A DNA stretch of 64,000 nucleotides from Patescibacteria group bacterium (GTDB taxonomy: Bacteria; Patescibacteriota; Gracilibacteria; UM-FILTER-43-11), in assembly GCA_018817125.1 (NCBI GenBank), contig JAHIUN010000004.1, forward strand, positions 1 to 64,000, given 5' to 3'. The stretch's first letter is position 1. Each line of letters begins with the position of its first letter. Shown here one piece after another: positions 1 to 64,000 of the stretch. Position numbers and translations under genes: made by a program. The notes under the pieces were generated by a model. It was not told where the DNA came from and searched no databases. It saw only the letters and a program-made list of their open reading frames with translations.

Positions 1-297
1 CAAACGTTGTCTAAAAGCCGCTCGCTCCGCTCACTCTCGGCTCACCCTCACTTCGTTCAGGCGGCCTCACTTTTAGACAACGGCCGGCTCCATGTGAAGG
101 CCTGCTGGCACACTCGCTCCGCTCGCGGCCATCAGACAACAGGCGACTATATAAAATATCAACCTGATAATATATAATTATATCAGGCTAATTCTTCACA
201 TAGTCGCCGGCCGTTAGCGGTCGTGTAATTATCTACGCTAAACCAAAATACCCCTCCTGCGCTAAAGCTTCGGAGGACTACTTCGTCTAGCTTATAA
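1..297. repeat. Gene-free left edge with nested inverted repeats
   Basis: No gene is supported here. The stretch is built from interlocking inverted repeats: 5-17 pairs perfectly with 70-82 (13 bp), 80-88 with 206-214 (9 bp), 142-150 with 200-208 (9 bp) and 163-169 with 181-187 (7 bp). The word CTCGCTCCGCTC occurs twice (near 21 and 114). At 253-276 is a CCTCC...CTAAAGC...GGAGG hairpin of a type also seen at 17249-17273. Whether this is a palindromic element cluster or a structured RNA cannot be told from one copy. Confidence 0.6.
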
Positions 298-606
298 TCA
301 AAGCTGGCTCGGAAACGCGAAGTTGATAAACACCACCAGCCCGAACAAGATCAGGCTAAAAGCAAAAATCACGTATCCCCACGCCGATTCAGCATCTTCT
401 TTTCCTTCATTGATCTGCAGATACAACCCGCTCCCCCCATACAAAAGGGCGATCATGGCAAAGGGAACATCCAGCACACGCATTAAAAAAATCATCGCGC
501 TGGCCATGAAGTCATTCCGAAACGCCAGCGCCACCGCCACATAAGCGAAGGCGAGGATGAAGAACAAAACAGCACTTACGTCATGGAGATTTTTAGTCGT
601 ATTCAT
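298..606 (-). CDS. Small three-helix membrane protein, unknown function
   Basis: A 102-residue protein with three hydrophobic segments at about residues 11-31, 34-60 and 77-98, separated by a charged loop (EGKEDAESA) near residue 68. No family is recognised. It is transcribed away from gatC, with the 649-715 hairpin between the two genes. It ends in TGA, one of the stops showing that TGA is not read as glycine here. An integral inner-membrane protein is all that can be inferred. Confidence 0.6.
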   Translation of the reverse strand: MNTTKNLHDVSAVLFFILAFAYVAVALAFRNDFMASAMIFLMRVLDVPFAMIALLYGGSGLYLQINEGKEDAESAWGYVIFAFSLILFGLVVFINFAFPSQL

Positions 607-648
607 AGTACATCTATCTTATCAAAAACGAACCGATGAAACAACATG

Positions 649-715
649 ACGAAATGACAAGAGAGTCTTATTGAAATCATTTCTTTTTTGTCATATCGTT
701 ACCTCGTCATTTCGT
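649..715. repeat. Inverted word repeat, TCGTNATTTCGTT family
   Basis: 649-658 is a perfect inverted copy of 706-715 (10 bp), and a further copy of the right-arm word (GTCATATCGTT) lies just before it at about 690-700. The same word recurs upstream of dnaB (36843-36883) and, inverted, at 31707-31732, so this is one of the few word families shared by several spacers. Confidence 0.6.
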
Positions 716-724
716 TTAATTAAT

Positions 725-1012
725 ATGAAACTCACTGCCGACGAAGTAAAACACATCGCCAAACTCGCCCGCCTGGGAATAACAGATGAAGAAGTTGAGA
801 AATTCAGCTCCCAGCTTTCGGATATCTTAAGCCATGCCAAAATGCTGGAGGAAGTAGACACGGAAAATGTGGAACCCATCGCCCAGATCACGGGGCTGAA
901 GAATGTGTTGTTTAAAGACGATAAAAAGGACTGTGAGTTTACAGATGAATTATTAAAACAGTCCCCGCAGGACGTTCAGGATAATATGCTAAAAGTTAAA
1001 AATGTATTTTAA
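725..1012 (+). CDS. gatC: Aspartyl/glutamyl-tRNA amidotransferase subunit C
   Basis: Subunit C of the GatCAB transamidase, which converts Glu-tRNA(Gln), and often Asp-tRNA(Asn), to the amide form; GatC wraps around GatA and stabilises it. The 95-residue product has the family length and the typical opening MKLTADEVKHIAKLARLG. An in-frame Met at 671 was rejected because its extra 18 residues are translated from the 649-715 repeat and do not look like GatC. gatA follows after an 86-bp spacer full of inverted repeats; gatB is not in the window. Confidence 0.93.
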   Translation: MKLTADEVKHIAKLARLGITDEEVEKFSSQLSDILSHAKMLEEVDTENVEPIAQITGLKNVLFKDDKKDCEFTDELLKQSPQDVQDNMLKVKNVF

Positions 1013-1093
1013 CCAATTGAAGGCCCATTGAAGACCCAATTGATTGCAAATCTGAATAACGATCAATGGGGTCCTCCATTGGGTCCTCAATAG
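1013..1093. repeat. Inverted word repeats between gatC and gatA
   Basis: The spacer is almost entirely variants of CCAATTGA / CCCATTGAAG and their complement TCAATGGGGTCC / CCATTGGGTCC. For example GACCCAATTGA (1033-1043) is a near-inverse of 1063-1073. Read as coding DNA it yields the artificial N-terminus GSSIGSSIG in front of gatA. It may form a hairpin in the gatCA mRNA. Confidence 0.65.
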
Positions 1094-1098
1094 GAATT

Positions 1099-2544
1099 AT
1101 GATTAATTTAACCCTCGCTGACACACACAAAGGCCTTAAGGAAAAAAAGTTCAGCAGCACTGAGCTGACTCAGGCGTATTTAGATAGAATCGAAAAAACG
1201 GATGATAAGCTCAATTCCTATGTAACCGTAACGAAAGAAGTCGCCCTAGAAACAGCTAAAAAGGCGGACGCGGAAGGAAAATTCAAAAGTCCGGTGGCGG
1301 GTATTCCGATGAATTTAAAAGACATCATCTGTACGGCCGGAATCAAAACGACTGCCTGTTCAAAAATTCTGGAAAACTATATTCCTCCATACAATGCTGA
1401 CGTATGGGCACGGCTGAAAAATGCCGGCGCGGTACTGCTCGGCAAAGCCAATACCGACCAATTCGCCATGGGAAGCAGTTCGGAGACCAGTTATTTTGGC
1501 GTTACGAAAAACCCGTGGGATCCGGAACGTGTGGCAGGAGGGTCTTCCGGCGGACCGGCTGCCAGTGTGGCCGCGGATCAATGTGTTTTTGCCATTGGAA
1601 CCGACACCGGCGGAAGCATACGCCAACCCGCCAGTTTATGTTCATGCGTGGGGCTGAAAGTCAGTTACGGCCGGGTGCCCCGATACGGTGTGATCTCGTA
1701 CGCCTCGTCTTTTGACACCATCGGCCCCGTGACCAAAACTGTGGAAGACGCGGCACTAGTTTTAAATGTGATCGCCGGCAAATCGAATAACGACAGCACG
1801 ACGCCCGATGAACCGGTTCCGGATTACACCAGCTTCTTAAAAACGGACCTAAAAGGGGTAAAAGTAGGAGTACCGAAAGAGTATTTTGAAGGCGTGGAAA
1901 AAGAAACCGCCGAAGCTATCAGTAAAGGGATCGAAACGCTTAAAAAACTCGGCGCGGAAGTGATTGAGGTGAGTTTACCGCTCACTAAATACGCCATCCC
2001 GACTTATTACCTACTGGTTAAATCCGAAGCCAGCACCAACATGGCGCGATACGACGGTGTTAAATACGGCCATACAACCGACGATGCCAAAGAGCTTTTG
2101 GAAATCTACATGAAATCCCGCGCGGAAGGATTTGGCGATGAGGTGAAACGGACGATCATGATCGGGACGTACGCGCTGTCCGCCGGTTATTACGACGCCT
2201 TTTATTTAAAAGCCGCCAAAGTCCGCGCGCTGATGAAACAGGAATATGAAGACATGTTTAAAAAAGTAGACGTGCTGGCGACACCCACCTCCCCTTTCAC
2301 CGCCTTTAAGATCGGCGAAAAGATGGATGACCCGCTTTCAATGTACGCAGCCGACACGCTAACCGTTCCTGCCGGCATCTGCGGACTTCCGGGATTATCG
2401 GTCCCCGCCGGATTCGATCAAAACGGCCTGCCCATCGGCCTTCAGCTTCTGGCTAACCAATATAAAGAAGGAAACCTTTTCCACGTCGGCCACGCTTTTG
2501 AACAGGCAACGGATTGGCATAAAAAGAAACCAGTTATAAATTAG
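1099..2544 (+). CDS. gatA: Aspartyl/glutamyl-tRNA amidotransferase subunit A
   Basis: The glutaminase subunit of GatCAB, an amidase-signature enzyme that releases ammonia from glutamine. The Ser-cisSer-Lys triad is complete: Lys74 in IPMNLKD, Ser149 in AGGSSGG and Ser173 in TDTGGSIRQP, with the same spacing (75 and 99) as known GatA. The product is 481 residues. Start 1099 gives the family-typical MINLTLADTH; an earlier ATG at 1066 lies in the repeat spacer. AGGA at 1092-1095 may act as ribosome-binding site. The last residues differ from a second copy of the gene end at 2640-2672, so the C-terminus looks altered by an insertion. Confidence 0.95.
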   Translation: MINLTLADTHKGLKEKKFSSTELTQAYLDRIEKTDDKLNSYVTVTKEVALETAKKADAEGKFKSPVAGIPMNLKDIICTAGIKTTACSKILENYIPPYNADVWARLKNAGAVLLGKANTDQFAMGSSSETSYFGVTKNPWDPERVAGGSSGGPAASVAADQCVFAIGTDTGGSIRQPASLCSCVGLKVSYGRVPRYGVISYASSFDTIGPVTKTVEDAALVLNVIAGKSNNDSTTPDEPVPDYTSFLKTDLKGVKVGVPKEYFEGVEKETAEAISKGIETLKKLGAEVIEVSLPLTKYAIPTYYLLVKSEASTNMARYDGVKYGHTTDDAKELLEIYMKSRAEGFGDEVKRTIMIGTYALSAGYYDAFYLKAAKVRALMKQEYEDMFKKVDVLATPTSPFTAFKIGEKMDDPLSMYAADTLTVPAGICGLPGLSVPAGFDQNGLPIGLQLLANQYKEGNLFHVGHAFEQATDWHKKKPVIN

Positions 2545-2672
2545 ATTTTTCAATTTGGGTATGCTCCGCTGGGTCCCAAATTGAAAAATAACCGCTCTTT
2601 TGGAAAGGCTGAAAACCTTTTGAAAAGGTTTTCGGAAAACAACGGATTGGCATAAAAAGAAGCCAACATTTT
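2507..2672. repeat. Duplicated gatA 3' end bracketing two hairpins
   Basis: A 22-bp sequence in the gatA 3' end (2507-2528) is repeated exactly at 2640-2661, with a 26-bp match if one mismatch is allowed. The downstream copy reads on as ..DWHKKKPTF-stop (TAA at 2670-2672), which resembles a natural GatA end, while the present gene ends KKKPVIN. Between the copies lie a perfect 14-bp inverted repeat (2546-2559 / 2575-2588) and an 11-bp palindrome (2611-2621 / 2623-2633). The picture fits insertion of about 133 bp into the gene end with target duplication. Confidence 0.75.
2546..2588. terminator. Perfect hairpin after gatA, possible terminator
   Basis: TTTTTCAATTTGGG (2546-2559) pairs with 2575-2588 across a 15-nt loop. 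An A-run precedes and a short U-rich arm follows, so it could terminate gatCA or the opposite-strand gene at 2671. It is also part of the inserted segment described at 2507-2672. Confidence 0.45.
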
Positions 2673-2904
2673 AATCCTCATCCTGTTCCGCCTCTTCCTG
2701 TAAGCCTAACACCAGTAATCTCTGACGAGCCTTTTCAGCAAGAACAGAAAAGGATTTCAGCCGTTGAGTAACATCAGCATATTCCTGGCTGACGGCTTCA
2801 GCGCTTTTTTCATACCGGTGCTGGATCCTGAGCAGTGTCTGTACCTCTTCAAGGGATGGACGGAATCTGCTAAGGGACTGTTTGGTGATACCTGTCATGG
2901 ACAA
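2671..2904 (-). CDS. Short helical hypothetical protein
   Basis: A 77-residue, largely helical and charged protein with an acidic tail (EEAEQDED). No family is recognised. It converges on gatA, and its stop overlaps the TAA of the duplicated gatA end at 2670-2672. No signal peptide or membrane segment is seen. It could be a cytoplasmic coiled-coil protein; its reality rests on good amino-acid composition only. Confidence 0.45.
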   Translation of the reverse strand: MSMTGITKQSLSRFRPSLEEVQTLLRIQHRYEKSAEAVSQEYADVTQRLKSFSVLAEKARQRLLVLGLQEEAEQDED

Positions 2905-2991
2905 CTTATTTAAAAGGCAGATAGAATAATACCAATTTAATGGCTTATTGTCAAATCATAAAAATAGCCGAGCGATGAGCTTACAAGCGCA

Positions 2992-3085
2992 CGCCTGCCG
3001 GCAGGCAGGTAGTCTCGATTTAACTTTGGGTATCCTCTGGTGAGCCCTAAAGCAAATCGGGGCGAAGTTAAGCGAGAAAGTGAAG
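2992..3085. repeat. Quasi-palindromic spacer
   Basis: Between two minus-strand genes, with a GCCTGCCGGCAGGC palindrome at about 2996-3009, and CTCGATTTAACTTTGGG mirrored by CCCTAAAGCAAATCG and AAGTTAAGCGAG. Nothing coding is seen in 2905-3125. Confidence 0.5.
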
Positions 3086-3125
3086 AGTGAGTTCCGTTAT
3101 TTTGGGGGGGTACTGAACCACTTTT

Positions 3126-3434
3126 TTAAAGGGGTTCAGAGTTAAAAAAAACCGCACGTAAGGCGGCTTTTAGTTTATCGCGTAATTCCTGGGTGCGGAC
3201 ATCGGCTTTGATATTAATCTTTGTAAACAGGACATCCGGGTGGTTTTCGCTCAGGTATTCCCATTCCGATTCCGATGTATCCATTATCATCTGGAGTTCC
3301 CCGCGGGTAATGAGGCCCTGACACAAAAAATGATCCGCATTAGTCAGGATCAAATTCAAGCGCTCAAGGGTACTCAGGTCATCCCAGTGACCGTTGGTGG
3401 AGGGCCCCGTCGGTGTAAGGGGGCGGTTTTTCAT
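3126..3434 (-). CDS. Hypothetical protein
   Basis: A 102-residue soluble protein, not recognised. It has a Pro/Thr-rich start (RPLTPTGPST) and a helical body with a DLSTLERLNLIL segment. It lies alone on the minus strand, divergent from the HD-GYP gene. No signal peptide or metal motif is visible. Confidence 0.5.
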   Translation of the reverse strand: MKNRPLTPTGPSTNGHWDDLSTLERLNLILTNADHFLCQGLITRGELQMIMDTSESEWEYLSENHPDVLFTKINIKADVRTQELRDKLKAALRAVFFNSEPL

Positions 3435-3512
3435 TTCTGTTTTCTTATCATATTAGTATAGCATTTCTTAGCCAAAAAATCAAGATAGCCACCATAAAAA
3501 CACAATGAGATT

Positions 3513-3540
3513 TTGACTAAATGAAAAATCGAATTATAAT
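3513..3540 (+). promoter_or_regulatory. Sigma-70-type promoter of the HD-GYP gene
   Basis: TTGACT (3513-3518), 16-bp spacer, TATAAT (3535-3540). It covers an upstream ATG at 3521, so translation must start later, at 3566, giving a leader of about 20 nt. Confidence 0.75.
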
Positions 3541-3565
3541 AATTCCCTCCTCTAACCAAATATCT

Positions 3566-4717
3566 ATGAAAAAGGCTGCCCCAAACCATTCCAGGTTCGA
3601 AGACCGGATGAAAGGCCTCCTACGGGAACAACTGATCGAAGAAAATGACATCGCGGCCAAAGCCCACAAGATCATTGTAGAAGGGCACGTGGAAGCCTTT
3701 TTAGCCGGTGAACATAAAGAGCCTGTGCGGGAAACAGACACGATTGAGTTTTTAGGGGCTGTGCGGCAAAAAGTAGAACGTTTAAAAGCAGTGGACCTGA
3801 AAAACCATGTCCTGTGCCGCCATCTGGAAGAGGGGCAAGTGAGCCCCTTGGCTGAAGAAGCATTGTATTGGGACATTAAAATTCCCGAAGGCCAGCCCCC
3901 GCTGGACTCCAGGGCGGCTCAGGCCATTTTTGAAACGCATGAAAAGCTGACTAAGCTGCCCAAGGAAGCTCACCAGATCATGGCACCACCAAAAATAAGG
4001 AGGGCTTTTGCGGAAAAAGAAACAAAAACCGATTATAAGTTTTCTCCGCTTTACTTTTCTGGTTATTCGCTGGGTCATGGGATCCGAACCGGCATTTACG
4101 CCACATTAACCGCTCAAAAACTGAAAGAAATGGGACAGGAATCGATTGAACCGGACATTGTGGCTCTCACGGGTTTTCTGCACGACATCGGGAAAATACA
4201 GGGAAAGATATTTGATCTTGTCCGCAGTGACAAAAAAATCACCGCTAAAGACCGCCATTTGCTGGACATCATCCGACTGCACCCCGTGGTGGGCATGGTG
4301 GTGTGGAATGAGATATTACATAGAGGGTACATGAGAGAATACCGTAAGATCATCAATGCCATCGTGGTTCATGATCAGATACGGGACGGCATGCTCCAGC
4401 ATCATGTACGACCGGATGGGAAAGGTTACCCTAGTAGCTATCGGATCGACCCGCTTAATATTCCCCTTATCAGCCGGATCATGGCCGTGGCAGATTGCTT
4501 TGACGCCATGACCAGCCATCGGAAATACGCGCAAAAAAAAGAAAATACCGTCGAATATGCCTGCGAAGAATTAAAACGGTGCTCGGGCTTATCGTGGGAT
4601 CGAACCACCACCCGCCACCAAAAACAGGAAGGCCAGTTCGATCCGGATATTGTTAAAGCTTTTTTAGAAATCAATCCAAAACCAATTTTTTATGGGGTCG
4701 AGGCGTCAAACGCTTAG
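3566..4717 (+). CDS. HD-GYP domain protein, putative cyclic-di-GMP phosphodiesterase
   Basis: HD-GYP enzymes hydrolyse cyclic-di-GMP with a bi- or trinuclear metal centre. The 383-residue product has a helical N-terminal part (1-150) and an HD-GYP core: HDIGK at 206-210, LHPVVG at about 238-243, HHVRPDGKGYP at 279-289 and VADCFDAMTS further on. The canonical HHE of this family reads HHV here, so one metal-site residue may be missing and activity is uncertain. Start 3566 was chosen because the earlier in-frame ATG at 3521 lies between the -35 and -10 boxes. A GGDEF cyclase at 39509-40504 is the natural partner. Confidence 0.82.
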   Translation: MKKAAPNHSRFEDRMKGLLREQLIEENDIAAKAHKIIVEGHVEAFLAGEHKEPVRETDTIEFLGAVRQKVERLKAVDLKNHVLCRHLEEGQVSPLAEEALYWDIKIPEGQPPLDSRAAQAIFETHEKLTKLPKEAHQIMAPPKIRRAFAEKETKTDYKFSPLYFSGYSLGHGIRTGIYATLTAQKLKEMGQESIEPDIVALTGFLHDIGKIQGKIFDLVRSDKKITAKDRHLLDIIRLHPVVGMVVWNEILHRGYMREYRKIINAIVVHDQIRDGMLQHHVRPDGKGYPSSYRIDPLNIPLISRIMAVADCFDAMTSHRKYAQKKENTVEYACEELKRCSGLSWDRTTTRHQKQEGQFDPDIVKAFLEINPKPIFYGVEASNA

Positions 4718-4723
4718 CAAATT

Positions 4724-4752
4724 TTGTTTTTTTGTAAGCTTTCCTATATAAT
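4724..4752 (+). promoter_or_regulatory. Promoter of pyrD
   Basis: TTGTTT (4724-4729), 17-bp spacer, TATAAT (4747-4752). The start codon at 4779 leaves a leader of about 20 nt with no Shine-Dalgarno. Confidence 0.7.
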
Positions 4753-4778
4753 TAGCGGCGAGAAAATAACAAAAAACA

Positions 4779-5720
4779 ATGAATATTAGCGTCAATTTCT
4801 GCGGAATCGAATTCCCGAACCCAACCGTGCTGGCGTCCGGCTATTTAGGGGTAACAGGAGCGAGTTTGGCCAACTGTGTAAAGCACGGGTGCGGAGCGGT
4901 AACCGGCAAAACTCTGTTTTTAGAAGAAAGACCAGGGCACCCCAACCCCACGGTACTCACCTACCCCGGAGGCATCATCAACGCGGTCGGTTTGTGCGGG
5001 GAAGGCGTGAAAGAAGGACGGCACGAATTCGAAGTCTTTAAATCTCAATGCCCGCATAATCCTCTTATCGGCAGTGTGGCCGGCAAGAATATTAAGGAGC
5101 TGGTGGAATGCGCCGAGATCATGGACAGCCATCCGGTGGATATGATCGAACTGAACTTGTCCTGCCCGAATGTGGACGATGAAATGGGACGGCCGATCGC
5201 CTGCGACCCTGCCATGACGACCGAGGCGACCGAAGCGGTTAAAAAAGTAGTCAAAAAACCCATCACCGTAAAACTCTCGCCGAACACTGCCAACATCGGC
5301 CTCATCGCCAAACACGCGGAAGCCGCTGGCGCGGATGCCATTACCGCCATTAATACCGTTGGCCCCGGTATGCTGATAGACATTTACACAAGAAAACCGA
5401 TTCTGGCCAATAAAGTAGGAGGTGTTGGCGGCCAGGGTATAAAACCAATTGCCATCCGCTGTGTGTACGACATTTATAAAAACGTCAAAATACCGATTAT
5501 CGGAACCGGCGGCATCAGTAACGGCAAAGACGCGATTGAAATGATGATGGCCGGCGCCAGTTTACTTGGAATCGGTTCCGCCATCGCCTACCACGACATG
5601 AAAGCCTTTAACATGATCATCGACAAGATCAGATCGTTTATGGAAGAGGAAGGCTTCTCGAATGTTGCAGAATTAGTAGGCTTAGCACACGAAAATGCCG
5701 TAGATCCATCTAAACTATAA
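4779..5720 (+). CDS. pyrD: Dihydroorotate dehydrogenase, class 1B catalytic subunit
   Basis: Oxidises dihydroorotate to orotate with FMN, the fourth step of UMP synthesis, in the cytoplasm. The 313-residue TIM-barrel protein has the NLSCPNV motif with Cys129, as in Cys-type class 1 enzymes, VKLSPN, ITAINTVGPG and the phosphate-binding GTGGISNGKDA. Class 1B is inferred because the electron-transfer subunit PyrK follows at 5801, so electrons should go to NAD. A promoter sits 27 bp upstream. pyrE lies further away at 11164. Confidence 0.93.
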   Translation: MNISVNFCGIEFPNPTVLASGYLGVTGASLANCVKHGCGAVTGKTLFLEERPGHPNPTVLTYPGGIINAVGLCGEGVKEGRHEFEVFKSQCPHNPLIGSVAGKNIKELVECAEIMDSHPVDMIELNLSCPNVDDEMGRPIACDPAMTTEATEAVKKVVKKPITVKLSPNTANIGLIAKHAEAAGADAITAINTVGPGMLIDIYTRKPILANKVGGVGGQGIKPIAIRCVYDIYKNVKIPIIGTGGISNGKDAIEMMMAGASLLGIGSAIAYHDMKAFNMIIDKIRSFMEEEGFSNVAELVGLAHENAVDPSKL

Positions 5721-5732
5721 GGCAACATCCTC

Positions 5733-5799
5733 GATTTCTGATCTCAGATCTCATATCTCAGATTTGAATCAGAAATCAGAAATCTGAAATCAGAAATAT
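5733..5799. repeat. Inverted word repeat between pyrD and pyrK
   Basis: GATTTCTGAT (5733-5742) pairs with ATCAGAAATC (5768-5777), and several more half-words of the types ATCTCAGAT and AGAAATC follow, ending directly at the pyrK start. The word is not seen elsewhere in the window. Confidence 0.65.
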
Positions 5800-5800
5800 T

Positions 5801-6592
5801 ATGACAATTCTCTCCCTCAAAGTATCGAACATCATCGAAGAAAACCGTCTGTTTAAAACGTATGTTTTTAAGCACGGCTTAAACGCCCATCCCGGCCAAT
5901 TTGTGATGGTGTGGATGCCGGGCGTGGATGAAGTGCCGATGAGTGTCGGCTGGGTGGAAGCGGATGAATTCCGTATCGGTATCTTTAAAGCCGGCGACTG
6001 CACCACCGCCATCCACGAACAGATCAAAGTCGGTGACCGGCTGGGGATCCGCGGACCGTTCGGCAAAGGATTTGATTTAAAAGATTATAAAAAAATCGCA
6101 CTGGTCGGAGGCGGCTGCGGCACACCGCCTATGCTTTCCATTGCCCAAAAGGCGGTGGAAAAAGGAATCGAGGTGACTGCGATTATCGGCGCGGGAAGTG
6201 AAGAGCTTCTGATTTACGAAAAGGAATTTAAGAAACTGGGCTGTAAAGTATTGGTATCAACGGATGACGGAAGCAAAGGGCATAAAGGATTTGTGACGGA
6301 CGTGCTGGAAAAGGAACTCGAAAAAGGAAAGCAGGATTGTGTGTACACCTGTGGTCCGGAAAAAATGATGGTAAAAGTGATCGAGATCGCAAAAGACCAT
6401 AAAATCCACTCACAAGTCAGCCTGGAACGTTTTATGAAATGCGGATTCGGGATTTGCGGACAATGCTGTATCGACGGAACCGGTCTTCGTGTTTGCAAAG
6501 ACGGCCCGGTATTCGACGGGGAGGTCGCGATGAAGCATAAAGAGTTCGGAAAATACGCGCGAAGCGCCTCCGGGAAACGATGTGACCTTTAA
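5801..6592 (+). CDS. pyrK: Dihydroorotate dehydrogenase electron-transfer subunit
   Basis: The FAD/[2Fe-2S] partner of class 1B PyrD, passing electrons to NAD. The 263-residue protein has an N-terminal FAD-binding barrel (1-95), an NAD-binding part beginning with GGGCGTPP near residue 105, and a C-terminal Cys cluster CGFGICGQCC...VC at about 215-235 for the iron-sulfur centre. It sits 80 bp after pyrD, with a repeat spacer between. Its stop overlaps the stop of the convergent transporter gene in a shared TTAA (6589-6592). Confidence 0.9.
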   Translation: MTILSLKVSNIIEENRLFKTYVFKHGLNAHPGQFVMVWMPGVDEVPMSVGWVEADEFRIGIFKAGDCTTAIHEQIKVGDRLGIRGPFGKGFDLKDYKKIALVGGGCGTPPMLSIAQKAVEKGIEVTAIIGAGSEELLIYEKEFKKLGCKVLVSTDDGSKGHKGFVTDVLEKELEKGKQDCVYTCGPEKMMVKVIEIAKDHKIHSQVSLERFMKCGFGICGQCCIDGTGLRVCKDGPVFDGEVAMKHKEFGKYARSASGKRCDL

Positions 6593-8193
6593 CGCTTTTT
6601 TAAACGCGCATATTTCTGAGTGAGTTTCATGATCTCTTTCAGCAGATCCGCCCCGTTTTCGAGTATGGAACAGGATCCCACAAAACTGCTGCCCGCGTAC
6701 GCCTGGTCGGATTTTAAGCGTTTGATGTGTTCCTGATATCCGCGATTGATGATGGGATCTACGCGATCGACCTGACGGAAAAGAGACGTGTAATCGATAA
6801 GCTGGTGTGGAAATTCATGCTGAACCGCATTCAGAGCCGGCTCCATTTTTGAATAGATCTTTTCAATACTTTTAAGGGATTCGGGCGAAAGCGAAAGGGA
6901 TGAGCGGTTCATGGAACGGGGCTGAAAGCCCAGGTTTTTAGCGGTATCCGCCAATTGTTCTATCAGATTTGAGATGCGCACTAAAAGCACCACTTTTTTA
7001 GCCTCCATTTCGGTTAATGGCCGGCGCGATAATTCCAAAAGCGCTTTCTCGATCTTCTCATCCAGCAGATCCGCCAGGACTTCAAATTTTTCAACCACAT
7101 TAAAGTCGGCTTTTTTAGGATCGCGGATAAACTCAACCGATTTGTTATAGAATTTATAAGCAATAGATAAGGAATAAGAGGCTTCTTTTTCAATCAGGCC
7201 AAAACTCCTGGAATTGGATTTAGGAAGCGCGGCATTAAGATATTTGGTGGCGATCAGCAATTCCTCCTCATCGCTTTTGATTGCTTTTTCAACGAGTTTT
7301 TTAAGCGGCGTTAAAAGGAAGAGAAAAAGCACCGCCGCCCCCACATTAAAAACAGTATGAGCGTTAGCGATCTGCTGAGCCGGAGAACCTCCAAGCGACA
7401 TAATAAAACGGGAGAAAAGGCCGATCAGCGGCCAGATAAGAAGGACACCGACGACATTAAAAATCGTATGAGCCAACGCCGCCCGTCTCGCGAAGACATT
7501 CAGACGAACCGAGGTATAAAGCGCGGTCATGGTGGCGCCGATATTCGTTCCCAGTAAAATGGGAATCCCCTGTTCAAGCGACAGAACGCCGCTCGCCGCA
7601 AAAACCACCACCAAACCGGTCGCCACACTGCTGGAATGCATCAGAGCCGTAAAAACAAGACCGGCCAAAAGCGCAACATAAGGATTGGTCAGATTAGCGA
7701 ACAGGCTGATGACGAAAGGGTGATTTTTGAGCGGTTCAATGGCTTCGGAAATCAGGTTCAGCCCAAAAAACACCAAGCCGAAATAAAAAATACCCCTTCC
7801 GATATAGCGATAGGATTTTCCGAAAAGGCCCAAAAGAAAACCGGCAATAATAAAAATGGGTGCATAAGCGGTCAGTTCAAAGGCGACTAATTGCGCCGTG
7901 ATCGTAGTGCCGACATTTGCCCCCATAATCACGCCCAGACTTTGCGCGAATGAAATAACGCCCGCACTCACCAGGCTAATCGTAATAACAGTAGTAGCCG
8001 TACTGGATTGGATTACAGCGGTCACAATCATACCGACCACTCCTCCTGCAAACCGGTTGCGGGTAGCCCTGCTGATGAGTTTACGAAACCGCTCACCGGC
8101 AAAATGCAGAACTTCATGACTGAAATTCTCAATTCCATGGATAAAGAGGATGAGGCCAACCAGGAACGCCATCACGATTTTCCAGTCGATCAT
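6589..8193 (-). CDS. Na+/phosphate cotransporter family protein with PhoU-like tail
   Basis: A 534-residue NptA/YjbB-type transporter. The N-terminal 310 residues form two repeated membrane halves carrying the QSSTATT and MHSSSVATG signatures of Na/Pi cotransporters (PF02690), each followed by a GANVGTT or GTNIGAT motif. Residues about 330-534 are a soluble helical PhoU-like domain. Sodium-driven phosphate or phosphonate transport is inferred from the family. It stands alone on the minus strand, tail to tail with pyrK. Confidence 0.87.
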   Translation of the reverse strand: MIDWKIVMAFLVGLILFIHGIENFSHEVLHFAGERFRKLISRATRNRFAGGVVGMIVTAVIQSSTATTVITISLVSAGVISFAQSLGVIMGANVGTTITAQLVAFELTAYAPIFIIAGFLLGLFGKSYRYIGRGIFYFGLVFFGLNLISEAIEPLKNHPFVISLFANLTNPYVALLAGLVFTALMHSSSVATGLVVVFAASGVLSLEQGIPILLGTNIGATMTALYTSVRLNVFARRAALAHTIFNVVGVLLIWPLIGLFSRFIMSLGGSPAQQIANAHTVFNVGAAVLFLFLLTPLKKLVEKAIKSDEEELLIATKYLNAALPKSNSRSFGLIEKEASYSLSIAYKFYNKSVEFIRDPKKADFNVVEKFEVLADLLDEKIEKALLELSRRPLTEMEAKKVVLLVRISNLIEQLADTAKNLGFQPRSMNRSSLSLSPESLKSIEKIYSKMEPALNAVQHEFPHQLIDYTSLFRQVDRVDPIINRGYQEHIKRLKSDQAYAGSSFVGSCSILENGADLLKEIMKLTQKYARLKKR

Positions 8194-8239
8194 GTTTTTT
8201 GTGTTTATTGATTAAATCCATTATAGCAAATCAAAAAAA

Positions 8240-8267
8240 TTGAATTAATCAAAAAAAAAGATATAAT
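8240..8267 (+). promoter_or_regulatory. Promoter of the Cys-rich mini-gene
   Basis: TTGAAT (8240-8245), 16-bp spacer, TATAAT (8262-8267), 34 bp before the 14-codon reading frame at 8302. Confidence 0.6.
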
Positions 8268-8301
8268 AGAAGAACCCTCTTATTATTAACCTAAAAATAC
8301 C

Positions 8302-8346
8302 ATGATTAATTTAGATGGTGGCTGTGGTTGCGGCGGCTGTAAATAA
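8302..8346 (+). CDS. Possible 14-residue Cys/Gly-rich peptide
   Basis: ATG to TAA encodes MINLDGGCGCGGCK. Three cysteines in a CGCGGC core suggest metal binding or a modified peptide. The frame has its own promoter (8240-8267) and is followed directly by a hairpin with a T-run (8355-8392), so it looks like a complete transcription unit of about 120 nt. No larger frame exists on this strand. It could instead be a small RNA that contains a chance frame. Confidence 0.45.
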   Translation: MINLDGGCGCGGCK

Positions 8347-8354
8347 GCCATAAT

Positions 8355-8392
8355 AAAAACCATGACTATGATTACTATAATCGGGGTTTTTT
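8355..8392 (+). terminator. Terminator of the mini-gene
   Basis: AAAAACC (8355-8361) pairs with GGTTTTT (8385-8391), with an internal GATTA...TAATC element, and ends in a T-run. Confidence 0.55.
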
Positions 8393-8405
8393 GTGGTGCT
8401 TTGTT

Positions 8406-8738
8406 TTATGCGCTCAGCCCTTCTTCTACCCGGGTACGGACATTTCTAATAAATGTTTCCATCCCTCTTAAAAGCTCATGCCGCTCCGCCCCCTTAAGGC
8501 CTTTTTCGGCGATGGCACGCTGCGTCGCCTGGCGAACGCTTTCAAAAAGGTCAGTCATGATAACCTCCGGCTCATGAGGCTTTAGCCAGTTCCGTCCGAT
8601 CCGTTCACCAAAAAGCTGGATCGCCACTCGTGCACTATTGGATTGGCCGTTTAACGAAAAGGAGGCCTCTTCCTTAACGAGGGAGCGAATCTCGCTCAGG
8701 CTAACAGGACTTTGAGCTTCTATAGTTTTGTATGACAT
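8406..8738 (-). CDS. Hypothetical helical protein
   Basis: A 110-residue soluble protein starting MSYKTIEAQ. A longer open frame reaching 8945 was cut back because it runs antisense through tRNA-Trp. The C-terminal half (MTDLFESVRQATQRAIAEKG) is amphipathic helix. It is not recognised. It converges on the Cys-rich mini-gene. Confidence 0.55.
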   Translation of the reverse strand: MSYKTIEAQSPVSLSEIRSLVKEEASFSLNGQSNSARVAIQLFGERIGRNWLKPHEPEVIMTDLFESVRQATQRAIAEKGLKGAERHELLRGMETFIRNVRTRVEEGLSA

Positions 8739-8856
8739 GGTGTTTTGTTTTTGTTCTATAATATCAGTGTAACGCTGAATCAGAAAGGAATCAAGCAATC
8801 TATAGCGACAGTTCCGATGTTGCATCGGAGCGAAAGCTGAAGTAAAATGCCGAGGA

Positions 8857-8930
8857 AGGCCCATAGTGTAATGGTAGCATACCGGTCTCCAAAACCGTTG
8901 GTGAGGGTTCAAATCCTTCTGGGCCTGCCA
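8857..8930 (+). tRNA. trnW: tRNA-Trp (CCA anticodon)
   Basis: Cloverleaf with acceptor AGGCCCA / TGGGCCT, anticodon loop CTCCAAA giving anticodon CCA, a GGTTCAAATCC T-arm, discriminator G and encoded CCA end (8928-8930). A CCGATG/CATCGG hairpin lies in the leader at about 8812-8826. Confidence 0.92.
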
Positions 8931-8959
8931 TCTCAAAAAACCCACCTGTTTTAACTAGA

Positions 8960-10390
8960 TCAGGTACGCTTTTTCAGGCGGAACAAACCCCTCAATACAA
9001 TCAGAATCGGAAATATCTCAAGACGTCCGAACAGCATGGCCATGATCAGGATTATTTTAAGCAAAGGATTGAGCACGGCAATATCCATCGTCTGCAGACC
9101 GACCGTGCCCAGCGCCGAAAAGACCTGAAAAGAAGCATCCAGAAATCCATATCCGAAAAACATAAAACAAACCGTGCCAGCGAGAAGGATGAAAAAATAC
9201 AAAAAGACAAAAATACCGATGTTGGCTAATTTGGATTCCGCATTCTTATCCCCATGGATCTGCAGCGGAATCACCGCGCTGGGCGGGGACGAAAGTTTTT
9301 TAATAGACCAGGGAATCGCGCGGAGCAGATAATAAATACGAAAGACTTTGATACCGCCCGAGGTACTCGCGACACTTCCGCCGATCATCATGCCGGTCAT
9401 GATCATCAGAATAAAAAGCGGAGGAAGAAGCGCGATAGGAGACATGGAATAGCCGGTGGTGGTAAAAGCGGACACGATTTCAAAGACAACGGATGTAAAA
9501 TCCATATAGACCGTCAGCGAGATAGCAACCGCGAGCGCCACAAAGATCAGAAAAACATTTTTTTCAAAACTTTTAAAGAAATGCTTCCATTTTCCGCGGA
9601 TCAGGTCGTTGTGATTGATAAAAGAAATCGAACCCATCAGCATAAGAAAGATAAGAACCGAAAACGTCCACCCGCTGGAGTAAAAAGCATCTGTCATACT
9701 AAAACCGCCGGTAGAAAGAGCGGTAAAAGCCATCCCCGTCGCCTCAAAAAGCGGAAGACCTGTTAAATAAAGCAGCCCGATACCGATCAGGGTGTATCCG
9801 AAATAAATAATCATGATGCTGGACAGGGTTTTCCTGACACCACCTTCCAATTTGATATTAAACCCCTGGGCCTGATAAAGAGCCAGTGTAGACCGGGTTT
9901 TAGATTCCGTATCTCCCAAACGGGTGTAATCATGGCTGTGCAGACGGCTAAAAATAAATAAAAAGACCATCACGATCCCGATACCGCCCATCCACTGGGT
10001 CTCCGCCCGCCACATCAGTAAAGAACGGGGCAGGTCGCCCAACGCTGAATAAAGCGTGAGACCGGTTGTGGTAAAGCCGGAGATGGACTCAAAATAAGCA
10101 TCCAGCAGATTGTAATTCAGTGAGGGTAAAAAGGAGAGAGCGCCGATTAAAGGAAGGATAATAAACGAAAGGGCGACTAAAACAAGCCCCTGAGTGAGGG
10201 TGAGGGCAGGTTCATCCTCCGTCCGGCGGTACCTGAAAACCAAAAAGCCCCCTACTGCCAGAGAGATAGCGGACGAAAGGACAAAAAGAAAAAGAGATTC
10301 ATTATAAAAAAGAGCGACCCCGATGGGAATCAGACGGAAAAAAGCGGAAAGAATAAGAAGATAGCCTAAGTAACGAAAAAGGATGCTCAT
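8960..10390 (-). CDS. trkH: TrkH-type potassium uptake membrane subunit
   Basis: The channel-like subunit of the Trk/Ktr K+ uptake system. The 476-residue protein has about ten membrane segments and four selectivity-filter-like loops, such as SGFTTTGLT near residue 105, TALSTGGFS near 222 and SAFTTTGYS near 308. It overlaps the end of trkA by 4 bp (ATGA), so the two are translationally coupled. TrkA gates it through nucleotide binding (family knowledge). Confidence 0.9.
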   Translation of the reverse strand: MSILFRYLGYLLILSAFFRLIPIGVALFYNESLFLFVLSSAISLAVGGFLVFRYRRTEDEPALTLTQGLVLVALSFIILPLIGALSFLPSLNYNLLDAYFESISGFTTTGLTLYSALGDLPRSLLMWRAETQWMGGIGIVMVFLFIFSRLHSHDYTRLGDTESKTRSTLALYQAQGFNIKLEGGVRKTLSSIMIIYFGYTLIGIGLLYLTGLPLFEATGMAFTALSTGGFSMTDAFYSSGWTFSVLIFLMLMGSISFINHNDLIRGKWKHFFKSFEKNVFLIFVALAVAISLTVYMDFTSVVFEIVSAFTTTGYSMSPIALLPPLFILMIMTGMMIGGSVASTSGGIKVFRIYYLLRAIPWSIKKLSSPPSAVIPLQIHGDKNAESKLANIGIFVFLYFFILLAGTVCFMFFGYGFLDASFQVFSALGTVGLQTMDIAVLNPLLKIILIMAMLFGRLEIFPILIVLRGLFRLKKRT

Positions 10391-11028
10391 TGTCCCGTGA
10401 TTAAGTCTGTCAAAACAGGCAGGTCTTTTGTTTTGGCAACAATCAGGAGCAGGTCACCCGCCTCAAAAAGCATACCTTTTTGAGGAATAACGAGTTCCCC
10501 GCCCCGGTAAATAGCGGCCAAAGTGGCTTTTTTGAGTTCCGCTGGCTTGCCGACTAAAGGGCTGTCTTCCGACACCACGATTTCGACGATCTGCATGGCG
10601 CCTTCTCCTAATTGCGCGATGATACGTACATCTCCGACTTGATACAAAAGCCGTTTCATTGCGGTAACATTCGTACCGACGGCAGACACTAAGGATGTAA
10701 TACCGAGTTTAGCAAAAAGTTCTTCGTTTTTAGGCTCACGAACGAGCGAAATAATTTTTTTAACACTTTCACTTTTAGCAATTTCACAGATCATCAGGTT
10801 AGTCTTATCGTCAGCCGTGGTCACCATCGCGTCAGCCGTACCAATAGACGCTTCATTCAAAGTGGATACATCACTTCCGTCTCCTAAAATAACCAACGCC
10901 TGAGTTTTGGCCGCGATGTCTTTTGCAATTTCTGTATCTTTCTCCACAATAGTCACTTCATGATCCTCGCCAAGCAGATTAGCCAATGTAAGACCGGTGG
11001 CACCACCACCGACAATAATGATCTTCAT
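10387..11028 (-). CDS. trkA: TrkA potassium uptake regulatory subunit
   Basis: The cytoplasmic RCK subunit that binds NAD(H) or nucleotides and controls TrkH. The 213-residue product has one TrkA-N Rossmann domain (GGGATGLTLA at 7-16, acidic end of strand 2 at EKD, LGDGSD near 48) and one TrkA-C domain (about 130-213). The single-unit length is that of KtrA/CPR-type TrkA rather than the doubled E. coli form. It is the first gene of trkA-trkH; the stop is TGA. Confidence 0.9.
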   Translation of the reverse strand: MKIIIVGGGATGLTLANLLGEDHEVTIVEKDTEIAKDIAAKTQALVILGDGSDVSTLNEASIGTADAMVTTADDKTNLMICEIAKSESVKKIISLVREPKNEELFAKLGITSLVSAVGTNVTAMKRLLYQVGDVRIIAQLGEGAMQIVEIVVSEDSPLVGKPAELKKATLAAIYRGGELVIPQKGMLFEAGDLLLIVAKTKDLPVLTDLITGQ

Positions 11029-11053
11029 AGATTTTGAATTTTATGTTCCTTTT

Positions 11054-11059
11054 ATTATA
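11054..11059 (-). promoter_or_regulatory. Extended -10 promoter of trkA
   Basis: On the minus strand TGG-TATAAT (-10 at 11059 down to 11054). There is no good -35. The start codon at 11028 gives a leader of about 20 nt. Confidence 0.5.
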
Positions 11060-11163
11060 CCAGATTTCTTCCCTGAAATAAAGAGGGAAAATGGATAAGA
11101 CAAACCCTTTCATAATCGTGAGACGGCTGATAAAATACACACAAGCTATAACCCTTATTCGCC

Positions 11164-11760
11164 ATGAAAAAAGAAATTGCCCTCGCACTCCATGAGATCG
11201 GCGCTGTAAAATTCGGAGAATTCAAACTGAAATCCGGGATCATGTCTCCTATTTACATCGATTTGAGATTGCTGTGTTCCTATCCGAAAATCCTGAAACT
11301 GATCAGCGATGCCATGATCGACATCGCGAAAGACCTTACCTTTGATGTGATCGCCGGAATCCCGTACACCGCCTTACCGATCGCCACCGCGATTTCTCTC
11401 GAGAAAGAATGGCCGATGGTCTACGCACGCAAAGAAATAAAAGATTACGGCACTAAAAAGAAGATTGAGGGCGTATATAAAGAAGGTGACACCGCCCTGA
11501 TCATCGACGATCTCATCACCAACGGAGACAGCAAATTCGAAACCATCGTTCCATTCGAAGCCTCCGGTTTAAAAATAAAAGACTTTGTGATTTTAGTGGA
11601 CCGTGAACAGGGCGGCGCCCGGAAACTGGAGGAAAAAGGCTACAAACTCCACAGCGTGGTCGGCATCAATGAGATTTTGGATATTCTGAAAGAAGAAGGA
11701 AAAATAGACGAAGAAAATTATAATAAGTCCAAAAAATTCATTGCCGAAACGCAGGTTTAA
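11164..11760 (+). CDS. pyrE: Orotate phosphoribosyltransferase
   Basis: Joins orotate and PRPP to OMP, the step after PyrDK. The 198-residue protein has the N-terminal orotate-binding KSGIMSPIYIDLR and the PRPP loop TALIIDDLITNGDSKF near residues 116-131. No OMP decarboxylase domain is fused. It diverges from trkA, and DAHP synthase follows 13 bp after its stop, so both may share one mRNA. Confidence 0.92.
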   Translation: MKKEIALALHEIGAVKFGEFKLKSGIMSPIYIDLRLLCSYPKILKLISDAMIDIAKDLTFDVIAGIPYTALPIATAISLEKEWPMVYARKEIKDYGTKKKIEGVYKEGDTALIIDDLITNGDSKFETIVPFEASGLKIKDFVILVDREQGGARKLEEKGYKLHSVVGINEILDILKEEGKIDEENYNKSKKFIAETQV

Positions 11761-11773
11761 CCGAAACGTGAGC

Positions 11774-12814
11774 ATGGGGAATATAGGTAATGTAAAAATT
11801 GATAGTTTTGTTAAATTAATCTCACCAAATGAGATCCGTTTACTTATTCCTATTTCAGAGAAATCCGAACAGACCATAACTAAGGGCAGGGATGATTTTT
11901 GCAATGTGCTGGATGGCAAAGACGACCGGTTTGTTGTTATTGTCGGCCCTTGTTCAATACACGACCCCAGGGCCGCTATGGAATATGCCAATAAAATAAA
12001 GGAGATAATTAATAAACTTGGCGACAAATTACTCATTATGATGAGGGTTTATTTTGAAAAACCGCGTACCACGACCGGCTGGAAAGGGTTTATTAATGAT
12101 CCTTATTTAAACGAGACAAACGATGTACAGGAAGGAACAAAGCTGGCAAGAAGGCTTCTGATAGACATTGCAAAGTTGGGAGTGCCTGCCGCCACAGAAC
12201 TTTTAGACCCGATCACCGCTGCTTACGTTGGTGAGCTGGTCAGCTGGGTTGCCGTTGGTGCAAGAACGACCGAATCACAAACTCACCGGCAAATGGCAAG
12301 CGGTCTTTCTGCCCCCGTAGGGTTTAAGAATAATTGCGACGGTAATCTGGATGTGGCAATAAATGCCATGAAATCCGCGAAAAGCCAGCACAGCTTCCTG
12401 GGGGTGGATGATGAAGGAAATTGCTGCATCATCAAAACAAACGGAAACCCCGATACGCACATCGTTTTAAGAGGAGGGGGCAGACGGCCGAATTATCATA
12501 GGGAGGATATAAAAGAATGTGAAAAGAAGTTGGAAGCAAAAGGCTTTACTCCTAAAATAATGATCGATTGCAGTCATCAGAATTCCGGAAAAGACCATAC
12601 GAGACAAAAAATGGTAATAGATGATGTGATCGCCCAGAAAAAACAAGGCAATAAATCAATTTTCGGGATAATGATTGAAAGTAATTTATTTGAGGGGAAA
12701 CAAAATACCCCCAACAATATCGGCGATTTAAAATACGGCGTATCCATTACCGATGCGTGTATAGGCTGGGAGGAAACTGAGAAGTTATTACACGATTTAT
12801 ACGAATCCTTATAA
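11774..12814 (+). CDS. aroG: 3-deoxy-7-phosphoheptulonate synthase, type I (AroF/G/H)
   Basis: Condenses PEP and erythrose 4-phosphate, the first step to chorismate and aromatic amino acids. The 346-residue protein keeps all type I signatures: GPCSIHDP (metal Cys), YFEKPRTTTGWKG, GARTTESQ, IDCSHQNSGK (metal His), MIESNLFEG (metal Glu) and SITDACIGWE (metal Asp). An earlier ATG at 11741 overlaps pyrE and adds a basic, non-homologous stretch. The gene is more AT-rich than pyrE, which may mean acquisition from elsewhere. The sub-specificity (Phe, Tyr or Trp inhibited) is not decided; the gene symbol stands for the family. Confidence 0.93.
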   Translation: MGNIGNVKIDSFVKLISPNEIRLLIPISEKSEQTITKGRDDFCNVLDGKDDRFVVIVGPCSIHDPRAAMEYANKIKEIINKLGDKLLIMMRVYFEKPRTTTGWKGFINDPYLNETNDVQEGTKLARRLLIDIAKLGVPAATELLDPITAAYVGELVSWVAVGARTTESQTHRQMASGLSAPVGFKNNCDGNLDVAINAMKSAKSQHSFLGVDDEGNCCIIKTNGNPDTHIVLRGGGRRPNYHREDIKECEKKLEAKGFTPKIMIDCSHQNSGKDHTRQKMVIDDVIAQKKQGNKSIFGIMIESNLFEGKQNTPNNIGDLKYGVSITDACIGWEETEKLLHDLYESL

Positions 12815-12828
12815 CTTATAATCAATAT

Positions 12829-12939
12829 ATGATGAGTACTACTGAATTAAAAAAAGTCATCGAACAGCACGCCGACGCTGAAAATTTTAATCAGGTTTTG
12901 ATACAGGCCTGTGAAAGAGGGGTATTGCAATGCGCTTAA
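12829..12939 (+). CDS. Possible 36-residue small protein
   Basis: Frame starting ATGATG encodes MMSTTELKKVIEQHADAE... and ends in GVLQCA. It looks like a short amphipathic helix with two cysteines near the end. A TATAAT lies only 7 bp before the start, which would make it leaderless, but no -35 is convincing. It may also be a remnant of a larger gene. Confidence 0.3.
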   Translation: MMSTTELKKVIEQHADAENFNQVLIQACERGVLQCA

Positions 12940-12995
12940 CTATTGCCCTAAACATTTTTGGGTTTTAAACTGGAAATACAACTAATCAAAATACC

Positions 12996-13301
12996 ATGAA
13001 AGAAAATCATGAAGCTGGCCTTAAAAAAGGGGGCTGGAAATGGAAAATCCTTGCCTTACTGCTGATAATAGCAATCGGCGGTTCGATTTATCTTTATTAT
13101 TGGTACCAGGATACAAACCGATTAAGACAGCAGGCTCAGACGGTAATCAAAAAAGCTGAAACGTATGATGCGCTGAAATCAAAGATCAAAACTGAATACG
13201 ACCGATGTCAGGTATTCATTTCCCAGCAGGAAGGGAGTTTTGGAAATTTTGAATATTGCAAAGGGTATACCAATTGGTATAAGACGACAAATCTTAATTG
13301 A
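12996..13301 (+). CDS. Single-pass membrane protein, hypothetical
   Basis: A 101-residue product with a charged N-terminus, one membrane segment at about 16-36 (ILALLLIIAIGGSIYLYYW) and an outside helical domain with two cysteines. The orientation (positive residues first) predicts N-in, C-out. It lies just before the sigma-factor gene and could belong to that module, but no family is recognised. Confidence 0.55.
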   Translation: MKENHEAGLKKGGWKWKILALLLIIAIGGSIYLYYWYQDTNRLRQQAQTVIKKAETYDALKSKIKTEYDRCQVFISQQEGSFGNFEYCKGYTNWYKTTNLN

Positions 13302-13335
13302 AAACGAAAGAAATCTGATATAAACAGCGTATAAT
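13298..13335 (+). promoter_or_regulatory. Promoter region of the ECF sigma gene
   Basis: Two candidate -10 boxes: an extended TGA-TATAAA (13319-13324) with TTGAAA 15 bp upstream, and TATAAT (13330-13335) without a good -35. Either leaves a leader of about 20-35 nt. Confidence 0.4.
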
Positions 13336-13362
13336 ATAGTAAACACGCATTAAGCTTTTTTC

Positions 13363-13962
13363 ATGCGCCCTATAAAATGTGATAAAAAATCAGATAAACA
13401 GCTCGTCTCTCTCACGTTAAAAAATGCGGATTATTTTGAATGTTTGGTCCAGCGTTACGAAGAAAAACTAAGCCGCTACATCCGCCGGCTCACTCATCTA
13501 GATACGGAGACGATCGAAGATCTGCTACAGGAAGTATTTTTAAAAATCTATAAAAACCTGAACGATTACAATCCTGATTTTTCCTTCAGCAGCTGGATCT
13601 ACCGCATTACTCACAATGAAGCCATCAGCCATTTCCGAAAAAACGAAAAAAAACCAAAAACGGTTCAGATAGACAATGAAGAAGGAGTGAATTTTCTGGA
13701 CATCCTGCCCGATAACATCAGTTTAAGAGATGATTATGTGCAAAAAGAACTCGCCCAGAAAGTACGGGCGCTCATCGATGAACTGCCGGAAAAATACCGC
13801 GCGGTGCTCATCCTAAAATTCATGGAGGAAAAAAATTATGAAGAAATCAGCGACATTCTGGAAATCCCGACCGGCACCGTCGCCACTCAGCTCAATCGCG
13901 CCAAAAACCAATTTAAACAACTCGCTATCAATAATCACCTCCATAAACCCGATAACCAATAA
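13363..13962 (+). CDS. ECF-family RNA polymerase sigma factor
   Basis: A 199-residue sigma-70 family protein with only regions 2 and 4. Region 2 is at about 20-85 (TIEDLLQEVFLKIYKNL, SFSSWIYRITHNEA) and region 4 at about 135-190 (LPEKYRAVLILKFMEEKNY, EIPTGTVATQLNRAK). Such factors direct polymerase to a small stress or envelope regulon. A membrane protein begins 3 bp after its stop, the usual place for a membrane-bound anti-sigma factor. Confidence 0.88.
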   Translation: MRPIKCDKKSDKQLVSLTLKNADYFECLVQRYEEKLSRYIRRLTHLDTETIEDLLQEVFLKIYKNLNDYNPDFSFSSWIYRITHNEAISHFRKNEKKPKTVQIDNEEGVNFLDILPDNISLRDDYVQKELAQKVRALIDELPEKYRAVLILKFMEEKNYEEISDILEIPTGTVATQLNRAKNQFKQLAINNHLHKPDNQ

Positions 13963-13965
13963 ACC

Positions 13966-14700
13966 ATGTCGCAACTCGCCCAATCCATCATCGGAAAAAT
14001 CAAGAAAGAAAAGGTAAAACCAACCCCTAAATGGGTGTTCTTGTTTAAGCGGTCGGTAATATGGGGATTATTTGGTCTTTCTGTTCTGTTCGGCAGTATG
14101 GCCATGAGCATCATCCTATTTCAATTGAGAGATATGGATTACTCGGTTTATAAAGAAATGGGCAGCAGTCTGGCGGGTTTCGTGCTTTTAGCCCTCCCCT
14201 ATTTCTGGGTGCTTCTGCTCATCGGCTTTCTGGCATTGGCCTGCTATCACTTACGCCATACTAAATCCGGTTACCGTTATAATGTGTTCGCAATTATCGG
14301 ACTAAGCCTAGTGGCCTCAATCCTCTTCGGTACCGGCCTGTACGCCACAGGCGTCTCCGGAAATCTGGAAAAAGCCTTCCGGAAGATCCCCTATTACGAA
14401 CGTCTGCATTTTGGCAAACGAATAATCTGGAATAATCCGGAACAAGGCTTTTTAGCGGGCACGATTATTCACATGGGAGACGGCCGGATCATTCTTTTAA
14501 GAGACCTAAAACAGGAATCCTGGCGCGTGGATATTGAAAAAACCAAAATGCGCCGGGAGTTTGAGATGGAACGAGGGGTACGGATCCGGCTGATAGGGAC
14601 AGCCACCGGTGATTATGAGTTTGAGGCTTTTGGGATCGCCCCCTGGCTGCGCCCCATGGAACCTCCGCCCCTTTTCCGGCGGATGGAATTAAAAAAATGA
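13966..14700 (+). CDS. Three-TM membrane protein next to ECF sigma, candidate anti-sigma
   Basis: A 244-residue protein with membrane segments at about 27-49, 65-90 and 104-128 and a C-terminal soluble domain rich in beta-strand patterns (MGDGRIILLRDL, VRIRLIGTATGDYEFEAFG). No zinc-type anti-sigma motif (HxxxCxxC) is visible in its N-terminus. The 3-bp gap to the sigma gene implies co-translation. An anti-sigma or signal-sensing role is inferred from position only. It ends in TGA. Confidence 0.65.
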   Translation: MSQLAQSIIGKIKKEKVKPTPKWVFLFKRSVIWGLFGLSVLFGSMAMSIILFQLRDMDYSVYKEMGSSLAGFVLLALPYFWVLLLIGFLALACYHLRHTKSGYRYNVFAIIGLSLVASILFGTGLYATGVSGNLEKAFRKIPYYERLHFGKRIIWNNPEQGFLAGTIIHMGDGRIILLRDLKQESWRVDIEKTKMRREFEMERGVRIRLIGTATGDYEFEAFGIAPWLRPMEPPPLFRRMELKK

Positions 14701-14776
14701 AAGAAATTTTTACGCTAAACGTAATAAGGGGTGAGACAATCGATTGCTCACACAATTATTAACTAAACTAAAAGTT

Positions 14777-15301
14777 ATGAATATGATAAACAAAATCATC
14801 CCGACCGGTCTGGCGACCTTGATCATTTTACTGGCGGTCGTCTTTGCCACCTCCGCTGATGAAGGGGATGAAACCCCGGCCAAAGGTCTCCGTTTCAGTG
14901 CCGAAAATAGGGAAGCGGTTATGGAAGCCGTTGAAAAATGCGACTATGACGCCTGGTACAATGCGTTGACCGAAAACGGCAATGAGCCGCCGATGCTTGA
15001 ATATATAAATGAAGGAAACTTTGCCCGCTTCTGCGAAATGCACGATCTGCGCATGCAGGCCCAGGCAATCGCCGACGAACTCGGACTCCCTAAAAAAGGA
15101 ATGAGAATGGGAAAAGGAGGTTTTAAAGGACATGTCCAGCGCCTCGAACTCACCGACGAGCAAAAAGCCGTTATGGAACAGGTGCGCGAACTGATGCAGT
15201 CCGGTGACCGCGAAGGCGCTCAGGCCCTTATGGAAGAAGCCGGCATGCCCTTTGGCAAAGCCATGAGCAGAAAATCCGGACACTGGAACCAAAACCAATA
15301 A
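14777..15301 (+). CDS. Exported LTxxQ-motif protein (Spy/CpxP-like)
   Basis: A 174-residue protein with an N-terminal export signal or anchor (residues about 5-27), then a helical mature part. The LELTDEQKAVMEQ segment carries an LTxxQ motif as in Spy/CpxP envelope-stress proteins, followed by EAGMPFGKAMSR. Start 14777 (ATG AAT ATG) is preferred to a non-ATG start upstream. It follows the ECF sigma and membrane protein genes and ends at a terminator (15326-15364), so a shared envelope-stress module is likely. Confidence 0.65.
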   Translation: MNMINKIIPTGLATLIILLAVVFATSADEGDETPAKGLRFSAENREAVMEAVEKCDYDAWYNALTENGNEPPMLEYINEGNFARFCEMHDLRMQAQAIADELGLPKKGMRMGKGGFKGHVQRLELTDEQKAVMEQVRELMQSGDREGAQALMEEAGMPFGKAMSRKSGHWNQNQ

Positions 15302-15325
15302 ATCCGATCAGGAATTAAAACCAAA

Positions 15326-15364
15326 AAAACTCCTTCTTGGCCTTCAGCGAGAGGGAGTTTTTTT
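15326..15364 (+). terminator. Rho-independent terminator after the LTxxQ gene
   Basis: AAAACTCC (15326-15333) pairs with GGAGTTTT (15354-15361), followed by more T. Confidence 0.75.
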
Positions 15365-15409
15365 ATGTGCAGTAAAACGCAGAATAGACCTTCCAGTCTG
15401 CAATGTGTT

Positions 15410-15460
15410 AAAACCTTTTTGCCTGCCCTGAGCAAGGCCGAATGGGAAAGGTTTTCGGAA
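15410..15460. repeat. REP-like hairpin with CCCTGAGC core
   Basis: AAAACC...AAAGGTTTT encloses GCCCTGAGCAAGGCCGAATGGG, a variant of a palindrome (GCCCTGAGC..CGAAGGGC) that I recall as widespread in environmental genomes. Its right arm AAAGGTTTTCGGAA (15447-15460) is identical to 2624-2637 behind gatA, so the two spacers share an element. Confidence 0.5.
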
Positions 15461-15463
15461 TAC

Positions 15464-15486
15464 AAAAAAACCCCGATCAATCGAGG
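15464..15486 (-). terminator. Minus-strand terminator of the structured RNA
   Basis: On the minus strand CCTCGAT-TG-ATCGGGG followed by seven T. One pair is a G-U wobble on this strand but a mismatch (C-A) on the other, which favours minus-strand use. Confidence 0.65.
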
Positions 15487-15970
15487 TTCTTTTGTCTGAT
15501 TTCGAGACTCCCATTCGTACAGCACATTTACAACGTACCGAGAGTATGGGTCGAAACCAAACTTATCCAGGTGACTAAGCTGGAAAAGTTCTAAGCTGTA
15601 CTTTGGTTTTTGTTTTCGTCCTTCCAAGACGCAATCTATGCGTTACCTTTGTATTTTTATTTTTGTTTTTAAAAATCAAGATAACAGATTATAAGGGGTT
15701 GAGCTCGCACTAGTCGTGAGGAGCTACAGCGTAAAGCCCAGAAGTGAGTCATTCAGGGGGTGAATGACCCAACCCCAGACTTTACAGAACCGCCGGGCCC
15801 TTATATTACGGTGTCACATAATGTCGCAAGCGACGTGACGGTGTAACGCGGGAACCAAGCAGTAAGTAAATAGTTTGTAAAAGGTCAGGTGGGGTCTTCA
15901 GTGATCATTCTGGCCGGCTATATAATGAGCCGCGAAGTGATGTGAATTGGTTGATCTGCGCTGAACAAAT
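15464..15970 (-). ncRNA. Structured non-coding RNA of unknown class
   Basis: An 875-bp stretch (15302-16176) has no credible protein gene but carries a strong minus promoter (15977-16005) and a minus terminator (15464-15486), which bound a transcript of about 500 nt. Inside are many helices: AGGG/CCCT-type closing stem near 15688-15696 and 15798-15806, GTAAAG/CTTTAC (15731-15736 and 15780-15785), an 8-bp stem with four-base loop GTCATTCA/TGAATGAC (about 15748-15767), AGCTC/GAGCT (about 15701-15726) and GTCGC-AA-GCGAC (15823-15834). No hallmark of RNase P, tmRNA, SRP RNA or 6S RNA could be found, but a divergent version of one of these is possible. Confidence 0.5.
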
Positions 15971-15976
15971 CATGTC

Positions 15977-16005
15977 ATTATACGTAAACCATATTTTTTT
16001 TGCAA
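15977..16005 (-). promoter_or_regulatory. Promoter of the structured RNA
   Basis: On the minus strand TTGCAA (16005-16000), 17-bp spacer, TATAAT (15982-15977). Transcription would begin near 15970. Confidence 0.7.
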
Positions 16006-16107
16006 GTTTTATTGGTTGAAACAAGCCAATAATCCTTTTCTTGTATACATTTTTTACTCTAGGAGTTCATGCCATTCCTTTTTTAGAATTTGATGCGTTT
16101 TTTACTA

Positions 16108-16136
16108 TTGACAAATTTATTATTTTATTGTAAAAT
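16108..16136 (+). promoter_or_regulatory. Promoter of the 16177 gene
   Basis: Consensus TTGACA (16108-16113), 17-bp spacer, TAAAAT (16131-16136). Leader of about 35 nt without a Shine-Dalgarno. Confidence 0.75.
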
Positions 16137-16176
16137 ATAATTCAAATTTAATAATATTTAATCAACCACTAATACC

Positions 16177-17220
16177 ATGTCTAGTATAAAAAATCCTAGT
16201 TTTGCAGCCTCTGAATATTGGCCAGATCATAACGATGACCCGGCAGATGCTAAAAGGCAAAAACCGTTGATTGCACAAGTGGCCAAGACCGAAAAAGGCC
16301 GTGCCATGCAATTGTACGCGGAAGAATGTGAATTAGAAGCTAGCGAAGGCCAGGATCCGGAATCTTTACTGATTGCCAGAGAAGAAGCGGCCGCTCAGCT
16401 TACAAAAGAGCATCGGGAAAAGCCTAAAGAGAAAACTGATGGTAAAAAATTGACCCGAAAAGCCAGAACGCTTCTAAGATTCAATCAGGACATATTAAAC
16501 CAGGTAGCCGATGAGGCAGAAAAGAAATTGAGCGAAAAAGACACTAACAAAGCTCACAGACTAATTGCCCGCCTGGAAGGCTTAAAAATGCCGGCGATTA
16601 TCGACCGGGAAATGGAAAAAGATTATCAGGACGTTATCGACGCCAATCGTGGCCGTAAAGCACAGCTTGAAGCCATTAACAGCGTTTTAGCCCCCCTGTA
16701 TGAAATCACTGAAAAAGCAAATGAGGAGAATGAACAGGTTAAAGAATTAGCCCATCAGGCCATCGCTGAATTAAGAAATAAACGACAGGCTTTAAAAGCC
16801 ATCAGCGATATTCTTTCTACCCCGAAAGAAAAACGGATGCCAAACTGGTATCAGGTGGTACAAGGCTGGAACCGAGAGGTATTACAATCAGGAAAATACC
16901 TTTTAGCGCTTTTCACCCGCGCCCGCGCTACCAATCCGGACGTCATGCTAAAAGCCTACCCAAAAATAGCTCATGAGGCACCGGAACTGAAACAGGATTA
17001 TATCGAAGCCGTTACCGCCTTCACCGGCAGTCATAATCACTTCAGCTTCTCCGAAACAGTGATGGAAGAGGCCCGCCGGCATAAATCCCCGCTGGCCCGC
17101 AGAATCGATGGGGTAATGAAGCAAGAACGTCCGGAAGAAGACGAAGTGGAATCCTTCCACACGACCATCACACGACTGCCTAGAAAAAAGATAAAAGAAG
17201 TGCTGAAAATGATCGCTTAA
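16177..17220 (+). CDS. Large helical hypothetical protein
   Basis: A 347-residue, soluble, Lys/Glu/Ala-rich, almost wholly helical protein (for example LNQVADEAEKKLSEKD and ELAHQAIAELRNKRQALKA), with a more globular C-terminal 100 residues (WYQVVQGWNREVLQSGKYLL). It is not recognised. It has its own strong promoter and a terminator at 17237-17287, so it is a single-gene unit. The acidic protein at 56394 has a similar style but no clear alignment. Confidence 0.7.
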   Translation: MSSIKNPSFAASEYWPDHNDDPADAKRQKPLIAQVAKTEKGRAMQLYAEECELEASEGQDPESLLIAREEAAAQLTKEHREKPKEKTDGKKLTRKARTLLRFNQDILNQVADEAEKKLSEKDTNKAHRLIARLEGLKMPAIIDREMEKDYQDVIDANRGRKAQLEAINSVLAPLYEITEKANEENEQVKELAHQAIAELRNKRQALKAISDILSTPKEKRMPNWYQVVQGWNREVLQSGKYLLALFTRARATNPDVMLKAYPKIAHEAPELKQDYIEAVTAFTGSHNHFSFSETVMEEARRHKSPLARRIDGVMKQERPEEDEVESFHTTITRLPRKKIKEVLKMIA

Positions 17221-17236
17221 TCAATAATTTAACCAC

Positions 17237-17287
17237 AAAAAACCCTCCCCTCCTTCGCGTAAAGCTTCGGAGGGCGAGGGTTTTTTA
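17237..17287. terminator. Bidirectional terminator between the 16177 gene and recG
   Basis: AAAAAACCCTC and GAGGGTTTTTT enclose the CTCCTTCGCGTAAAGCTTCG hairpin core. T-runs on both strands let it serve both convergent genes. Confidence 0.8.
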
Positions 17288-17371
17288 TTTCTGATTTCAC
17301 ATTGCAGTTGCCGTAGGTAACTGCAGGCGCGATTATATAATCGCGCTTTCAGAATACGGACATTGAGATAA

Positions 17372-19441
17372 TTAGGCTTTCTCCATCTTATTCCTCAACC
17401 TCACCAACATACTTTTTAGAACAGGGTGTTTATCTAATTTTTCACTTTCAACCATATGCTCCGCTGCTTTTCGGACACGTACAACCAGTACGCCATTGGC
17501 TAAATTGGCTATCTTAAGGTCCGGAATGCCCGACTGCCGCACGCCGTAAACCTCCCCGGGCCCACGCAGCTTAAGGTCGATTTCGGCCAACTTAAAGCCA
17601 TCAGAGCACTCCACCATGGCTTTTAATCGCTCGTAGGAGCCCTGTGCATCGGCGCTGGGGCACAAAAAACAATATGACTGCTTTTTACCTCTTCCGACAC
17701 GACCGCGAAACTGATGCAATTGTGAAAGCCCAAAGCGCTCTGCGCCCTCGATAAGCATAATAGTGGCATTGGGCACATCCACCCCCACCTCGATAACGGA
17801 AGTTGAGACTAAAATATCAATCTCTTTTCCCTTAAATTGACGCATAACTGCCTCTTTTTCTTCCGATTTCAGCCGGCCGTGCAACAGCCCGATTTTAAAC
17901 TCAGGAAATACAATATGAAGCCGTTCATATTCCGCTTTGACCGATTTGACTTCCAGCTTTTCAGAATCGTCGATAAGAGGACAGATCACATATACCTGCT
18001 CTCCTTTTTGGACTTTATCGGCAATAAACCGATTTACCTGGGTGCGGTGTTCCGGCGGAACCACTTTAGTCACAATGATCTGGCGTCCGGGCGGCATTTC
18101 GTTGATGACCGACAGATCATGGTCTCCGTACGCCACCATGGCCAGTGTTCGCGGAATGGGCGTAGCGGTCATATTCAGCACATGCGGACTCCCCTGCTTC
18201 ATTAAAACCTCCCGCTGTTTCACGCCGAAACGATGCTGCTCATCCACCACCGCCAAGCCGAGCCTTGGGAAACGGACCGACTCCTGGATCAAAGCATGGG
18301 TGCCGACCACAATATTGATCTGACCATTGTTTATTCCATCCTGAATCACCTTTTTTTCTTTCGGTTTTAAAGAGCCGATCAGGAGCTGGATATTAATAGG
18401 TTTTTTCAGGGGAAACTTTGCCTCATAATTCTGTATCAGCTGATCGATGGAATCGGCATGCTGGCGCGCCAGTACCTCCGTCGGCGCCATGATGGCGGCC
18501 TGATAACCATGAAGGACGGCATTAAGGAGTGCCGTGACCGCCACCACCGTTTTTCCCGACCCTACATCCCCCTCCAAAAGCCGCATCATGGGATACGGTT
18601 TTTCGAAATCGGAAAGGATCTCAAAAATCGTCACTTTCTGGGCATTGGTGGGTGTAAAAGGAAGGGTGGAAAAAAAGTTTTTGACGAACTGAACATCCAT
18701 CTTCACTTCTTGGATTAGGCTGTCCTTTAAGCGGCTTCCCTGCCATTCTTTTTTACGCTGAACCGCGCTTAACTGGAGCAAAAACAACTCTTCATACGCC
18801 AGCCGGTCCCGTGCTTTTTCCAGCCGTTTCTGATTGGTGGGAAAATGGACTTCTTTCACCGCCTCCCCTTTGCCCATCAGCCCCTCCTCGTCGAGAATTT
18901 CGGAGGGAAGGACTTCTTCAAATTCTTTTGCTAAATGAAGGAGGGGGTGAATTTTTTCCCTCAGCCACTTACTGGTGATCACCTCATGCTGAGGATAAAC
19001 CGGCACCATGCCAGCGGTATGCACTTGCGCCTGGCCTGCGCGTTCCACCCGGGGATTTTGGATGGTGGCTTTACCGTATTGATATTTAATAGTGCCCGAA
19101 ATTGTCACATCCGTTTCCATCGGTACTGTGCACTTCACAAACGGCTGATTAAACCAAACCACCTCCGCCCCATTGCCATGGGGGTCGTAAAACTGAGCCT
19201 TAGTGATCTTGATCTTCCTGCTTCGGGTCGGCACGTCTTTCATGCCGTACAGCATTCCTTTTAAACTTACTTTTTCTCCGTCCTTTACCTGTAAAAGTTG
19301 TTTGGATTCCGAAAGATCCTCGTAGGTACGGGGGAAATACAGCAGTAAATCCTCCACGGTGTGAAGGCTCATATCGCGTAACGCTTTGATGTATTCGCGC
19401 TTGGTATTAAGCGCGTCGTCGAGGGGGGTGGAAAGGTTCAT
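17372..19441 (-). CDS. recG: ATP-dependent DNA helicase RecG
   Basis: Branch-migrates Holliday junctions and reverses stalled forks. The 689-residue protein has the N-terminal wedge/OB domain (about 50-180), then the SF2 helicase core with Walker A EGDVGSGKT, motif Ia APTEVLA, the DEQH box in VVDEQHRFG, MTATPIPRTLA, and motif VI QLHQFRGRVGRG. Start 19441 (MNLSTPLDDA) was preferred because an earlier ATG at 19489 lies upstream of the minus -10 box at 19467-19472. The next gene diverges. Confidence 0.93.
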   Translation of the reverse strand: MNLSTPLDDALNTKREYIKALRDMSLHTVEDLLLYFPRTYEDLSESKQLLQVKDGEKVSLKGMLYGMKDVPTRSRKIKITKAQFYDPHGNGAEVVWFNQPFVKCTVPMETDVTISGTIKYQYGKATIQNPRVERAGQAQVHTAGMVPVYPQHEVITSKWLREKIHPLLHLAKEFEEVLPSEILDEEGLMGKGEAVKEVHFPTNQKRLEKARDRLAYEELFLLQLSAVQRKKEWQGSRLKDSLIQEVKMDVQFVKNFFSTLPFTPTNAQKVTIFEILSDFEKPYPMMRLLEGDVGSGKTVVAVTALLNAVLHGYQAAIMAPTEVLARQHADSIDQLIQNYEAKFPLKKPINIQLLIGSLKPKEKKVIQDGINNGQINIVVGTHALIQESVRFPRLGLAVVDEQHRFGVKQREVLMKQGSPHVLNMTATPIPRTLAMVAYGDHDLSVINEMPPGRQIIVTKVVPPEHRTQVNRFIADKVQKGEQVYVICPLIDDSEKLEVKSVKAEYERLHIVFPEFKIGLLHGRLKSEEKEAVMRQFKGKEIDILVSTSVIEVGVDVPNATIMLIEGAERFGLSQLHQFRGRVGRGKKQSYCFLCPSADAQGSYERLKAMVECSDGFKLAEIDLKLRGPGEVYGVRQSGIPDLKIANLANGVLVVRVRKAAEHMVESEKLDKHPVLKSMLVRLRNKMEKA

Positions 19442-19466
19442 GAGTGGCTGTTTATCTGGATAATTG

Positions 19467-19472
19467 ATTATA
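19467..19472 (-). promoter_or_regulatory. Extended -10 promoter of recG
   Basis: On the minus strand TGA-TATAAT (-10 at 19472 to 19467); no convincing -35. It places the transcript start near 19460, about 20 nt before the ATG at 19441. Confidence 0.55.
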
Positions 19473-19490
19473 TCACAACCAGCATACATC

Positions 19491-19519
19491 TTGCTTTTCA
19501 GGGCAAAATTTGCTATAAT
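19491..19519 (+). promoter_or_regulatory. Promoter of the 19.5-24.4 kb hypothetical cluster
   Basis: TTGCTT (19491-19496), 17-bp spacer, TATAAT (19514-19519) with an extended TGC. It is 25 bp before the ATG at 19544 and divergent from recG. Confidence 0.7.
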
Positions 19520-19543
19520 AATTAGATATTTTTACTTAAACGC

Positions 19544-19930
19544 ATGGAAGACCCCATCCAAAAATACCAGGACCACATTGTAAACCACAAAACTCAGCAA
19601 CAGCTCAACGAACCCTTAAAAGACGAAACCGGGTTTAATGAAGGACATGAAGATTTTTTGAAAATGCTGATTAAAAAACTCGAAAGCGGAGAACTCAATC
19701 CGCATAACGTACAAACGCTTCACAACAAACCAGTATACGACAAACTGAGTGAAGAAGAAAAAGAAGAAACCGACCTGGCGGGGATGAATATTTTAGGAAT
19801 TATTCGACAAATAGAATCCCTTTGGAAGCTGGACCAAAAAGCGACATTCCAGATCCAGAATCTGGTAGAGACCGTGTTTCAGATGAAATCAAAATTTGAG
19901 GAAAAGCACGGGGATGTTTATATTATCTAG
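19544..19930 (+). CDS. Hypothetical protein, first gene of the cluster
   Basis: A 128-residue acidic, helical cytoplasmic protein (IKKLESGELNPHNVQTLH, EEEKEETDLAGMNILGIIRQ). No family is recognised. It opens a run of seven same-strand genes to 24419, all Lys/Glu-rich. The stop TAG at 19928-19930 touches the inverted repeat at 19930-20004. Confidence 0.6.
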   Translation: MEDPIQKYQDHIVNHKTQQQLNEPLKDETGFNEGHEDFLKMLIKKLESGELNPHNVQTLHNKPVYDKLSEEEKEETDLAGMNILGIIRQIESLWKLDQKATFQIQNLVETVFQMKSKFEEKHGDVYII

Positions 19931-20004
19931 GGAGTTGTGGGAGTGGTGAGAGTTGTGGAAGTCATCCCACACGTCCCACAAATCCCACACGTCCCACAAC
20001 TCCC
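19930..20004. repeat. GGGAGTTGTGGGA inverted repeat
   Basis: 13-bp perfect arms 19930-19942 and 19992-20004 enclose further half-copies (TCCCACACGTCCCACAA). The same words, in the same left/right arrangement, fill the spacer before rnhB (48265-48362). Read as coding DNA it gives a spurious VPQIPHVPQLP stretch. Confidence 0.7.
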
Positions 20005-20011
20005 AACAAAT

Positions 20012-20200
20012 ATGGGTGAAGGCGACTTTGCACCACGGGGCGGACACCGCAAAAAAGCGATCAATCCGAAAAAACTGAAAGCCATGAAAGAGCAATGGAA
20101 GAAGGCTCCCAAAATCCGCGAAAAAGCCAAGGCCCAACATGAAAAAGAAGAAGTGCCCAAGGCGGAAGAAGAGCTCCTGAAAGACCTATCTAATATCTGA
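20012..20200 (+). CDS. Small basic hypothetical protein
   Basis: A 62-residue Lys-rich protein starting MGEGDFAPRGGHRKKAINPKK, with a helical body and a short acidic end. An ATG at 19937 would add 25 residues that are only the translated repeat, so 20012 is preferred. It could bind nucleic acid given its charge, but nothing specific is recognised. Confidence 0.5.
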   Translation: MGEGDFAPRGGHRKKAINPKKLKAMKEQWKKAPKIREKAKAQHEKEEVPKAEEELLKDLSNI

Positions 20201-20230
20201 AAGTGCGGATATATATCCGCACCTAACCTT

Positions 20231-20269
20231 AACTTTCAACTTTCAACTTTCAACTTTCAACTTTCAACT
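20231..20269. repeat. Heptamer tandem repeat (AACTTTC)5
   Basis: Five exact AACTTTC copies (20231-20265) plus a partial, ending 5 bp before the start codon at 20274. It resembles the short tandemly repeated heptamers of cyanobacteria in form. Confidence 0.85.
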
Positions 20270-20273
20270 AATT

Positions 20274-20552
20274 ATGACTGAACTCGAACAAAGAATCATC
20301 GAAATCATCACACAGAACCGGCACCTGTCGGAAGAGCTGAAAAAACGCTATATCCTGGCCATGTTTCTGATGGAAACCGAAAAACAGCGGGAGTATTTAT
20401 TGCTTTTAGAAGCTTTTGAAAAACGCTGTGGAGAAATGGATCGCGGCGTGTTTATTGTAAAGCCCAGCGAGATGAAGCAGATCTTACGGACCTACGAAGA
20501 CGCGAAAAAAGACATTTTACGAAAACTAAATCTTAATAACCAAAATCAATAA
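20274..20552 (+). CDS. Hypothetical helical protein
   Basis: A 92-residue protein, all helical by pattern (LEQRIIEIITQNRHLSEELK, DAKKDILRKLNL). It is not recognised. The stop overlaps the next start (TAATG at 20550-20554), indicating translational coupling with the 374-residue protein. Confidence 0.6.
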   Translation: MTELEQRIIEIITQNRHLSEELKKRYILAMFLMETEKQREYLLLLEAFEKRCGEMDRGVFIVKPSEMKQILRTYEDAKKDILRKLNLNNQNQ

Positions 20553-21676
20553 TGTTTGAAAATTTGGCAAACATCTTAAAAGACATGGGTGGAAAAGAAA
20601 AAAGGGAAAAGAAGGAAAAAGGCCTGGAGCCTGAGCTGGATAAAGCCCGTGCAGAACGGGAAAAACTGCAAATGGAGGTCGGTTTGCCGATTGAAACAGC
20701 AAGGCGTAGGTTCCGTGATGCTGTAAGACAAGACTTGGTTGAACTCCGCATAGTTCATCCCAGGGACCAGGCTGAATATTTGGATATTGCCATGCGGCTC
20801 TTTGACGAAGGCATAAATAAAAAACCTACCCAGCATGCGGAAAAAGTTGCAGGAGAAGTAGGTTTAAACAAATTTCTAAATGAGCCTGGAACTTATAGTG
20901 AAAAATTAGGTAAGATAATCGATTCTGCAGACCCGAAAAAAGAGGCTAAAAAATGGGCGAAAAAAGTAGAAAAGGATGGGAAAAAACATGGATTTTTAAG
21001 CGGCCTTATCGGCGGATGGCTGTTTAACTGGGCTGCCGAATTGCAAACAGAAAATAAAGGGGAAAACACATGGCTGGGCAAAACACTAAAAAAACTGGCT
21101 GGCTTTTTGGGTTTTAAGGAGGAAGAAAATAAAGAAGGGGGGAAGGGGGGTAAAAAAATCGACGCTCTGGCTAAAAAAGAAGCGGCGAAAAAGCCCGAAG
21201 CGCCCGCCCACGAAAGGGAGATCAAAGACCTGAAAGACCTGCTTGTTTTCGCCGAAATCCCTGTCGTCTTCAAAAAGGCCGATTACGAAGAAGTGCTGAA
21301 AACCAGCCCCATCAACGGCGACCCGGAAATTCTGAAAAAAGTGGTGATGAAAAAAGCGGGAAAAACGGGTGATATCTGGATGATGAATGCGCAGACAAAA
21401 GAAGAAAACAACCTAAAAGACGGAAAATTTAAATTCAGACTGAACGACTTTCTGGTCTCCACAGAAAACCTTAAGGCTGTTTATAACGCCCTCGTATATA
21501 AGAGTGCTGAGAGAAATATTTATCAATTTCCCAATCCTAAAAACATCACCCCCAATGATCTAAGAGGTCTTTTGGACGCCGTGCGTACAGGAGAAGGGCT
21601 CGGCCCATACAAAAAGCCGCCCGTCGTCGCCTCGGCCCAACCGCCCGCCGAGCCAGCAGAAGGAGGCGAATCTTAA
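20552..21676 (+). CDS. Hypothetical protein of the cluster, 374 residues
   Basis: It is not recognised. The N-terminal 190 residues are helical and charged, with one Gly/Trp-rich hydrophobic stretch (HGFLSGLIGGWLFNW near 147-161) that could touch a membrane. A Lys/Glu linker (about 190-225) follows, then a mixed alpha/beta domain (about 230-345) and a Pro/Ala tail. It is coupled to the gene before it and 9 bp from the gene after it. Confidence 0.65.
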   Translation: MFENLANILKDMGGKEKREKKEKGLEPELDKARAEREKLQMEVGLPIETARRRFRDAVRQDLVELRIVHPRDQAEYLDIAMRLFDEGINKKPTQHAEKVAGEVGLNKFLNEPGTYSEKLGKIIDSADPKKEAKKWAKKVEKDGKKHGFLSGLIGGWLFNWAAELQTENKGENTWLGKTLKKLAGFLGFKEEENKEGGKGGKKIDALAKKEAAKKPEAPAHEREIKDLKDLLVFAEIPVVFKKADYEEVLKTSPINGDPEILKKVVMKKAGKTGDIWMMNAQTKEENNLKDGKFKFRLNDFLVSTENLKAVYNALVYKSAERNIYQFPNPKNITPNDLRGLLDAVRTGEGLGPYKKPPVVASAQPPAEPAEGGES

Positions 21677-21685
21677 TAAACACTT

Positions 21686-22147
21686 ATGCCCGAAATCAAT
21701 ATTAACATCACCGACATGGATTTACTGGACCGGCTGAAACACAGCTACATCGACCCTGCCCAAAAACAGGAACTCGAAGGCCTGCTCCCGCAGATGACCA
21801 ACGACGAACGCACCAAACTGATCCAGCTTATTGACCAGGCCGACGAGGAATACCGCACCGCGCAGGTAAAATACAAGGAAGGGCTGGAAGGCTTCCATAA
21901 AGAGCTGAAAGAAACGGATGAAAAATTCCGTAAAGATTTTGAAGCGGTGGGAAAAAAGGAAGAAGGAAAAGAGCTGAAGAAATTTGAAAAAGAGATTCAG
22001 GAAATGACCGGCAACCGGACAATGACTCCACGGGAAACCGTATTAAAAGAAGCTAAAAAGAAACACACCCTACGCAACTTAGTGCTCGGCCTGGCGCTCC
22101 TCGCCGCCGCTGCCGGAGGCGTTCTGTATTACCTAAACGCCCTATAA
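21686..22147 (+). CDS. Tail-anchored hypothetical protein
   Basis: A 153-residue protein with a long charged coiled-coil-like region (about 50-125) and a single hydrophobic C-terminal segment (NLVLGLALLAAAAGGVLYYL, about 131-150). The topology predicts a tail-anchored membrane protein with its bulk in the cytoplasm. Its stop overlaps the next start at 22147. No family is known to me. Confidence 0.65.
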   Translation: MPEININITDMDLLDRLKHSYIDPAQKQELEGLLPQMTNDERTKLIQLIDQADEEYRTAQVKYKEGLEGFHKELKETDEKFRKDFEAVGKKEEGKELKKFEKEIQEMTGNRTMTPRETVLKEAKKKHTLRNLVLGLALLAAAAGGVLYYLNAL

Positions 22148-23856
22148 TGGAATTTTTAAAAAACACCTATCGGGAATTGCTCGAAAACTGGAATTTTTCC
22201 AAGGAAAACCGGTTGGTTTTTGAAGAAGCACCAAAACCCGAACCAGAAAAAGTAGAAGGAGTTGAAGGAGGCGAAGAAAAAATGGAAGACGTAATTAAAA
22301 AAATCGAAACGGGTCTGAAAACGTTAGTTGATAAACATGGGGAATTAAAAAAAGCTTATGAAAAAGGAAGCACTTCTCAAGAAGAACAAAAGGCACTTGA
22401 TAATTACTTCGAAAAACGTCAGGAAATCTCTAAAAGAATCGATGATTTTAATAGTAAAGAAAACCCTGAAATCAAAGCCGTTCAAGCCATTCACACAGAT
22501 ATTCAAAAACTGATTACAGATGTCAGCGGACATGCAGAAAAAGGAACTCTGCCTAACTTAGCAGAAGAAACAAAAAGTCCTGGAGCTGGAAAAAAAGGAC
22601 TTGAAACGGGGACTCAAATCGAAAAACTAAAAGAAGGGCGTCAAAAAGCCAAAAACGCAATCGAAAAAACCATTATTGAAAAATTCAAAGGCACACCCAT
22701 TATCGATCCATCGACCGGGAAGATCGAAGAACTGGATATGGCAACATTGATAAAAAAGCCCGCCGCCCAGACACTGATCAATCATTTTCTTAATAGCCTG
22801 CCTGAAGATCGAATCAAAGAGCTCGAAAAAAATCCCAATCTGCCAGCCACGAAGGAAGAGGCTAAATTTATTAAAGATGCCTTTTGTAAAGCCACCGGAA
22901 TTGAAGAAATTGACGACAAGGATGATAAAGAAATAGCGGCAATCAAAAAACTGACCGGCGATAAACTAGGTGTTTCACTGGCCGAAATGCTTTCCCGCAC
23001 CCACAGCATTGTTGAAAAAGACGGAAAAATAACCATTGATGACAACATCGTAGAAAATGCGGCAGGCCTGAAGCCTTATCTGCCAATCGATATGCAGGCG
23101 GCTTTCGAGGCGGCAATCAAAGAAGGGGCAGATACTAAAACGTTAACAGGCCTGGAACTACTTGCTAAAGGCCGGGTCGATGTCTTGGCGAATCTGCAAA
23201 AAGTATTAGACAATGTGGGAGAATCCAAAGAAGGCGGTAAAAAAATGGGCGCTATTGAAGGCTTAATGGCCCTGCTCCAGCTTTTGCCGACCATTATGGA
23301 GGCTTTGAAAAAGGGTGACTTCAGCATTGTGAATGAAATGATGGCTGATTTTAATAAAGGTGAAAACCCGGCCAAAAAATTATCCGAATCAAAGAAGGGT
23401 TATGACAAAATATTAAAAGAAAAAACACCTTCACTCGATACCTTATTGAGCGTGTACGAAGACCCCAGCACCAACAACGAAGCGGCTAACGATTTATTCT
23501 GCGAAGGTAAAACCGAAGAAGAGATCAAAACCGATCCGCTGGGCAAATACCGCTTAATGGCCAAGCCCGCTATTCAGGCACAATTGGCCCAAAAATTAGG
23601 GCTGACAATTAGTAAAATGGAAGCCAATGAAATGGGTACCAAAGTGGAGGCTATGACACGAGGCCAGAAAAAGTTCTCTATCAACTTTTACCAAAAAGGA
23701 GGAAAACTCGTGGCCAACATCCTGCCTTACATACAGGAAAAAGTGGAAGGCGGAGGAACGACATGGGTAGAGGGGACAGAGAGTAAGGATGTTGAGGGAG
23801 CAAATTGGGAAAAGATGAAAAACGAATTAATCGCCCCTGTAGCGAAAAAGGAATAA
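22147..23856 (+). CDS. Large helical hypothetical protein, 569 residues
   Basis: It is not recognised. There is an acidic linker (PKPEPEKVEGVEGGEEKME, about 30-48), a coiled-coil-like region (50-190) and a helical body to about 500. The last 60 residues look like beta strands (KFSINFYQKGGKLVANILPY). There is no signal peptide. The size and coupling to its neighbours suggest it is the main component of the cluster. Confidence 0.65.
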   Translation: MEFLKNTYRELLENWNFSKENRLVFEEAPKPEPEKVEGVEGGEEKMEDVIKKIETGLKTLVDKHGELKKAYEKGSTSQEEQKALDNYFEKRQEISKRIDDFNSKENPEIKAVQAIHTDIQKLITDVSGHAEKGTLPNLAEETKSPGAGKKGLETGTQIEKLKEGRQKAKNAIEKTIIEKFKGTPIIDPSTGKIEELDMATLIKKPAAQTLINHFLNSLPEDRIKELEKNPNLPATKEEAKFIKDAFCKATGIEEIDDKDDKEIAAIKKLTGDKLGVSLAEMLSRTHSIVEKDGKITIDDNIVENAAGLKPYLPIDMQAAFEAAIKEGADTKTLTGLELLAKGRVDVLANLQKVLDNVGESKEGGKKMGAIEGLMALLQLLPTIMEALKKGDFSIVNEMMADFNKGENPAKKLSESKKGYDKILKEKTPSLDTLLSVYEDPSTNNEAANDLFCEGKTEEEIKTDPLGKYRLMAKPAIQAQLAQKLGLTISKMEANEMGTKVEAMTRGQKKFSINFYQKGGKLVANILPYIQEKVEGGGTTWVEGTESKDVEGANWEKMKNELIAPVAKKE

Positions 23857-23894
23857 GAAGCCTGAAAATAAATAAACCTAACCAAAAAAATAAA

Positions 23895-24419
23895 ATGGCA
23901 CATATCGAGAACCTACCTCCGTCAATGCCAAAAAAACCATTTGAGGTTAAAACCCCTGCGGAAGAAGGCGAAAAAATACTGGAGAAATCTTTTGATAAAT
24001 TGGCGCGTTTAAGTGAAGCTAAAAGAGCTCCGAAAGAAAAAGAGGTGATCATACTTAAAGGCGACAGAGAAAAGATAATCCGGGAATTTGCTGAAGACAA
24101 CGATTTATCGGAAAAATTTGTCAAAAGAAACTATAATATTTTGATTATATATAGTGAAAAAGAAGGATTGGGGCGGGCAATGTTTAAAAAAAGGGAATTG
24201 TCAAAAGCTAAAGCCCTTGAAAAGGCAACGAGAATCAGTAAAAACCCTTTCTACTGTGTGGCCAGCACAGAAGGAGAAGCTATAAAAAAGGCGGCGGAAA
24301 AATTGGCTTATGACTCAGAGCTTACCGTAGGGGATGTTAAAAAATATTTTAAATTCAGGGTCACACTAGGGGGCCGGGCCGACCTATCAATGGTGAAATA
24401 TTTCAGGAAAAGGCCGTAA
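23895..24419 (+). CDS. Hypothetical protein, last gene of the cluster
   Basis: A 174-residue Lys-rich protein starting MAHIENLPPSMPKK. An upstream ATG at 23805 lies inside the preceding gene and was rejected. The C-terminal half has alternating helix/strand pattern (EDNDLSEKFVKRNYNILIIY, GDVKKYFKFRVTLGG). It is not recognised. Confidence 0.6.
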   Translation: MAHIENLPPSMPKKPFEVKTPAEEGEKILEKSFDKLARLSEAKRAPKEKEVIILKGDREKIIREFAEDNDLSEKFVKRNYNILIIYSEKEGLGRAMFKKRELSKAKALEKATRISKNPFYCVASTEGEAIKKAAEKLAYDSELTVGDVKKYFKFRVTLGGRADLSMVKYFRKRP

Positions 24420-24560
24420 AACAAAACCGGCCTAACCACTTCCAACCTTAATCCCCGACAATTATTGGCGAGCGGTTTTTTGACGTATCGATTTGACATC
24501 CCCGAACTATTTTTGATAGGTTCTTTAGCTGATTGAATCTTTTGTATATAAATAAATTTT

Positions 24561-25151
24561 ATGGATAACGATTATTTTAAAGGAATTTACCGGATTGAAA
24601 CCGCACGGCTGAAAAATTGGGATTATTCGTCTGATGGCGCGTATTTTATAACCATTTGCACCAAAAAAATGATGGAATGTTTTGGCGAAATCCGGAATGG
24701 AATAATGGGATTAAATGAATTAAGTTGCGCGGCCGCCGCATTTTGGCAGGAAATCCCGCAACATTTTGCGCATGTTATATTGGATGAATGGGTGGTTATG
24801 CCAAACCATGTGCATGGGGTTTTGATAATAAACAATACACCCGGTAAAACGCAAAACGTGGGAACGCGTCACGTAGAGACGCAAAATGTTGCGTCTCTAC
24901 GGCGCAAACGGAATAAATGGAAACCCAACCGATTCGGACCGCAATCAAAAAATGTGGCGTCCATTATTCGCGGATTCAAAATTGGTGTCACAAAATACGC
25001 AAACGAACAAAAAATTCCTTTCACCTGGCAGCCCCGTTTTTACGACCGTGTTATCAGAGATGAAAATGAACTGGATCGGATTTGTAAATACATCCGGCAA
25101 AATCTATTGAAATGGAAATGGGATCGGAATAATAAAAATTCTTTAATTTAA
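24561..25151 (+). CDS. REP-associated tyrosine transposase (RAYT, Y1_Tnp family)
   Basis: A 196-residue IS200-like HUH protein. It has the RAYT signatures YFITICTKK near 32-40, a HUH motif within VVMPNHVHGVLII near 76-88, and a C-terminal FYDRVIRDENELDRICKYI that normally supplies the structural context of the catalytic Tyr. RAYTs act on REP palindromes and are mostly single-copy and domesticated. A perfect 12-bp hairpin (24873-24900) lies inside the frame, between the HUH and C-terminal parts. No inverted repeats or target duplications flank the gene. Confidence 0.88.
   Translation: MDNDYFKGIYRIETARLKNWDYSSDGAYFITICTKKMMECFGEIRNGIMGLNELSCAAAAFWQEIPQHFAHVILDEWVVMPNHVHGVLIINNTPGKTQNVGTRHVETQNVASLRRKRNKWKPNRFGPQSKNVASIIRGFKIGVTKYANEQKIPFTWQPRFYDRVIRDENELDRICKYIRQNLLKWKWDRNNKNSLI
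24873..24900. repeat. REP-like hairpin inside the RAYT gene
   Basis: GTAGAGACGCAA (24873-24884), loop AATG, perfect inverse 24889-24900. It adds an in-frame stretch (ETQNVASLRR) to the protein. I recall this GTAGAGACGCAA palindrome as common in other bacterial genomes; no other copy is seen in this window. Confidence 0.8.
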
Positions 25152-25154
25152 GGG

Positions 25155-25183
25155 TTGACATAAATTTATATTTATATTAAAAT
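25155..25183 (+). promoter_or_regulatory. Promoter of the lipoprotein pair
   Basis: TTGACA (25155-25160), 17-bp spacer, TAAAAT (25178-25183). A leader of about 110 nt precedes the ATG at 25299. Confidence 0.7.
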
Positions 25184-25298
25184 AACCTCCAACCAGCTTC
25201 TTTATAGGATGCTATTTTTTTATCCCCTATCTCTTATCATCAAATCAAAAATTGATACCCCCCTGCCATTTGTTTTCAGCCCCTTCAAATAAACCCTT

Positions 25299-26408
25299 AT
25301 GAGCCCTCTAAAACCCAACCGACCCGACCGACAAACCTCTATTAGCAAGCCGAAAAACCGTCTCGCCCTTGATCTGGGCAAATGGGGCAGCCGGCTGGCC
25401 GTTCTTTTTATATTAAAAGGGTGGCTGGCGATAGGGGGCTGTGCCACCACACCTCAGGTAAAACCAAATGCCGAAGCACAGGATGCCAATCCTGAAAAAA
25501 CCCTGCTCCGTGCCATTCAGGCCGCCGAAGATGGCGCCCAGCCCGACGGCAGTGAAGTGCAGTTCGGCGAAGGCGCGACCAAAGAAGAAGCAATTGCCAA
25601 TGCCGAAGCGCTGGTGGAAATGCTACTGGAGGGAAACCTTGTTTTTGAATCCCATTCATTTCCCCTGCCGGACAAACGGTTTTTAGCAGTCGTGCGGGGA
25701 AAGGCAGAAAAAAAGACAGGGCCAGATCCTGAAATCATTAAAGAAAGACTCCTTGCGCAATTAAATGTAAAAAAAGACGGCGCCCAGCCCGACGGCAGTG
25801 AAGTGCAGTTTGGCGAAGGGGCGACCATCAAAGAAGCGGCTGACAACGCCAAGGCACTTATCGACATGCTGTTAGAGGGAAAATCCTTAACCTATATCAC
25901 TCATAATGAACGTGTGGGAAATAAGTGGATAGCGGTGGTAAGAGGAGTTATCAAAAAGCCACAAGCCCGCGAAACCAAAGAAACGGATGCAAAACAACCA
26001 TCCGAAAAAGAGCTGGCCGCCTTCTACAAAAACTCAGGTGGAAATGAAGCAAAAGTCACCATCAAGGAAGGAATAACACTGCCTGTTATTTTTTTACAAA
26101 TCGATCAGGAATGCATCGATCATTATGTCAGCGAACTCGAAAAGGGCCCTTTCGGCATGTGTATTGGAAAAGCATTAAAAAGAAACCCTGACCGGAATTA
26201 TTCCGGAAAAATGGAGGTGTTTGTAAAAGTAAACAACCAGGGAAAAGCCTACCGGGTAACAACAAAGATGAAAACGAAAGGCTTCAGTCAACAGGAAGAA
26301 AAGAAGATCGAACGCTGCGTCATCGATAACGTGAAACGATGGCCATTGCCCAAAAAACCAAAAGGGAAACGTGACCAGCGTAATTTTTCTTTCGAACTTT
26401 TTTTCTAA
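25299..26408 (+). CDS. Lipoprotein-like protein with two GSEVQFGEG repeats and an AgmX/PglI-like end
   Basis: A 369-residue protein. After a basic N-terminus, a hydrophobic segment ends in LAIGGC, a plausible lipobox (Cys near 47). Two copies of a unit of about 80 residues follow, each starting DGAQPDGSEVQFGEGAT and ending in a strand pair (KRFLAVVRG, KWIAVVRG). The C-terminal 100 residues (GKMEVFVKVNNQGKAYRV ... IERCVIDNVKRWPLPKK) resemble the AgmX/PglI or TonB-like C-terminal fold. The next gene, 2 bp away, carries the same repeat, so the two likely act together at the cell surface. Confidence 0.65.
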   Translation: MSPLKPNRPDRQTSISKPKNRLALDLGKWGSRLAVLFILKGWLAIGGCATTPQVKPNAEAQDANPEKTLLRAIQAAEDGAQPDGSEVQFGEGATKEEAIANAEALVEMLLEGNLVFESHSFPLPDKRFLAVVRGKAEKKTGPDPEIIKERLLAQLNVKKDGAQPDGSEVQFGEGATIKEAADNAKALIDMLLEGKSLTYITHNERVGNKWIAVVRGVIKKPQARETKETDAKQPSEKELAAFYKNSGGNEAKVTIKEGITLPVIFLQIDQECIDHYVSELEKGPFGMCIGKALKRNPDRNYSGKMEVFVKVNNQGKAYRVTTKMKTKGFSQQEEKKIERCVIDNVKRWPLPKKPKGKRDQRNFSFELFF

Positions 26409-26410
26409 AC

Positions 26411-29026
26411 ATGATCAAACAACCTTCAAACAACACTGATTCCGCAAACAGGCGGCCTGAAAAGTCGTCTGGTTTAATGAAATGGGCAAGACGCATGATG
26501 TTTTTGACATTGATGGGAGTCAGCGGAATGATGGCAAATGGCTGTGCCCACACACCAGGCGCCAAACCGGGCACGGAAGCTCCGTCAAACGACCCAAAAC
26601 AGACCCTGTTAAAAAAATTAGGAATAGTCAGTGACGGTGCTCAGCCCGATGGCAGTGAAGTGCAGTTCGGCGAAGGGATGACCGAAGATGAAGCGATTGA
26701 AAATGCCAAGGCACTAGTCAGCATGCTACTGGAAGGCGATCTGAATTACACGATCTTTACTCTGGAACAATCCGGCAAATGGACGGCCTGTGTTCGCGGA
26801 AAACCTGTGATGACTGCCGAAGAACTGACCGAAAAACTGCTCAAGGAAGCCGGCGTGGAAGGCATGGGTGAACAGCCCGGCGGAGTCGAAGTGCAACAAG
26901 GTGAAGGAAGTACAGCAACAGGAGCCATCAAAAATACCATCGCCATTATCCAGATGCTCCACGACGACCAGAAAGAATGGGATTTCCATGTTAAATCCGC
27001 ACAATTAACAGACGGTACCTGGATCGCGGTCGTCATCGCCCGCCCCAGCGCCAGAGTATTTGCCGAAAACATGCTGGCTAAACACTTTAGTGAAGCTAAA
27101 GACTTCGGCGATCAGCCCGACGGCTCCCGCGTTTCATGGGGCAGTGGAAAAGATAAAAAAGAAGCGGAAGAAAACGCCAAGACCATGAGTTTTTTAATGG
27201 GCGAAGAAGAAGATGTTTTTTCCTTCAGCAGCCGTTCCGAACAAATGCCCGATAGCCGATGGATCGTAGTGATTAAAGGAGAAAAGGGAGAAAATGTAGA
27301 ACAGGAATTCGAACCGCCAAAAGACCCGGATATTATGGATGATATGCTGGCAATGACAAAAGAGATCAGCGAAAGCTCAAAACAAGTAGAACAAATGGGT
27401 GATGAAATGATTGATGACGTGCGGGAACTCGCCACTGACCTTCCCGACTTGGCTGAAATGGAGATCGAAGAACAGCAACTTTTACAGGGAGAAGAAGCCC
27501 TGGTTAAAAAATATATCGGATTCATAAAACGAGCCAATCCTTTAGGCCGCGTCAATTCCCCGGAGAACCAAAAACGGCTGGCAAAAATGCTGGTCGAAAA
27601 ACAATACATTCAGGGAACCGACGTTATTTTTGACTTCTGGGAACTGAAAAATGATCATGCGATCGCGGTGACTCTGAACGGCAAACGGCAAGAGCCAGGA
27701 AAAGGAAAAAACTGGCAGGAAGCTTATGAAAATTGTTTAAAAAATGCCGAAACCAATGAACTGGACGGCCAGCGGGCTGTTAAAATGGATGCCGCCATCC
27801 GGACCGCGAACAAAGTACGGCTTCCTAAAACAATCAAAAACCGTGGAATCGTCCGCTTATGGCTGGCCCGAACGTTGCTGGACAAAGGATTTCCTGAAGG
27901 AACGGATGTGGATATTGAAATCGATTCATATGAAGATCACGAAAGAGGGTTCATGGCGTCTGAAGCTTATGTGACGACCAACGGAAAAAGGTATGAAAAA
28001 GGAGCGGGATTGGTTGAAAATTTTGCTTTTCACGATGCGCTCGGACAAGTAAAACCAAATGACCTAAGTCCTGAGGGCGTCTCCAGATACCATGAAATGC
28101 TGAAAAAGCTGAAAAAATTCAGAATGCCCAAAGAACTGCAAAAACCGATTTACAAAAAATGGCTCGCCCGGATCCTGATAGACACCAATAAGGAATTTGA
28201 CCCTGAAATGACGATCGATATCGAAGAAAAAACAAATGAAGAAACTAAAGCCAAACGATATAAGATCTCTCTAAATATTCCAGGTATTATTGACGCCCAT
28301 GCAGCAAACCGAACAATTCATGGAGCCTTTGCTGAAATCAGAATCGCACTGGGGGATGAAAGTAGCATTTTTGAAACATCTCAGCCTGAAACCAAGCCCC
28401 TGACCGTCAACACCAACGGCAGTCATGAAACCATCACCCGGTCACGGCAAGCCGGTGAAGCCGATCTGATGGAACTGGCGAATGAGCAGGGGCTCGCGGA
28501 TCTGTGGCTTTACATGCGCCATTACAACGGCGAGGAACGTTTCCATGAATGCGGAGAGGATGAAACGCGGGAAAAGACTGATTTCAACATCATGGCTTTG
28601 GAAAAAGTGACTCCCGAAAACAAAATCGGACAGCTCACGCTTTATAAACAACACCCGATCGACCCCACTGGCACATTGGATAAATCCCAGATGCTCAGCA
28701 GACAGGATCTAATGAACTTCCTGTTTGTACTGGAAATGGTAAAGGACAAAAACTATCAATTAGCGGATCGCATGGATTTCCGGGTCGCGGTCTCCAGCGG
28801 GATTCATCGGATAAAATTCCATCCGCAAATCTTAAAAAACAAAAAACTGATGATATTAGCCGTTCATAAAATAAGCCAACTGCACGAAGTGTGGCTACGG
28901 CCCTACGACGAAGACTTTGATTACGAACAGCGCCGGCGCTCAGAATTCGCCAAAACCAACGCCGCCTTCGCCAAAAAATTCAGCTCACGGCTGATGGAGA
29001 TCACGTTTGAACCGGCAGGAAAATAG
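26411..29026 (+). CDS. Large lipoprotein-like repeat protein, 871 residues
   Basis: The N-terminus ends in MMANGC, a possible lipobox (Cys near 45). Residues about 70-300 hold three copies of the unit seen in the previous gene: GSEVQFGEGMT, GVEVQQGEGST and a weaker GSRVSWGSG. Residues about 370-640 hold three copies of a second unit of about 90 residues (LARTLLDKGFPEGTDVDIEI, LARILIDTNKEFDPEMTIDI). The last 230 residues are a different domain. No enzyme motif is seen; a surface or envelope role is inferred from the export signal. Confidence 0.65.
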   Translation: MIKQPSNNTDSANRRPEKSSGLMKWARRMMFLTLMGVSGMMANGCAHTPGAKPGTEAPSNDPKQTLLKKLGIVSDGAQPDGSEVQFGEGMTEDEAIENAKALVSMLLEGDLNYTIFTLEQSGKWTACVRGKPVMTAEELTEKLLKEAGVEGMGEQPGGVEVQQGEGSTATGAIKNTIAIIQMLHDDQKEWDFHVKSAQLTDGTWIAVVIARPSARVFAENMLAKHFSEAKDFGDQPDGSRVSWGSGKDKKEAEENAKTMSFLMGEEEDVFSFSSRSEQMPDSRWIVVIKGEKGENVEQEFEPPKDPDIMDDMLAMTKEISESSKQVEQMGDEMIDDVRELATDLPDLAEMEIEEQQLLQGEEALVKKYIGFIKRANPLGRVNSPENQKRLAKMLVEKQYIQGTDVIFDFWELKNDHAIAVTLNGKRQEPGKGKNWQEAYENCLKNAETNELDGQRAVKMDAAIRTANKVRLPKTIKNRGIVRLWLARTLLDKGFPEGTDVDIEIDSYEDHERGFMASEAYVTTNGKRYEKGAGLVENFAFHDALGQVKPNDLSPEGVSRYHEMLKKLKKFRMPKELQKPIYKKWLARILIDTNKEFDPEMTIDIEEKTNEETKAKRYKISLNIPGIIDAHAANRTIHGAFAEIRIALGDESSIFETSQPETKPLTVNTNGSHETITRSRQAGEADLMELANEQGLADLWLYMRHYNGEERFHECGEDETREKTDFNIMALEKVTPENKIGQLTLYKQHPIDPTGTLDKSQMLSRQDLMNFLFVLEMVKDKNYQLADRMDFRVAVSSGIHRIKFHPQILKNKKLMILAVHKISQLHEVWLRPYDEDFDYEQRRRSEFAKTNAAFAKKFSSRLMEITFEPAGK

Positions 29027-29105
29027 TCAGTTCGTTTGACAATATCTAAAAAGGACTGATATGTTTTTGGGCTAAATTATTTTTTGTATTTTAAATGAAT
29101 TGATT

Positions 29106-29453
29106 ATGTTTGATTTTGAAAAATTAAACACGTATAAAAAAGCACGCGCCTTTAATAAGGAGATTCAAAGAATGCTGATTTCGCAGATTAAAATTAAAAC
29201 TAACTTAAGAGATCAGCTAAGCCGAGCTTCAAGTAGTATATTGCTCAATATTGCGGAGGGATCGGGTAAATTCACGAATAAAGATAAGGCAAGGTATTAT
29301 CGTATCTCACGAGGATCTTGTTATGAGTGCGTAGCTGTTTTAGATATGTTAATAGATATGGAGTTAATATCGCCGACTAAACACAACCTCCTTTATATGC
29401 AATTAGAGGAAATCGCCAAAATGCTTACTGGTTTAATTAAAAGTCTGACTTAA
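29106..29453 (+). CDS. Four-helix-bundle protein (S23/TIGR02436 family)
   Basis: A 115-residue protein with the family core: LRDQLSRASSSILLNIAEGS near 38-57, YRISRGSCYECVAVLDML near 68-85 and IAKMLTGLIKSL at the end. The family was first seen in 23S rRNA intervening sequences, is related in fold to the Avd accessory protein of diversity-generating retroelements, and is of unknown function in most genomes. Its 3' spacer (29457-29532) is an inverted word repeat. A second, divergent member is at 47260. Confidence 0.85.
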   Translation: MFDFEKLNTYKKARAFNKEIQRMLISQIKIKTNLRDQLSRASSSILLNIAEGSGKFTNKDKARYYRISRGSCYECVAVLDMLIDMELISPTKHNLLYMQLEEIAKMLTGLIKSLT

Positions 29454-29456
29454 TAG

Positions 29457-29532
29457 CAGCAATAGTTTAGAGCCCGAGCAATAGCATGTAGTTTAAACTA
29501 TTGCTATAGACTCTTTTCTCTTGCTATTGCTG
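29457..29532. repeat. AGCAATAG inverted word repeat
   Basis: Perfect arms 29458-29469 / 29494-29505 (12 bp) and 29457-29465 / 29524-29532 (9 bp) share the word AGCAATAG. It fills the spacer between the four-helix-bundle gene and tyrS. Confidence 0.75.
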
Positions 29533-30702
29533 TTATATTATTTTAGCAAACTTCCGCTTCCCCACCTGGATCACCATCTCTTTTTCAAGGTGGATGATGG
29601 CGTTTGGATCATCGGCTTTTTTATCATTCACTTTTACCCCGCCCTGCTGGATCAGCCGCTTCGCCTCGGCGCGCGATTCCACCAAATTACATAATTCCAG
29701 CAGATCGATAATATTCCGCTCTCCATTCAGCTTAAATTCCGGCATGTCTTCCGGTACACCGCCTTTTTTGAAGATGTTGATGAATTCCTGCTCCGCCAGA
29801 TCCCCCGCTTCTTTACTGTGATACAGCGCCACGATCTCGCGGGCAAGCCGCATCTTGGCATCCCGCGGATTTTCACCGGCCTTCAGCGCCTGGTCGACCT
29901 CATCGACCTCTTTAATAGGTACATCAGTGCACAGCAAAAAGTATTTGATAATAAGATCATCTGTCATCGACATGACCTTGCCGTACATCTCGCCTGGCGG
30001 ATCCATGATGTCGATGGTGTTTCCGTACGATTTGCTCATCTTCCGGCCGTCCAATCCTTCGATCAGCGGAGTTGTCATCACAAATTTTTCTTTATTTTTA
30101 TAAGCTCTAAGCAAAGTTCGCCCCGCCAGCATATTAAACAGCTGATCGTTCCCGCCGATCTCCAGATCCACTTCCATATGAACCGAATCATACCCCTGCA
30201 TCAGCGGATACAGGAATTCATGCAGGCCGATAGGTTTACCCCCCTGAATGCGCTTTTGATACATATCACGTTCGATCATCTGCTGGACGGTAAACTGCTG
30301 GGCCAGCTCTACGATATTGGTAAAAGACAATTTCGAAAGCCAGTCGCCGTTGTACATGATCTTGGCTTTGCTGAAATCGAGGATCTTACTGGCCTGCTCT
30401 TTATACGTATGAAAGTTATGCTCGATCTCCTCCGGAGTCAGCGGTTTTCGCATCGCGTCTTTGTCGGACGTATCACCGATCAGCGCCGTAAAACTGCCTA
30501 CTAAAAAGATCACCTCATGGCCGGCGTTCTGAAAATCCCGCAATTTACGAAGCGGTACCGCGTTGCCCAGACTGATCGTGGTAGAGGTAGGGTCGATCCC
30601 CAGATAAACCCGAAGTTTATCCCCTTTTCTCAATTTTTCCATCAGCCCTTTCTTGGGCACCACATCCTGAACCCCTCTGCTTAATAATTGTTCGATATCC
30701 AT
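29533..30702 (-). CDS. tyrS: Tyrosyl-tRNA synthetase
   Basis: Charges tRNA-Tyr. The 389-residue class I synthetase has the Rossmann core, a KMSKS loop exactly at 221-225 and a C-terminal S4 RNA-binding domain (about 325-389, LVESRAEAKRLIQQGGV). The HIGH motif is unusual: residues 44-47 read SLGN (in DPTSTTISLGN) where HLGH or HIGH is expected, so both histidines are replaced. Everything else looks intact and it is the only tyrS seen here. Confidence 0.93.
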   Translation of the reverse strand: MDIEQLLSRGVQDVVPKKGLMEKLRKGDKLRVYLGIDPTSTTISLGNAVPLRKLRDFQNAGHEVIFLVGSFTALIGDTSDKDAMRKPLTPEEIEHNFHTYKEQASKILDFSKAKIMYNGDWLSKLSFTNIVELAQQFTVQQMIERDMYQKRIQGGKPIGLHEFLYPLMQGYDSVHMEVDLEIGGNDQLFNMLAGRTLLRAYKNKEKFVMTTPLIEGLDGRKMSKSYGNTIDIMDPPGEMYGKVMSMTDDLIIKYFLLCTDVPIKEVDEVDQALKAGENPRDAKMRLAREIVALYHSKEAGDLAEQEFINIFKKGGVPEDMPEFKLNGERNIIDLLELCNLVESRAEAKRLIQQGGVKVNDKKADDPNAIIHLEKEMVIQVGKRKFAKII

Positions 30703-30770
30703 ATATTTATTAAATGTTTATAACTGAACCTAAGTATAACAAAGGCATTTTCTATATTGAAGCTAATTGG

Positions 30771-30840
30771 TTAAGAATGGCTTAAGAATTGCTTAAGGAT
30801 TGTTCTAGCTATTCTTAGACTATTCTTTAGCTATTCTTAT
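30771..30840. repeat. TTAAGAAT / ATTCTTA word array
   Basis: Words TTAAGAATGG, CTTAAGAATTG and CTTAAGGATTG on the left face ATTCTTAG, ATTCTTTAG and ATTCTTAT on the right, between tyrS and nadK. Private to this spacer. Confidence 0.55.
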
Positions 30841-30844
30841 TTCT

Positions 30845-31699
30845 CTAATTCTTTCCCCAATCTAACTTTTCTCGTAGCGTTGAGAAAAAGCTTTCATTCG
30901 GCAAACGGACAAAATGCGCGATGCCATCCCGCCGGATCCGCACCTCATCCTGATGTGACAAAGCCATACTTTCCTGGCCGTCAATCGACAGATTAATCCG
31001 CTTATGCTCGCTGTCGATCACAATATCGATCTTCTTGTCTGCCGGAATCACAATAGGTTTTTGGGTGAAGCTATGGGGAGCAATAGGCGTAAGAATAAAC
31101 GCATCGATGGTCGGATAAAGAATCGGCCCGCCTGCCGACAAGCTGTACGCCGTTGAACCGGTAGGAGTCGAAATGATCAATCCGTCCGCGTGATACATAG
31201 TAAGTTTGCGGTTGTTGACCCTTGTACGCAGGCGGATCAGGCGTGCCAACGACCCCTGAGAAATCACCGCCTCATTCAGTGCGTGAAACGTTTTGACGAC
31301 TTTTTTATTCCGTATCACTTCTACATAAAGCATCAGGCGATTGTCGATGGTGTACTCCCCCCGGAAGATCTTGGCCAGCGTCTGGTTAATGGCAACGGGG
31401 GGGATTTCAGAAAGAAAGCCAAGGCGCCCGATATTGATACCGAATATCTTGGTCTCAAATTCCCGCATGCTTCGCACCACTGATAAAATCGTACCGTCCC
31501 CGCCCATCACCAAAAGCAGATCCACCTGAGTTTTACCGCGATGGAATTCTTTGTATTTTTTCAGACCGATGATCTCAGCCACATGTTTTTCGATGTAAAT
31601 CGTCTTATCCGTTTTTTTCAAATAATCATACACACGCTTAAAAACAGAAGCATAACGTTCCACATGAGTGCGTTTGGCGGTAATACCGATAATCTTCAT
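30845..31699 (-). CDS. nadK: NAD kinase
   Basis: Phosphorylates NAD to NADP. The 284-residue protein has the GGDG motif at 66-69 (VMGGDGTIL), NIGRLGFLSE, the NE/D-type ALNEAVI, TPTGSTAYSLSAGGPI and a C-terminal substrate domain ending in FFSTLREKL. Cytoplasmic. It is followed on the same strand by tyrS and preceded by a glycosyltransferase; the spacers on both sides are word repeats. Confidence 0.93.
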   Translation of the reverse strand: MKIIGITAKRTHVERYASVFKRVYDYLKKTDKTIYIEKHVAEIIGLKKYKEFHRGKTQVDLLLVMGGDGTILSVVRSMREFETKIFGINIGRLGFLSEIPPVAINQTLAKIFRGEYTIDNRLMLYVEVIRNKKVVKTFHALNEAVISQGSLARLIRLRTRVNNRKLTMYHADGLIISTPTGSTAYSLSAGGPILYPTIDAFILTPIAPHSFTQKPIVIPADKKIDIVIDSEHKRINLSIDGQESMALSHQDEVRIRRDGIAHFVRLPNESFFSTLREKLDWGKN

Positions 31700-31744
31700 A
31701 TCAGTCGTATTATTATGACGTAATGACGATACCTATTGTAACTT

Positions 31745-31860
31745 GAAATTTGTAATTTGTAACTGGTAACTCGTAACTTATAAACAGTAAATGTTTAAAT
31801 CAAGTCACAAGTTACGTCCCGCGAAGCGGGACAAATTACGAGTTACAAATTACAAATTTC
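31745..31860. repeat. 20-bp perfect inverted repeat between nadK and a glycosyltransferase
   Basis: 31745-31764 is the perfect inverse of 31841-31860. Inside, more GTAACT/AGTTAC words and a GTCCCGC-GAA-GCGGGAC hairpin (31816-31832) are present. The right arm ends next to the stop codon of the glycosyltransferase. Just before it, 31707-31732 carries the TCGTNATTTCGTT-family word inverted. Confidence 0.85.
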
Positions 31861-32974
31861 ATCCTCGCACAATCATATTCAGTATGGCGGCGGCGGTTTT
31901 CCCCCAGCTGAAATGTTTAACCTGTTCGTATCCTTTATTTCTCAACTGCGTTCGATGTTCTTCATTTTCCAAAAGCTGAGTGATCCCATCGGCAATGTCC
32001 ACCGCGTCGGTCGGATCCGCATAATGAATAGCATCGACTCCTAATTCCGGAATAGATGTAACGCGCGAAGCCAAAACCGGCACTCCGCACTGCATCGCCT
32101 CCAGAATCGGTAAACCGAATCCTTCGTAAAAAGAGGGAAATAAAAAAATCTTGGCCCCCTGCATAAGAGTAACCAGGTCATCATCTGGGATATATTCCAA
32201 AAATTTCACTCTGAGCTGAAGGTTAAGGCTTTTAACCTTCTGAAAAATCTCCTTATAATACCAGCCTTTCTTTCCAATCACTACAAAACGATAGATCTGC
32301 CGATTTTTAGGAGAAAGAAGGCTGTAGGCCTCTAAAGCGCCCAAAATATTTTTACGGGGTTCCAGCGTACCTGCCATCATCACGTAATCAGGCTCCAGAT
32401 TATAACGCCGTTGGACACTGATGATCTTATTGGCATCCATCCGATGGGAAAAAATTTCGCGGATACCCGCATAAACCACCGTCGTTTTATCTTCCAGATT
32501 AAGCTTGGGGTACATCTGGACCAGATCTTTTTTAGTGTACTGGGAAACCGTGAAGATCCACCGGCTTTTTTTTACTGCTTTTTTAAGCGTGAAGCGTTCG
32601 ATCCAGGTGGCTCGGCGCTGATGCTTGGCGGGTGATTTAAAGGCTACAAGGTCATGTACGATTAAAGCCACTTTAAGTTTTTTCGGGTCATGCAAAAACG
32701 GAACGATATAGCTTTCAGTGGCAATCAGGACATCGATTTTGTCTTCCAAAAGTGCCCTGTAAAGCCGATGATGGTAAAAAACCCCCTTACCGCGAACGCG
32801 TACGACATGAATATTGGGCAAATAGCTGTATTCATTATCCCATTCCTTATTGGTATAGAGAAAATACTCATTCTCGCGGTCACTGTTTAAAATGCTCTTT
32901 AGAACATTCGCCGTCCAGATCCCCTTCCCTCCGTGACTGCCGTCTAACCCTCTGATGTCGAAAGCTATCTTCAT
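31859..32974 (-). CDS. Glycosyltransferase family 4 protein
   Basis: A 371-residue GT-B enzyme that moves a sugar from a nucleotide donor to an envelope acceptor. It has N-terminal KIAFDIRGL, a middle GTLEPRKNILGAL near 200 and the donor-site EFLEYIPDDDLVTLMQGA ... LFPSFYEGFGLPILEAM with the EGFGLPxLE signature (EX7E) near 290. No signal peptide; a cytoplasmic face location is expected. The substrate is unknown. Another GT4 starts at 63247. Confidence 0.88.
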   Translation of the reverse strand: MKIAFDIRGLDGSHGGKGIWTANVLKSILNSDRENEYFLYTNKEWDNEYSYLPNIHVVRVRGKGVFYHHRLYRALLEDKIDVLIATESYIVPFLHDPKKLKVALIVHDLVAFKSPAKHQRRATWIERFTLKKAVKKSRWIFTVSQYTKKDLVQMYPKLNLEDKTTVVYAGIREIFSHRMDANKIISVQRRYNLEPDYVMMAGTLEPRKNILGALEAYSLLSPKNRQIYRFVVIGKKGWYYKEIFQKVKSLNLQLRVKFLEYIPDDDLVTLMQGAKIFLFPSFYEGFGLPILEAMQCGVPVLASRVTSIPELGVDAIHYADPTDAVDIADGITQLLENEEHRTQLRNKGYEQVKHFSWGKTAAAILNMIVRG

Positions 32975-32991
32975 GATTTCTTATGGAGAGA

Positions 32992-33133
32992 CTAATTGTT
33001 TATTTTTTCACTGGATCACTTTTCACTGGATCACCAGCTCACTTGTGAACCGGTGAATACGTGATCCAGTATTCCAGTGAATACAATTAGGTCTCCTGTT
33101 AGGCCTCCCGCCGCAGGCGAGGTCACCAATTAG
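32992..33133. mobile_element. 142-bp MITE-like element, copy 1
   Basis: Bounded by CTAATTG (32992-32998) and its inverse CAATTAG (33127-33133). Inside: two TCACTGGATCAC words, their inverse GTGATCCAGT, CCAGTGAATACAA and a CGCCGCAGGCGA hairpin followed by the end. Copy 2 at 43351-43491 has the same parts in the same order and almost the same length. The rest of the 32975-33368 spacer holds only a CCTGACTTCTTGTCAGG hairpin near 33236. Confidence 0.65.
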
Positions 33134-33368
33134 AATTATACTGATTAAAACCGGATGATTAAAGGCGTAAGGTATATGAATAAAAAAACTTAAATTCCAT
33201 TTGCCCTTCTTGGCCATATAGCTATATAGTACTCTCCTGACTTCTTGTCAGGGATGAAACAAGACACCGTGTCATTCATTCTTCGCAACTTTTTACCGTA
33301 AAGGACGAATTGTTTCCTTCCCCTGATTATGTTAATCTTTAGTCAAATAAAATTTACCTAAAATCATC

Positions 33369-34469
33369 ATGAATTTCCGACGCATCAAACACATGCTGCT
33401 CCGACTGAGTCCGGAAGAAAAAGTAGCCGGCATCGGAGCGATTATCGTTCTTGTGAGCACCTTTTTACCATGGTTTTCGATCCAATTCAGCTCCATGAAA
33501 GAAGGAACCACCGTGTCCGGCTTTGCCGGAGATCTTGGCGTTATTGGATTCGTAGTCTTTTTGCTCACCGGTATAGGCGCTACCTTTCTAATAGCCGAAC
33601 ATCTAAACCTAAAACTTCCGTGTTTTGGCTTTAAGAAAAATCAAATCGTCTTATTCCTGATGGGTGAAAGTGCATTCCTCCTCCTGCTCACGGTGGCTGT
33701 TTACACCAAACGGTCGCTCGAATACACCAGTGCGGAAATGCGTTTCGGTCTTTACGCGGCCTTGATCGGGGCTGTGGCGGGCACCTTCGCCGCCTTCGCC
33801 GAAGCACAAAAACATCAAAAAAAAGAAACTGAAGCATTCTTCAGCCACGAAGAAGAGACAGTAAAATATGAAGAAACAGTCGATGATGCCATTGAAGAAT
33901 CAGAATATCAGGAGCAGGATTACCTCCCCAGGAAAGAGAAAGTGATCATTGAACCATCCGAGGCGGAACAAAAAAGTTTCTTTTATGATGAATCTCCGGA
34001 AATAGCAGCAGAAAACGAAGATGAAATAAATGATGTACCCGATGAAGAACCTGTATCCGACGATACTGAAGGCGCGGATACTAATCCGCGCCCTGAAGAA
34101 GAGGGGGCGGAAGAAACAACCGAAGAACCTGTCTCCGACGATACGGCAGAACCATCCGATGATGCCGTAGAGACTGAAGATCTTCCGTCTCCTGAAGAAA
34201 TGCCAGCAGAGTCACCTGACGAAACGCCAGAAGATCTATCCAGCGAAGCTGAAGGCACAGATTTAGATCCTCAGCCGGAAGACGAAGGAAGGGCTGAAGA
34301 AGAAAACCTCCCCCCTCTTTCCACCGGAATGGACCAGGGGGATTATCTGGTGCGCGAAGCAGGCGTTCAGAAAAAAAGTAATATCAAGGTAGATATGGAT
34401 AGTATAAAACGCGTTGAAAAAGAAGATGAGCCGGAAACTCAAACCATGAGTTTTTATGACGATTTATAG
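33369..34469 (+). CDS. Membrane protein with long acidic tail
   Basis: A 366-residue protein with four membrane segments in the first 150 residues (for example VAGIGAIIVLVSTFLPWFSI near 19-38 and GVIGFVVFLLTGIGATFLIA near 57-76). A 200-residue, very acidic, Pro/Ser/Thr-rich cytoplasmic tail follows and ends in TMSFYDDL. The tail repeats EEPVSDDT twice. No family is recognised. A role as a scaffold is possible but not shown. Confidence 0.65.
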   Translation: MNFRRIKHMLLRLSPEEKVAGIGAIIVLVSTFLPWFSIQFSSMKEGTTVSGFAGDLGVIGFVVFLLTGIGATFLIAEHLNLKLPCFGFKKNQIVLFLMGESAFLLLLTVAVYTKRSLEYTSAEMRFGLYAALIGAVAGTFAAFAEAQKHQKKETEAFFSHEEETVKYEETVDDAIEESEYQEQDYLPRKEKVIIEPSEAEQKSFFYDESPEIAAENEDEINDVPDEEPVSDDTEGADTNPRPEEEGAEETTEEPVSDDTAEPSDDAVETEDLPSPEEMPAESPDETPEDLSSEAEGTDLDPQPEDEGRAEEENLPPLSTGMDQGDYLVREAGVQKKSNIKVDMDSIKRVEKEDEPETQTMSFYDDL

Positions 34470-34487
34470 CAAAAAATCACAGCTGAT

Positions 34488-34511
34488 TCCTGAGTCCTGA
34501 CTCCTGAGTCC
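34488..34511. repeat. TCCTGAGTCC word repeat
   Basis: Direct copies of TCCTGAGTCC at 34488-34497 and 34502-34511, with an inverted-type GACTCC between. It lies just upstream of the promoter at 34523. Confidence 0.55.
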
Positions 34512-34522
34512 TAAAAAAGCCC

Positions 34523-34550
34523 TTGCATTTTTTATTAATAAAATTAAAAT
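34523..34550 (+). promoter_or_regulatory. Promoter giving a nearly leaderless mRNA
   Basis: TTGCAT (34523-34528), 16-bp spacer, TAAAAT (34545-34550). The ATG at 34560 is only 10 bp past the -10, so the expected leader is about 3 nt. Confidence 0.6.
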
Positions 34551-34559
34551 AACTCTCCT

Positions 34560-34853
34560 ATGCCAACAACCGACGAACAGGCTGGCGAGCCAGTAGTAAC
34601 CGATAAAAAGTATATAGATATCATCCGTTCCGATATCGAAATCGACAAAAAATATGTGAATGAAACAGGTTTGGCTGCCAAAATCCTCTATTACTGCCTC
34701 GACTGCAAAAAACTAGTCACACCAAAACGAATTGGCAAGAAATTTCAATTCAGCTGTACAGAATGTAAAGGAAAAGAGGTCGCCTTCGGCACCGTCTCAT
34801 CTCTGGCTAAATACTACAAAATCCCTGAAATAGAACTAGAAAATAAAAAGTAA
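34560..34853 (+). CDS. Small zinc-ribbon-like protein
   Basis: A 97-residue protein with two CxxC knuckles, YYCLDCKKLV near 45 and FSCTECKGK near 64, spaced as in a zinc ribbon. The N-terminal half is acidic and helical. The ribbon suggests nucleic-acid or protein binding; no named family is recognised. It is probably made from a leaderless transcript. Confidence 0.65.
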   Translation: MPTTDEQAGEPVVTDKKYIDIIRSDIEIDKKYVNETGLAAKILYYCLDCKKLVTPKRIGKKFQFSCTECKGKEVAFGTVSSLAKYYKIPEIELENKK

Positions 34854-34887
34854 AACAAAAGACGATTTAGAATCTTAACCTTATATT

Positions 34888-35502
34888 ATGAAAAAATTAG
34901 CTTTTTTCTTCATTATCCTGATTGGATTAGTTGTTATCGCTGGCTGTAATCAGACCCGCAAAAGCGTCACTCGTTTTTCAACAGACGACGAAGGGGAAAC
35001 CGTTGTAGAAGAAATAAAAGAGGATGAGGGGCCGACAACCACTGTCACCCAATTGGATAATGGTGAAAAAGTGGAACTGGAACCCATCGAAATCTCCGCT
35101 AATAACAATGAAGAAACCGTAAAATTCTCGGTCACCTCGCTCGATAAGAGCATTGTGGAGACTGATAAGGGGTATCATTTTATTGAGGGAACTACACCAG
35201 CCACAACCGAAAAGATCGTGGTTAACGGATACACACTCAATAAATATAAACCAGGAAGTACCAAATGGAGCTATATCGCGGCTGTGGCTTTAGGAACCTT
35301 ACAGCAGGGCGAAAATAATTACACGGTCCGGGCATTCGATGCCGAAAACAATGAACTCGGTTCAGAAAACTTTAGTATTATGTACAGCGGTATCGAAGCT
35401 GGAAAATTAGTGCCGACAGGTAGTGGTCTGACGCTTACCTTCGTTCTGACCGCAATGGGAATGTTTGGTTTTTATGCAATACGAAGACGATTTGTTAATT
35501 AA
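34888..35502 (+). CDS. Lipoprotein with an additional C-terminal membrane anchor
   Basis: A 204-residue protein with a textbook lipobox VIAGC (Cys near 20), a Thr/Glu-rich region, a beta-sandwich-like domain (VVNGYTLNKYKPGSTKWSY ... NNYTVRAFDAENN near 110-160) and a C-terminal hydrophobic segment followed by RRRFVN. The beta pattern resembles cadherin/Ig-like or transglutaminase-associated extracellular repeats. Double anchoring at both ends is odd. A terminator follows at 35526. Confidence 0.7.
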   Translation: MKKLAFFFIILIGLVVIAGCNQTRKSVTRFSTDDEGETVVEEIKEDEGPTTTVTQLDNGEKVELEPIEISANNNEETVKFSVTSLDKSIVETDKGYHFIEGTTPATTEKIVVNGYTLNKYKPGSTKWSYIAAVALGTLQQGENNYTVRAFDAENNELGSENFSIMYSGIEAGKLVPTGSGLTLTFVLTAMGMFGFYAIRRRFVN

Positions 35503-35525
35503 GAATCCTGAATTTAAAAACGAAG

Positions 35526-35566
35526 TAGCTAGGCAGAATATTTTATTTTGTCTAGCTATTTTTTTT
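35526..35566 (+). terminator. Terminator after the lipoprotein gene
   Basis: TAGCTAGGCA (35526-35535) pairs with TGTCTAGCTA (35549-35558), then eight T. Confidence 0.8.
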
Positions 35567-35595
35567 GGCTTGAATAAAGGCTTTTCTGGATATTG

Positions 35596-35647
35596 GTGAA
35601 CAAAAGTTCACATTCCATTTGACAAGTGAACATCTGTTTACTAACAT
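35596..35647 (+). promoter_or_regulatory. recA promoter with two SOS-like operators
   Basis: TTGACA (35619-35624), 17-bp spacer, TAACAT (35642-35647). Two 16-bp operators, GTGAACAAAAGTTCAC (35596-35611, perfect palindrome) and GTGAACATCTGTTTAC (35626-35641), lie exactly 30 bp apart; the second fills the whole spacer between -35 and -10. The GAAC-N4-GTTC core matches the Gram-positive LexA box. Confidence 0.75.
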
Positions 35648-35681
35648 GGTTTTACCATTATATTTTTAACAAAATAGAATT

Positions 35682-36683
35682 ATGAGTAAAAAAGACGATG
35701 CAATTAAAAATGCGATCGCCCAAATCGAAAAAAATTATGGCCAAGGTACCATTATGAAAATGGGAGATGCATCAAGGGCTAAGATTGAAACCATTTCCAC
35801 TGGCGCTATCTCACTGGATCAGGCTTTGGGCGGAGGTATACCAAGAGGCAGAGTTACCGAGATTTATGGTCCGGAGTCTTCCGGAAAAACAACCCTGGCC
35901 CTCCACGTGATCGCCGAAGCCCAAAAGGCAGGTGGAAGCGCCGCATTTGTGGACGCAGAACACGCGCTGGATCCGGAATACGCCAAACGGATCGGGGTCA
36001 ACGTAGATGATCTGCTCATATCCCAGCCGGACAATGGAGAACAGGCACTCGAAATCGTTGAAACACTCACCCGATCCGGCGCGATCGATATCATTGTCAT
36101 CGATTCCGTAGCCGCTCTAACACCGAAAGCGGAAATCGAAGGCATGATGGGTGATTCATTTATGGGGCTTCAGGCTCGCCTGATGAGCCAGGCATTAAGA
36201 AAGCTTACCTCTATCATTTCCAAAACCGGTACCTCTGTTATCTTCCTGAATCAATTGCGGATGAAAATCGGCGTCATGTTCGGCAATCCCGAAACCACAA
36301 CAGGGGGAAATGCGCTAAAATTCTACTCATCTGTACGTTTAGATATCAGACGTATAGATAAAATCGATACCGGCACAGGAGATGAACGTGAGATTTCCGG
36401 CAACCGGGTGCGGGTTAAGGTGGTTAAAAACAAAGTAGCCCCTCCTTTTAAACAGGCAGAATTCGACATCATGTTTAATGAAGGAATCAGTTACAGCGGA
36501 GATTTAATCGACACAGCCGTTAAAAAGGGAATCATTACGAAGTCTGGTGCTTTCTATACCTATAAGGTAACAAAAATCGGACAGGGGCGCGAAAATGCTA
36601 AAAAATTCCTTAAAGAAAATGAAAAGATGACCACGGAGATCAAAAAGGCCCTCAAAGAACCTAATGAAAAGGTAAAAGCATAG
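35682..36683 (+). CDS. recA: Recombinase RecA
   Basis: Strand-exchange protein of homologous recombination and co-protease for LexA. The 333-residue protein has Walker A GPESSGKT at 63-70, [16 protein letters not shown], the L1/L2 DNA-binding loops ([33 protein letters not shown]) and the C-terminal domain. The start follows SOS-like operators. A terminator follows at 36695-36740. Confidence 0.97.
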
Positions 36684-36694
36684 TTCTCATTTCT

Positions 36695-36740
36695 TAAAAT
36701 CCCGTCCTCCGAAGCCTTGGCGAAGGGGGACGGGATTTTA
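36695..36740. terminator. Terminator after recA
   Basis: Perfect 13-bp arms 36695-36707 and 36728-36740 (TAAAATCCCGTCC and inverse) around a CTCCGAAGCCTTGGCGAAGG core of the same kind as at 17249. Confidence 0.8.
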
Positions 36741-36842
36741 AATGAAAAATGAATTCACGCAACCTCTTATAAGTGCCATCGCTTGCGTTCACCCCCTAAA
36801 ATCGATAAACTTCATACGCCCAAAATAAATACAAATAAAGAC

Positions 36843-36883
36843 AGTCGTTGTTCCGTCATGTCGTTATTTCGTTATCTCGTTTT
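36843..36883. repeat. TCGTT word array before dnaB
   Basis: GTCGTTGTTCCGTCATG, TCGTTATTTCG and TTATCTCGTT follow one another up to the dnaB start. The same words occur at 649-715 and 31707-31732. Confidence 0.6.
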
Positions 36884-36885
36884 GA

Positions 36886-38259
36886 ATGGCTCACAAAAAC
36901 ATCTCCATCAAAGTACCGCCTCACAGCAAAGAGGCTGAGCAGTCTGTTTTAGGTTCGATTTTAATCGATAAAGACGCCATCATCAAAATAGCAGACCTAA
37001 TCAAGTCTGAGGATTTTTATTACGACGCACATAAAATGATCTATGAGGTGATTAGAGACCTCTTTAACCGTCACGATCCCATCGACCTGCTCACCGTAGC
37101 TAACCTCCTGGAAGAAAGAAAACAGATCGACACCGTAGGTGGACCAGCCTATTTGGCAGAACTCACTTCAGCCGTTCCCACCTCCACTCATGTCTTTAAA
37201 TATGCCCAGATCGTCAAAAACAAATCTACCCTTCGTAAAATGATCAAGGCCGGTAATACTATTTCCGGCTGCGGCTACAGTGAAGACGCAGACATCGAAA
37301 CCCTGTTGGAAACCGCTGAAAAAGAAGTATTTGGCATCTCTCAGACCTTCTTAAAAGACCGGTTCATCCACGTAAAAGATATTCTGGATGAGCGCTACGA
37401 AGAATTCGCCATGTTACATCATTCTGATGATTCCGAAAAAGTTAAAGGAATTGCAACCGGCTTTCTTTCACTCGATAAAATCTTATCCGGACTCCAACCG
37501 TCTGACCTCATCATCCTGGCGGCTCGCCCCAGCATGGGTAAAACCGCATTGGCACTTTCAATTGCGCAAAAGATATGTATCGAAAAAAAGAAAACAGTGG
37601 GCATCTTTTCACTGGAAATGTCTAAAGAACAATTAGTAGACCGTCTGTTCTGCTCCATCCTGGGGGTGGATTCCTGGAAATTACAGCACGGCAAACTGAG
37701 TGATAAAGATTTTCAGAACATGGGAGAAGTAATGGACAAACTCAATCAGGCCCCCCTCTATATCGACGACTCCATAGGCATGTCCATTGCCCAGCTAAAA
37801 GCCAAAGCTCGACGCCTGCAGATGGAGCATGGGCTTGATGTGGTGATCGTCGACTACCTTCAGCTCATGAGCACTGGCACCCCAGCCTATCAGGCTAATC
37901 GTGTGCAGGAAATCTCCGAGATTTCCCGATCTCTCAAAGCGCTTGGTCGTGAGCTCCATATACCAATCATTGCTTTATCTCAGCTATCGCGTGCAGTAGA
38001 ACTGCGCAATCCCAAAATCCCTCAGTTGTCCGATTTGCGTGAATCGGGTGCTATCGAACAGGACGCGGATGTGGTAATGATGCTGTATCGAAAGGATTAC
38101 TACGAAGAAAATCTGAGTGAAGATGAAATGGGCATCACTGAAGTCTTTATACGAAAACACCGTAACGGCCCGACCGGCAAAGCTGAACTTCGTTTCGATA
38201 AGACTCAGATGCGTTTTTACGACATTGACCGCCGTCACACGATTGAAAACCTTGCCTAG
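36886..38259 (+). CDS. dnaB: Replicative DNA helicase DnaB
   Basis: Hexameric 5'-3' helicase of the replication fork. The 457-residue protein has the N-terminal helical DnaB domain (11-115), linker, and RecA-like core with Walker A ARPSMGKT at 213-220, VVIVDYLQLM near 320 and SDLRESGAIEQDAD near 382. It has full length, no intein, and the start MAHKNISIKVPP follows directly on the word array. Confidence 0.96.
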   Translation: MAHKNISIKVPPHSKEAEQSVLGSILIDKDAIIKIADLIKSEDFYYDAHKMIYEVIRDLFNRHDPIDLLTVANLLEERKQIDTVGGPAYLAELTSAVPTSTHVFKYAQIVKNKSTLRKMIKAGNTISGCGYSEDADIETLLETAEKEVFGISQTFLKDRFIHVKDILDERYEEFAMLHHSDDSEKVKGIATGFLSLDKILSGLQPSDLIILAARPSMGKTALALSIAQKICIEKKKTVGIFSLEMSKEQLVDRLFCSILGVDSWKLQHGKLSDKDFQNMGEVMDKLNQAPLYIDDSIGMSIAQLKAKARRLQMEHGLDVVIVDYLQLMSTGTPAYQANRVQEISEISRSLKALGRELHIPIIALSQLSRAVELRNPKIPQLSDLRESGAIEQDADVVMMLYRKDYYEENLSEDEMGITEVFIRKHRNGPTGKAELRFDKTQMRFYDIDRRHTIENLA

Positions 38260-38295
38260 TCCATCCGAAGTCTATTCGATATCCATTCGCTAACT

Positions 38296-39348
38296 ATGAC
38301 CCACATCCCTCATCTCATTGAAATTTTCGGCTGGTCCACACTGGCTTTTATGACCACCCTACTGTTAACTCCTATTTTTTTAAAATTCGCACAACGGCTA
38401 AAATTAGGAAAAAAGATCCGGGAAGTCGGCCTTGATGGCAAGGAAGCGACATTTTTCCGCCAGCTCCACGCGAAAAAGAGTGGTACACCGACTATGGGCG
38501 GCGTCGTGATGTGGGGAGCCGTGTTATTGATTGTATTGCTTTCACGATTTTTATCGTTCATCGGTTACATCCCTAAATCCCTTCTTGATCGAGGAGAGGT
38601 TTATTTACCTCTCTTCACCCTTATCGCGGTAGGTATTTTAGGAGCCGTGGATGACCTGTTTAACATCAAGGAAATCGGCAAAAACAAGGGGGTTAAAGCC
38701 AAGCCAAAATTCTTATTGCTAACACTGTTCGCAATCTTGGGGGCATTGTGGTTTTATTACAAACTCGGATACACCGCCATTCATATCCCCCGCCTGGGTG
38801 ACTTTGAAATCGGAATGTGGTATATCCCGCTTTTTATCCTGGTTATCGTCTCTACGGCAAACGCCGTTAACATAACAGACGGGCTGGATGGATTAGCCGG
38901 AGGACTTTTACTGCTGGCCTTTACCACTTTCGGTGCCATTGCTTACGCCAAAGGTCTTATTATTCTGGCTATTTTCTGCGGACTTCTTATCGGCTCCCTA
39001 CTCGCTTTTCTGTGGCATAATCTTCCACCTGCCCTTTTTTATATGGGAGATACCGGCTCTCTGGCTTTTGGAGCCACACTGGGAGTCATCGCTATGATGA
39101 CCGATTCTATAGTAGTACTTTTGATTGTCGGATTCGTTTTTATTATCGAGACATTATCCGTGATTATTCAGGTTTTTTCTAAAAAGTTCTTCAAAAAAAA
39201 GGTGTTTTTAATCGCACCCCTTCACCACCATTTCGAGAAAAAAGGCTGGGGAGAAGCTAAAATCACCATGCGTTTCTGGATTATTGGTGCTATGGCAGCC
39301 GCTATCGGATTAATCATCGGACTCATCGGTATGGGAAACGGGATTTAA
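38296..39348 (+). CDS. mraY: Phospho-N-acetylmuramoyl-pentapeptide transferase
   Basis: Makes lipid I in the inner membrane, the first membrane step of peptidoglycan. The 350-residue protein has about ten membrane segments and the family motifs SGTPTMGG near 60, AVDDLFNIKEIGKNKG, NITDGLDGLAGG near 196 and LHHHFEKKGWGE near 313. It is not inside a dcw cluster here but lies alone after dnaB, typical of dispersed CPR gene order. Confidence 0.96.
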   Translation: MTHIPHLIEIFGWSTLAFMTTLLLTPIFLKFAQRLKLGKKIREVGLDGKEATFFRQLHAKKSGTPTMGGVVMWGAVLLIVLLSRFLSFIGYIPKSLLDRGEVYLPLFTLIAVGILGAVDDLFNIKEIGKNKGVKAKPKFLLLTLFAILGALWFYYKLGYTAIHIPRLGDFEIGMWYIPLFILVIVSTANAVNITDGLDGLAGGLLLLAFTTFGAIAYAKGLIILAIFCGLLIGSLLAFLWHNLPPALFYMGDTGSLAFGATLGVIAMMTDSIVVLLIVGFVFIIETLSVIIQVFSKKFFKKKVFLIAPLHHHFEKKGWGEAKITMRFWIIGAMAAAIGLIIGLIGMGNGI

Positions 39349-39470
39349 GAACTGCAGCCTTTTTTAAGAACATAAGATCAAAAATGTCCTTATGCTTGAG
39401 AAAAGAGCTATTTTTTGGTATAATAAAAAGATAATTTTATTCAAAATTAAAAATTCAGAGGCTCTGCGAT

Positions 39471-39496
39471 TGAAAATTAGGAATCTTCAATTTTCA
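39471..39496. repeat. TGAAAATT inverted repeat before the GGDEF gene
   Basis: TGAAAATT (39471-39478) and AATTTTCA (39489-39496), with related words TTCAAAATTAAAAATTCAG before it. Private to this spacer. Confidence 0.45.
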
Positions 39497-39508
39497 ATAA
39501 AAAAATAA

Positions 39509-40504
39509 ATGACAAAAAGTAAAAGAGACAAAAGCATCGATCCAGTCAAAGAACTTGAAACGGCCTTATGGCCTGATCCGGAAGAATTTATTGAAGAAGC
39601 TACAAAAATTCTTCAGGAATTAGAGCCTAATTTAACCAAAAAACAGGCGGAACAATGGGTACGCGACCGCGCCTTGACCATTCAGGAGGCAAGAGGCCGC
39701 CTTTTCGCGGAAATGGAAACTGAAATCGAAAAACAGCGTGCCGATAAAGCGGAAGAAGGAGTAGTAACCGACCAGCTGACAGGTATCGGAAACCGGGGAG
39801 CCTATCATCAAAGAATCGATTTTCAGATCTCAAACGCGGAACGGTACGGAAAATCTTTCGCCTTGATCATGATCGATATCGACCATTTTAAAAAAGTGAA
39901 TGATGAATACGGACATTCAGTGGGAGATAAGGTACTTAAAGAGGTGTCCCAAACGCTAAAAAGAAATTTAAGAGCTGTGGATATGGTCGCCCGTTACGGC
40001 GGGGAGGAATTTGTAGTGATCCTTCCGGACACCCAAATGCGTGAAGCCGGCCTGGTGGCCGAAAAATTAAGAAAGGTAATCGAAGAGCAGGTAAATGTTA
40101 TGCATAAAAATAAAAAAGTACCTGTGCGCATCTCAGCCGGTTATGCGGAATACGACCGAAAAACGCTGAATACAGCAGAGCAATTACAATCAGCAGCTGA
40201 CAAAGCCCTCTATCATGCCAAAGTAGGAGGAAGGAATCGTGTAAAGGCGTACGTAAAAGGTATGTCGATGCCTCATGACATACGGCTTTTAAAAGAACTG
40301 GATGAACTGATCGTGCGCTTTGAGATACTAAGAGAAGAATTCAGGTACAAAAAAGACGTCCTTGAACTGATTGAAAAACACAAACCCAGCCTGGCGGGAG
40401 CGATCCGCGATGAAATAGCCCAAATCAAAAACAAACTTGGCACCCTCAAAGAACAAATCGAAGACAAGCGGACTGAAGTCAAAAGACTTAAAAGGACCGC
40501 CTAA
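39509..40504 (+). CDS. GGDEF diguanylate cyclase
   Basis: Makes cyclic-di-GMP from GTP. The 331-residue protein has a helical N-terminal region (1-85), the GGDEF domain (86-250) with an intact active site GGEEF at 164-168, the inhibitory RxxD site (RAVD, 155-158), DIDHFKKVND near 123-132, and a C-terminal helical coiled coil (265-331). No sensory PAS, GAF or membrane segment is seen, so the input is unknown. The HD-GYP protein at 3566 could degrade the product. Confidence 0.92.
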   Translation: MTKSKRDKSIDPVKELETALWPDPEEFIEEATKILQELEPNLTKKQAEQWVRDRALTIQEARGRLFAEMETEIEKQRADKAEEGVVTDQLTGIGNRGAYHQRIDFQISNAERYGKSFALIMIDIDHFKKVNDEYGHSVGDKVLKEVSQTLKRNLRAVDMVARYGGEEFVVILPDTQMREAGLVAEKLRKVIEEQVNVMHKNKKVPVRISAGYAEYDRKTLNTAEQLQSAADKALYHAKVGGRNRVKAYVKGMSMPHDIRLLKELDELIVRFEILREEFRYKKDVLELIEKHKPSLAGAIRDEIAQIKNKLGTLKEQIEDKRTEVKRLKRTA

Positions 40505-40914
40505 TCAGCTTCCTGAGAAGATCCTTTCCGACGCTTGTCAGCCTCTTCCTGAAGGCGTTTTCGCACTACATAAGAAGCATATTCCTTCCATTCCATGAGT
40601 TGGCCATCGTCAGCCCGAATAAAGTAGTCACCAGTTTCAGGGTCAATCTCGATTTGCTCATCTCTTAAATGGCCGGCCTCCCTTAGGGTTTGCAAAACCA
40701 CATCTCGTGTATCTACTATCAAAATTTCTCCCTGATGGGCCTGAAGTTTGGCATCAGCCAAAACCAGATAATCAACGGAATCAACGGGAATAACACTCTC
40801 TTCTTCTATGATTTCAATATGGCGATCTGAAATTTTTCGAGAGACAGAAGGCTGTCTATCCGGCAAATGGATAATTTTATCATCCTCATTGCCAGGTTTA
40901 TCGGTATTAGACAT
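40501..40914 (-). CDS. Hypothetical protein
   Basis: A 137-residue acidic protein starting MSNTDKPGNEDDKIIHLP, with a mixed alpha/beta middle (VDYLVLADAKL, GEILIVDTRDVVLQTL) and a basic helical end. The first Met of the open frame at 40971 falls inside the -35 box of its own promoter and cannot be the start; an ATG at 40920 (MRMSN) is equally possible. Its stop overlaps that of the GGDEF gene. It is not recognised. Confidence 0.6.
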   Translation of the reverse strand: MSNTDKPGNEDDKIIHLPDRQPSVSRKISDRHIEIIEEESVIPVDSVDYLVLADAKLQAHQGEILIVDTRDVVLQTLREAGHLRDEQIEIDPETGDYFIRADDGQLMEWKEYASYVVRKRLQEEADKRRKGSSQEAD

Positions 40915-40942
40915 ACGCATAACAAACAGAAAATAGGGTAAA

Positions 40943-40971
40943 ATTGTAATAAATATTTTACAAAATGTCAA
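40943..40971 (-). promoter_or_regulatory. Promoter of the 40501-40914 gene
   Basis: On the minus strand TTGACA (40971-40966), 17-bp spacer, TACAAT (40948-40943). Confidence 0.7.
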
Positions 40972-41123
40972 TATAATTGCTTAATAATATAAAAATACTA
41001 CTTTTTAGCTAAAGAAAGCCATTATTGGGGATTAAATTAATATATTAGAAAATATTATGATTTTTATGTCAATTTAAAAAGGGGCCAAAAATCAATAATC
41101 CTAGCTAAATACAGTCTAAAGCA

Positions 41124-41152
41124 TTGAATTTTCCTCTGAAATATGCTAGAAT
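41124..41152 (+). promoter_or_regulatory. Promoter of the VirB4-like gene
   Basis: TTGAAT (41124-41129), 17-bp spacer, extended TGC-TAGAAT (-10 41147-41152), 22 bp before the ATG at 41174. Confidence 0.65.
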
Positions 41153-41173
41153 ATTAAGATTAAATAATATCAA

Positions 41174-43348
41174 ATGGATATCAAAAAAGGACCACCGGCT
41201 GAAAACCCTAAACCGACTTTTATATACCAGATGACGGAATCTCCTCAGGCAACGATGGCTCAAACCATCCCGCCTCTATCGGGAATTCCCGATTCTCTGA
41301 GGGGAAAAAGGATGGAGGAAGAATCTAAAAGTGTGGTCTTTGATGAAAAAACAAAGCAGGAAATGGCTCCTAAAAAAATGGGCTTCTGGAAAAAGCTCAA
41401 ATACACGCTTTTCCCTCCTAAAAAATCAAAAACCAATGGACCAGAAAGGGTGGAAGATGGACAGATAATGCCTGAAGAAAAAAAACTGGATCCTAAAAGT
41501 GAAGTTGAACAGATCCGAAAAGCGGAAAAGATCTATCGCGAAGGATTGGCTACTATTAAAGATATGATTGCTCCCTCTTCTATGGAGTTCATGTACGATA
41601 AATTCAAGCTGAACGGAGTGTATGGCAAAAGCTTCTTTGTATATGCCTACCCTCGCTATATCGAAGCTAACTGGCTGTCACCCGTAATCAATTTTGATGT
41701 GACAATGGATATTTCGATGTTTATCTATCCAACCAGCAGTGCTGCCATTATGAAATTCCTGAAAAAGAAGGTGGCGCAGATTCAATCCACCATACGAATT
41801 GAAAAAGAAAAAGGTATGGTCGGTGATCCGGCTCTGGAAACCGCTCTGCAGGACGCTGAGGAATTGCGCCGGAATATCCAGCGCGGGCAAGAAAAATTCT
41901 TCCAATATGCTCTTTACTTTACTATCTATGCGGACGATGAAGAAAAGTTGCAAAAGATTCAGACCCGTCTGGAAAGTGCATTAGGAGGTAAACTCATTTT
42001 AACAAAATCTTCGGACCTTCAGGTGGAACATGGATTCAATTCCAGCATCCCGTTAGCTATGGACGAACTCGAGGTAACACGGAACATGAACACAGATCCT
42101 CTGTCGACAACCTTTCCTTTCACCTCTTCCGACTTAACCTCTAATCAGGGCATCCTTTATGGTATCAACCGCCACAATGACAGTCTGATTATCTTTGACC
42201 GATTCGCCCTGGAAAATGCCAATTCAGTAGTGTTCGCTACTTCTGGTGCTGGTAAATCATACGCGGTAAAACTTGAAGTACTCCGTTCCATGATGATGGG
42301 GACTGATGTAATCGTCATTGACCCGGAAAATGAATATGAAGCTTTGGCGAATATGGTAGGAGGAACGTATTTAAAAGTTTCTCTGAATTCTGACCGCCGT
42401 ATCAATCCATTTGACCTCCCTGTGCCTCTAAAAAACGAAGAGACCAAACCAGGCGATCTGCTCCGGTCAAATATCATTACCCTGCACGGGCTTTTGAATC
42501 TGATGCTTGGCAAACTGACACCCGAAGAAGAAGGGTTGATGGATAAAGCACTGATCGATACTTACGCTCTAAAAGGTATTACCATGGAAACGGCAGACTC
42601 TTCCCAAATGGAACCGCCGACGATGGAAGATCTGTATGATGTTTTAAGCAGTATGAAAGGGGGCGAAAATCTGGCCCAGCGTCTGCAAAAATACACCGTT
42701 GGTACCTTCGCGGGCATCTTTAACAAACCCACCAATGTGGATTTAAGTTCAGGCATGCTCGTATTCTGCATCCGGGATCTGGAAGATTCCCTGCGACCGA
42801 TTGCCATGTATATCATCCTGAATTACATCTGGAACCGTGTGCGGTCGGAATTAAAAAAACGCCTGCTGATTATTGATGAGGCTTGGTCGCTCGTGCAGCA
42901 CGAAGACAGTGCACGCTTCCTGTATGGCCTGGTAAAACGTGCCCGCAAATACTACTTAGGCATCACCACCATCACGCAGGACGTGACCGACTTCGTCAAT
43001 TCCGATTACGGACGTCCGATCATCACCAACTCTTCCATGCAGCTTCTTTTGAAGCAAGCTCCCAGCTCAGTAGAAGGACTCACTAAGATATTCAATCTGA
43101 CTGAAGGAGAAAAATATCTGCTCTTAAATTCAACGGTCGGACAAGGTTTGTTCTTCGCAGGACTCAAACATGTGGCCATCCAGATCATTGCGAGTTACGC
43201 GGAAGACAAAGTGATCACCACTAAACCGGATGAAATCCTTCAGCAAAGAGAAGATGTCGCACATCGTGCCGCCCCGGGAGAACCGATGCAAACCCCCAAA
43301 GAACCAACTGAAGAGGTAGGAATACCACCCGTAGAACCACCGCTTTAA
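41174..43348 (+). CDS. VirB4/TraC-like secretion ATPase
   Basis: A 724-residue ATPase of type IV secretion/conjugation. It has a charged N-terminus (1-120), a VirB4 N-terminal domain (130-330), Walker A ATSGAGKSYAVK near 357, VIDPENEYEALA, Walker B RLLIIDEAWSLVQ near 563, and the TraC-type ITTITQDVTDF motif. No VirB3, VirB6 or VirB8 gene is adjacent. A VirD4-like ATPase lies at 60304. DNA transfer, uptake or secretion is inferred. Confidence 0.88.
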   Translation: MDIKKGPPAENPKPTFIYQMTESPQATMAQTIPPLSGIPDSLRGKRMEEESKSVVFDEKTKQEMAPKKMGFWKKLKYTLFPPKKSKTNGPERVEDGQIMPEEKKLDPKSEVEQIRKAEKIYREGLATIKDMIAPSSMEFMYDKFKLNGVYGKSFFVYAYPRYIEANWLSPVINFDVTMDISMFIYPTSSAAIMKFLKKKVAQIQSTIRIEKEKGMVGDPALETALQDAEELRRNIQRGQEKFFQYALYFTIYADDEEKLQKIQTRLESALGGKLILTKSSDLQVEHGFNSSIPLAMDELEVTRNMNTDPLSTTFPFTSSDLTSNQGILYGINRHNDSLIIFDRFALENANSVVFATSGAGKSYAVKLEVLRSMMMGTDVIVIDPENEYEALANMVGGTYLKVSLNSDRRINPFDLPVPLKNEETKPGDLLRSNIITLHGLLNLMLGKLTPEEEGLMDKALIDTYALKGITMETADSSQMEPPTMEDLYDVLSSMKGGENLAQRLQKYTVGTFAGIFNKPTNVDLSSGMLVFCIRDLEDSLRPIAMYIILNYIWNRVRSELKKRLLIIDEAWSLVQHEDSARFLYGLVKRARKYYLGITTITQDVTDFVNSDYGRPIITNSSMQLLLKQAPSSVEGLTKIFNLTEGEKYLLLNSTVGQGLFFAGLKHVAIQIIASYAEDKVITTKPDEILQQREDVAHRAAPGEPMQTPKEPTEEVGIPPVEPPL

Positions 43349-43350
43349 AA

Positions 43351-43491
43351 CTAATTGAGGGACGATCACTTGATCACTGGAACACCGTTCATTTGCTCAT
43401 AGGTGATCCAGTGAAAAGTGAAAAAGTGATCCAGTGAATACAAGACCGCCCATTAGACCTTTTTCGCCGTAGGCGAAAGACCCCCGATTAG
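43351..43491. mobile_element. 141-bp MITE-like element, copy 2
   Basis: Starts CTAATTG (43351-43357), ends CGATTAG (43485-43491; 6 of 7 inverse match). It contains TTGATCACTGG, GTGATCCAGTGAAAAGTG, GTGATCCAGTGAATACAAG and a TTCGCCGTAGGCGAA hairpin, matching copy 1 (32992-33133) part for part. It fills the spacer between the VirB4-like gene and the convergent 43495 gene. Confidence 0.65.
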
Positions 43492-43494
43492 TAA

Positions 43495-43929
43495 TCATTC
43501 TTCAAAATCCGGAATCACAAGGATGGGTACATCCCCCAATTCAAAAACATCGCGGATCTCCTCTCCCAAAGCCACTGTATCAATATCACCACGGTCATAG
43601 TCCCCATACACCGTACTTTTTCCGTATAACCGGCACTCCGCATAATCGTCCACCCATTCAAATTCAATCTTTCCCCCTCCAATAATCACCTCTTTCACAT
43701 CCATGCTTTTGGCGTCTTTCACACCCAACTCACGAACCAGATCGTCATGGAAAAAAGACACCTTATCCCATTCCTTTTTAGGAAAAAATTTAGCAAAAAG
43801 CTGACCTTCATCGGACAGTACGAACTTTCCTTTATAAGTCTTAATAATCTTATAATCATCCAAATGCTCCCCCCACAACTTAACACGGGGCTGATCTTCG
43901 ATCACGGCGATATCGGTATCGGCGGACAT
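43495..43929 (-). CDS. Hypothetical acidic protein
   Basis: A 144-residue acidic soluble protein with strand-rich pattern (IKTYKGKFVLSDEGQLFAKF, DVKEVIIGGGKIEFEWVDD) and an acidic end. No family is recognised. It runs toward the MITE-like copy 2 and may be co-transcribed after the repeat protein at 43966 (36-bp gap). Confidence 0.55.
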   Translation of the reverse strand: MSADTDIAVIEDQPRVKLWGEHLDDYKIIKTYKGKFVLSDEGQLFAKFFPKKEWDKVSFFHDDLVRELGVKDAKSMDVKEVIIGGGKIEFEWVDDYAECRLYGKSTVYGDYDRGDIDTVALGEEIRDVFELGDVPILVIPDFEE

Positions 43930-43965
43930 ATTTTGTTACTTATTTAAAATCTAAAAAATACCCTA

Positions 43966-45177
43966 CTAAAAAAAATGGGCAATAAAGTTAGGACTTGCAT
44001 TCTTTACTAATGGATTTTTTTCCAGTTCACAGACAGCTGTTGGCAGATCTTTTACATTTATCAAAATAAAACCGTTGATGGATCTGAACGGCTCTTTTAT
44101 TTCGAAAAAAAGTTGATCGATCACAGCCTTTTGATCCGCCGTTCTTGTATTAGATACAAAAGATACCAAAAGCTCACCCGGAACATATTCTGCATTTTTA
44201 TACTCTTCATTCCTTTCTTCGAGACATTTTTCATATCGAATATCAGCTTCATTTTTACTTGATTCATATAGCTCAACGGCTTTAGTGGTCAAATTGTCAA
44301 TCATGCCACCAACCATCCAATTCCGGCCTAAAGCCACGAGTTGCAATGCTTCAGTTGGGTTATCAATGAATCGGACAGAAAGCGGATCAATTGATACAAT
44401 ATGCAGTAATTCTTCTTCTGTCGGATTAGCTAAGGTTTGAATATAATTCTGATCAACCAATATTTGTTCTACAAATTCTTTCTCAATAATTATCGCTTCG
44501 CTTGGATTTTCAATAGCTTCAAAAGCCTCTAAATCACTGTCAATAGCCGCAAACATCACTGCTTCGTTCGGTTCACGGATCTTACCCAATACCTTGCCTT
44601 CATTTTTTACCGCTTCAATTAATACTTCTTCCGGAGGTTTGCCATATATGTATCTGACAGAGCTCGGTTTTTGCCTGACAGCAGCTAACATTACTTCTAA
44701 ATTTGGTTGATAATCAAGCCATTGGATAGCATTGCCATCAATAGAAACAGCTTTTAACATCATTTCTTCTGTAGGATCCTTGATGTGCTCAAGAACATGA
44801 GGATTAAGACTAATAGCTCTTAATTTTTGTTCTTCAGTTGGATTTTTTATATAAGTAAAAGCTTTCGTATAGATATTGCCGGTTTTGCTGAACGGATCAT
44901 TTCTCCTGACATAAGAATCCGGATGCCGCCTAAGAATTTCAAAAACATGCTCATCAGTCGGATTTTCAATTAAATTAATCCTTCCTTGGCTTCCAATAAC
45001 ATCCCGCTCCACTTTTGAAAGAATCGGATCATGTGATTCCAATACATCGTTGACATATTCAATCACAAAATTATCTTTTGGTGTTCTGTTTTTTACTTTA
45101 TTGGTCACCAAATAAGCCGATACTGAAACAAGCAGTAAGACCAAAATGATGATTGTCAGGTATTTTTTTGTAGACAT
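43966..45177 (-). CDS. Exported repeat protein with a C-terminal protease-propeptide-like domain
   Basis: A 403-residue protein with an N-terminal membrane anchor (YLTIIILVLLLVSVSAYLV, 6-24). Residues about 70-290 are eight or nine copies of a repeat of about 24 residues of the form I-x-NPTEExxLxAVxxDP, close to DUF4116-type repeats. The C-terminal 75 residues (YVPGELLVSFVSNTRTADQK ... NPLVKNASPNFIAHF) resemble the N-terminal propeptide/inhibitor I9 domain of subtilases, but no protease domain follows. A secreted inhibitor or adaptor is a reasonable inference. Confidence 0.65.
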   Translation of the reverse strand: MSTKKYLTIIILVLLLVSVSAYLVTNKVKNRTPKDNFVIEYVNDVLESHDPILSKVERDVIGSQGRINLIENPTDEHVFEILRRHPDSYVRRNDPFSKTGNIYTKAFTYIKNPTEEQKLRAISLNPHVLEHIKDPTEEMMLKAVSIDGNAIQWLDYQPNLEVMLAAVRQKPSSVRYIYGKPPEEVLIEAVKNEGKVLGKIREPNEAVMFAAIDSDLEAFEAIENPSEAIIIEKEFVEQILVDQNYIQTLANPTEEELLHIVSIDPLSVRFIDNPTEALQLVALGRNWMVGGMIDNLTTKAVELYESSKNEADIRYEKCLEERNEEYKNAEYVPGELLVSFVSNTRTADQKAVIDQLFFEIKEPFRSINGFILINVKDLPTAVCELEKNPLVKNASPNFIAHFF

Positions 45178-45244
45178 TCTAATCAGTTTTTATTTCGGAT
45201 GAATTATAGCATATTAAAAGCCACGATTAACCAAGCAATCGTGA

Positions 45245-45264
45245 TGGTAGTGCCACGGGGAATC
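45245..45264. repeat. Displaced copy of the tRNA-Glu 3' end
   Basis: 20 bp with one mismatch to 45437-45456, the antisense of the tRNA-Glu 3' end including its CCA, discriminator, 3' acceptor strand and part of the T-arm. The 172 bp between the copies hold a CTTCGCTAAAGC-type hairpin remnant, TTGCCTTCGGCAA and other short palindromes but no gene. It looks like an attachment-site pair or insertion scar. Confidence 0.75.
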
Positions 45265-45436
45265 CTCTCGCTTCGCCCACCTTCGCTAAAGCTACAATGG
45301 ACTTGCTGCGAGTACTCAAATAGTCGCTTACGGCCTATCGGCCTACGCTTCTTTTTCGTATCGAATACTGGGTTCGTTTCCGCTTTGATTCTCAAAGCTA
45401 AAATACCCCTTGCCTTCGGCAACAACTATTTTACCT

Positions 45437-45511
45437 TGGTAGCGCCACGGGGAATCGAACCCCGGTTACCGGAATGAGAATCCGGCGTCCTAACCGCTAG
45501 ACGATGGCGCC
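45437..45511 (-). tRNA. trnE: tRNA-Glu (CTC anticodon)
   Basis: Cloverleaf on the minus strand, GGCGCCA acceptor with TGGCGCT partner, anticodon stem CCGGA/TCCGG with loop TTCTCAT (anticodon CTC), GGTTCGATTCC T-arm, discriminator A and encoded CCA (45437-45439). Confidence 0.93.
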
Positions 45512-45620
45512 TTATGAAGATTTTGCTTCATCATTTTTATCGAAAAACCTTTTTTTGTAAAGCATTAAAACAAACTTGCCAGAATCTCTGTTTTTCTGAT
45601 ACTCTTTTTTGGCAAAAGGG

Positions 45621-45697
45621 GGGCGCTTAGCTCAGTTGGTTAGAGCGTCTGGTTTACACCCAGAAGGTCATAGGTTCGATTCCTATAGCGCCCACCA
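45621..45697 (+). tRNA. trnV: tRNA-Val (TAC anticodon)
   Basis: Acceptor GGGCGCT / AGCGCCC, D-loop AGCTCAGTTGGTTAGAGC, anticodon stem TCTGG/CCAGA with loop TTTACAC (anticodon TAC), GGTTCGATTCC T-arm, discriminator A and encoded CCA at 45695-45697. The sodA stop codon is 1 bp away on the other strand. Confidence 0.95.
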
Positions 45698-45698
45698 C

Positions 45699-46304
45699 CT
45701 ATTTTTCAGCATACGCCTTTTCCGCGTATACCCAGTTCACCACATTCCACCAGGCCTCAATGAAATCAGGGCGGCGGTTTTGGTATTTCAGATAATAGGC
45801 GTGCTCCCACACATCAATACCGATAAGCGGAATCAATCCTTTAGTAACAGGGCTGTCCTGATTAGAGGTCTGAAGAATGGATAATCGACCTTCAGCGTCC
45901 TTTACCAGCCACACCCAACCGCTCCCGAAGACCGTTAAGGCGGCATTGGTAAATTCCTGTTTGAAAGAGTCAAAATCACCAAAAGTCTCATCGATAGCTT
46001 TAGCCAGCTCACCAGTAGGCTGACCTCCCCCGTCCGGGCTCATCATCTCGAAGAAAAGAGTATGGTGAAAATAGCCCCCTCCGTTATTCCGAACAGCTGT
46101 ACGAATATCCTCCGGAACCGAATCAAGATCGCTCAGAACCGCTTCAACAGGTTTGGCTAGAAGATCATCATGACTCTCAATTGCCGCCAGATATTTGGTG
46201 AGATACGCCTGATGATGTTTATCGTGATGGACTTTCATCGTGGCTTCATCCACATGAGGCTCCAGGGCATTATACGCGTAAGGTAAATCAGGTAACGTAT
46301 TCAT
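45699..46304 (-). CDS. sodA: Superoxide dismutase (Fe/Mn type)
   Basis: Dismutes superoxide. The 201-residue protein has metal ligands His near 26 ([10 protein letters not shown]), His near 75 ([11 protein letters not shown]), and Asp/His in DVWEHAYYL near 160, with GSGWVWLV before them. Metal preference (Fe or Mn) cannot be fixed. A much longer open frame to 46568 is antisense to the Nudix gene; start 46304 gives the usual [11 protein letters not shown]. Confidence 0.94.
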
Positions 46305-46386
46305 AGCTATCGGGTTAAAAACTAAAAATTCATTTCGAAACCAAATGGTTTGCGGTACATTAAAAATACCATAAACCTTTTTTAAA

Positions 46387-46809
46387 ATGAATGAATTACC
46401 CAAGCGTCCAATGGTGGGTGCCGCCAATATTATTCTGAACGAAAAAGGGGAAATCCTCCTGATGAAACGTGCAAAAGAATCAAAAACCTTTCCGGATATG
46501 TGGGGGTTAGTAGGAGGGGTTATTGACTGGGGTGAAACCCCTGCTGAAGCAGCTAAGCGCGAAGCCATGGAAGAGATCGGTGTAGAGGTGGAAGTGCTCC
46601 AATTTGTAGGACGATATTACCTGACCGACACTAAATCAAAGGGAAAGGTCATCGGACTGCCTCATTACGCCCGTATCGTCTCCGGAACACCCCACGCCGC
46701 CCAACCTGAGGAAACACAGGAGGTTAAATGGTTTTTACCGGAGGAAGTGCGAAATATGGAATTAGCCTATAAACACAAACAGATATTGGAAGATGAAGGA
46801 CTTATCTGA
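46387..46809 (+). CDS. Nudix hydrolase
   Basis: A 140-residue protein with a complete Nudix box at 44-66 (Gly44, Glu50, Arg58-Glu59, Glu62-Glu63, Gly65), fold typical of ADP-ribose or (d)NTP pyrophosphohydrolases ([19 protein letters not shown]). It diverges from sodA, a pairing that fits an oxidative-damage clean-up role, but the substrate is not determined. Confidence 0.92.
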
Positions 46810-46851
46810 TAAAATAATAATAAGTTGTTAATCTTTAATTAATCAGCAAAA

Positions 46852-47136
46852 ATGGAACACAGAATAAAAGCGCTGGCCGACGCCATCACCAATGCGCAAA
46901 CCAAATATCTGGTGCTGGGCCATGTGAAGGAATTACATTTTGAAAACAATCACTTAACAATCCTGGTCGACAATGCCGGCCCTTTGCATGAACTGGAGGA
47001 AAAGGAAATCGACCATCACCTCCAGCAGGGAATGGAAGAAGTGTACGGAGGGGATATCACCTACGAACTAAAACTCTTCAAAGGACATCATCCTCATGAC
47101 CGGGAGAATGAAGTCCCACATGAAATAAACCAATAG
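46852..47136 (+). CDS. Hypothetical protein
   Basis: A 94-residue protein with a helix-strand-strand-helix pattern (HRIKALADAITNAQT, HLTILVDNAG, EKEIDHHLQQGMEEVYGG, ITYELKLFKG) and a His-rich tail. The layout is faintly like the C-terminal domain of DUF721/DciA-type proteins, which is only a guess. It follows the Nudix gene by 42 bp and may share its mRNA. It is followed directly by the inverted repeat of the 47147-47649 unit. Confidence 0.55.
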   Translation: MEHRIKALADAITNAQTKYLVLGHVKELHFENNHLTILVDNAGPLHELEEKEIDHHLQQGMEEVYGGDITYELKLFKGHHPHDRENEVPHEINQ

Positions 47137-47146
47137 TGGGGCAATT

Positions 47147-47649
47147 GTGGAGCGATTGTGGGGCAATGGTGGTTTTTTTGTTGACTGAGTAAAAAGAGCT
47201 ATGCTAGTTTTCAAACTTGTTTTTTTGAATTTTAAATGATTATTTTGTAATTAAGAGATATGTACGTAAAAAATGTTAATGAGCTGAGAATTTATCAACT
47301 TGCCCTAGAGCTTGCCAAAGAAACAAGTAATCTTATTAAGCAAATCCCGCACTATTGGGACATTGAAGAATGTAGGCAGATATTAAGGTCGTCAAGCTCC
47401 TGCTCATCCAATATTGCAGAAGGCTTTAGTCAAAGATCTTATGTTAAAAAATTTATAAATTACTTAAATATAGCTATGGGGTCTAGCGATGAATCACAAG
47501 ATCATTTAACGAAACTGCGTAATAATAAACATATTACAAGTGAAATAGCTGAGGATTATATTTTTCGCTACAAAAGCTTGTCTGTAAAAACGTTAAATAT
47601 GATCAATCACCTAAAAAATAGATCCACTATCGCCCCACAATAGCTCCAC
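47147..47649. mobile_element. Four-helix-bundle gene between 21-bp inverted repeats
   Basis: 47147-47167 and 47629-47649 are inverted copies (19 of 21 match; words GTGGAGC and ATTGTGGGGC). The roughly 500-bp unit holds only the four-helix-bundle gene. The right repeat lies inside both that gene's last codons and the end of rnhB. No transposase is encoded. A short non-autonomous element is the inference. Confidence 0.55.
47260..47643 (+). CDS. Four-helix-bundle protein (S23/TIGR02436 family)
   Basis: A 127-residue second member of the family seen at 29106. The core is RQILRSSSSCSSNIAEGFS near 44-62, FINYLNIAMGSSDESQDHL near 68-86 and the final helix KSLSVKTLNMINHLKN. The last residues (RSTIAPQ) are read from the inverted repeat 47629-47649. 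Function is unknown; the family shares the Avd fold, but no reverse transcriptase or variable repeat is seen here. Confidence 0.82.
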   Translation: MYVKNVNELRIYQLALELAKETSNLIKQIPHYWDIEECRQILRSSSSCSSNIAEGFSQRSYVKKFINYLNIAMGSSDESQDHLTKLRNNKHITSEIAEDYIFRYKSLSVKTLNMINHLKNRSTIAPQ

Positions 47650-48256
47650 GCGAAGCGGCTCCACTATCGGTTTTAATCGGTGCAAAACTCATGCGATGGA
47701 TTAGACAGGGACCGTGTTTTTTAATGGCGTCCAAATGAATTTCTGTTCCATAACCCATGTGCCGGTCAAACCCGTATTGGGGGTATTTTTGATGGTATTT
47801 CTGCATCAAGTGATCCCGGCTGACCTTGGCCAGAATCGAAGCGGCAGCAATGCAAAAAACACTCCCATCCCCTCTGATGATTGCCTTTTGGGGAATATCC
47901 GTAATATTCAGAGGAACCGCATCAGAGAGGATAAAATCCGGCGCAGGATCAAGTTTTAAGACCGCCTGCCGCATAGCCAGTTTTGAAGCCGCTAAAATCC
48001 CCATTTCATCAATCTGTTTCCACCCCACCACACCCACCCCGTAAGACAAGGCGGTGTTTTTGATTTCGACGAATAACTGCTCTCGTTTAAGCTCAGTCAG
48101 TTTTTTGGAATCCTGAATGTCTTTATTCCGGTAGCTTTCAGGCAGAATCACCGCCGCGGCCACCACCGGCCCAGCCAATGGTCCGCGCCCGGCCTCATCA
48201 ACACCAGCGATCAGCGTAAATCCATGCTGACGTATTTGTTTTTCCTCTTGATACAT
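47627..48256 (-). CDS. rnhB: Ribonuclease HII
   Basis: Cuts RNA in RNA-DNA hybrids and removes ribonucleotides from DNA. The 209-residue protein has the catalytic Asp20-Glu21 in AGVDEAGRGPLAGP, the later Asp in ILSDAVPL, and the end HRMSFAPIK. Start 48256 was chosen because 30 more upstream codons are only the GGAGTTGTGGGAG repeat (HLPQLLHLLHLPQLL). The last 14 residues (SGAASRGAIVGR region) are encoded by the inverted repeat at 47629-47660, so the 3' end was probably changed by an insertion. The gene overlaps the four-helix-bundle gene by 17 bp, tail to tail. Confidence 0.93.
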   Translation of the reverse strand: MYQEEKQIRQHGFTLIAGVDEAGRGPLAGPVVAAAVILPESYRNKDIQDSKKLTELKREQLFVEIKNTALSYGVGVVGWKQIDEMGILAASKLAMRQAVLKLDPAPDFILSDAVPLNITDIPQKAIIRGDGSVFCIAAASILAKVSRDHLMQKYHQKYPQYGFDRHMGYGTEIHLDAIKKHGPCLIHRMSFAPIKTDSGAASRGAIVGR

Positions 48257-48264
48257 ATTTTGTA

Positions 48265-48362
48265 GGAGTTGTGGGAGATGTAGGAGATGTAGGAGTTGTG
48301 GGAGATGTGTGAAGTGCGAAATTTCCCCACAACTCTCACAACTCACATCAATCCCACAACTC
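48265..48362. repeat. GGAGTTGTGGGAG array before rnhB
   Basis: GGAGTTGTGGGAG at 48265-48277 and 48292-48304 faces TCCCACAACTC at 48352-48362 and CCCCACAACTCTCAC near 48325. Same family as 19930-20004. Confidence 0.7.
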
Positions 48363-48366
48363 TTGA

Positions 48367-49899
48367 TTATTTCTTACGAAGTAAACTCATCATCTCCGGC
48401 GTAATCGCCTTAGTTTTAAACATCAGCAGAAGATAAACGAACCCACCCACAGGAATAAGGATGGCCAACTGCCAGACAAACCATATATCAGCCATCCAGC
48501 CGTACCCCACCCACACTACCAATCCCATCGTCACGGCAGCAGTAAGCGTGCGGATAAAAGTGCGGACAGATAAATGGAAACCAAGGTATTTCTGAGCCAC
48601 CCAATAAGTAAAAATAAGAATAATCATCTCAGAAAATACGGAGGTCATCGCCGCCCCACGAAAACCCCAAACCGGAATCACCAGAATATTGCCGATAAGA
48701 TTAAAAAGAACCGCCCCAGCATTGATAAACATCAGTTTGACCTGCTGATTAAGAACAACGAGAGTAAAACCAAACAACGCGTTTACAAAGGAGAAAAGCA
48801 TAGCAAACATCAAAATCCGCACCGCCACATCCGACCCGAATTCAAACATACCTCCGCTTAAAAACTGCGGATCAGAAATAAAATGGATGATCGGGCGGGC
48901 TAAAATAAAACTGCCGATGAGGATCGGAAGACCTGTCGCCACCAGAAAATCAAAAGAATACTGCATTAAACTCCGGATTTTTTCGCTCTGCTCCTCTATG
49001 TAACGCGTCATGACAGGCAAAACCGAATTCATAAAATAAACAGGAATGATCACCAGCATCTCGAGCATGCGCATAGCCACCCCATATAAACCGATTTCCG
49101 TATCAGAGCAAAGGGTTTTTAAACATTCCGCCTCTCCTCCAATGGTTTGACTGTGAGGAAGAATAAAAGTCATCAGAATAACATCCAAGCGGAAATAAAT
49201 GGTATTTAAAATCAAAGCCACCCCGAATGGAAGGGCCGTAAAAAAGACCTTTTTCCAGTATAAAAAATCAAACTGATAAGTGACTTTACAGAACCGCCGG
49301 ACATAATAAGCAGTAACAAGGAACATCGCCAGATTTCCCAGAACACCTGCCCACAAAAGATGGTAAAAACCATTGATCAGATCGCCGGTGAAAGCAAAAT
49401 AAGCCACCCAGCCCATGTATAAAACCGAAACAATTTTCCCCAGTACTAAACTGATGGTGGCATAGTGCATCTTTAAATGAACCTGCAAAACACTGGAAAC
49501 CGTACCATTGAGCAATGTAAAAAAGGTAGCCAGCGTGGCGATCAAAACCCCCAAAGGAATCAAAGTATTGTCGTAACGGGGTACTAAAAAGACCGTCAGA
49601 ACTGCCAAAGCCATCGCCAGAATCGCCAGAAACGTGCGAAGCCCCATAACATTCCCCAGAATCACGGGAATCCTGGATTCATCGCGTGACATCTCTTTGA
49701 CCGTGATCGTATAAATGCCGAAATCCGCAATAATACCGAAAAAGGCTAAAAACTGATACACCGTGGTGTAATCCCCATAGCCGGATGTGCCCAAATAACC
49801 CGAAATAATCTTCAGTACCACAATAGAAAGCGCGGCCGTAATCAGCTTACCGAGGACCTGTACAAACGTGTTTTCAAGGATTTTCCGGGCAATCGACAT
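48367..49899 (-). CDS. Polysaccharide flippase (Wzx/MATE-like)
   Basis: A 510-residue membrane protein with about 14 hydrophobic segments of the polysaccharide-biosynthesis exporter type (LENTFVQVLGKLITAALSIV at the N-terminus; GYLGTSGYGDYTTVYQF near 35). It probably flips a lipid-linked glycan across the inner membrane. One large loop has several cysteines (GEAECLKTLCSDTEIG near 250). It stands before rnhB on the same strand. Confidence 0.85.
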   Translation of the reverse strand: MSIARKILENTFVQVLGKLITAALSIVVLKIISGYLGTSGYGDYTTVYQFLAFFGIIADFGIYTITVKEMSRDESRIPVILGNVMGLRTFLAILAMALAVLTVFLVPRYDNTLIPLGVLIATLATFFTLLNGTVSSVLQVHLKMHYATISLVLGKIVSVLYMGWVAYFAFTGDLINGFYHLLWAGVLGNLAMFLVTAYYVRRFCKVTYQFDFLYWKKVFFTALPFGVALILNTIYFRLDVILMTFILPHSQTIGGEAECLKTLCSDTEIGLYGVAMRMLEMLVIIPVYFMNSVLPVMTRYIEEQSEKIRSLMQYSFDFLVATGLPILIGSFILARPIIHFISDPQFLSGGMFEFGSDVAVRILMFAMLFSFVNALFGFTLVVLNQQVKLMFINAGAVLFNLIGNILVIPVWGFRGAAMTSVFSEMIILIFTYWVAQKYLGFHLSVRTFIRTLTAAVTMGLVVWVGYGWMADIWFVWQLAILIPVGGFVYLLLMFKTKAITPEMMSLLRKK

Positions 49900-50007
49900 G
49901 TCTTTTGATATTTAAGGAAAGGATATTGCATCACCATCTCCAGCATTCGATTAGGATTATACATAAATACCCTTATCCCGCCCACAAAAAGGAGGGGCTT
50001 TTTGTTA

Positions 50008-50036
50008 TTGACAATATATTTAAATTATGGTATATT
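50008..50036 (+). promoter_or_regulatory. Promoter of the metalloprotease gene
   Basis: TTGACA (50008-50013), 17-bp spacer, TATATT (50031-50036). Leader of about 75 nt. The remaining bases between 49900 and 50117 hold nothing else recognised. Confidence 0.7.
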
Positions 50037-50117
50037 CTTACTCAATCTTAAGTACCCCATAAACAGGGGCCAAAAACAAAGACTAAAAACAAAAGGAATT
50101 CTTTAATTTTACCCTCC

Positions 50118-50951
50118 ATGTTGTTTAAAGTCTTTTCTTTATTTTTGGTCCTCCAGTTCGCCTCCTTTGCTTTGTGGCAAGGCGTTCAGGCATGGAATAA
50201 AAACGATCTCAAACCGGTGAGTGCCGTCGAGGAAACCGTTGAACCGATCGTGGTTAATAATCAGGTGATCCGTGAACCGGATTTAGACCATGTACGCTTC
50301 GCAGCCCGGGATGAAAAAGCGGGGTATCGTATTGTGGATACAGAGAAAAAAGAAGAAATCGTCACCGTACTCAAAAAACTGCCCGAATATCACACAGAAA
50401 GCCTTAAAAACCTGATCTTAGATTACAATCCCGACGCTAATCGCGGTCTGGGAGGTAAAAGTATGATTATTCTCCGCGCCGTGAACATGGATGCGGAAGA
50501 ATTTTTCGGCGTGATGATCCATGAGATCGGTCACAACGTGGACCTGGGCGCTCTGAGTGAAATGAATGAAGACATGGAAAGTGAATTCAAAGACGGTAAA
50601 AATCCCATTTATGAAAGTGATCCCAGTCTTGGCTTTTACCGCATCAGCTGGGAAAACGATCAAATGCGCAAAAAAGAAATGAGTAATCCGGATTTTGTAT
50701 CCGGCTACGCCATGACCGACCCTTTTGAGGATTTCGCGGAAAGCTATGTGTATTACGTATTGCACAATAAGGATTTCAAAAGCAAAACACAGACCAGCGA
50801 AGCACTTTTAAAAAAATATCAGTTTATGAAAAATGAAGTGTTTAACGGAATGGAATTCGACACCGGTGAGTATCTGACGGATCAGTTCAATAACCGGCCA
50901 TGGGATATTACGGTGCTGAGTTATGATCTTCCAAAATTTTTAAGCAATTAA
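50118..50951 (+). CDS. Exported zincin metalloprotease-like protein
   Basis: A 277-residue protein with an N-terminal signal/anchor (1-24), a zinc site HEIGH at 135-139 (MIHEIGHNVDLG) and a downstream DPFEDFAESY near 203-212 whose Glu could be the third ligand, as in lethal-factor/M34-like and related gluzincins. It probably acts on the outside of the membrane. A J-domain-like gene follows 12 bp later. Confidence 0.72.
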   Translation: MLFKVFSLFLVLQFASFALWQGVQAWNKNDLKPVSAVEETVEPIVVNNQVIREPDLDHVRFAARDEKAGYRIVDTEKKEEIVTVLKKLPEYHTESLKNLILDYNPDANRGLGGKSMIILRAVNMDAEEFFGVMIHEIGHNVDLGALSEMNEDMESEFKDGKNPIYESDPSLGFYRISWENDQMRKKEMSNPDFVSGYAMTDPFEDFAESYVYYVLHNKDFKSKTQTSEALLKKYQFMKNEVFNGMEFDTGEYLTDQFNNRPWDITVLSYDLPKFLSN

Positions 50952-50963
50952 TTTTATATCCTG

Positions 50964-51632
50964 ATGTTAAAAGGAGCAAAAATAAGACGGGAAGGCGAAA
51001 TAAGAAGACATAAAATGGCTGACACTGTCAGTCAGATAAAAAGGGGATTAAAACTCATAGCAGAGAGAGAAAGAAATAAAGCATATTCGGAAAAATCAGC
51101 GGATCGACAAGGGGGAGTAAATGAAAAAAATACTGGAAATGAGTCTGTCGATATTCTGCCTTTTATAAGAGATATAAAGGAGGCGCGTAAAAAAATTCGC
51201 TCTTTAGAAGAACATGAACAACGTTTAAAAAGGCATGCGGAGGAGCAGAATAAGATACTAAAAATCCAAAAAAACAGTATTAAAAGTCTGCAAGAAAATA
51301 AAGCCAGACTGAAAGCCGCGATAGAAAAATTGGAACAAATTGTAAGGCAGCAACGGGGAATAATTAACCAACTTCTCTCAGAAAGAACTCATAATTCACC
51401 AAAACAAAGTGACCCCAAAGGGTATTACAAAATTTTAGGATTGCGTCCGGATGCCTTTGAGGGTCTGAACGAAGAGCAAATCCAAAATTTACTCAAAAGG
51501 CATCATCGTGTTTATTCACATCTGCACCATACTGACAAGGGTGGTGATTTAGAAAAAATAAAATTGTTAAATGAAGCCTATACCTTCCTTATAAACACTA
51601 AGAATAGGGCTGAATATAAAAAGGAGGTATAG
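50964..51632 (+). CDS. Coiled-coil protein with a degenerate J-domain
   Basis: A 222-residue protein. Residues about 70-140 form a coiled coil (KKIRSLEEHEQRLKRHAEEQ, ENKARLKAAIEKLEQIVRQQ). Residues about 150-222 look like a DnaJ J-domain (GYYKILGLRPDAF ... KIKLLNEAYTFLINTKNRAEYKKEV), but the invariant HPD tripeptide reads HTD (HHTDKGGD). Loss of the Pro would be expected to weaken DnaK stimulation. A start at 51015 (MADTVSQ) is also possible. Confidence 0.65.
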   Translation: MLKGAKIRREGEIRRHKMADTVSQIKRGLKLIAERERNKAYSEKSADRQGGVNEKNTGNESVDILPFIRDIKEARKKIRSLEEHEQRLKRHAEEQNKILKIQKNSIKSLQENKARLKAAIEKLEQIVRQQRGIINQLLSERTHNSPKQSDPKGYYKILGLRPDAFEGLNEEQIQNLLKRHHRVYSHLHHTDKGGDLEKIKLLNEAYTFLINTKNRAEYKKEV

Positions 51633-51642
51633 TTTTCTGCGA

Positions 51643-52437
51643 CTAAAACAAACTACCCTGAGCAGAAAGGTCGGCACGCGACAGACCTTCTTCTTTTTCA
51701 AGGGCCGTATGAAGCACTTCTACTAACTCCGCCACGATCTGGTTGAGTTTCTGGATTTTCTTTTTATGGGGCTTATGAGTCTTCTCGCCCATATAAAGCC
51801 GTTCATTCAATTCGATCTGAATCCCCGGAAGTCCCCGGCGGGAACAATGATAACCGATGATATACCGACCCTTATAAGGATTATTAATAGCAACTGAAAA
51901 ACCCTTTTCTTCAAAAAATTTCATGATCTTGCGGGTCATCTTACGGGAGCAAGTGGTGTAATCACGATTCCCCAGCACAACATCGGCTCGTTCCTGACCG
52001 GAATCGGCCTTCGTAACAGGCCCTTTGGAACGCATGGAATGACCATCAATAAGAAATTTGATCTTAGGCTTTAATTCCTCGATTTTTTCGTGAAACATAT
52101 CATGGTATTGATTTACCCGCTCGGCAATAACTTCAAAAGAAGGGGGGTCTTTGTAAATAGGCTTTCCATCCAGATCCACACTCACCACCACTCCATCCGC
52201 GGATAATTTCAACTCCATCTCGATATCATCCGGCGCCCGGTTTAAATCCACCACCAATCGTGAGATCCTGGCCTTGACCACATACGCATTGGGAACATCA
52301 AAAATATCCACGGTGTAAGGATCGCTTTGCAGTTTGACTCCCCGGTCGGTCATATGCATACGGCGGCGGAGTTCCGCCGGAACGAAAGTGGAACCATGAG
52401 GGATACTGACCAAAATTGGATGTTTTTTATCGCCCAT
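51643..52437 (-). CDS. N-formylglutamate amidohydrolase family protein
   Basis: A 264-residue protein of the FGase/HutG-2 family (PF05013): ILVSIPHGSTFVP at 9-21, DLNRAPDD near 66, IDGHSMRSKG near 139 and QIELNERLYMG near 228. The family hydrolyses N-formyl or related amide bonds with zinc. No histidine-degradation genes are nearby, so the substrate is unknown and may be a cell-wall amide. Confidence 0.82.
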   Translation of the reverse strand: MGDKKHPILVSIPHGSTFVPAELRRRMHMTDRGVKLQSDPYTVDIFDVPNAYVVKARISRLVVDLNRAPDDIEMELKLSADGVVVSVDLDGKPIYKDPPSFEVIAERVNQYHDMFHEKIEELKPKIKFLIDGHSMRSKGPVTKADSGQERADVVLGNRDYTTCSRKMTRKIMKFFEEKGFSVAINNPYKGRYIIGYHCSRRGLPGIQIELNERLYMGEKTHKPHKKKIQKLNQIVAELVEVLHTALEKEEGLSRADLSAQGSLF

Positions 52438-52446
52438 ATTGCGAAA

Positions 52447-52582
52447 ATTTTTATAATTTTGTAATTTTTGAAATGAATCCTAAACTTCAATTTTTAATGT
52501 GCTGATTTACAATATAATTGTTTATCGGTTTCGAATTTAAATATTATTTACAAAAATTTAAAAATTGTAAAAATTAAAAATT
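52447..52582. repeat. AATTTTTAC / GTAAAAATT word repeats
   Basis: AAATTTTTATAATTTTGTAA (near 52445) faces TTACAAAAATTTAAAAATTG (52548 on) and GTAAAAATTAAAAATTT, in the AT-rich spacer between acyP and the amidohydrolase gene. Confidence 0.4.
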
Positions 52583-52854
52583 TAATAGCGGATATGAAAA
52601 TCATCAAACTCTTCCGTGTAAGGAAGCTGATCGACTTCGACCTTATTAACCTGAGCGGTACTAGGGCCTCCATGACACCAGTCGACCAGATCCCTGATCT
52701 TGTTCTCCGGCCCTTCAGCGACCACAGTCACGGTGCCATCAGCCTCATTAGCCACCCATCCCTTTACATCAAATTCTTCAGCCTTTTCCTGAGTATGAGT
52801 GCGGAAGAAAACACCCTGCACTTTACCGCTGATCGTAAGATGAACACGTATCAT
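52582..52854 (-). CDS. acyP: Acylphosphatase
   Basis: Hydrolyses acyl phosphates. The 90-residue protein has the family length, Arg18 in GKVQGVFFR binding the phosphate and catalytic Asn36 in GWVANEADG, then STAQVNKVEV and the end FHIRY. It overlaps the end of the upstream membrane-protein gene by 4 bp and is probably co-translated with it. Confidence 0.93.
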   Translation of the reverse strand: MIRVHLTISGKVQGVFFRTHTQEKAEEFDVKGWVANEADGTVTVVAEGPENKIRDLVDWCHGGPSTAQVNKVEVDQLPYTEEFDDFHIRY

Positions 52855-53471
52855 TTTTTCTTTTTACATAAAAAATAGTCTGCACTATAGTAAATCAGAT
52901 AGAAACTTAAGGTAAAGGCGAAGAGATTAAGGAGGTGATTTCCGTTAGTAAAATAACTGAATAAAGTGCTCATAATCTCATCGGCTCTTGTTAAAACGTC
53001 CCAACTGTTATAACGCTCAAAAAGCCCAAACATTACACCGATCGCCGTCAGGGGAATAACGACAACAGGAAGAATAACAGCAGAGCGTTTACTGAAAAGA
53101 GTTTTAAAAACCTGTGTCATTTTATGAATCGCATAATAAAAAATAGGAACACCAGCCAGCGCATAAATAAAGAAAAACATCACCATCCATGTCCGGTCCG
53201 GGCAGACCCGGTAAGGATTAAAATCACGGCAATAATTCACCAAATGCCGGACCATGGTAAATAAGTAAGCGGTATTCGGAAGTGTTAAAAGCCAGAACAA
53301 AAACAAAAAGACAAACGCCCACTGAGCCTTGCCTAATTTTCCCCATTGTTTCCGGCCCACTGCCTTAGTCAAATAATAAACGGTTAAACAGGGAACTAAA
53401 GCCAAAAAAAGATTCCAGAAAATCATCAGAATCTTATAGTTGTTGATGTTAATGCCGAAAAGAAATTCCAT
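52851..53471 (-). CDS. DUF1361-like membrane protein
   Basis: A 206-residue protein with about six membrane segments. The LTLPNTAYLFTMVRHL near 64-79 and FERYNSWDVL near 150 match the conserved elements of DUF1361 proteins, whose function is unknown. It lies 2 bp after glmS and overlaps acyP, so glmS-DUF1361-acyP reads as one operon. Confidence 0.72.
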   Translation of the reverse strand: MEFLFGININNYKILMIFWNLFLALVPCLTVYYLTKAVGRKQWGKLGKAQWAFVFLFLFWLLTLPNTAYLFTMVRHLVNYCRDFNPYRVCPDRTWMVMFFFIYALAGVPIFYYAIHKMTQVFKTLFSKRSAVILPVVVIPLTAIGVMFGLFERYNSWDVLTRADEIMSTLFSYFTNGNHLLNLFAFTLSFYLIYYSADYFLCKKKK

Positions 53472-53473
53472 AT

Positions 53474-55237
53474 TTATTTTACAGTAACAGACTTAGCCAG
53501 ATTCCTGGGCATATCCGGATCCAGCCCGCGCAGAACCGCAATATAATAAGCTAAAATCTGAATAGGAACGATGTTTACCAGCGGTGAAGCCACTCCGACA
53601 TCAGGAACCTTGATCCATTCATCAAAAACATCGTGATTATCCGGACTGATGCCAATAATATAAGCTCCACGGGCTTTGAGTTCCATCGTGTTATTGATGA
53701 CATCCTGTTTCACTTCATCGTTCGCCACAAACGAGATGCAAGGGGTTCCCTCAGTAATCAGAGCAATCGGACCATGTTTTAGCTCACCGGCCGCGAAGCC
53801 TTCCGCGTGCACATAACTGACCTCCTGGATTTTGATGGCCGCCTCCAGAGCCATGGGATAGTTCTCGGCTTTTCCGATGATATACGCATTTTCCTGATCT
53901 TTAATTTTCTCCGCCACACTTTTGATGTACGTGAGAAAACGAGGATTCAGCATATCGTTGATTTTGGATGCCACTTCCGCCAGAATACGCCTTCCTTCCT
54001 GTAATTCTCCTATCATAGCCGTAGCGATCAGAAGGAGAAGGGCCATTTGAGACGTGGCGGCTTTAGTGGATGCCACCGCCTTTTCAGGGCCAGCCTTAAT
54101 ATGCAGAGAGAAATCGGACTGACGGGCAATCGTCGAACCTTCAACATTCACAATCGAGAGCACTTTCGCGCCCTTCTTCTTAGCCGCTTCCATTGCCTCC
54201 AAAACATCCGCGGTTTCTCCGCTTTGTGAAATGACGATGAGTAAACTTTCGGGTCGCAAAAAGTGATGATAAACCGGAAATTCAGAGGAGGGGGCAAAAT
54301 TTACATGGCGTTTAGCAATAATGGAAAAAAAATATTCCCCCGCCATACAGACCTTGCCAGCAGTTCCGCAACCGGACAAAAAACAACCCCGTGAATCCTT
54401 GATCTGCTGAGCGATGTGCATGATCTCATCGGTATCCTGATTGATGGCGCGGTGAATACAGTCTTTCTGTTCCATGATCTCCTTCAGCATAAAGTGATCA
54501 TACTCCCCCTTCTCCGCGGACTCCGCCTGCCAGTCGATATTGACCAGACGTTTTTTAATCGGTTCACCCGTTTCCAGATTCAAAAATTCCACCCCATCAT
54601 TCACGATGACCATCTCATTATCATCCAGATAATTAACATTTTGCGTGTATTCCAGAAACGCCGGAATATCAGAGGCTAAAAAGGCCTCATCTTCCCCGAC
54701 ACCGACGATCAGAGGAGAGCCCCGGCGCGCGGCAATCAGATAATTCTCACCGACATTTAGAACCACGATGGCGTACCGGCCAACGAGTCGCTGAACCGCC
54801 TTCAAAACCGCCTCTTTAAACGAATAATCTTTGCGGTATTTGGCAATAAGATGAGCAATTACCTCGGTGTCGGTTTCCGACACAAAATTCTCTTTCCCCA
54901 ATTCTTCACGGATTTCCTGATAATTTTCGATGATCCCATTGTGCACCACAGCGATCTGTTTTTCCGGGTCAAAATGAGGATGTGCATTGGCATTGGTAAC
55001 TCCTCCATGAGTAGCCCAACGGGTATGGCCGATAGCCAATTTGACTTTTTTATCTTTAAAATCATCCAGATTCGCCTCAGAGATCTTACCGACTTTTTTA
55101 TGAGAAAACAGTTCACCATTAAGATCGGTGGCCACACCCCACGAGTCATACCCGCGGTACTCCAATTTCTGCAATCCTTTGATGACGATCTCGAGGGCGT
55201 TGTCACGCTTGCCGAGATAACCGAATATTCCGCACAT
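53474..55237 (-). CDS. glmS: Glutamine--fructose-6-phosphate aminotransferase (isomerizing)
   Basis: Makes glucosamine-6-phosphate from fructose-6-phosphate and glutamine, the entry to peptidoglycan amino sugars. The 587-residue protein starts MCGIFGYLGKRD with the nucleophile Cys2, has the glutaminase domain (2-220; GHTRWATHGG, VHNGIIENY), two SIS sugar-binding domains (CGTAGKVCMAGEY, SQSGETADVLEA) and the end LAKSVTVK. First gene of the glmS operon. Confidence 0.96.
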   Translation of the reverse strand: MCGIFGYLGKRDNALEIVIKGLQKLEYRGYDSWGVATDLNGELFSHKKVGKISEANLDDFKDKKVKLAIGHTRWATHGGVTNANAHPHFDPEKQIAVVHNGIIENYQEIREELGKENFVSETDTEVIAHLIAKYRKDYSFKEAVLKAVQRLVGRYAIVVLNVGENYLIAARRGSPLIVGVGEDEAFLASDIPAFLEYTQNVNYLDDNEMVIVNDGVEFLNLETGEPIKKRLVNIDWQAESAEKGEYDHFMLKEIMEQKDCIHRAINQDTDEIMHIAQQIKDSRGCFLSGCGTAGKVCMAGEYFFSIIAKRHVNFAPSSEFPVYHHFLRPESLLIVISQSGETADVLEAMEAAKKKGAKVLSIVNVEGSTIARQSDFSLHIKAGPEKAVASTKAATSQMALLLLIATAMIGELQEGRRILAEVASKINDMLNPRFLTYIKSVAEKIKDQENAYIIGKAENYPMALEAAIKIQEVSYVHAEGFAAGELKHGPIALITEGTPCISFVANDEVKQDVINNTMELKARGAYIIGISPDNHDVFDEWIKVPDVGVASPLVNIVPIQILAYYIAVLRGLDPDMPRNLAKSVTVK

Positions 55238-55264
55238 AGAAAATTTTTATGAAATAAAAATTTT

Positions 55265-55324
55265 ACACCTGACACATAACATTTAACATTTGACTTTAAA
55301 AGTCAGGTGTCAGATGTTAAATGT
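55265..55324. repeat. Interleaved inverted repeats between rfbB and glmS
   Basis: ACACCTGAC (55265-55273) pairs with 55302-55310, and ACATTTAACA (55279-55288) with 55315-55324. The order A-B-A'-B' means only one pair can form a simple hairpin at a time. The last word overlaps the rfbB stop. Confidence 0.65.
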
Positions 55325-56271
55325 CAATTGTTGATCACTAACCGCTCGCTATACCACAGAACAGTATTATGGAATCCCTCCTCGAAATCAACCGTCGGTT
55401 TCCAGCCGAGTTCGTTACGGATTTTCGTGGCATCAATGGCATAACGGATATCATGACCTGGCCGGTCTTTTACAAATTCGATCCGATCCTCCTGTAAATC
55501 GAGTATTTTAAGCATTTTTTTGGTGATCTCGAGGTTGGAATGCTCATTATTCGCTCCGACATTGTAAATTTCTCCGATTTTTCCTTCGTGCAGGATCAGA
55601 TCGACGGCCCGGCAGTGGTCGGTCACATGCAGCCAATCACGAACATTGCTACCATTCCCATAAACGGGTACCTTTTCACCCGCTAACAGTCTTTTGATGA
55701 AAAACGGAACGATCTTTTCGGGATACTGATAGGGGCCATAATTATTGGAACAGCGGGAAATCACCGCCGGCAGACCGTAGGTTCGGATCGCCGCCAAACA
55801 AAGCATATCTCCGGCTGCCTTAGAGGCAGAATACGGTGAACTGGGTTTCAGAGGAGAGTTTTCGGTAAACAGTCCTTCTTCGATATCCCCGTACACCTCA
55901 TCAGTGGAAATCTGGAGGTAGCGGGAGTGCTTATATTTTAAAGCGGCCTCGATCAAAATCTGTGTACCGATAACATTAGTGGTCAGAAAAGGGGTCGGAT
56001 CCGTTATGGAATTGTCCACATGCGTTTCCGCCGCAAAATTAATAATAGTATCCGCTTTCCCCGCCAGTTCATCCATTAACTTACGATCAGCAATATCACC
56101 CTGTACGAAAGAATAATGAGAATGATCGGAAACATCCGACACATTGTCTAAATTCCCCGCGTAAGTGAGGTGATCGAGATTAATAATCTCGTAATCCGGA
56201 TACCTGCCGAGCATGTAACGGATGAAATGAGAGCCGATAAAACCAGCTCCTCCCGTAACGAGCAGTCTCAT
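55324..56271 (-). CDS. rfbB: dTDP-glucose 4,6-dehydratase
   Basis: Second step of dTDP-rhamnose and other deoxysugar routes. The 315-residue SDR protein has TGGAGFIGSHF at 6-16, the catalytic STDEVYGD near 122 with the RmlB-type Asp-Glu pair, YSASKA near 148 and RCSNNYGPYQ near 176. A start at 56304 would add 11 residues before the Rossmann strand, so 56271 is preferred. RfbA, RfbC and RfbD are not in the window. Confidence 0.93.
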   Translation of the reverse strand: MRLLVTGGAGFIGSHFIRYMLGRYPDYEIINLDHLTYAGNLDNVSDVSDHSHYSFVQGDIADRKLMDELAGKADTIINFAAETHVDNSITDPTPFLTTNVIGTQILIEAALKYKHSRYLQISTDEVYGDIEEGLFTENSPLKPSSPYSASKAAGDMLCLAAIRTYGLPAVISRCSNNYGPYQYPEKIVPFFIKRLLAGEKVPVYGNGSNVRDWLHVTDHCRAVDLILHEGKIGEIYNVGANNEHSNLEITKKMLKILDLQEDRIEFVKDRPGHDIRYAIDATKIRNELGWKPTVDFEEGFHNTVLWYSERLVINN

Positions 56272-56333
56272 AGGGGGGTTGTTAAAACGAAGGCATTTTA
56301 GCACATTTTAACTATTTTTAAGCCTCTGAAGTA

Positions 56334-56362
56334 TTGATTTTAAGGTAGATTTATGCTATAAT
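56334..56362 (+). promoter_or_regulatory. Promoter of the 56394 gene
   Basis: TTGATT (56334-56339), 17-bp spacer, extended TGC-TATAAT (-10 56357-56362); leader of about 25 nt. Confidence 0.7.
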
Positions 56363-56393
56363 AATAAGATTTATAAAATTAAAAAATAAAATC

Positions 56394-57194
56394 ATGCCGG
56401 ATATAACTAAACAAGGCCGAAGCCATGATGCCTCCGTTGTCATCGAAAAACTGGAAGGCAAGCCAATTGGTGAAGCAAAAACTGAACTTACCAGGCTGGA
56501 AACAAGTCAGGTAAAAGACGTAAGAAACTTGTTAGACGAACTATTAGCCTACGATAATGAAGATGATCGTCAAAAATACGGCGCCATTAAACAGGCAGCT
56601 GACACTGTTTATCAGGAAAAATTAGAAGGACGAGAAGGTCAACTCCTGACCGATGAAGATGTTGAAACAGCCTTAAAACCTCTAGAGTTAGCAGAAGAAG
56701 ATGCTGAAGATAAAGATGTGACTGTTTCTGGTATTCAGGCAGGTAATTTACAAGAAATAAGTGCGGATGATTTAACAGAAGATCAGGCAGAAGCACTTCC
56801 TCCATTTAAGAATGGACCATACGGAGAAGCTTTTGAAGCTGCTAAAGCCGCTCCTCTGGCTGAAGAGGTATTGAAGCTCGAAGGTGAGCATGAAAAATTG
56901 AGCAGCGGACTGGTAGCGGCATGGCTCGACCAATACGGAAAGGAAAAGGTGAAAAAGGGTTTACTGCATATGTTTGGAAGAGAAAACCAGAATTTTGCCG
57001 ATGAAAAATTAGACCGTTTTCTTTATGCATTGGAAAAAAATCCCAATAACCTGCCTTCTCCCGAATTGGATGAAATCAGGCTGGCCCTTAAAGCGGAGGT
57101 CTCTTCAGAGGTAGTGGTTGATATTTTAAAAGACCGTATAATGAGAGGGGCCTCTCCTTTACCGGATGATCAGGATGTCAAAGAAGCTACGTAA
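56394..57194 (+). CDS. Acidic helical hypothetical protein
   Basis: A 266-residue, strongly acidic soluble protein (for example AEEDAEDKDVTVSGIQAGN). The helical second half contains LVAAWLDQYGKEKVKKGLLH near 171-190. It is not recognised. It has its own promoter and terminator (57223-57250), so it is a single-gene unit, in the same style as the 16177 gene. Confidence 0.65.
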   Translation: MPDITKQGRSHDASVVIEKLEGKPIGEAKTELTRLETSQVKDVRNLLDELLAYDNEDDRQKYGAIKQAADTVYQEKLEGREGQLLTDEDVETALKPLELAEEDAEDKDVTVSGIQAGNLQEISADDLTEDQAEALPPFKNGPYGEAFEAAKAAPLAEEVLKLEGEHEKLSSGLVAAWLDQYGKEKVKKGLLHMFGRENQNFADEKLDRFLYALEKNPNNLPSPELDEIRLALKAEVSSEVVVDILKDRIMRGASPLPDDQDVKEAT

Positions 57195-57222
57195 ATAAAA
57201 AACTAATACAGCCAATACAAGA

Positions 57223-57250
57223 AGTCTGATAAAAAGTCAGGCTTTTTTTT
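57223..57250 (+). terminator. Terminator after the 56394 gene
   Basis: AGTCTGA (57223-57229) pairs with TCAGGCT (57237-57243), then eight T. Confidence 0.75.
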
Positions 57251-57322
57251 AAAAAAAATTTATATTGACAAATATTAAAATATATATTAGTGTAGTAACC
57301 TTTTGATTAACCTTCTTATTTT

Positions 57323-57835
57323 ATGATGCCAGATGAAAACGACCAGTCACTTAATAATGGTGACGTTGATATATTGGAGCACAGCATGGAAGAACTGGAA
57401 GCGATGAGTATGGACGAACGCCGTGAATTTTATCAGAAATTCTCTGCGCTAGTTCTCTTTCGTCATCTGATTTCAAAAAATCTAATAAGAGAGGTGGCAA
57501 AAAAAGAAGATATTGCAATGATGAAAGGATGCACACTGGAAACAGGTGCAGGAATCTCCGCAATATACGATGTTCTCGGATCCCGATGGCAGGTCTTTCT
57601 GGAAAGACTGGAAGAACATAGAGTTATTATTATGGAAAAAGAGGCGGAAGCTAGAAACATACAGGAAAAATTAGATGAACTGGATGAGTCATCTGAAGAA
57701 AGAGAATTAATGGAAAGGCGGATAAAAAAACTGAAAGGCAAAATTGAGGCGTTACTGGAAGACCCCAAATTATATGTAATGGATCTGAGGAAATCGGCAA
57801 AAGTCGTCAACCGAAATAATCTATTCTACAACTAG
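57323..57835 (+). CDS. Hypothetical coiled-coil protein
   Basis: A 170-residue protein with an acidic start (MMPDENDQSLNNGDVD), a helical middle and a coiled coil at about 95-145 (EKEAEARNIQEKLDELDESS). It is not recognised. A TTGACA at 57265-57270 may be its -35, but no -10 is at proper distance. Convergent with the tyrA-pheA fusion gene, with overlapping ends (57832-57835). Confidence 0.6.
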   Translation: MMPDENDQSLNNGDVDILEHSMEELEAMSMDERREFYQKFSALVLFRHLISKNLIREVAKKEDIAMMKGCTLETGAGISAIYDVLGSRWQVFLERLEEHRVIIMEKEAEARNIQEKLDELDESSEERELMERRIKKLKGKIEALLEDPKLYVMDLRKSAKVVNRNNLFYN

Positions 57836-59511
57836 TCTACCTCATAACACCCCAGCACTTTTAACTTCGCGACCCTCTTTCTCACATGATCGAGGGTTTT
57901 TTTGACATCGGGATCGGAAAGATTCCCTTCAAAATCCGCGTAAAACACGTATTCCCCGCTGATCTTAGGATTGGGGCGGGATTCGATCTTAGTAAGGTTT
58001 ATATAAGCCTCGGCAAAATCCTGAAGGACTGCAAACAGAGAACCTGGGGAATCTTTGGAAAAATGAAAAGCAATCGACGTTTTAACCGCTTTCTTCAGAT
58101 TCAGACGCTGAGGCTTTTTTCGGATCACCGCAAAATAAGTGGTGTTATTCCGGCTGTCTTCAGCGGAGGATTGGAGAATTTTAAGATCATAAACACGGGC
58201 CGCCATTTCCGAGCCAATCGCCGCCGCCACAGGATTCTTTTCCATCGCCACCCGTGCCAAGGCCGCCGTGGTGCTGTCCATCGGAATACAAGAGGCTTTG
58301 GGGAAATGTTTGCGGATGGTTTCCTGACTCTGAAGAAGGGATTGATAGTGAGAATAAATAAATCGGATCTCATTTTTCGGAACCTTTTTAATTCCCACCA
58401 GAGCCAGATGAATGGGGAGTGAAACGACTTTTTCAATCCACACCTCCTTTTTATACAGTTCATCCAGCGTTTCGCGCACCGACCCGGTGAGGCTGTTTTC
58501 AATGGGGACAAAACCGGCTTTTTTATGCTTGAGCACCCAATCAAACACCGCACTGATGGACGGCATATAGCCGATATGCGCTTTAGGATAAGCCCGCTTG
58601 ACCGCCCGGTCAGAATACGTATTTTCGGGGCCCAGCACCGCAATATCTATCGCTTTGGTCATAGCCGCTGTCGGCGCCTGCGGGGCCACATTACCCTGTA
58701 ATTCACGGATCAGCCGGTCGCTTTCGGTCATGGCTTCCTGCGCGAAAGGGCCGAGGTAATGAGAGCAGGAGTTGAAATAGCGTGCAAACTGCTTATCATC
58801 CTTTTTAGCGACAATATCTTTGAGTTTTTGACAGCTATCAATAAAATCATCCAGCACCCGACCGCTTAAAGGATTGTCCATTTCGATATTGGCATACAGC
58901 TGAGCGTCCTGATTTAAAAGGCGTCCCATCATATCCAGTTCCAGCCGGTAAACAGGACTCTGAACCGCCAGCATCTCCCGAATAGGAATTTTGGATTTAC
59001 GGAGTGTGTCGGATAGGGCAATATCGGAAAAATGGGTAAGCACCTGCACATAAGCCATCAGTTTATCGTGCTTTTTAGCAGGCAGTGTTTTAATGATCAC
59101 TTTATTTTTCTCAAGCAGTTCCTTCCACCAGTTAAACCATTTCTGCCCGCGACCAGGGCACAAAACCACCAGCTGGCCTTCAGTAGGATTAGTAGGACCG
59201 AATAGCGGATGACAGCCCAGATAGGAAGATTTTGTTTTCTTCATCGCCTCCATCGGAAAAACTTTGAGGGAGGTAAGATCCATAAGCAAAGCAGACGACC
59301 GAATATGAGGAGTCACCTCATCAATCACCGCCTGCGTCTTATTAATTGGTACCGAAACCACCACAACATCTGCCTTTTTGGCCAATTGGATATTAGTGAG
59401 CTTGGTGCCCTTATCGCTAATAAGGACTTTATAGCCGTTTCGCTCAAAAAACTCGGAAAAATATTTACCCATCTTCCCCTTTCCGCCGATGATGCCGATT
59501 AGCTTTTTCAT
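57832..59511 (-). CDS. Fused prephenate dehydrogenase / prephenate dehydratase (TyrA-PheA)
   Basis: A 559-residue bifunctional enzyme turning prephenate into 4-hydroxyphenylpyruvate or phenylpyruvate. The TyrA part (1-280) has GIIGGKGKMGKYF at 6-18, the DLTSLK motif and LGCHPLFGP. The PheA part (about 287-470) has LGPENTYSD and VPIENSLTGSVRETLD. An ACT-like regulatory domain (about 475-559) contains the Phe-binding ESRP. The dehydratase TRF motif reads TYF (NNTTYFAVI): the Thr is kept, the Arg is not. No chorismate mutase domain is seen. Confidence 0.88.
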   Translation of the reverse strand: MKKLIGIIGGKGKMGKYFSEFFERNGYKVLISDKGTKLTNIQLAKKADVVVVSVPINKTQAVIDEVTPHIRSSALLMDLTSLKVFPMEAMKKTKSSYLGCHPLFGPTNPTEGQLVVLCPGRGQKWFNWWKELLEKNKVIIKTLPAKKHDKLMAYVQVLTHFSDIALSDTLRKSKIPIREMLAVQSPVYRLELDMMGRLLNQDAQLYANIEMDNPLSGRVLDDFIDSCQKLKDIVAKKDDKQFARYFNSCSHYLGPFAQEAMTESDRLIRELQGNVAPQAPTAAMTKAIDIAVLGPENTYSDRAVKRAYPKAHIGYMPSISAVFDWVLKHKKAGFVPIENSLTGSVRETLDELYKKEVWIEKVVSLPIHLALVGIKKVPKNEIRFIYSHYQSLLQSQETIRKHFPKASCIPMDSTTAALARVAMEKNPVAAAIGSEMAARVYDLKILQSSAEDSRNNTTYFAVIRKKPQRLNLKKAVKTSIAFHFSKDSPGSLFAVLQDFAEAYINLTKIESRPNPKISGEYVFYADFEGNLSDPDVKKTLDHVRKRVAKLKVLGCYEVD

Positions 59512-59687
59512 AGTAAGTAGCGAGAAACGTGGTCCGAGTGAAATGAGGCCGAATGGCCGAAATGCAATGAGGATGAATCATGTAGAAAAGTGTGGAGTAA
59601 GACGGAAAACTTTTCAAATGATTCAAACGTTTCCCTATTGAAACAGTACAGGGAAGCTCATCGATGGTAGAAAAATTTAGCAAAACA

Positions 59688-60005
59688 TTATCGTATATTC
59701 AAAAACACAATCCCCAGCACCACACACCCCATACCCACAAACTGCCAGAACGTGATGGTTTCCTTAAACATATAATAACCCATCGCCGCCACCAGAATAA
59801 CCGAAATGGCGATCCAGAGCACATTGGTCACCGCCATGCCTTCGTATTTGAGTGACAGTGCAAAAAAGATACCGGCCAGCGCGAAACCCAACGCCGTTCC
59901 TGCCAGATAATAAGGTTTATTGGTAATATGCCACATCTTGGCCGACAAAATAGCCAGAAGGTCGAGCATATTAATAAGCGCAATGTATAGGTAAAATCGT
60001 CCCAT
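59688..60005 (-). CDS. Small multidrug resistance/DMT-family membrane protein
   Basis: A 105-residue protein with four membrane helices and SMR-like ends (TFWQFVGMGCVVLGIVFLNI). SMR pumps use an essential Glu near position 14; here the corresponding place reads Asp15 (INMLDLLAILSAK), which may alter coupling or mark it as a non-SMR half-DMT protein. It stands alone between two spacers. Confidence 0.72.
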   Translation of the reverse strand: MGRFYLYIALINMLDLLAILSAKMWHITNKPYYLAGTALGFALAGIFFALSLKYEGMAVTNVLWIAISVILVAAMGYYMFKETITFWQFVGMGCVVLGIVFLNIR

Positions 60006-60112
60006 ATCAAAAATTAGAAAGTGTGTTTATTTTACACGACTAAATCACAGGGGCAAAGAAATTGCCTTGATCTTTTGAATGAAGGGGGCAGATGGTATAC
60101 AAATCCCCAAAC

Positions 60113-60254
60113 GTCATCCTGAACTTGTTTCAGGATCTCCCGACAAACCAAATAGCCATATACTAGGCTTTTGGAATTAAAATAAATAGTCCGCTCATAC
60201 CAGCTGAAAGGATTATCGGAAAATTGGGGGATCCTGAACTAAATTCAGGATGAC
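60113..60254. repeat. Two inverted REP-like hairpins (GTCATCCTGAAC family)
   Basis: 60113-60138 and 60230-60254 are inverted copies of a hairpin whose stem is ATCCTGAA/TTCAGGAT. I recall this sequence as a very widespread bacterial palindrome. The rest of 60006-60303 has no gene. Confidence 0.8.
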
Positions 60255-60303
60255 AAAAAGGTGAAGGCCGAAAAGAGCTACTCCCCCAACTCCTGCCTTA
60301 TAA

Positions 60304-63021
60304 CTACTTACTCTTTTTAGGCTTTTCCGACTTTGAATTTTTATCCTCCTTCTTTGCCTTATCCTGTTCATTCTTCGGTTTATCCAGGTGCTTTTTCCCT
60401 TCTTCCAATTTCTTTTTGTCCTCAAAAGACGATTGTGACCAGCGGTTGATCTTATCTTCCACCACTTCACGCGGAGTGCAGTACCGCTCGCGGGATAAGC
60501 GTACAATTTTTTCCCGACGGCCTTCTTCAGTACTGGCTTCCGGAGGCGGCAGGGTAGAAATAGAGAATGTTTTACTCGGCATCCCATCAATCATCAATTT
60601 GGTATAGCAATTATATTTAGGCAGCGAAACGATATCGTTTGGCAACACTTCTTCGGAAAACTGATTACTGAAATATTCCGCGTCATCAAAGCCGACCTGA
60701 AAACAAAGCGACGTGCCAACATTGCCGAACACCGCATCACGGACCTCATCAGGCATCTGAGCCACATACTGATTGGCCATTGTGAGATTGAGTTTGTATT
60801 TTCTGGCTTCAGAAAGAATAGTCGCGAAAGCATCGGTAGCGAAATTCTGGAATTCATCAACATATAAATAGAAGTCTTTACGGTCTTTTTCCGCCACGTC
60901 CGCACGGCTCATCGCGTCCAGCTGGAATTTAGTGATCAGCATGGAGCCAAGCAGGCTGGAATTATCCTCACCGATCTTACCTTTCGACAAATTCACAATG
61001 ATGATCTTTCCGGAGTCCATCATAAAACGGATATTGACCGTGGATTTTACCTGCCCGACGATATTGCGGATCATGGGAGAAGATAAAAACTGGCCGACCT
61101 TGTTCTGAATCGGCGAAATCGCCTCCGTACGCATACGGTCCTGCATCTTACCGAATTCATCAACCCAGAAACTGCGCACCATCGGGTTACTGAGTTTTTC
61201 GACGATCTGTTTTCGGTATTTATCATCCACCAGAATACGCATGATCCCCATCATGGAGGTGTTGGGCGTTTCTGCCAGTGCCAGTAAACAGTTCCTCAAA
61301 ATATGTTCAAGGCGCGGACCCCAGCTTTCCGAATACATCTTTTTAAATACACCGAGTAATCCTGATGCGATGAGATTCCGTTTATGCGGTTCATCTCCGC
61401 TTTCCAGCATATTAAAGGCGAACGGATGAGAGATGTCGGATGGATCTAAGATCACCACATCATTGGTGCGATGAGCGGGTACAAAATCGATTACTGCCTC
61501 TGCCAGATCTCCATGCGGATCGATCACCGCTACCCCCTTTTTCTGCTCCACATCACTTCGGATCATGTTTTCGAGAAGTACGGATTTACCCATACCGGTT
61601 TTACCGATGATATACACATGGCGTCTTCGGTCGACTGTTTTAATACCGAACCGCTGGCGGTGTCCGCGAAAATTACTTTCACCGATAATCGTCAGTTCAT
61701 CATCCGGAACGGAACCGATAATCGGTAAATCGTAGGGCGGTTCCAGACGACGGGAATTCACCCAGAAAACATTCGGCGTACCGACATCCATAGCGGGCAT
61801 ATGGTAAATCGTAGCCAGTTCTTCGACATTTAAAAGGATGGGATTCACAACGAGGCGCTGCTGATAACGGCGAAGGATCTGACGATTGCTTTGATTAATA
61901 CGTCCGACCTCCAGGCTGTTCATATTCGGCATATTGAACTGATGAAAACTGCTCGCGATCTCATTCAGTTTTACCTCGGCCAGATCCCGGTTCTCCGGGC
62001 GGGGAAGATAAACGATACGGATATTCACGTCATACGTCAGACGAGTGACTTTATCCACCGCGGCCGTAATAGGGTCTTCCCTGTCATGAGTACGGCTGAC
62101 CTGCTCATCAAGATCTTCATCATTAGAACCCTTCTTGCCAGTAAGCAGATCCCCTGTGTGAAATCCGCGTATCATCCAGAAAAGCAGGTAAATGGGTGAA
62201 TAAAAAAACCGCCGCCAGAACCCGCGTGCCAAATAAATATTGGTGGCTAAAGTATTAAGCCAAAACACACCTGCAAACAGTCCGTTACTGACGACTCTCA
62301 GACACTTAAGGCCCCGCTTACGCCACCAATCCCCTGTCGGCTCCATCGAAATCTGAATCCAGGCCTGCTCATCAGTCGCGTTGAGCTTGGAAAGGGTCGC
62401 AGTGATGCCGGCCAGCGGTTCTGTAGCCAGGCGTGTGAGTTTGTCTTCAAATTGAGGGTAACGCTTGATAGGATAAATATAAGGATCGGTCAGTTTCATC
62501 TCGGCGGTCACCGCCATGCCCATGGCGGACGAAGAGAGTTTGGCTTCCATAGAAGCGTTCTCAGACGTATATTCCACCAGTTCAGACGAGCCGTCAGCCA
62601 GTTTAGGCTTCGGAACCGCCACTTCATAAATCGCAAAGGCTTCTTTAGAATAATCCGGCACCTCCTGGATCTCCACATCCGGATACTGAGCGTAGATCTG
62701 ACTTTCAATCACATTGCGGTATCGTTTAGGTGTCCAGATAAAAAACTGGATCACATTTTTAACCGACGCGATTTCGAGACTGAAACGCGGTTTGGGCCGC
62801 CCCAGCATATAGTCGATAAAATTATAATTCCCCTCCAGACCATGCAAAGCGGAATAGATCTGTTCCGCCACAATCGGGCCGCGTTCGTTCGTTTTAGACA
62901 CCGCCACACGCAGAACAACACCTCCCATCTTTCGGTTATTAGAGCTAAGACGTAATGCCCGGAGAAAATGGAAAAGAAGGTAGAGAAAACCGATGGTAAG
63001 CAGAATAGTCAGAACAGTCAT
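60304..63021 (-). CDS. VirD4/TraD-like DNA-transfer ATPase
   Basis: A 905-residue membrane-anchored ATPase. One hydrophobic segment at the N-terminus (VLTILLTIGFLYLLFHFL, 2-19) and a second near 235-275; then Walker A GKTGMGKSVLLENM near 477, AVIDPHGDLAEAV, Walker B YLYVDEFQNFA near 718, TMANQYVAQMPDEVRDAVFG and a TraM-recognition-like end, then a Lys/Glu-rich tail of about 50 residues. The arrangement is that of coupling proteins or DUF87-type ATPases common in CPR genomes. It may work with the VirB4-like protein at 41174. Confidence 0.85.
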   Translation of the reverse strand: MTVLTILLTIGFLYLLFHFLRALRLSSNNRKMGGVVLRVAVSKTNERGPIVAEQIYSALHGLEGNYNFIDYMLGRPKPRFSLEIASVKNVIQFFIWTPKRYRNVIESQIYAQYPDVEIQEVPDYSKEAFAIYEVAVPKPKLADGSSELVEYTSENASMEAKLSSSAMGMAVTAEMKLTDPYIYPIKRYPQFEDKLTRLATEPLAGITATLSKLNATDEQAWIQISMEPTGDWWRKRGLKCLRVVSNGLFAGVFWLNTLATNIYLARGFWRRFFYSPIYLLFWMIRGFHTGDLLTGKKGSNDEDLDEQVSRTHDREDPITAAVDKVTRLTYDVNIRIVYLPRPENRDLAEVKLNEIASSFHQFNMPNMNSLEVGRINQSNRQILRRYQQRLVVNPILLNVEELATIYHMPAMDVGTPNVFWVNSRRLEPPYDLPIIGSVPDDELTIIGESNFRGHRQRFGIKTVDRRRHVYIIGKTGMGKSVLLENMIRSDVEQKKGVAVIDPHGDLAEAVIDFVPAHRTNDVVILDPSDISHPFAFNMLESGDEPHKRNLIASGLLGVFKKMYSESWGPRLEHILRNCLLALAETPNTSMMGIMRILVDDKYRKQIVEKLSNPMVRSFWVDEFGKMQDRMRTEAISPIQNKVGQFLSSPMIRNIVGQVKSTVNIRFMMDSGKIIIVNLSKGKIGEDNSSLLGSMLITKFQLDAMSRADVAEKDRKDFYLYVDEFQNFATDAFATILSEARKYKLNLTMANQYVAQMPDEVRDAVFGNVGTSLCFQVGFDDAEYFSNQFSEEVLPNDIVSLPKYNCYTKLMIDGMPSKTFSISTLPPPEASTEEGRREKIVRLSRERYCTPREVVEDKINRWSQSSFEDKKKLEEGKKHLDKPKNEQDKAKKEDKNSKSEKPKKSK

Positions 63022-63098
63022 TTTTTATTTTGGAGTAAATACAGCGGTTAAATAATAGCGGATTAAGGGCGAAATGAATAGAATTAATTTTGTGTTAT

Positions 63099-63127
63099 AT
63101 TGTATCATATTTTTAACTTACTGTCAA
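63099..63127 (-). promoter_or_regulatory. Promoter of the VirD4-like gene
   Basis: On the minus strand TTGACA (63127-63122), 17-bp spacer, TACAAT (63104-63099). Leader of about 70 nt. Confidence 0.7.
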
Positions 63128-63171
63128 TACAAACGATTTTTGCTGACTTGATGTATAATATCTTTGTTTCC

Positions 63172-63240
63172 GAATAGTGGCTCAAGTCGTGGCTCTAATA
63201 GTGGACCACAATACGAGCAACTATCCGAGCCACAATACGA
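63172..63240. repeat. GTGGCTC / GAGCCAC word repeats
   Basis: GTGGCTC (63189-63195) pairs with GAGCCAC (63227-63233), with variants AATAGTGGCTC, AATAGTGGACC, CACAATACGAG and CACAATACGAA around it, between a TATAAT at 63154-63159 and the start of the glycosyltransferase. Confidence 0.6.
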
Positions 63241-63246
63241 ATTATT

Positions 63247-64000
63247 ATGAATCTAGCTATCGCCCATGAAATGCTGGTCAAATTAGGGGGTGCGGAACGG
63301 GTAATTAAGACGCTTTCTGACTGCCACCCAAAAGCCCCCATCTACACGCTTTTTCACGATAAAAAAAGAACTGACGACTGGTTCCGTGACCAGAAAATAC
63401 ACCCCAGCCGGCTGCAGAAATGGTACAAACTGGGAATCCGCCCCAAATACCTGCTCACTGGCATGGGGAAAGCCGTGGAACAATGGGATTTTAGCCGTTA
63501 CGACGTGGTGATCTCCAGCAGTTCCGCCTTTATGCACGGAATTAAAACCGGGAAAAACACCAGACACATCTGCTACTGCCATTCTCCCATGCGCTACGCG
63601 TGGGACTTTGTACACGAATACACCAAAAACTTCTCCCCGTTCATGAAATTTCTGATCGCGCAGAAGATGAACAACATCCGGCAATGGGATTATTTAGCCG
63701 CTGACCGCCCCGACGTACTCATCGCCAATTCCAGACACGTACAAAAACGTATTCAAAAATACTGGCGACGGGAGGCGAAGGTGATCTATCCGCCTGTGGA
63801 CGTGAAGCGCTTCACTCCGGCCAAACACCACGAGGACTATTTTCTCATCGTTTCCGCTCTCTCGCCATTTAAACGTCTCGATCTGGCCATCCACACCTTC
63901 AACAAGATCAACCGCAAGCTCATCATCATCGGTGAGGGCTCACAAAAAGCATATCTTCAGTCCATCGCCAAGTCCAACATCGAATTTTTGGGCTACAAAG
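63247..64000 (+). CDS. Glycosyltransferase family 4 protein, cut by the window end
   Basis: The first 251 residues of a GT4 enzyme, still open at base 64000. It reads MNLAIAHEMLVKLGGAERVI, then DVVISSSSAFMHGI, the CYCHSPMRYAWDF motif near 112-124, ANSRHVQKRI near 160, YPPVDVKRF near 182 and the start of the donor domain (ALSPFKRLDLAIHTF, IIGEGS). The HSPMRYAWD element is typical of envelope mannosyl-type transferases in this family. Confidence 0.88.
   Translation, partial: MNLAIAHEMLVKLGGAERVIKTLSDCHPKAPIYTLFHDKKRTDDWFRDQKIHPSRLQKWYKLGIRPKYLLTGMGKAVEQWDFSRYDVVISSSSAFMHGIKTGKNTRHICYCHSPMRYAWDFVHEYTKNFSPFMKFLIAQKMNNIRQWDYLAADRPDVLIANSRHVQKRIQKYWRREAKVIYPPVDVKRFTPAKHHEDYFLIVSALSPFKRLDLAIHTFNKINRKLIIIGEGSQKAYLQSIAKSNIEFLGYK

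Follow-up and report, generated by a model that had tools for sequence, protein, structure and literature searches.

Stand-alone, multi-branch RNAs of several hundred nucleotides that carry kissing loops and A-rich loops include OLE, GOLLD and ROOL, whose function is unclear and which assemble through kissing loops without protein (PMC12286853). Stand-alone RNAs of another kind, RsmY and CsrB (RF00195), end in a terminator, contain GGA-bearing hairpins and occur as paralogous copies. The housekeeping RNAs form a further group for comparison, and comprise 6S RNA (a long hairpin with a central bubble), tmRNA, RNase P RNA and the RNA of the bacterial signal recognition particle (SRP). Few RNA classes combine large size, wide conservation and tertiary structure.

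The window analysed here, a stretch of 64,000 nucleotides from the genome of a very small, uncultured member of the Patescibacteria, carries on its minus strand at 15970-15464 what is almost certainly a new structured non-coding RNA gene of about 500 nt. With OLE, GOLLD and ROOL it shares the stand-alone layout, the size, the multi-branch fold with a kissing loop and A-rich loops, and an unclear function. Unlike them, it has so far been seen in one Patescibacteria class only and without any observed link to phage, it gives no sequence or covariance-model match to them, and its kissing loop seems, on present evidence, to form within one molecule. With RsmY and CsrB it shares the stand-alone layout with a terminator, the GGA-containing hairpins and the paralogous copies, but its key loop lies in a pseudoknot and is not always GGA, and it scores 29.9 bits against an RsmY cut-off of 57. 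Its gene layout is housekeeping-like and its size falls in the range of 6S RNA, tmRNA and RNase P RNA; however, it has no core in common with these RNAs, which occupy separate loci in the same genome (6S RNA and tmRNA) or in relatives that carry the new RNA (RNase P RNA), and it is a multi-branch junction rather than a 6S-like bubbled hairpin. The likeness to bacterial SRP RNA is that of a housekeeping RNA expected but undetected in the class; the new RNA differs from it in lacking domain IV, in its architecture and in being present in multiple copies in many genomes.

Promoter, terminator and flanking genes

The original prediction described a TTGCAA-N17-TATAAT promoter and a strand-specific terminator bounding a gene-free, highly paired stretch, and each of these elements was recovered. 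The promoter, of the sigma-70 type, occupies 16005-15977 of the minus strand, with 10/12 matches. Placing the RNA start about 7 nt downstream of the -10 box gives a gene of about 507 nt, from the inferred start at 15970 to the U-tract at 15464, both ends being inferred. The intrinsic terminator and its U-tract occupy 15487-15464, also on the minus strand, with the hairpin ACCUCGAUUGAUCGGGGU at 15487-15470 and Us that end at 15464. Among homologues the promoter takes the form CTTGCA-N16/17-TATAATG and is conserved in the family alignment; its mean score over 48 homologues is 9.6 on the sense strand versus 7.6 on the antisense strand. A terminator is found past the core on the sense strand in 42 of the 48 homologues, versus 8 of 48 on the antisense strand. 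The sequences of these terminators are unrelated and their position is kept: the distance from the core is about 45-140 nt, in most cases 85-115. The terminator is thus an independent sign of a structured RNA gene.

On one flank, an unassigned, LTxxQ-like reading frame ending at 15301 points towards the RNA gene and has its own terminator; on the other, the gene for a 347-aa protein, likewise unassigned, starts at 16177, points away and has its own 11/12 promoter at 16108-16136. Given this orientation and the separate terminator and promoter, the RNA stretch is a separate transcription unit. That the RNA is expressed as its own gene is an inference from promoter and terminator, with no transcript data behind it. 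The genes that end at the RNA gene (13363-15301) have the appearance of a stress-response operon: they include a gene for an ECF-like sigma factor with Sigma70 regions 2 and 4, a membrane protein gene (13966-14700) and the LTxxQ-like gene (14744-15301), whose product found no match in a Pfam search.

The minus strand of 15972-15464 folds at -155.4 kcal/mol (z = -6.83, with 0 of 100 shuffles equally stable), versus z = -2.42 for the plus strand of the same region, so that the strong pairing is strand-specific. The core alone (15741-15555) reaches merely z = -2.1, and energy is thus not decisive for the core by itself; conservation is. One open reading frame, 15220-15627 on the minus strand, overlaps the 3' part of the RNA gene. 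A coding reading of this frame was rejected: it crosses the terminator, it has no Pfam family above cut-off, and in most homologue cores all six frames checked are closed.

Fold, tertiary contacts and covariation

All parts of the RNA described here lie on the minus strand. The 5' domain (15970-15742) is variable in length and sequence among relatives. The conserved core (15741-15555), which was found by three covariance models, R1 to R3, and scores 151.5 bits with R3, is a junction closed by helix P1 around hairpins b, c and d, with hairpin e next. P1 pairs CUGGGCU at 15741-15735 (class consensus CUCUGCU) with AGCUUAG at 15597-15591. Hairpin b (15725-15702) has in its loop the first kissing strand, GACUAG (15715-15710), whose partner at 15578-15573 is the UUAGUC loop of hairpin e (UUCCAGCUUAGUCACCUGGA, 15585-15566). 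Hairpin c (15690-15633) is built from an AAUCU/AGAUU helix and a GUUAUCUU/AAGGUAAC helix and ends in an A-rich terminal loop. The loop of hairpin d (CGUCUUGGAAGGACG, 15631-15617) supplies the first strand of a pseudoknot, UGG at 15626-15624, which pairs with CCA (15606-15604) inside the most conserved single strand of the RNA (AAAACAAAAACCAAAG, 15616-15601). Helix f, of 12 bp and family-specific, joins GUUUGGUUUCGA at 15562-15551 to UCGAAAUCAGAC at 15505-15494. A further helix around hairpin e, CCAAA x UUUGG, was dropped, as it is broken in loci L009 and L010.

A third helix, P0, links the 5' domain to the edge of the core. Its upstream strand GUAAAGUC (15785-15778), carried by the 5' domain, pairs with GGCUUUAC at 15738-15731, a strand that overlaps P1 and shares GGC with it (15731-15741). 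A GUAAAG-like upstream partner is present in 15 of the 16 aligned family copies. The overlap of P0 and P1 reflects either coaxial stacking or alternative, competing pairing, and the choice between the two is undecided; competition for the GGC could mean a two-state switch. In one homologue (L004), a single G-to-A change is matched on both partners of P0/P1.

Two alignments bear on the fold. The first, of 16 cores, was made with MAFFT without structural information; it has 97.0% standard pairs, two-sided changes at 22 of 41 pairs and a covariation score of 0.362, and 0 of 500 shuffles matched it in pairing, two-sided count or covariation score. Sliding the partners by 1-3 columns lowers pairing to 28-43%, with two-sided changes at no more than 9 pairs. 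When helix f and its hairpin are included, 32 of 58 pairs have changed on both sides. The second alignment, of 44 diverse sequences, has two-sided changes at 38 of 45 pairs and 433 compensatory cells, versus 137 in shuffles and at most 89 with slid partners; this alignment was made by fitting to the model and tends to favour the structure, whereas the 16-sequence alignment involved no such fit.

Both tertiary contacts covary. The kissing loop between hairpins b and e, GACUA x UAGUC, occurs in the versions GACU/AGUC, AACU/AGUU, GACC/GGUC and GACG/CGUC, and the hairpin e loop itself is UUAGUC in the window and CUAGUC elsewhere. The pseudoknot joins the hairpin d loop, UGGN, to NCCA in the conserved strand AAAACAAnnCCAAAG; outside the window's family most sequences have C-G, A-U or U-A as the N-N pair, which is A.A inside it. 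Short helices in a multi-branch fold had been proposed from the single sequence, and the comparison with relatives that was suggested at the time as a check came out strongly in favour of a structured RNA gene. Judged from these alignments, the minus strand of 15970-15464 is a structured RNA.

Distribution, genomic context and copies

A DNA search found homologues in 15 of the 18 genomes of the window's family (Candidatus Peregrinibacteria), with one copy in the window's own genome. In the family alignment the promoter (AAACTTGCA...TATAATG), the 3' core and the terminator align, and the 5' domain differs in length. Named homologue records belong to Candidatus Peregrinibacteria or Gracilibacteria, that is, to the Patescibacteria or CPR. 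Among 353 genomes of the class, the successive covariance models R1, R2 and R3 found the RNA in 20, 46 and 103, respectively; the R3 positives include 67 of the 236 high-quality genomes. Class matches at E below about 1e-4 span some 17 families. In distant matches inspected by eye, P1, the CUUUgcGAUG block, hairpin d and the CCAAAG strand are all retained, as are most of the kissing letters. The R3 search left 250 of the 353 class genomes without a detected copy, part of which may be explained by strict filters and fast divergence.

Outside the class the RNA appears to be absent from what was searched. In an even sample of 380 genomes of the phylum, all 12 matches fell inside the same class, and a search of phage records returned no match. 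Pattern matches in Clostridia, Rickettsiales, Kuenenia, Bacteroidota, Acidobacteria and Sediminibacterium were discarded for want of a model match, and those in three viral contigs were likewise not confirmed by any model; the lone exception among the pattern matches, 17.9 bits in L087, is near chance for a pre-selected sequence.

Neighbouring genes differ between lineages. Many genomes of the window's family have the RNA gene close to recG and pyrE, and in families f22, f25, f28, f29 and f32 it lies mostly by genes for F420-0:gamma-glutamyl ligase, a formyl transferase and an MscS channel. The RNA therefore has no constant cis target, and a trans-acting RNA is the simplest reading. The RNA tree largely follows the families, which fits vertical inheritance. 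Many genomes of f28, f29 and f32 have a second, diverged copy; in a FastTree tree these form a weakly supported group (0.80). Two of them are near a carA-like gene, and a dinG-like gene also occurs near second copies (these neighbours were named from sequence only).

Individual genomes add some variations. In G014 the two copies (L047:7958-8200 and L016:1400-1649) are unlinked and yet are each other's closest relatives, and one of them sits beside the F420-ligase and formyl-transferase genes, as in other families, so that this genome has a copy in each type of setting; the pair suggests recent copying or gene conversion. A genome of f28 (G284) has its own f28-type copy plus one close to the window-family type (L059:1099-1283, on G284:C23), which reflects either horizontal transfer or a mis-binned contig. 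In G002, two cores of equal score (L009 and L017; G002:C35:27147-27369 and 21473-21695) are about 5.7 kb apart on one contig.

Known RNA families and possible functions

When the window element and 20 homologue loci were screened against the 4227 families of Rfam 15, none reached its gathering cut-off at the element, and the models for OLE, GOLLD and ROOL gave no match in the window or those loci. RsmY was the best sub-threshold match for the window element; it was set aside along with Phe leader, PyrR and other matches far below cut-off, which reflect generic hairpins or terminators. The RNA is a new class because it has no Rfam relative, although in a looser sense "large orphan structured RNA" is a known kind. 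The open-licence papers searched for RNAs of Peregrinibacteria, Gracilibacteria or the CPR contain no description of it, nor of any RNA class from this group.

Several housekeeping RNAs can be placed elsewhere. In the window's genome (G000), tmRNA (RF00023) has a separate locus at G000:C11:28399-28819, with no tmRNA match in the window, and 6S RNA (RF00013) has one, over cut-off, at G000:C11:23058-23212. RNase P RNA (RF00010) has no match in the window and was found elsewhere, over cut-off, in 15 relatives, including one that also carries the element (G004); it was not found in the 88.7%-complete assembly of the window's own genome, probably owing to an assembly gap. The situation of SRP RNA is different. 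The models RF00169 and RF01854 have no match in the window, and neither the small nor the large bacterial type was found in 14-24 class genomes, G000 among them, at E up to 0.001 or 0.1; at E up to 3 there were merely three scattered weak matches. The same search was positive in most control genomes, and SRP RNA in this class is either lost or very divergent. Since none was found in 24 genomes, an SRP identity for the new RNA cannot be excluded by the presence of SRP RNA elsewhere. The domain IV motif (tetraloop plus AGCA-type internal loop), strict or loose, was absent from all 48 elements; it was tested as a sequence pattern, and a very derived form could escape. The original prediction had seen no hallmark of RNase P, tmRNA, SRP or 6S RNA. 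It had also left a choice between a new class in this lineage and a very divergent housekeeping RNA, of which the first is the better supported.

The proposed function is that of a scaffold for a ribonucleoprotein particle, a role that has been inferred rather than demonstrated and to which we give a little less than even credence. The RNA would be transcribed from its own promoter and act in trans. The alignments show that its core folds into a closed multi-branch junction locked by the kissing loop of hairpins b and e and by the pseudoknot between the hairpin d loop and CCA. In the proposed mechanism this rigid fold would offer a docking surface made up of the conserved single strand AAAACAAnnCCAAAG and the GAUG motif that follows P1. 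A lineage-specific protein, for which no candidate has been identified, may bind that strand and motif, and the resulting particle would have a role in cell maintenance rather than being a cis-regulator or a base-pairing sRNA. The conserved strand of the core is A-rich and nearly invariant. No constant neighbour gene is present that could encode the protein partner. Second copies are more usual among regulatory RNAs than among housekeeping particles, which speaks against a scaffold; the poor conservation of the 5' domain, and the many class genomes in which the RNA went undetected, also count against this best explanation. Taken jointly, the identity as a new RNA gene and the scaffold mechanism stand evenly poised between right and wrong. 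A broader version, in which the RNA belongs to a ribonucleoprotein or RNA machine of Patescibacteria that is class-wide and as yet unknown, whose pseudoknotted core has no counterpart in other bacteria, and which possibly replaces a universal one, is somewhat doubtful; replacement comes into consideration because SRP RNA is undetectable in the class.

Other functions can be envisaged for an RNA of this kind. It might titrate an RNA-binding regulator or polymerase, as CsrB/RsmY or 6S RNA does, with two copies corresponding to RsmY and RsmZ. The paralogues in many genomes, the UGG(A) loop of the conserved hairpin d, the weak RsmY score and the occurrence of one or more ANGGA motifs in 42 of 48 elements all point in this direction. 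However, many lineages have UGGC or UGGU as the hairpin d loop, and this loop is engaged in a covarying pseudoknot, unlike exposed, repeated GGA sites; with the RsmY score far under cut-off and 6S RNA at a separate locus, sequestration is unlikely. Copies of the RNA might instead join through kissing or other loops into a dimer or cage without protein, for which GOLLD, ROOL and OLE provide the precedent (PMC12286853). The RNA is large and ornate, its loops are A-rich, and its kissing loop could also form between molecules; but the contact is explained within one molecule, and the gene is chromosomal with a conserved location and no confirmed match in phage records or viral contigs, which makes homo-oligomers distinctly unlikely.

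A leader or attenuator of a neighbouring gene could exploit the GGC strand shared by P0 and P1 as a switch, and the matched change in L004 would suit such a device or a base-pairing sRNA. Yet the RNA has its own terminator on the far side, is oriented opposite to both flanking genes and has different neighbours in different lineages, and its conservation lies in the tertiary core and not in a free seed, so that we consider this reading highly unlikely. A highly derived SRP RNA of the class would fill the vacant SRP post. It is nonetheless very improbable, because domain IV is missing, hairpin d is a continuous stem with its loop in a pseudoknot rather than the SRP internal-loop/tetraloop motif, many genomes have two diverged copies and many relatives have no detectable one. 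Finally, the mildly unusual folding energy of the core and the overlapping reading frame might suggest chance helices or an unannotated coding region with no functional RNA at all; covariation contradicts this, the frame fails as a gene on the grounds given above, and the idea retains virtually no credibility.

The RNA offers a tertiary fold that can be tested, a recipe for a covariance model and clear predictions. It raises the question of what RNA the signal recognition particle of this class uses. About a hundred related species of ultrasmall bacteria have retained the RNA and its fold, although their genomes are reduced and would be expected to hold little non-essential DNA, and it therefore probably does a job that has not yet been described.
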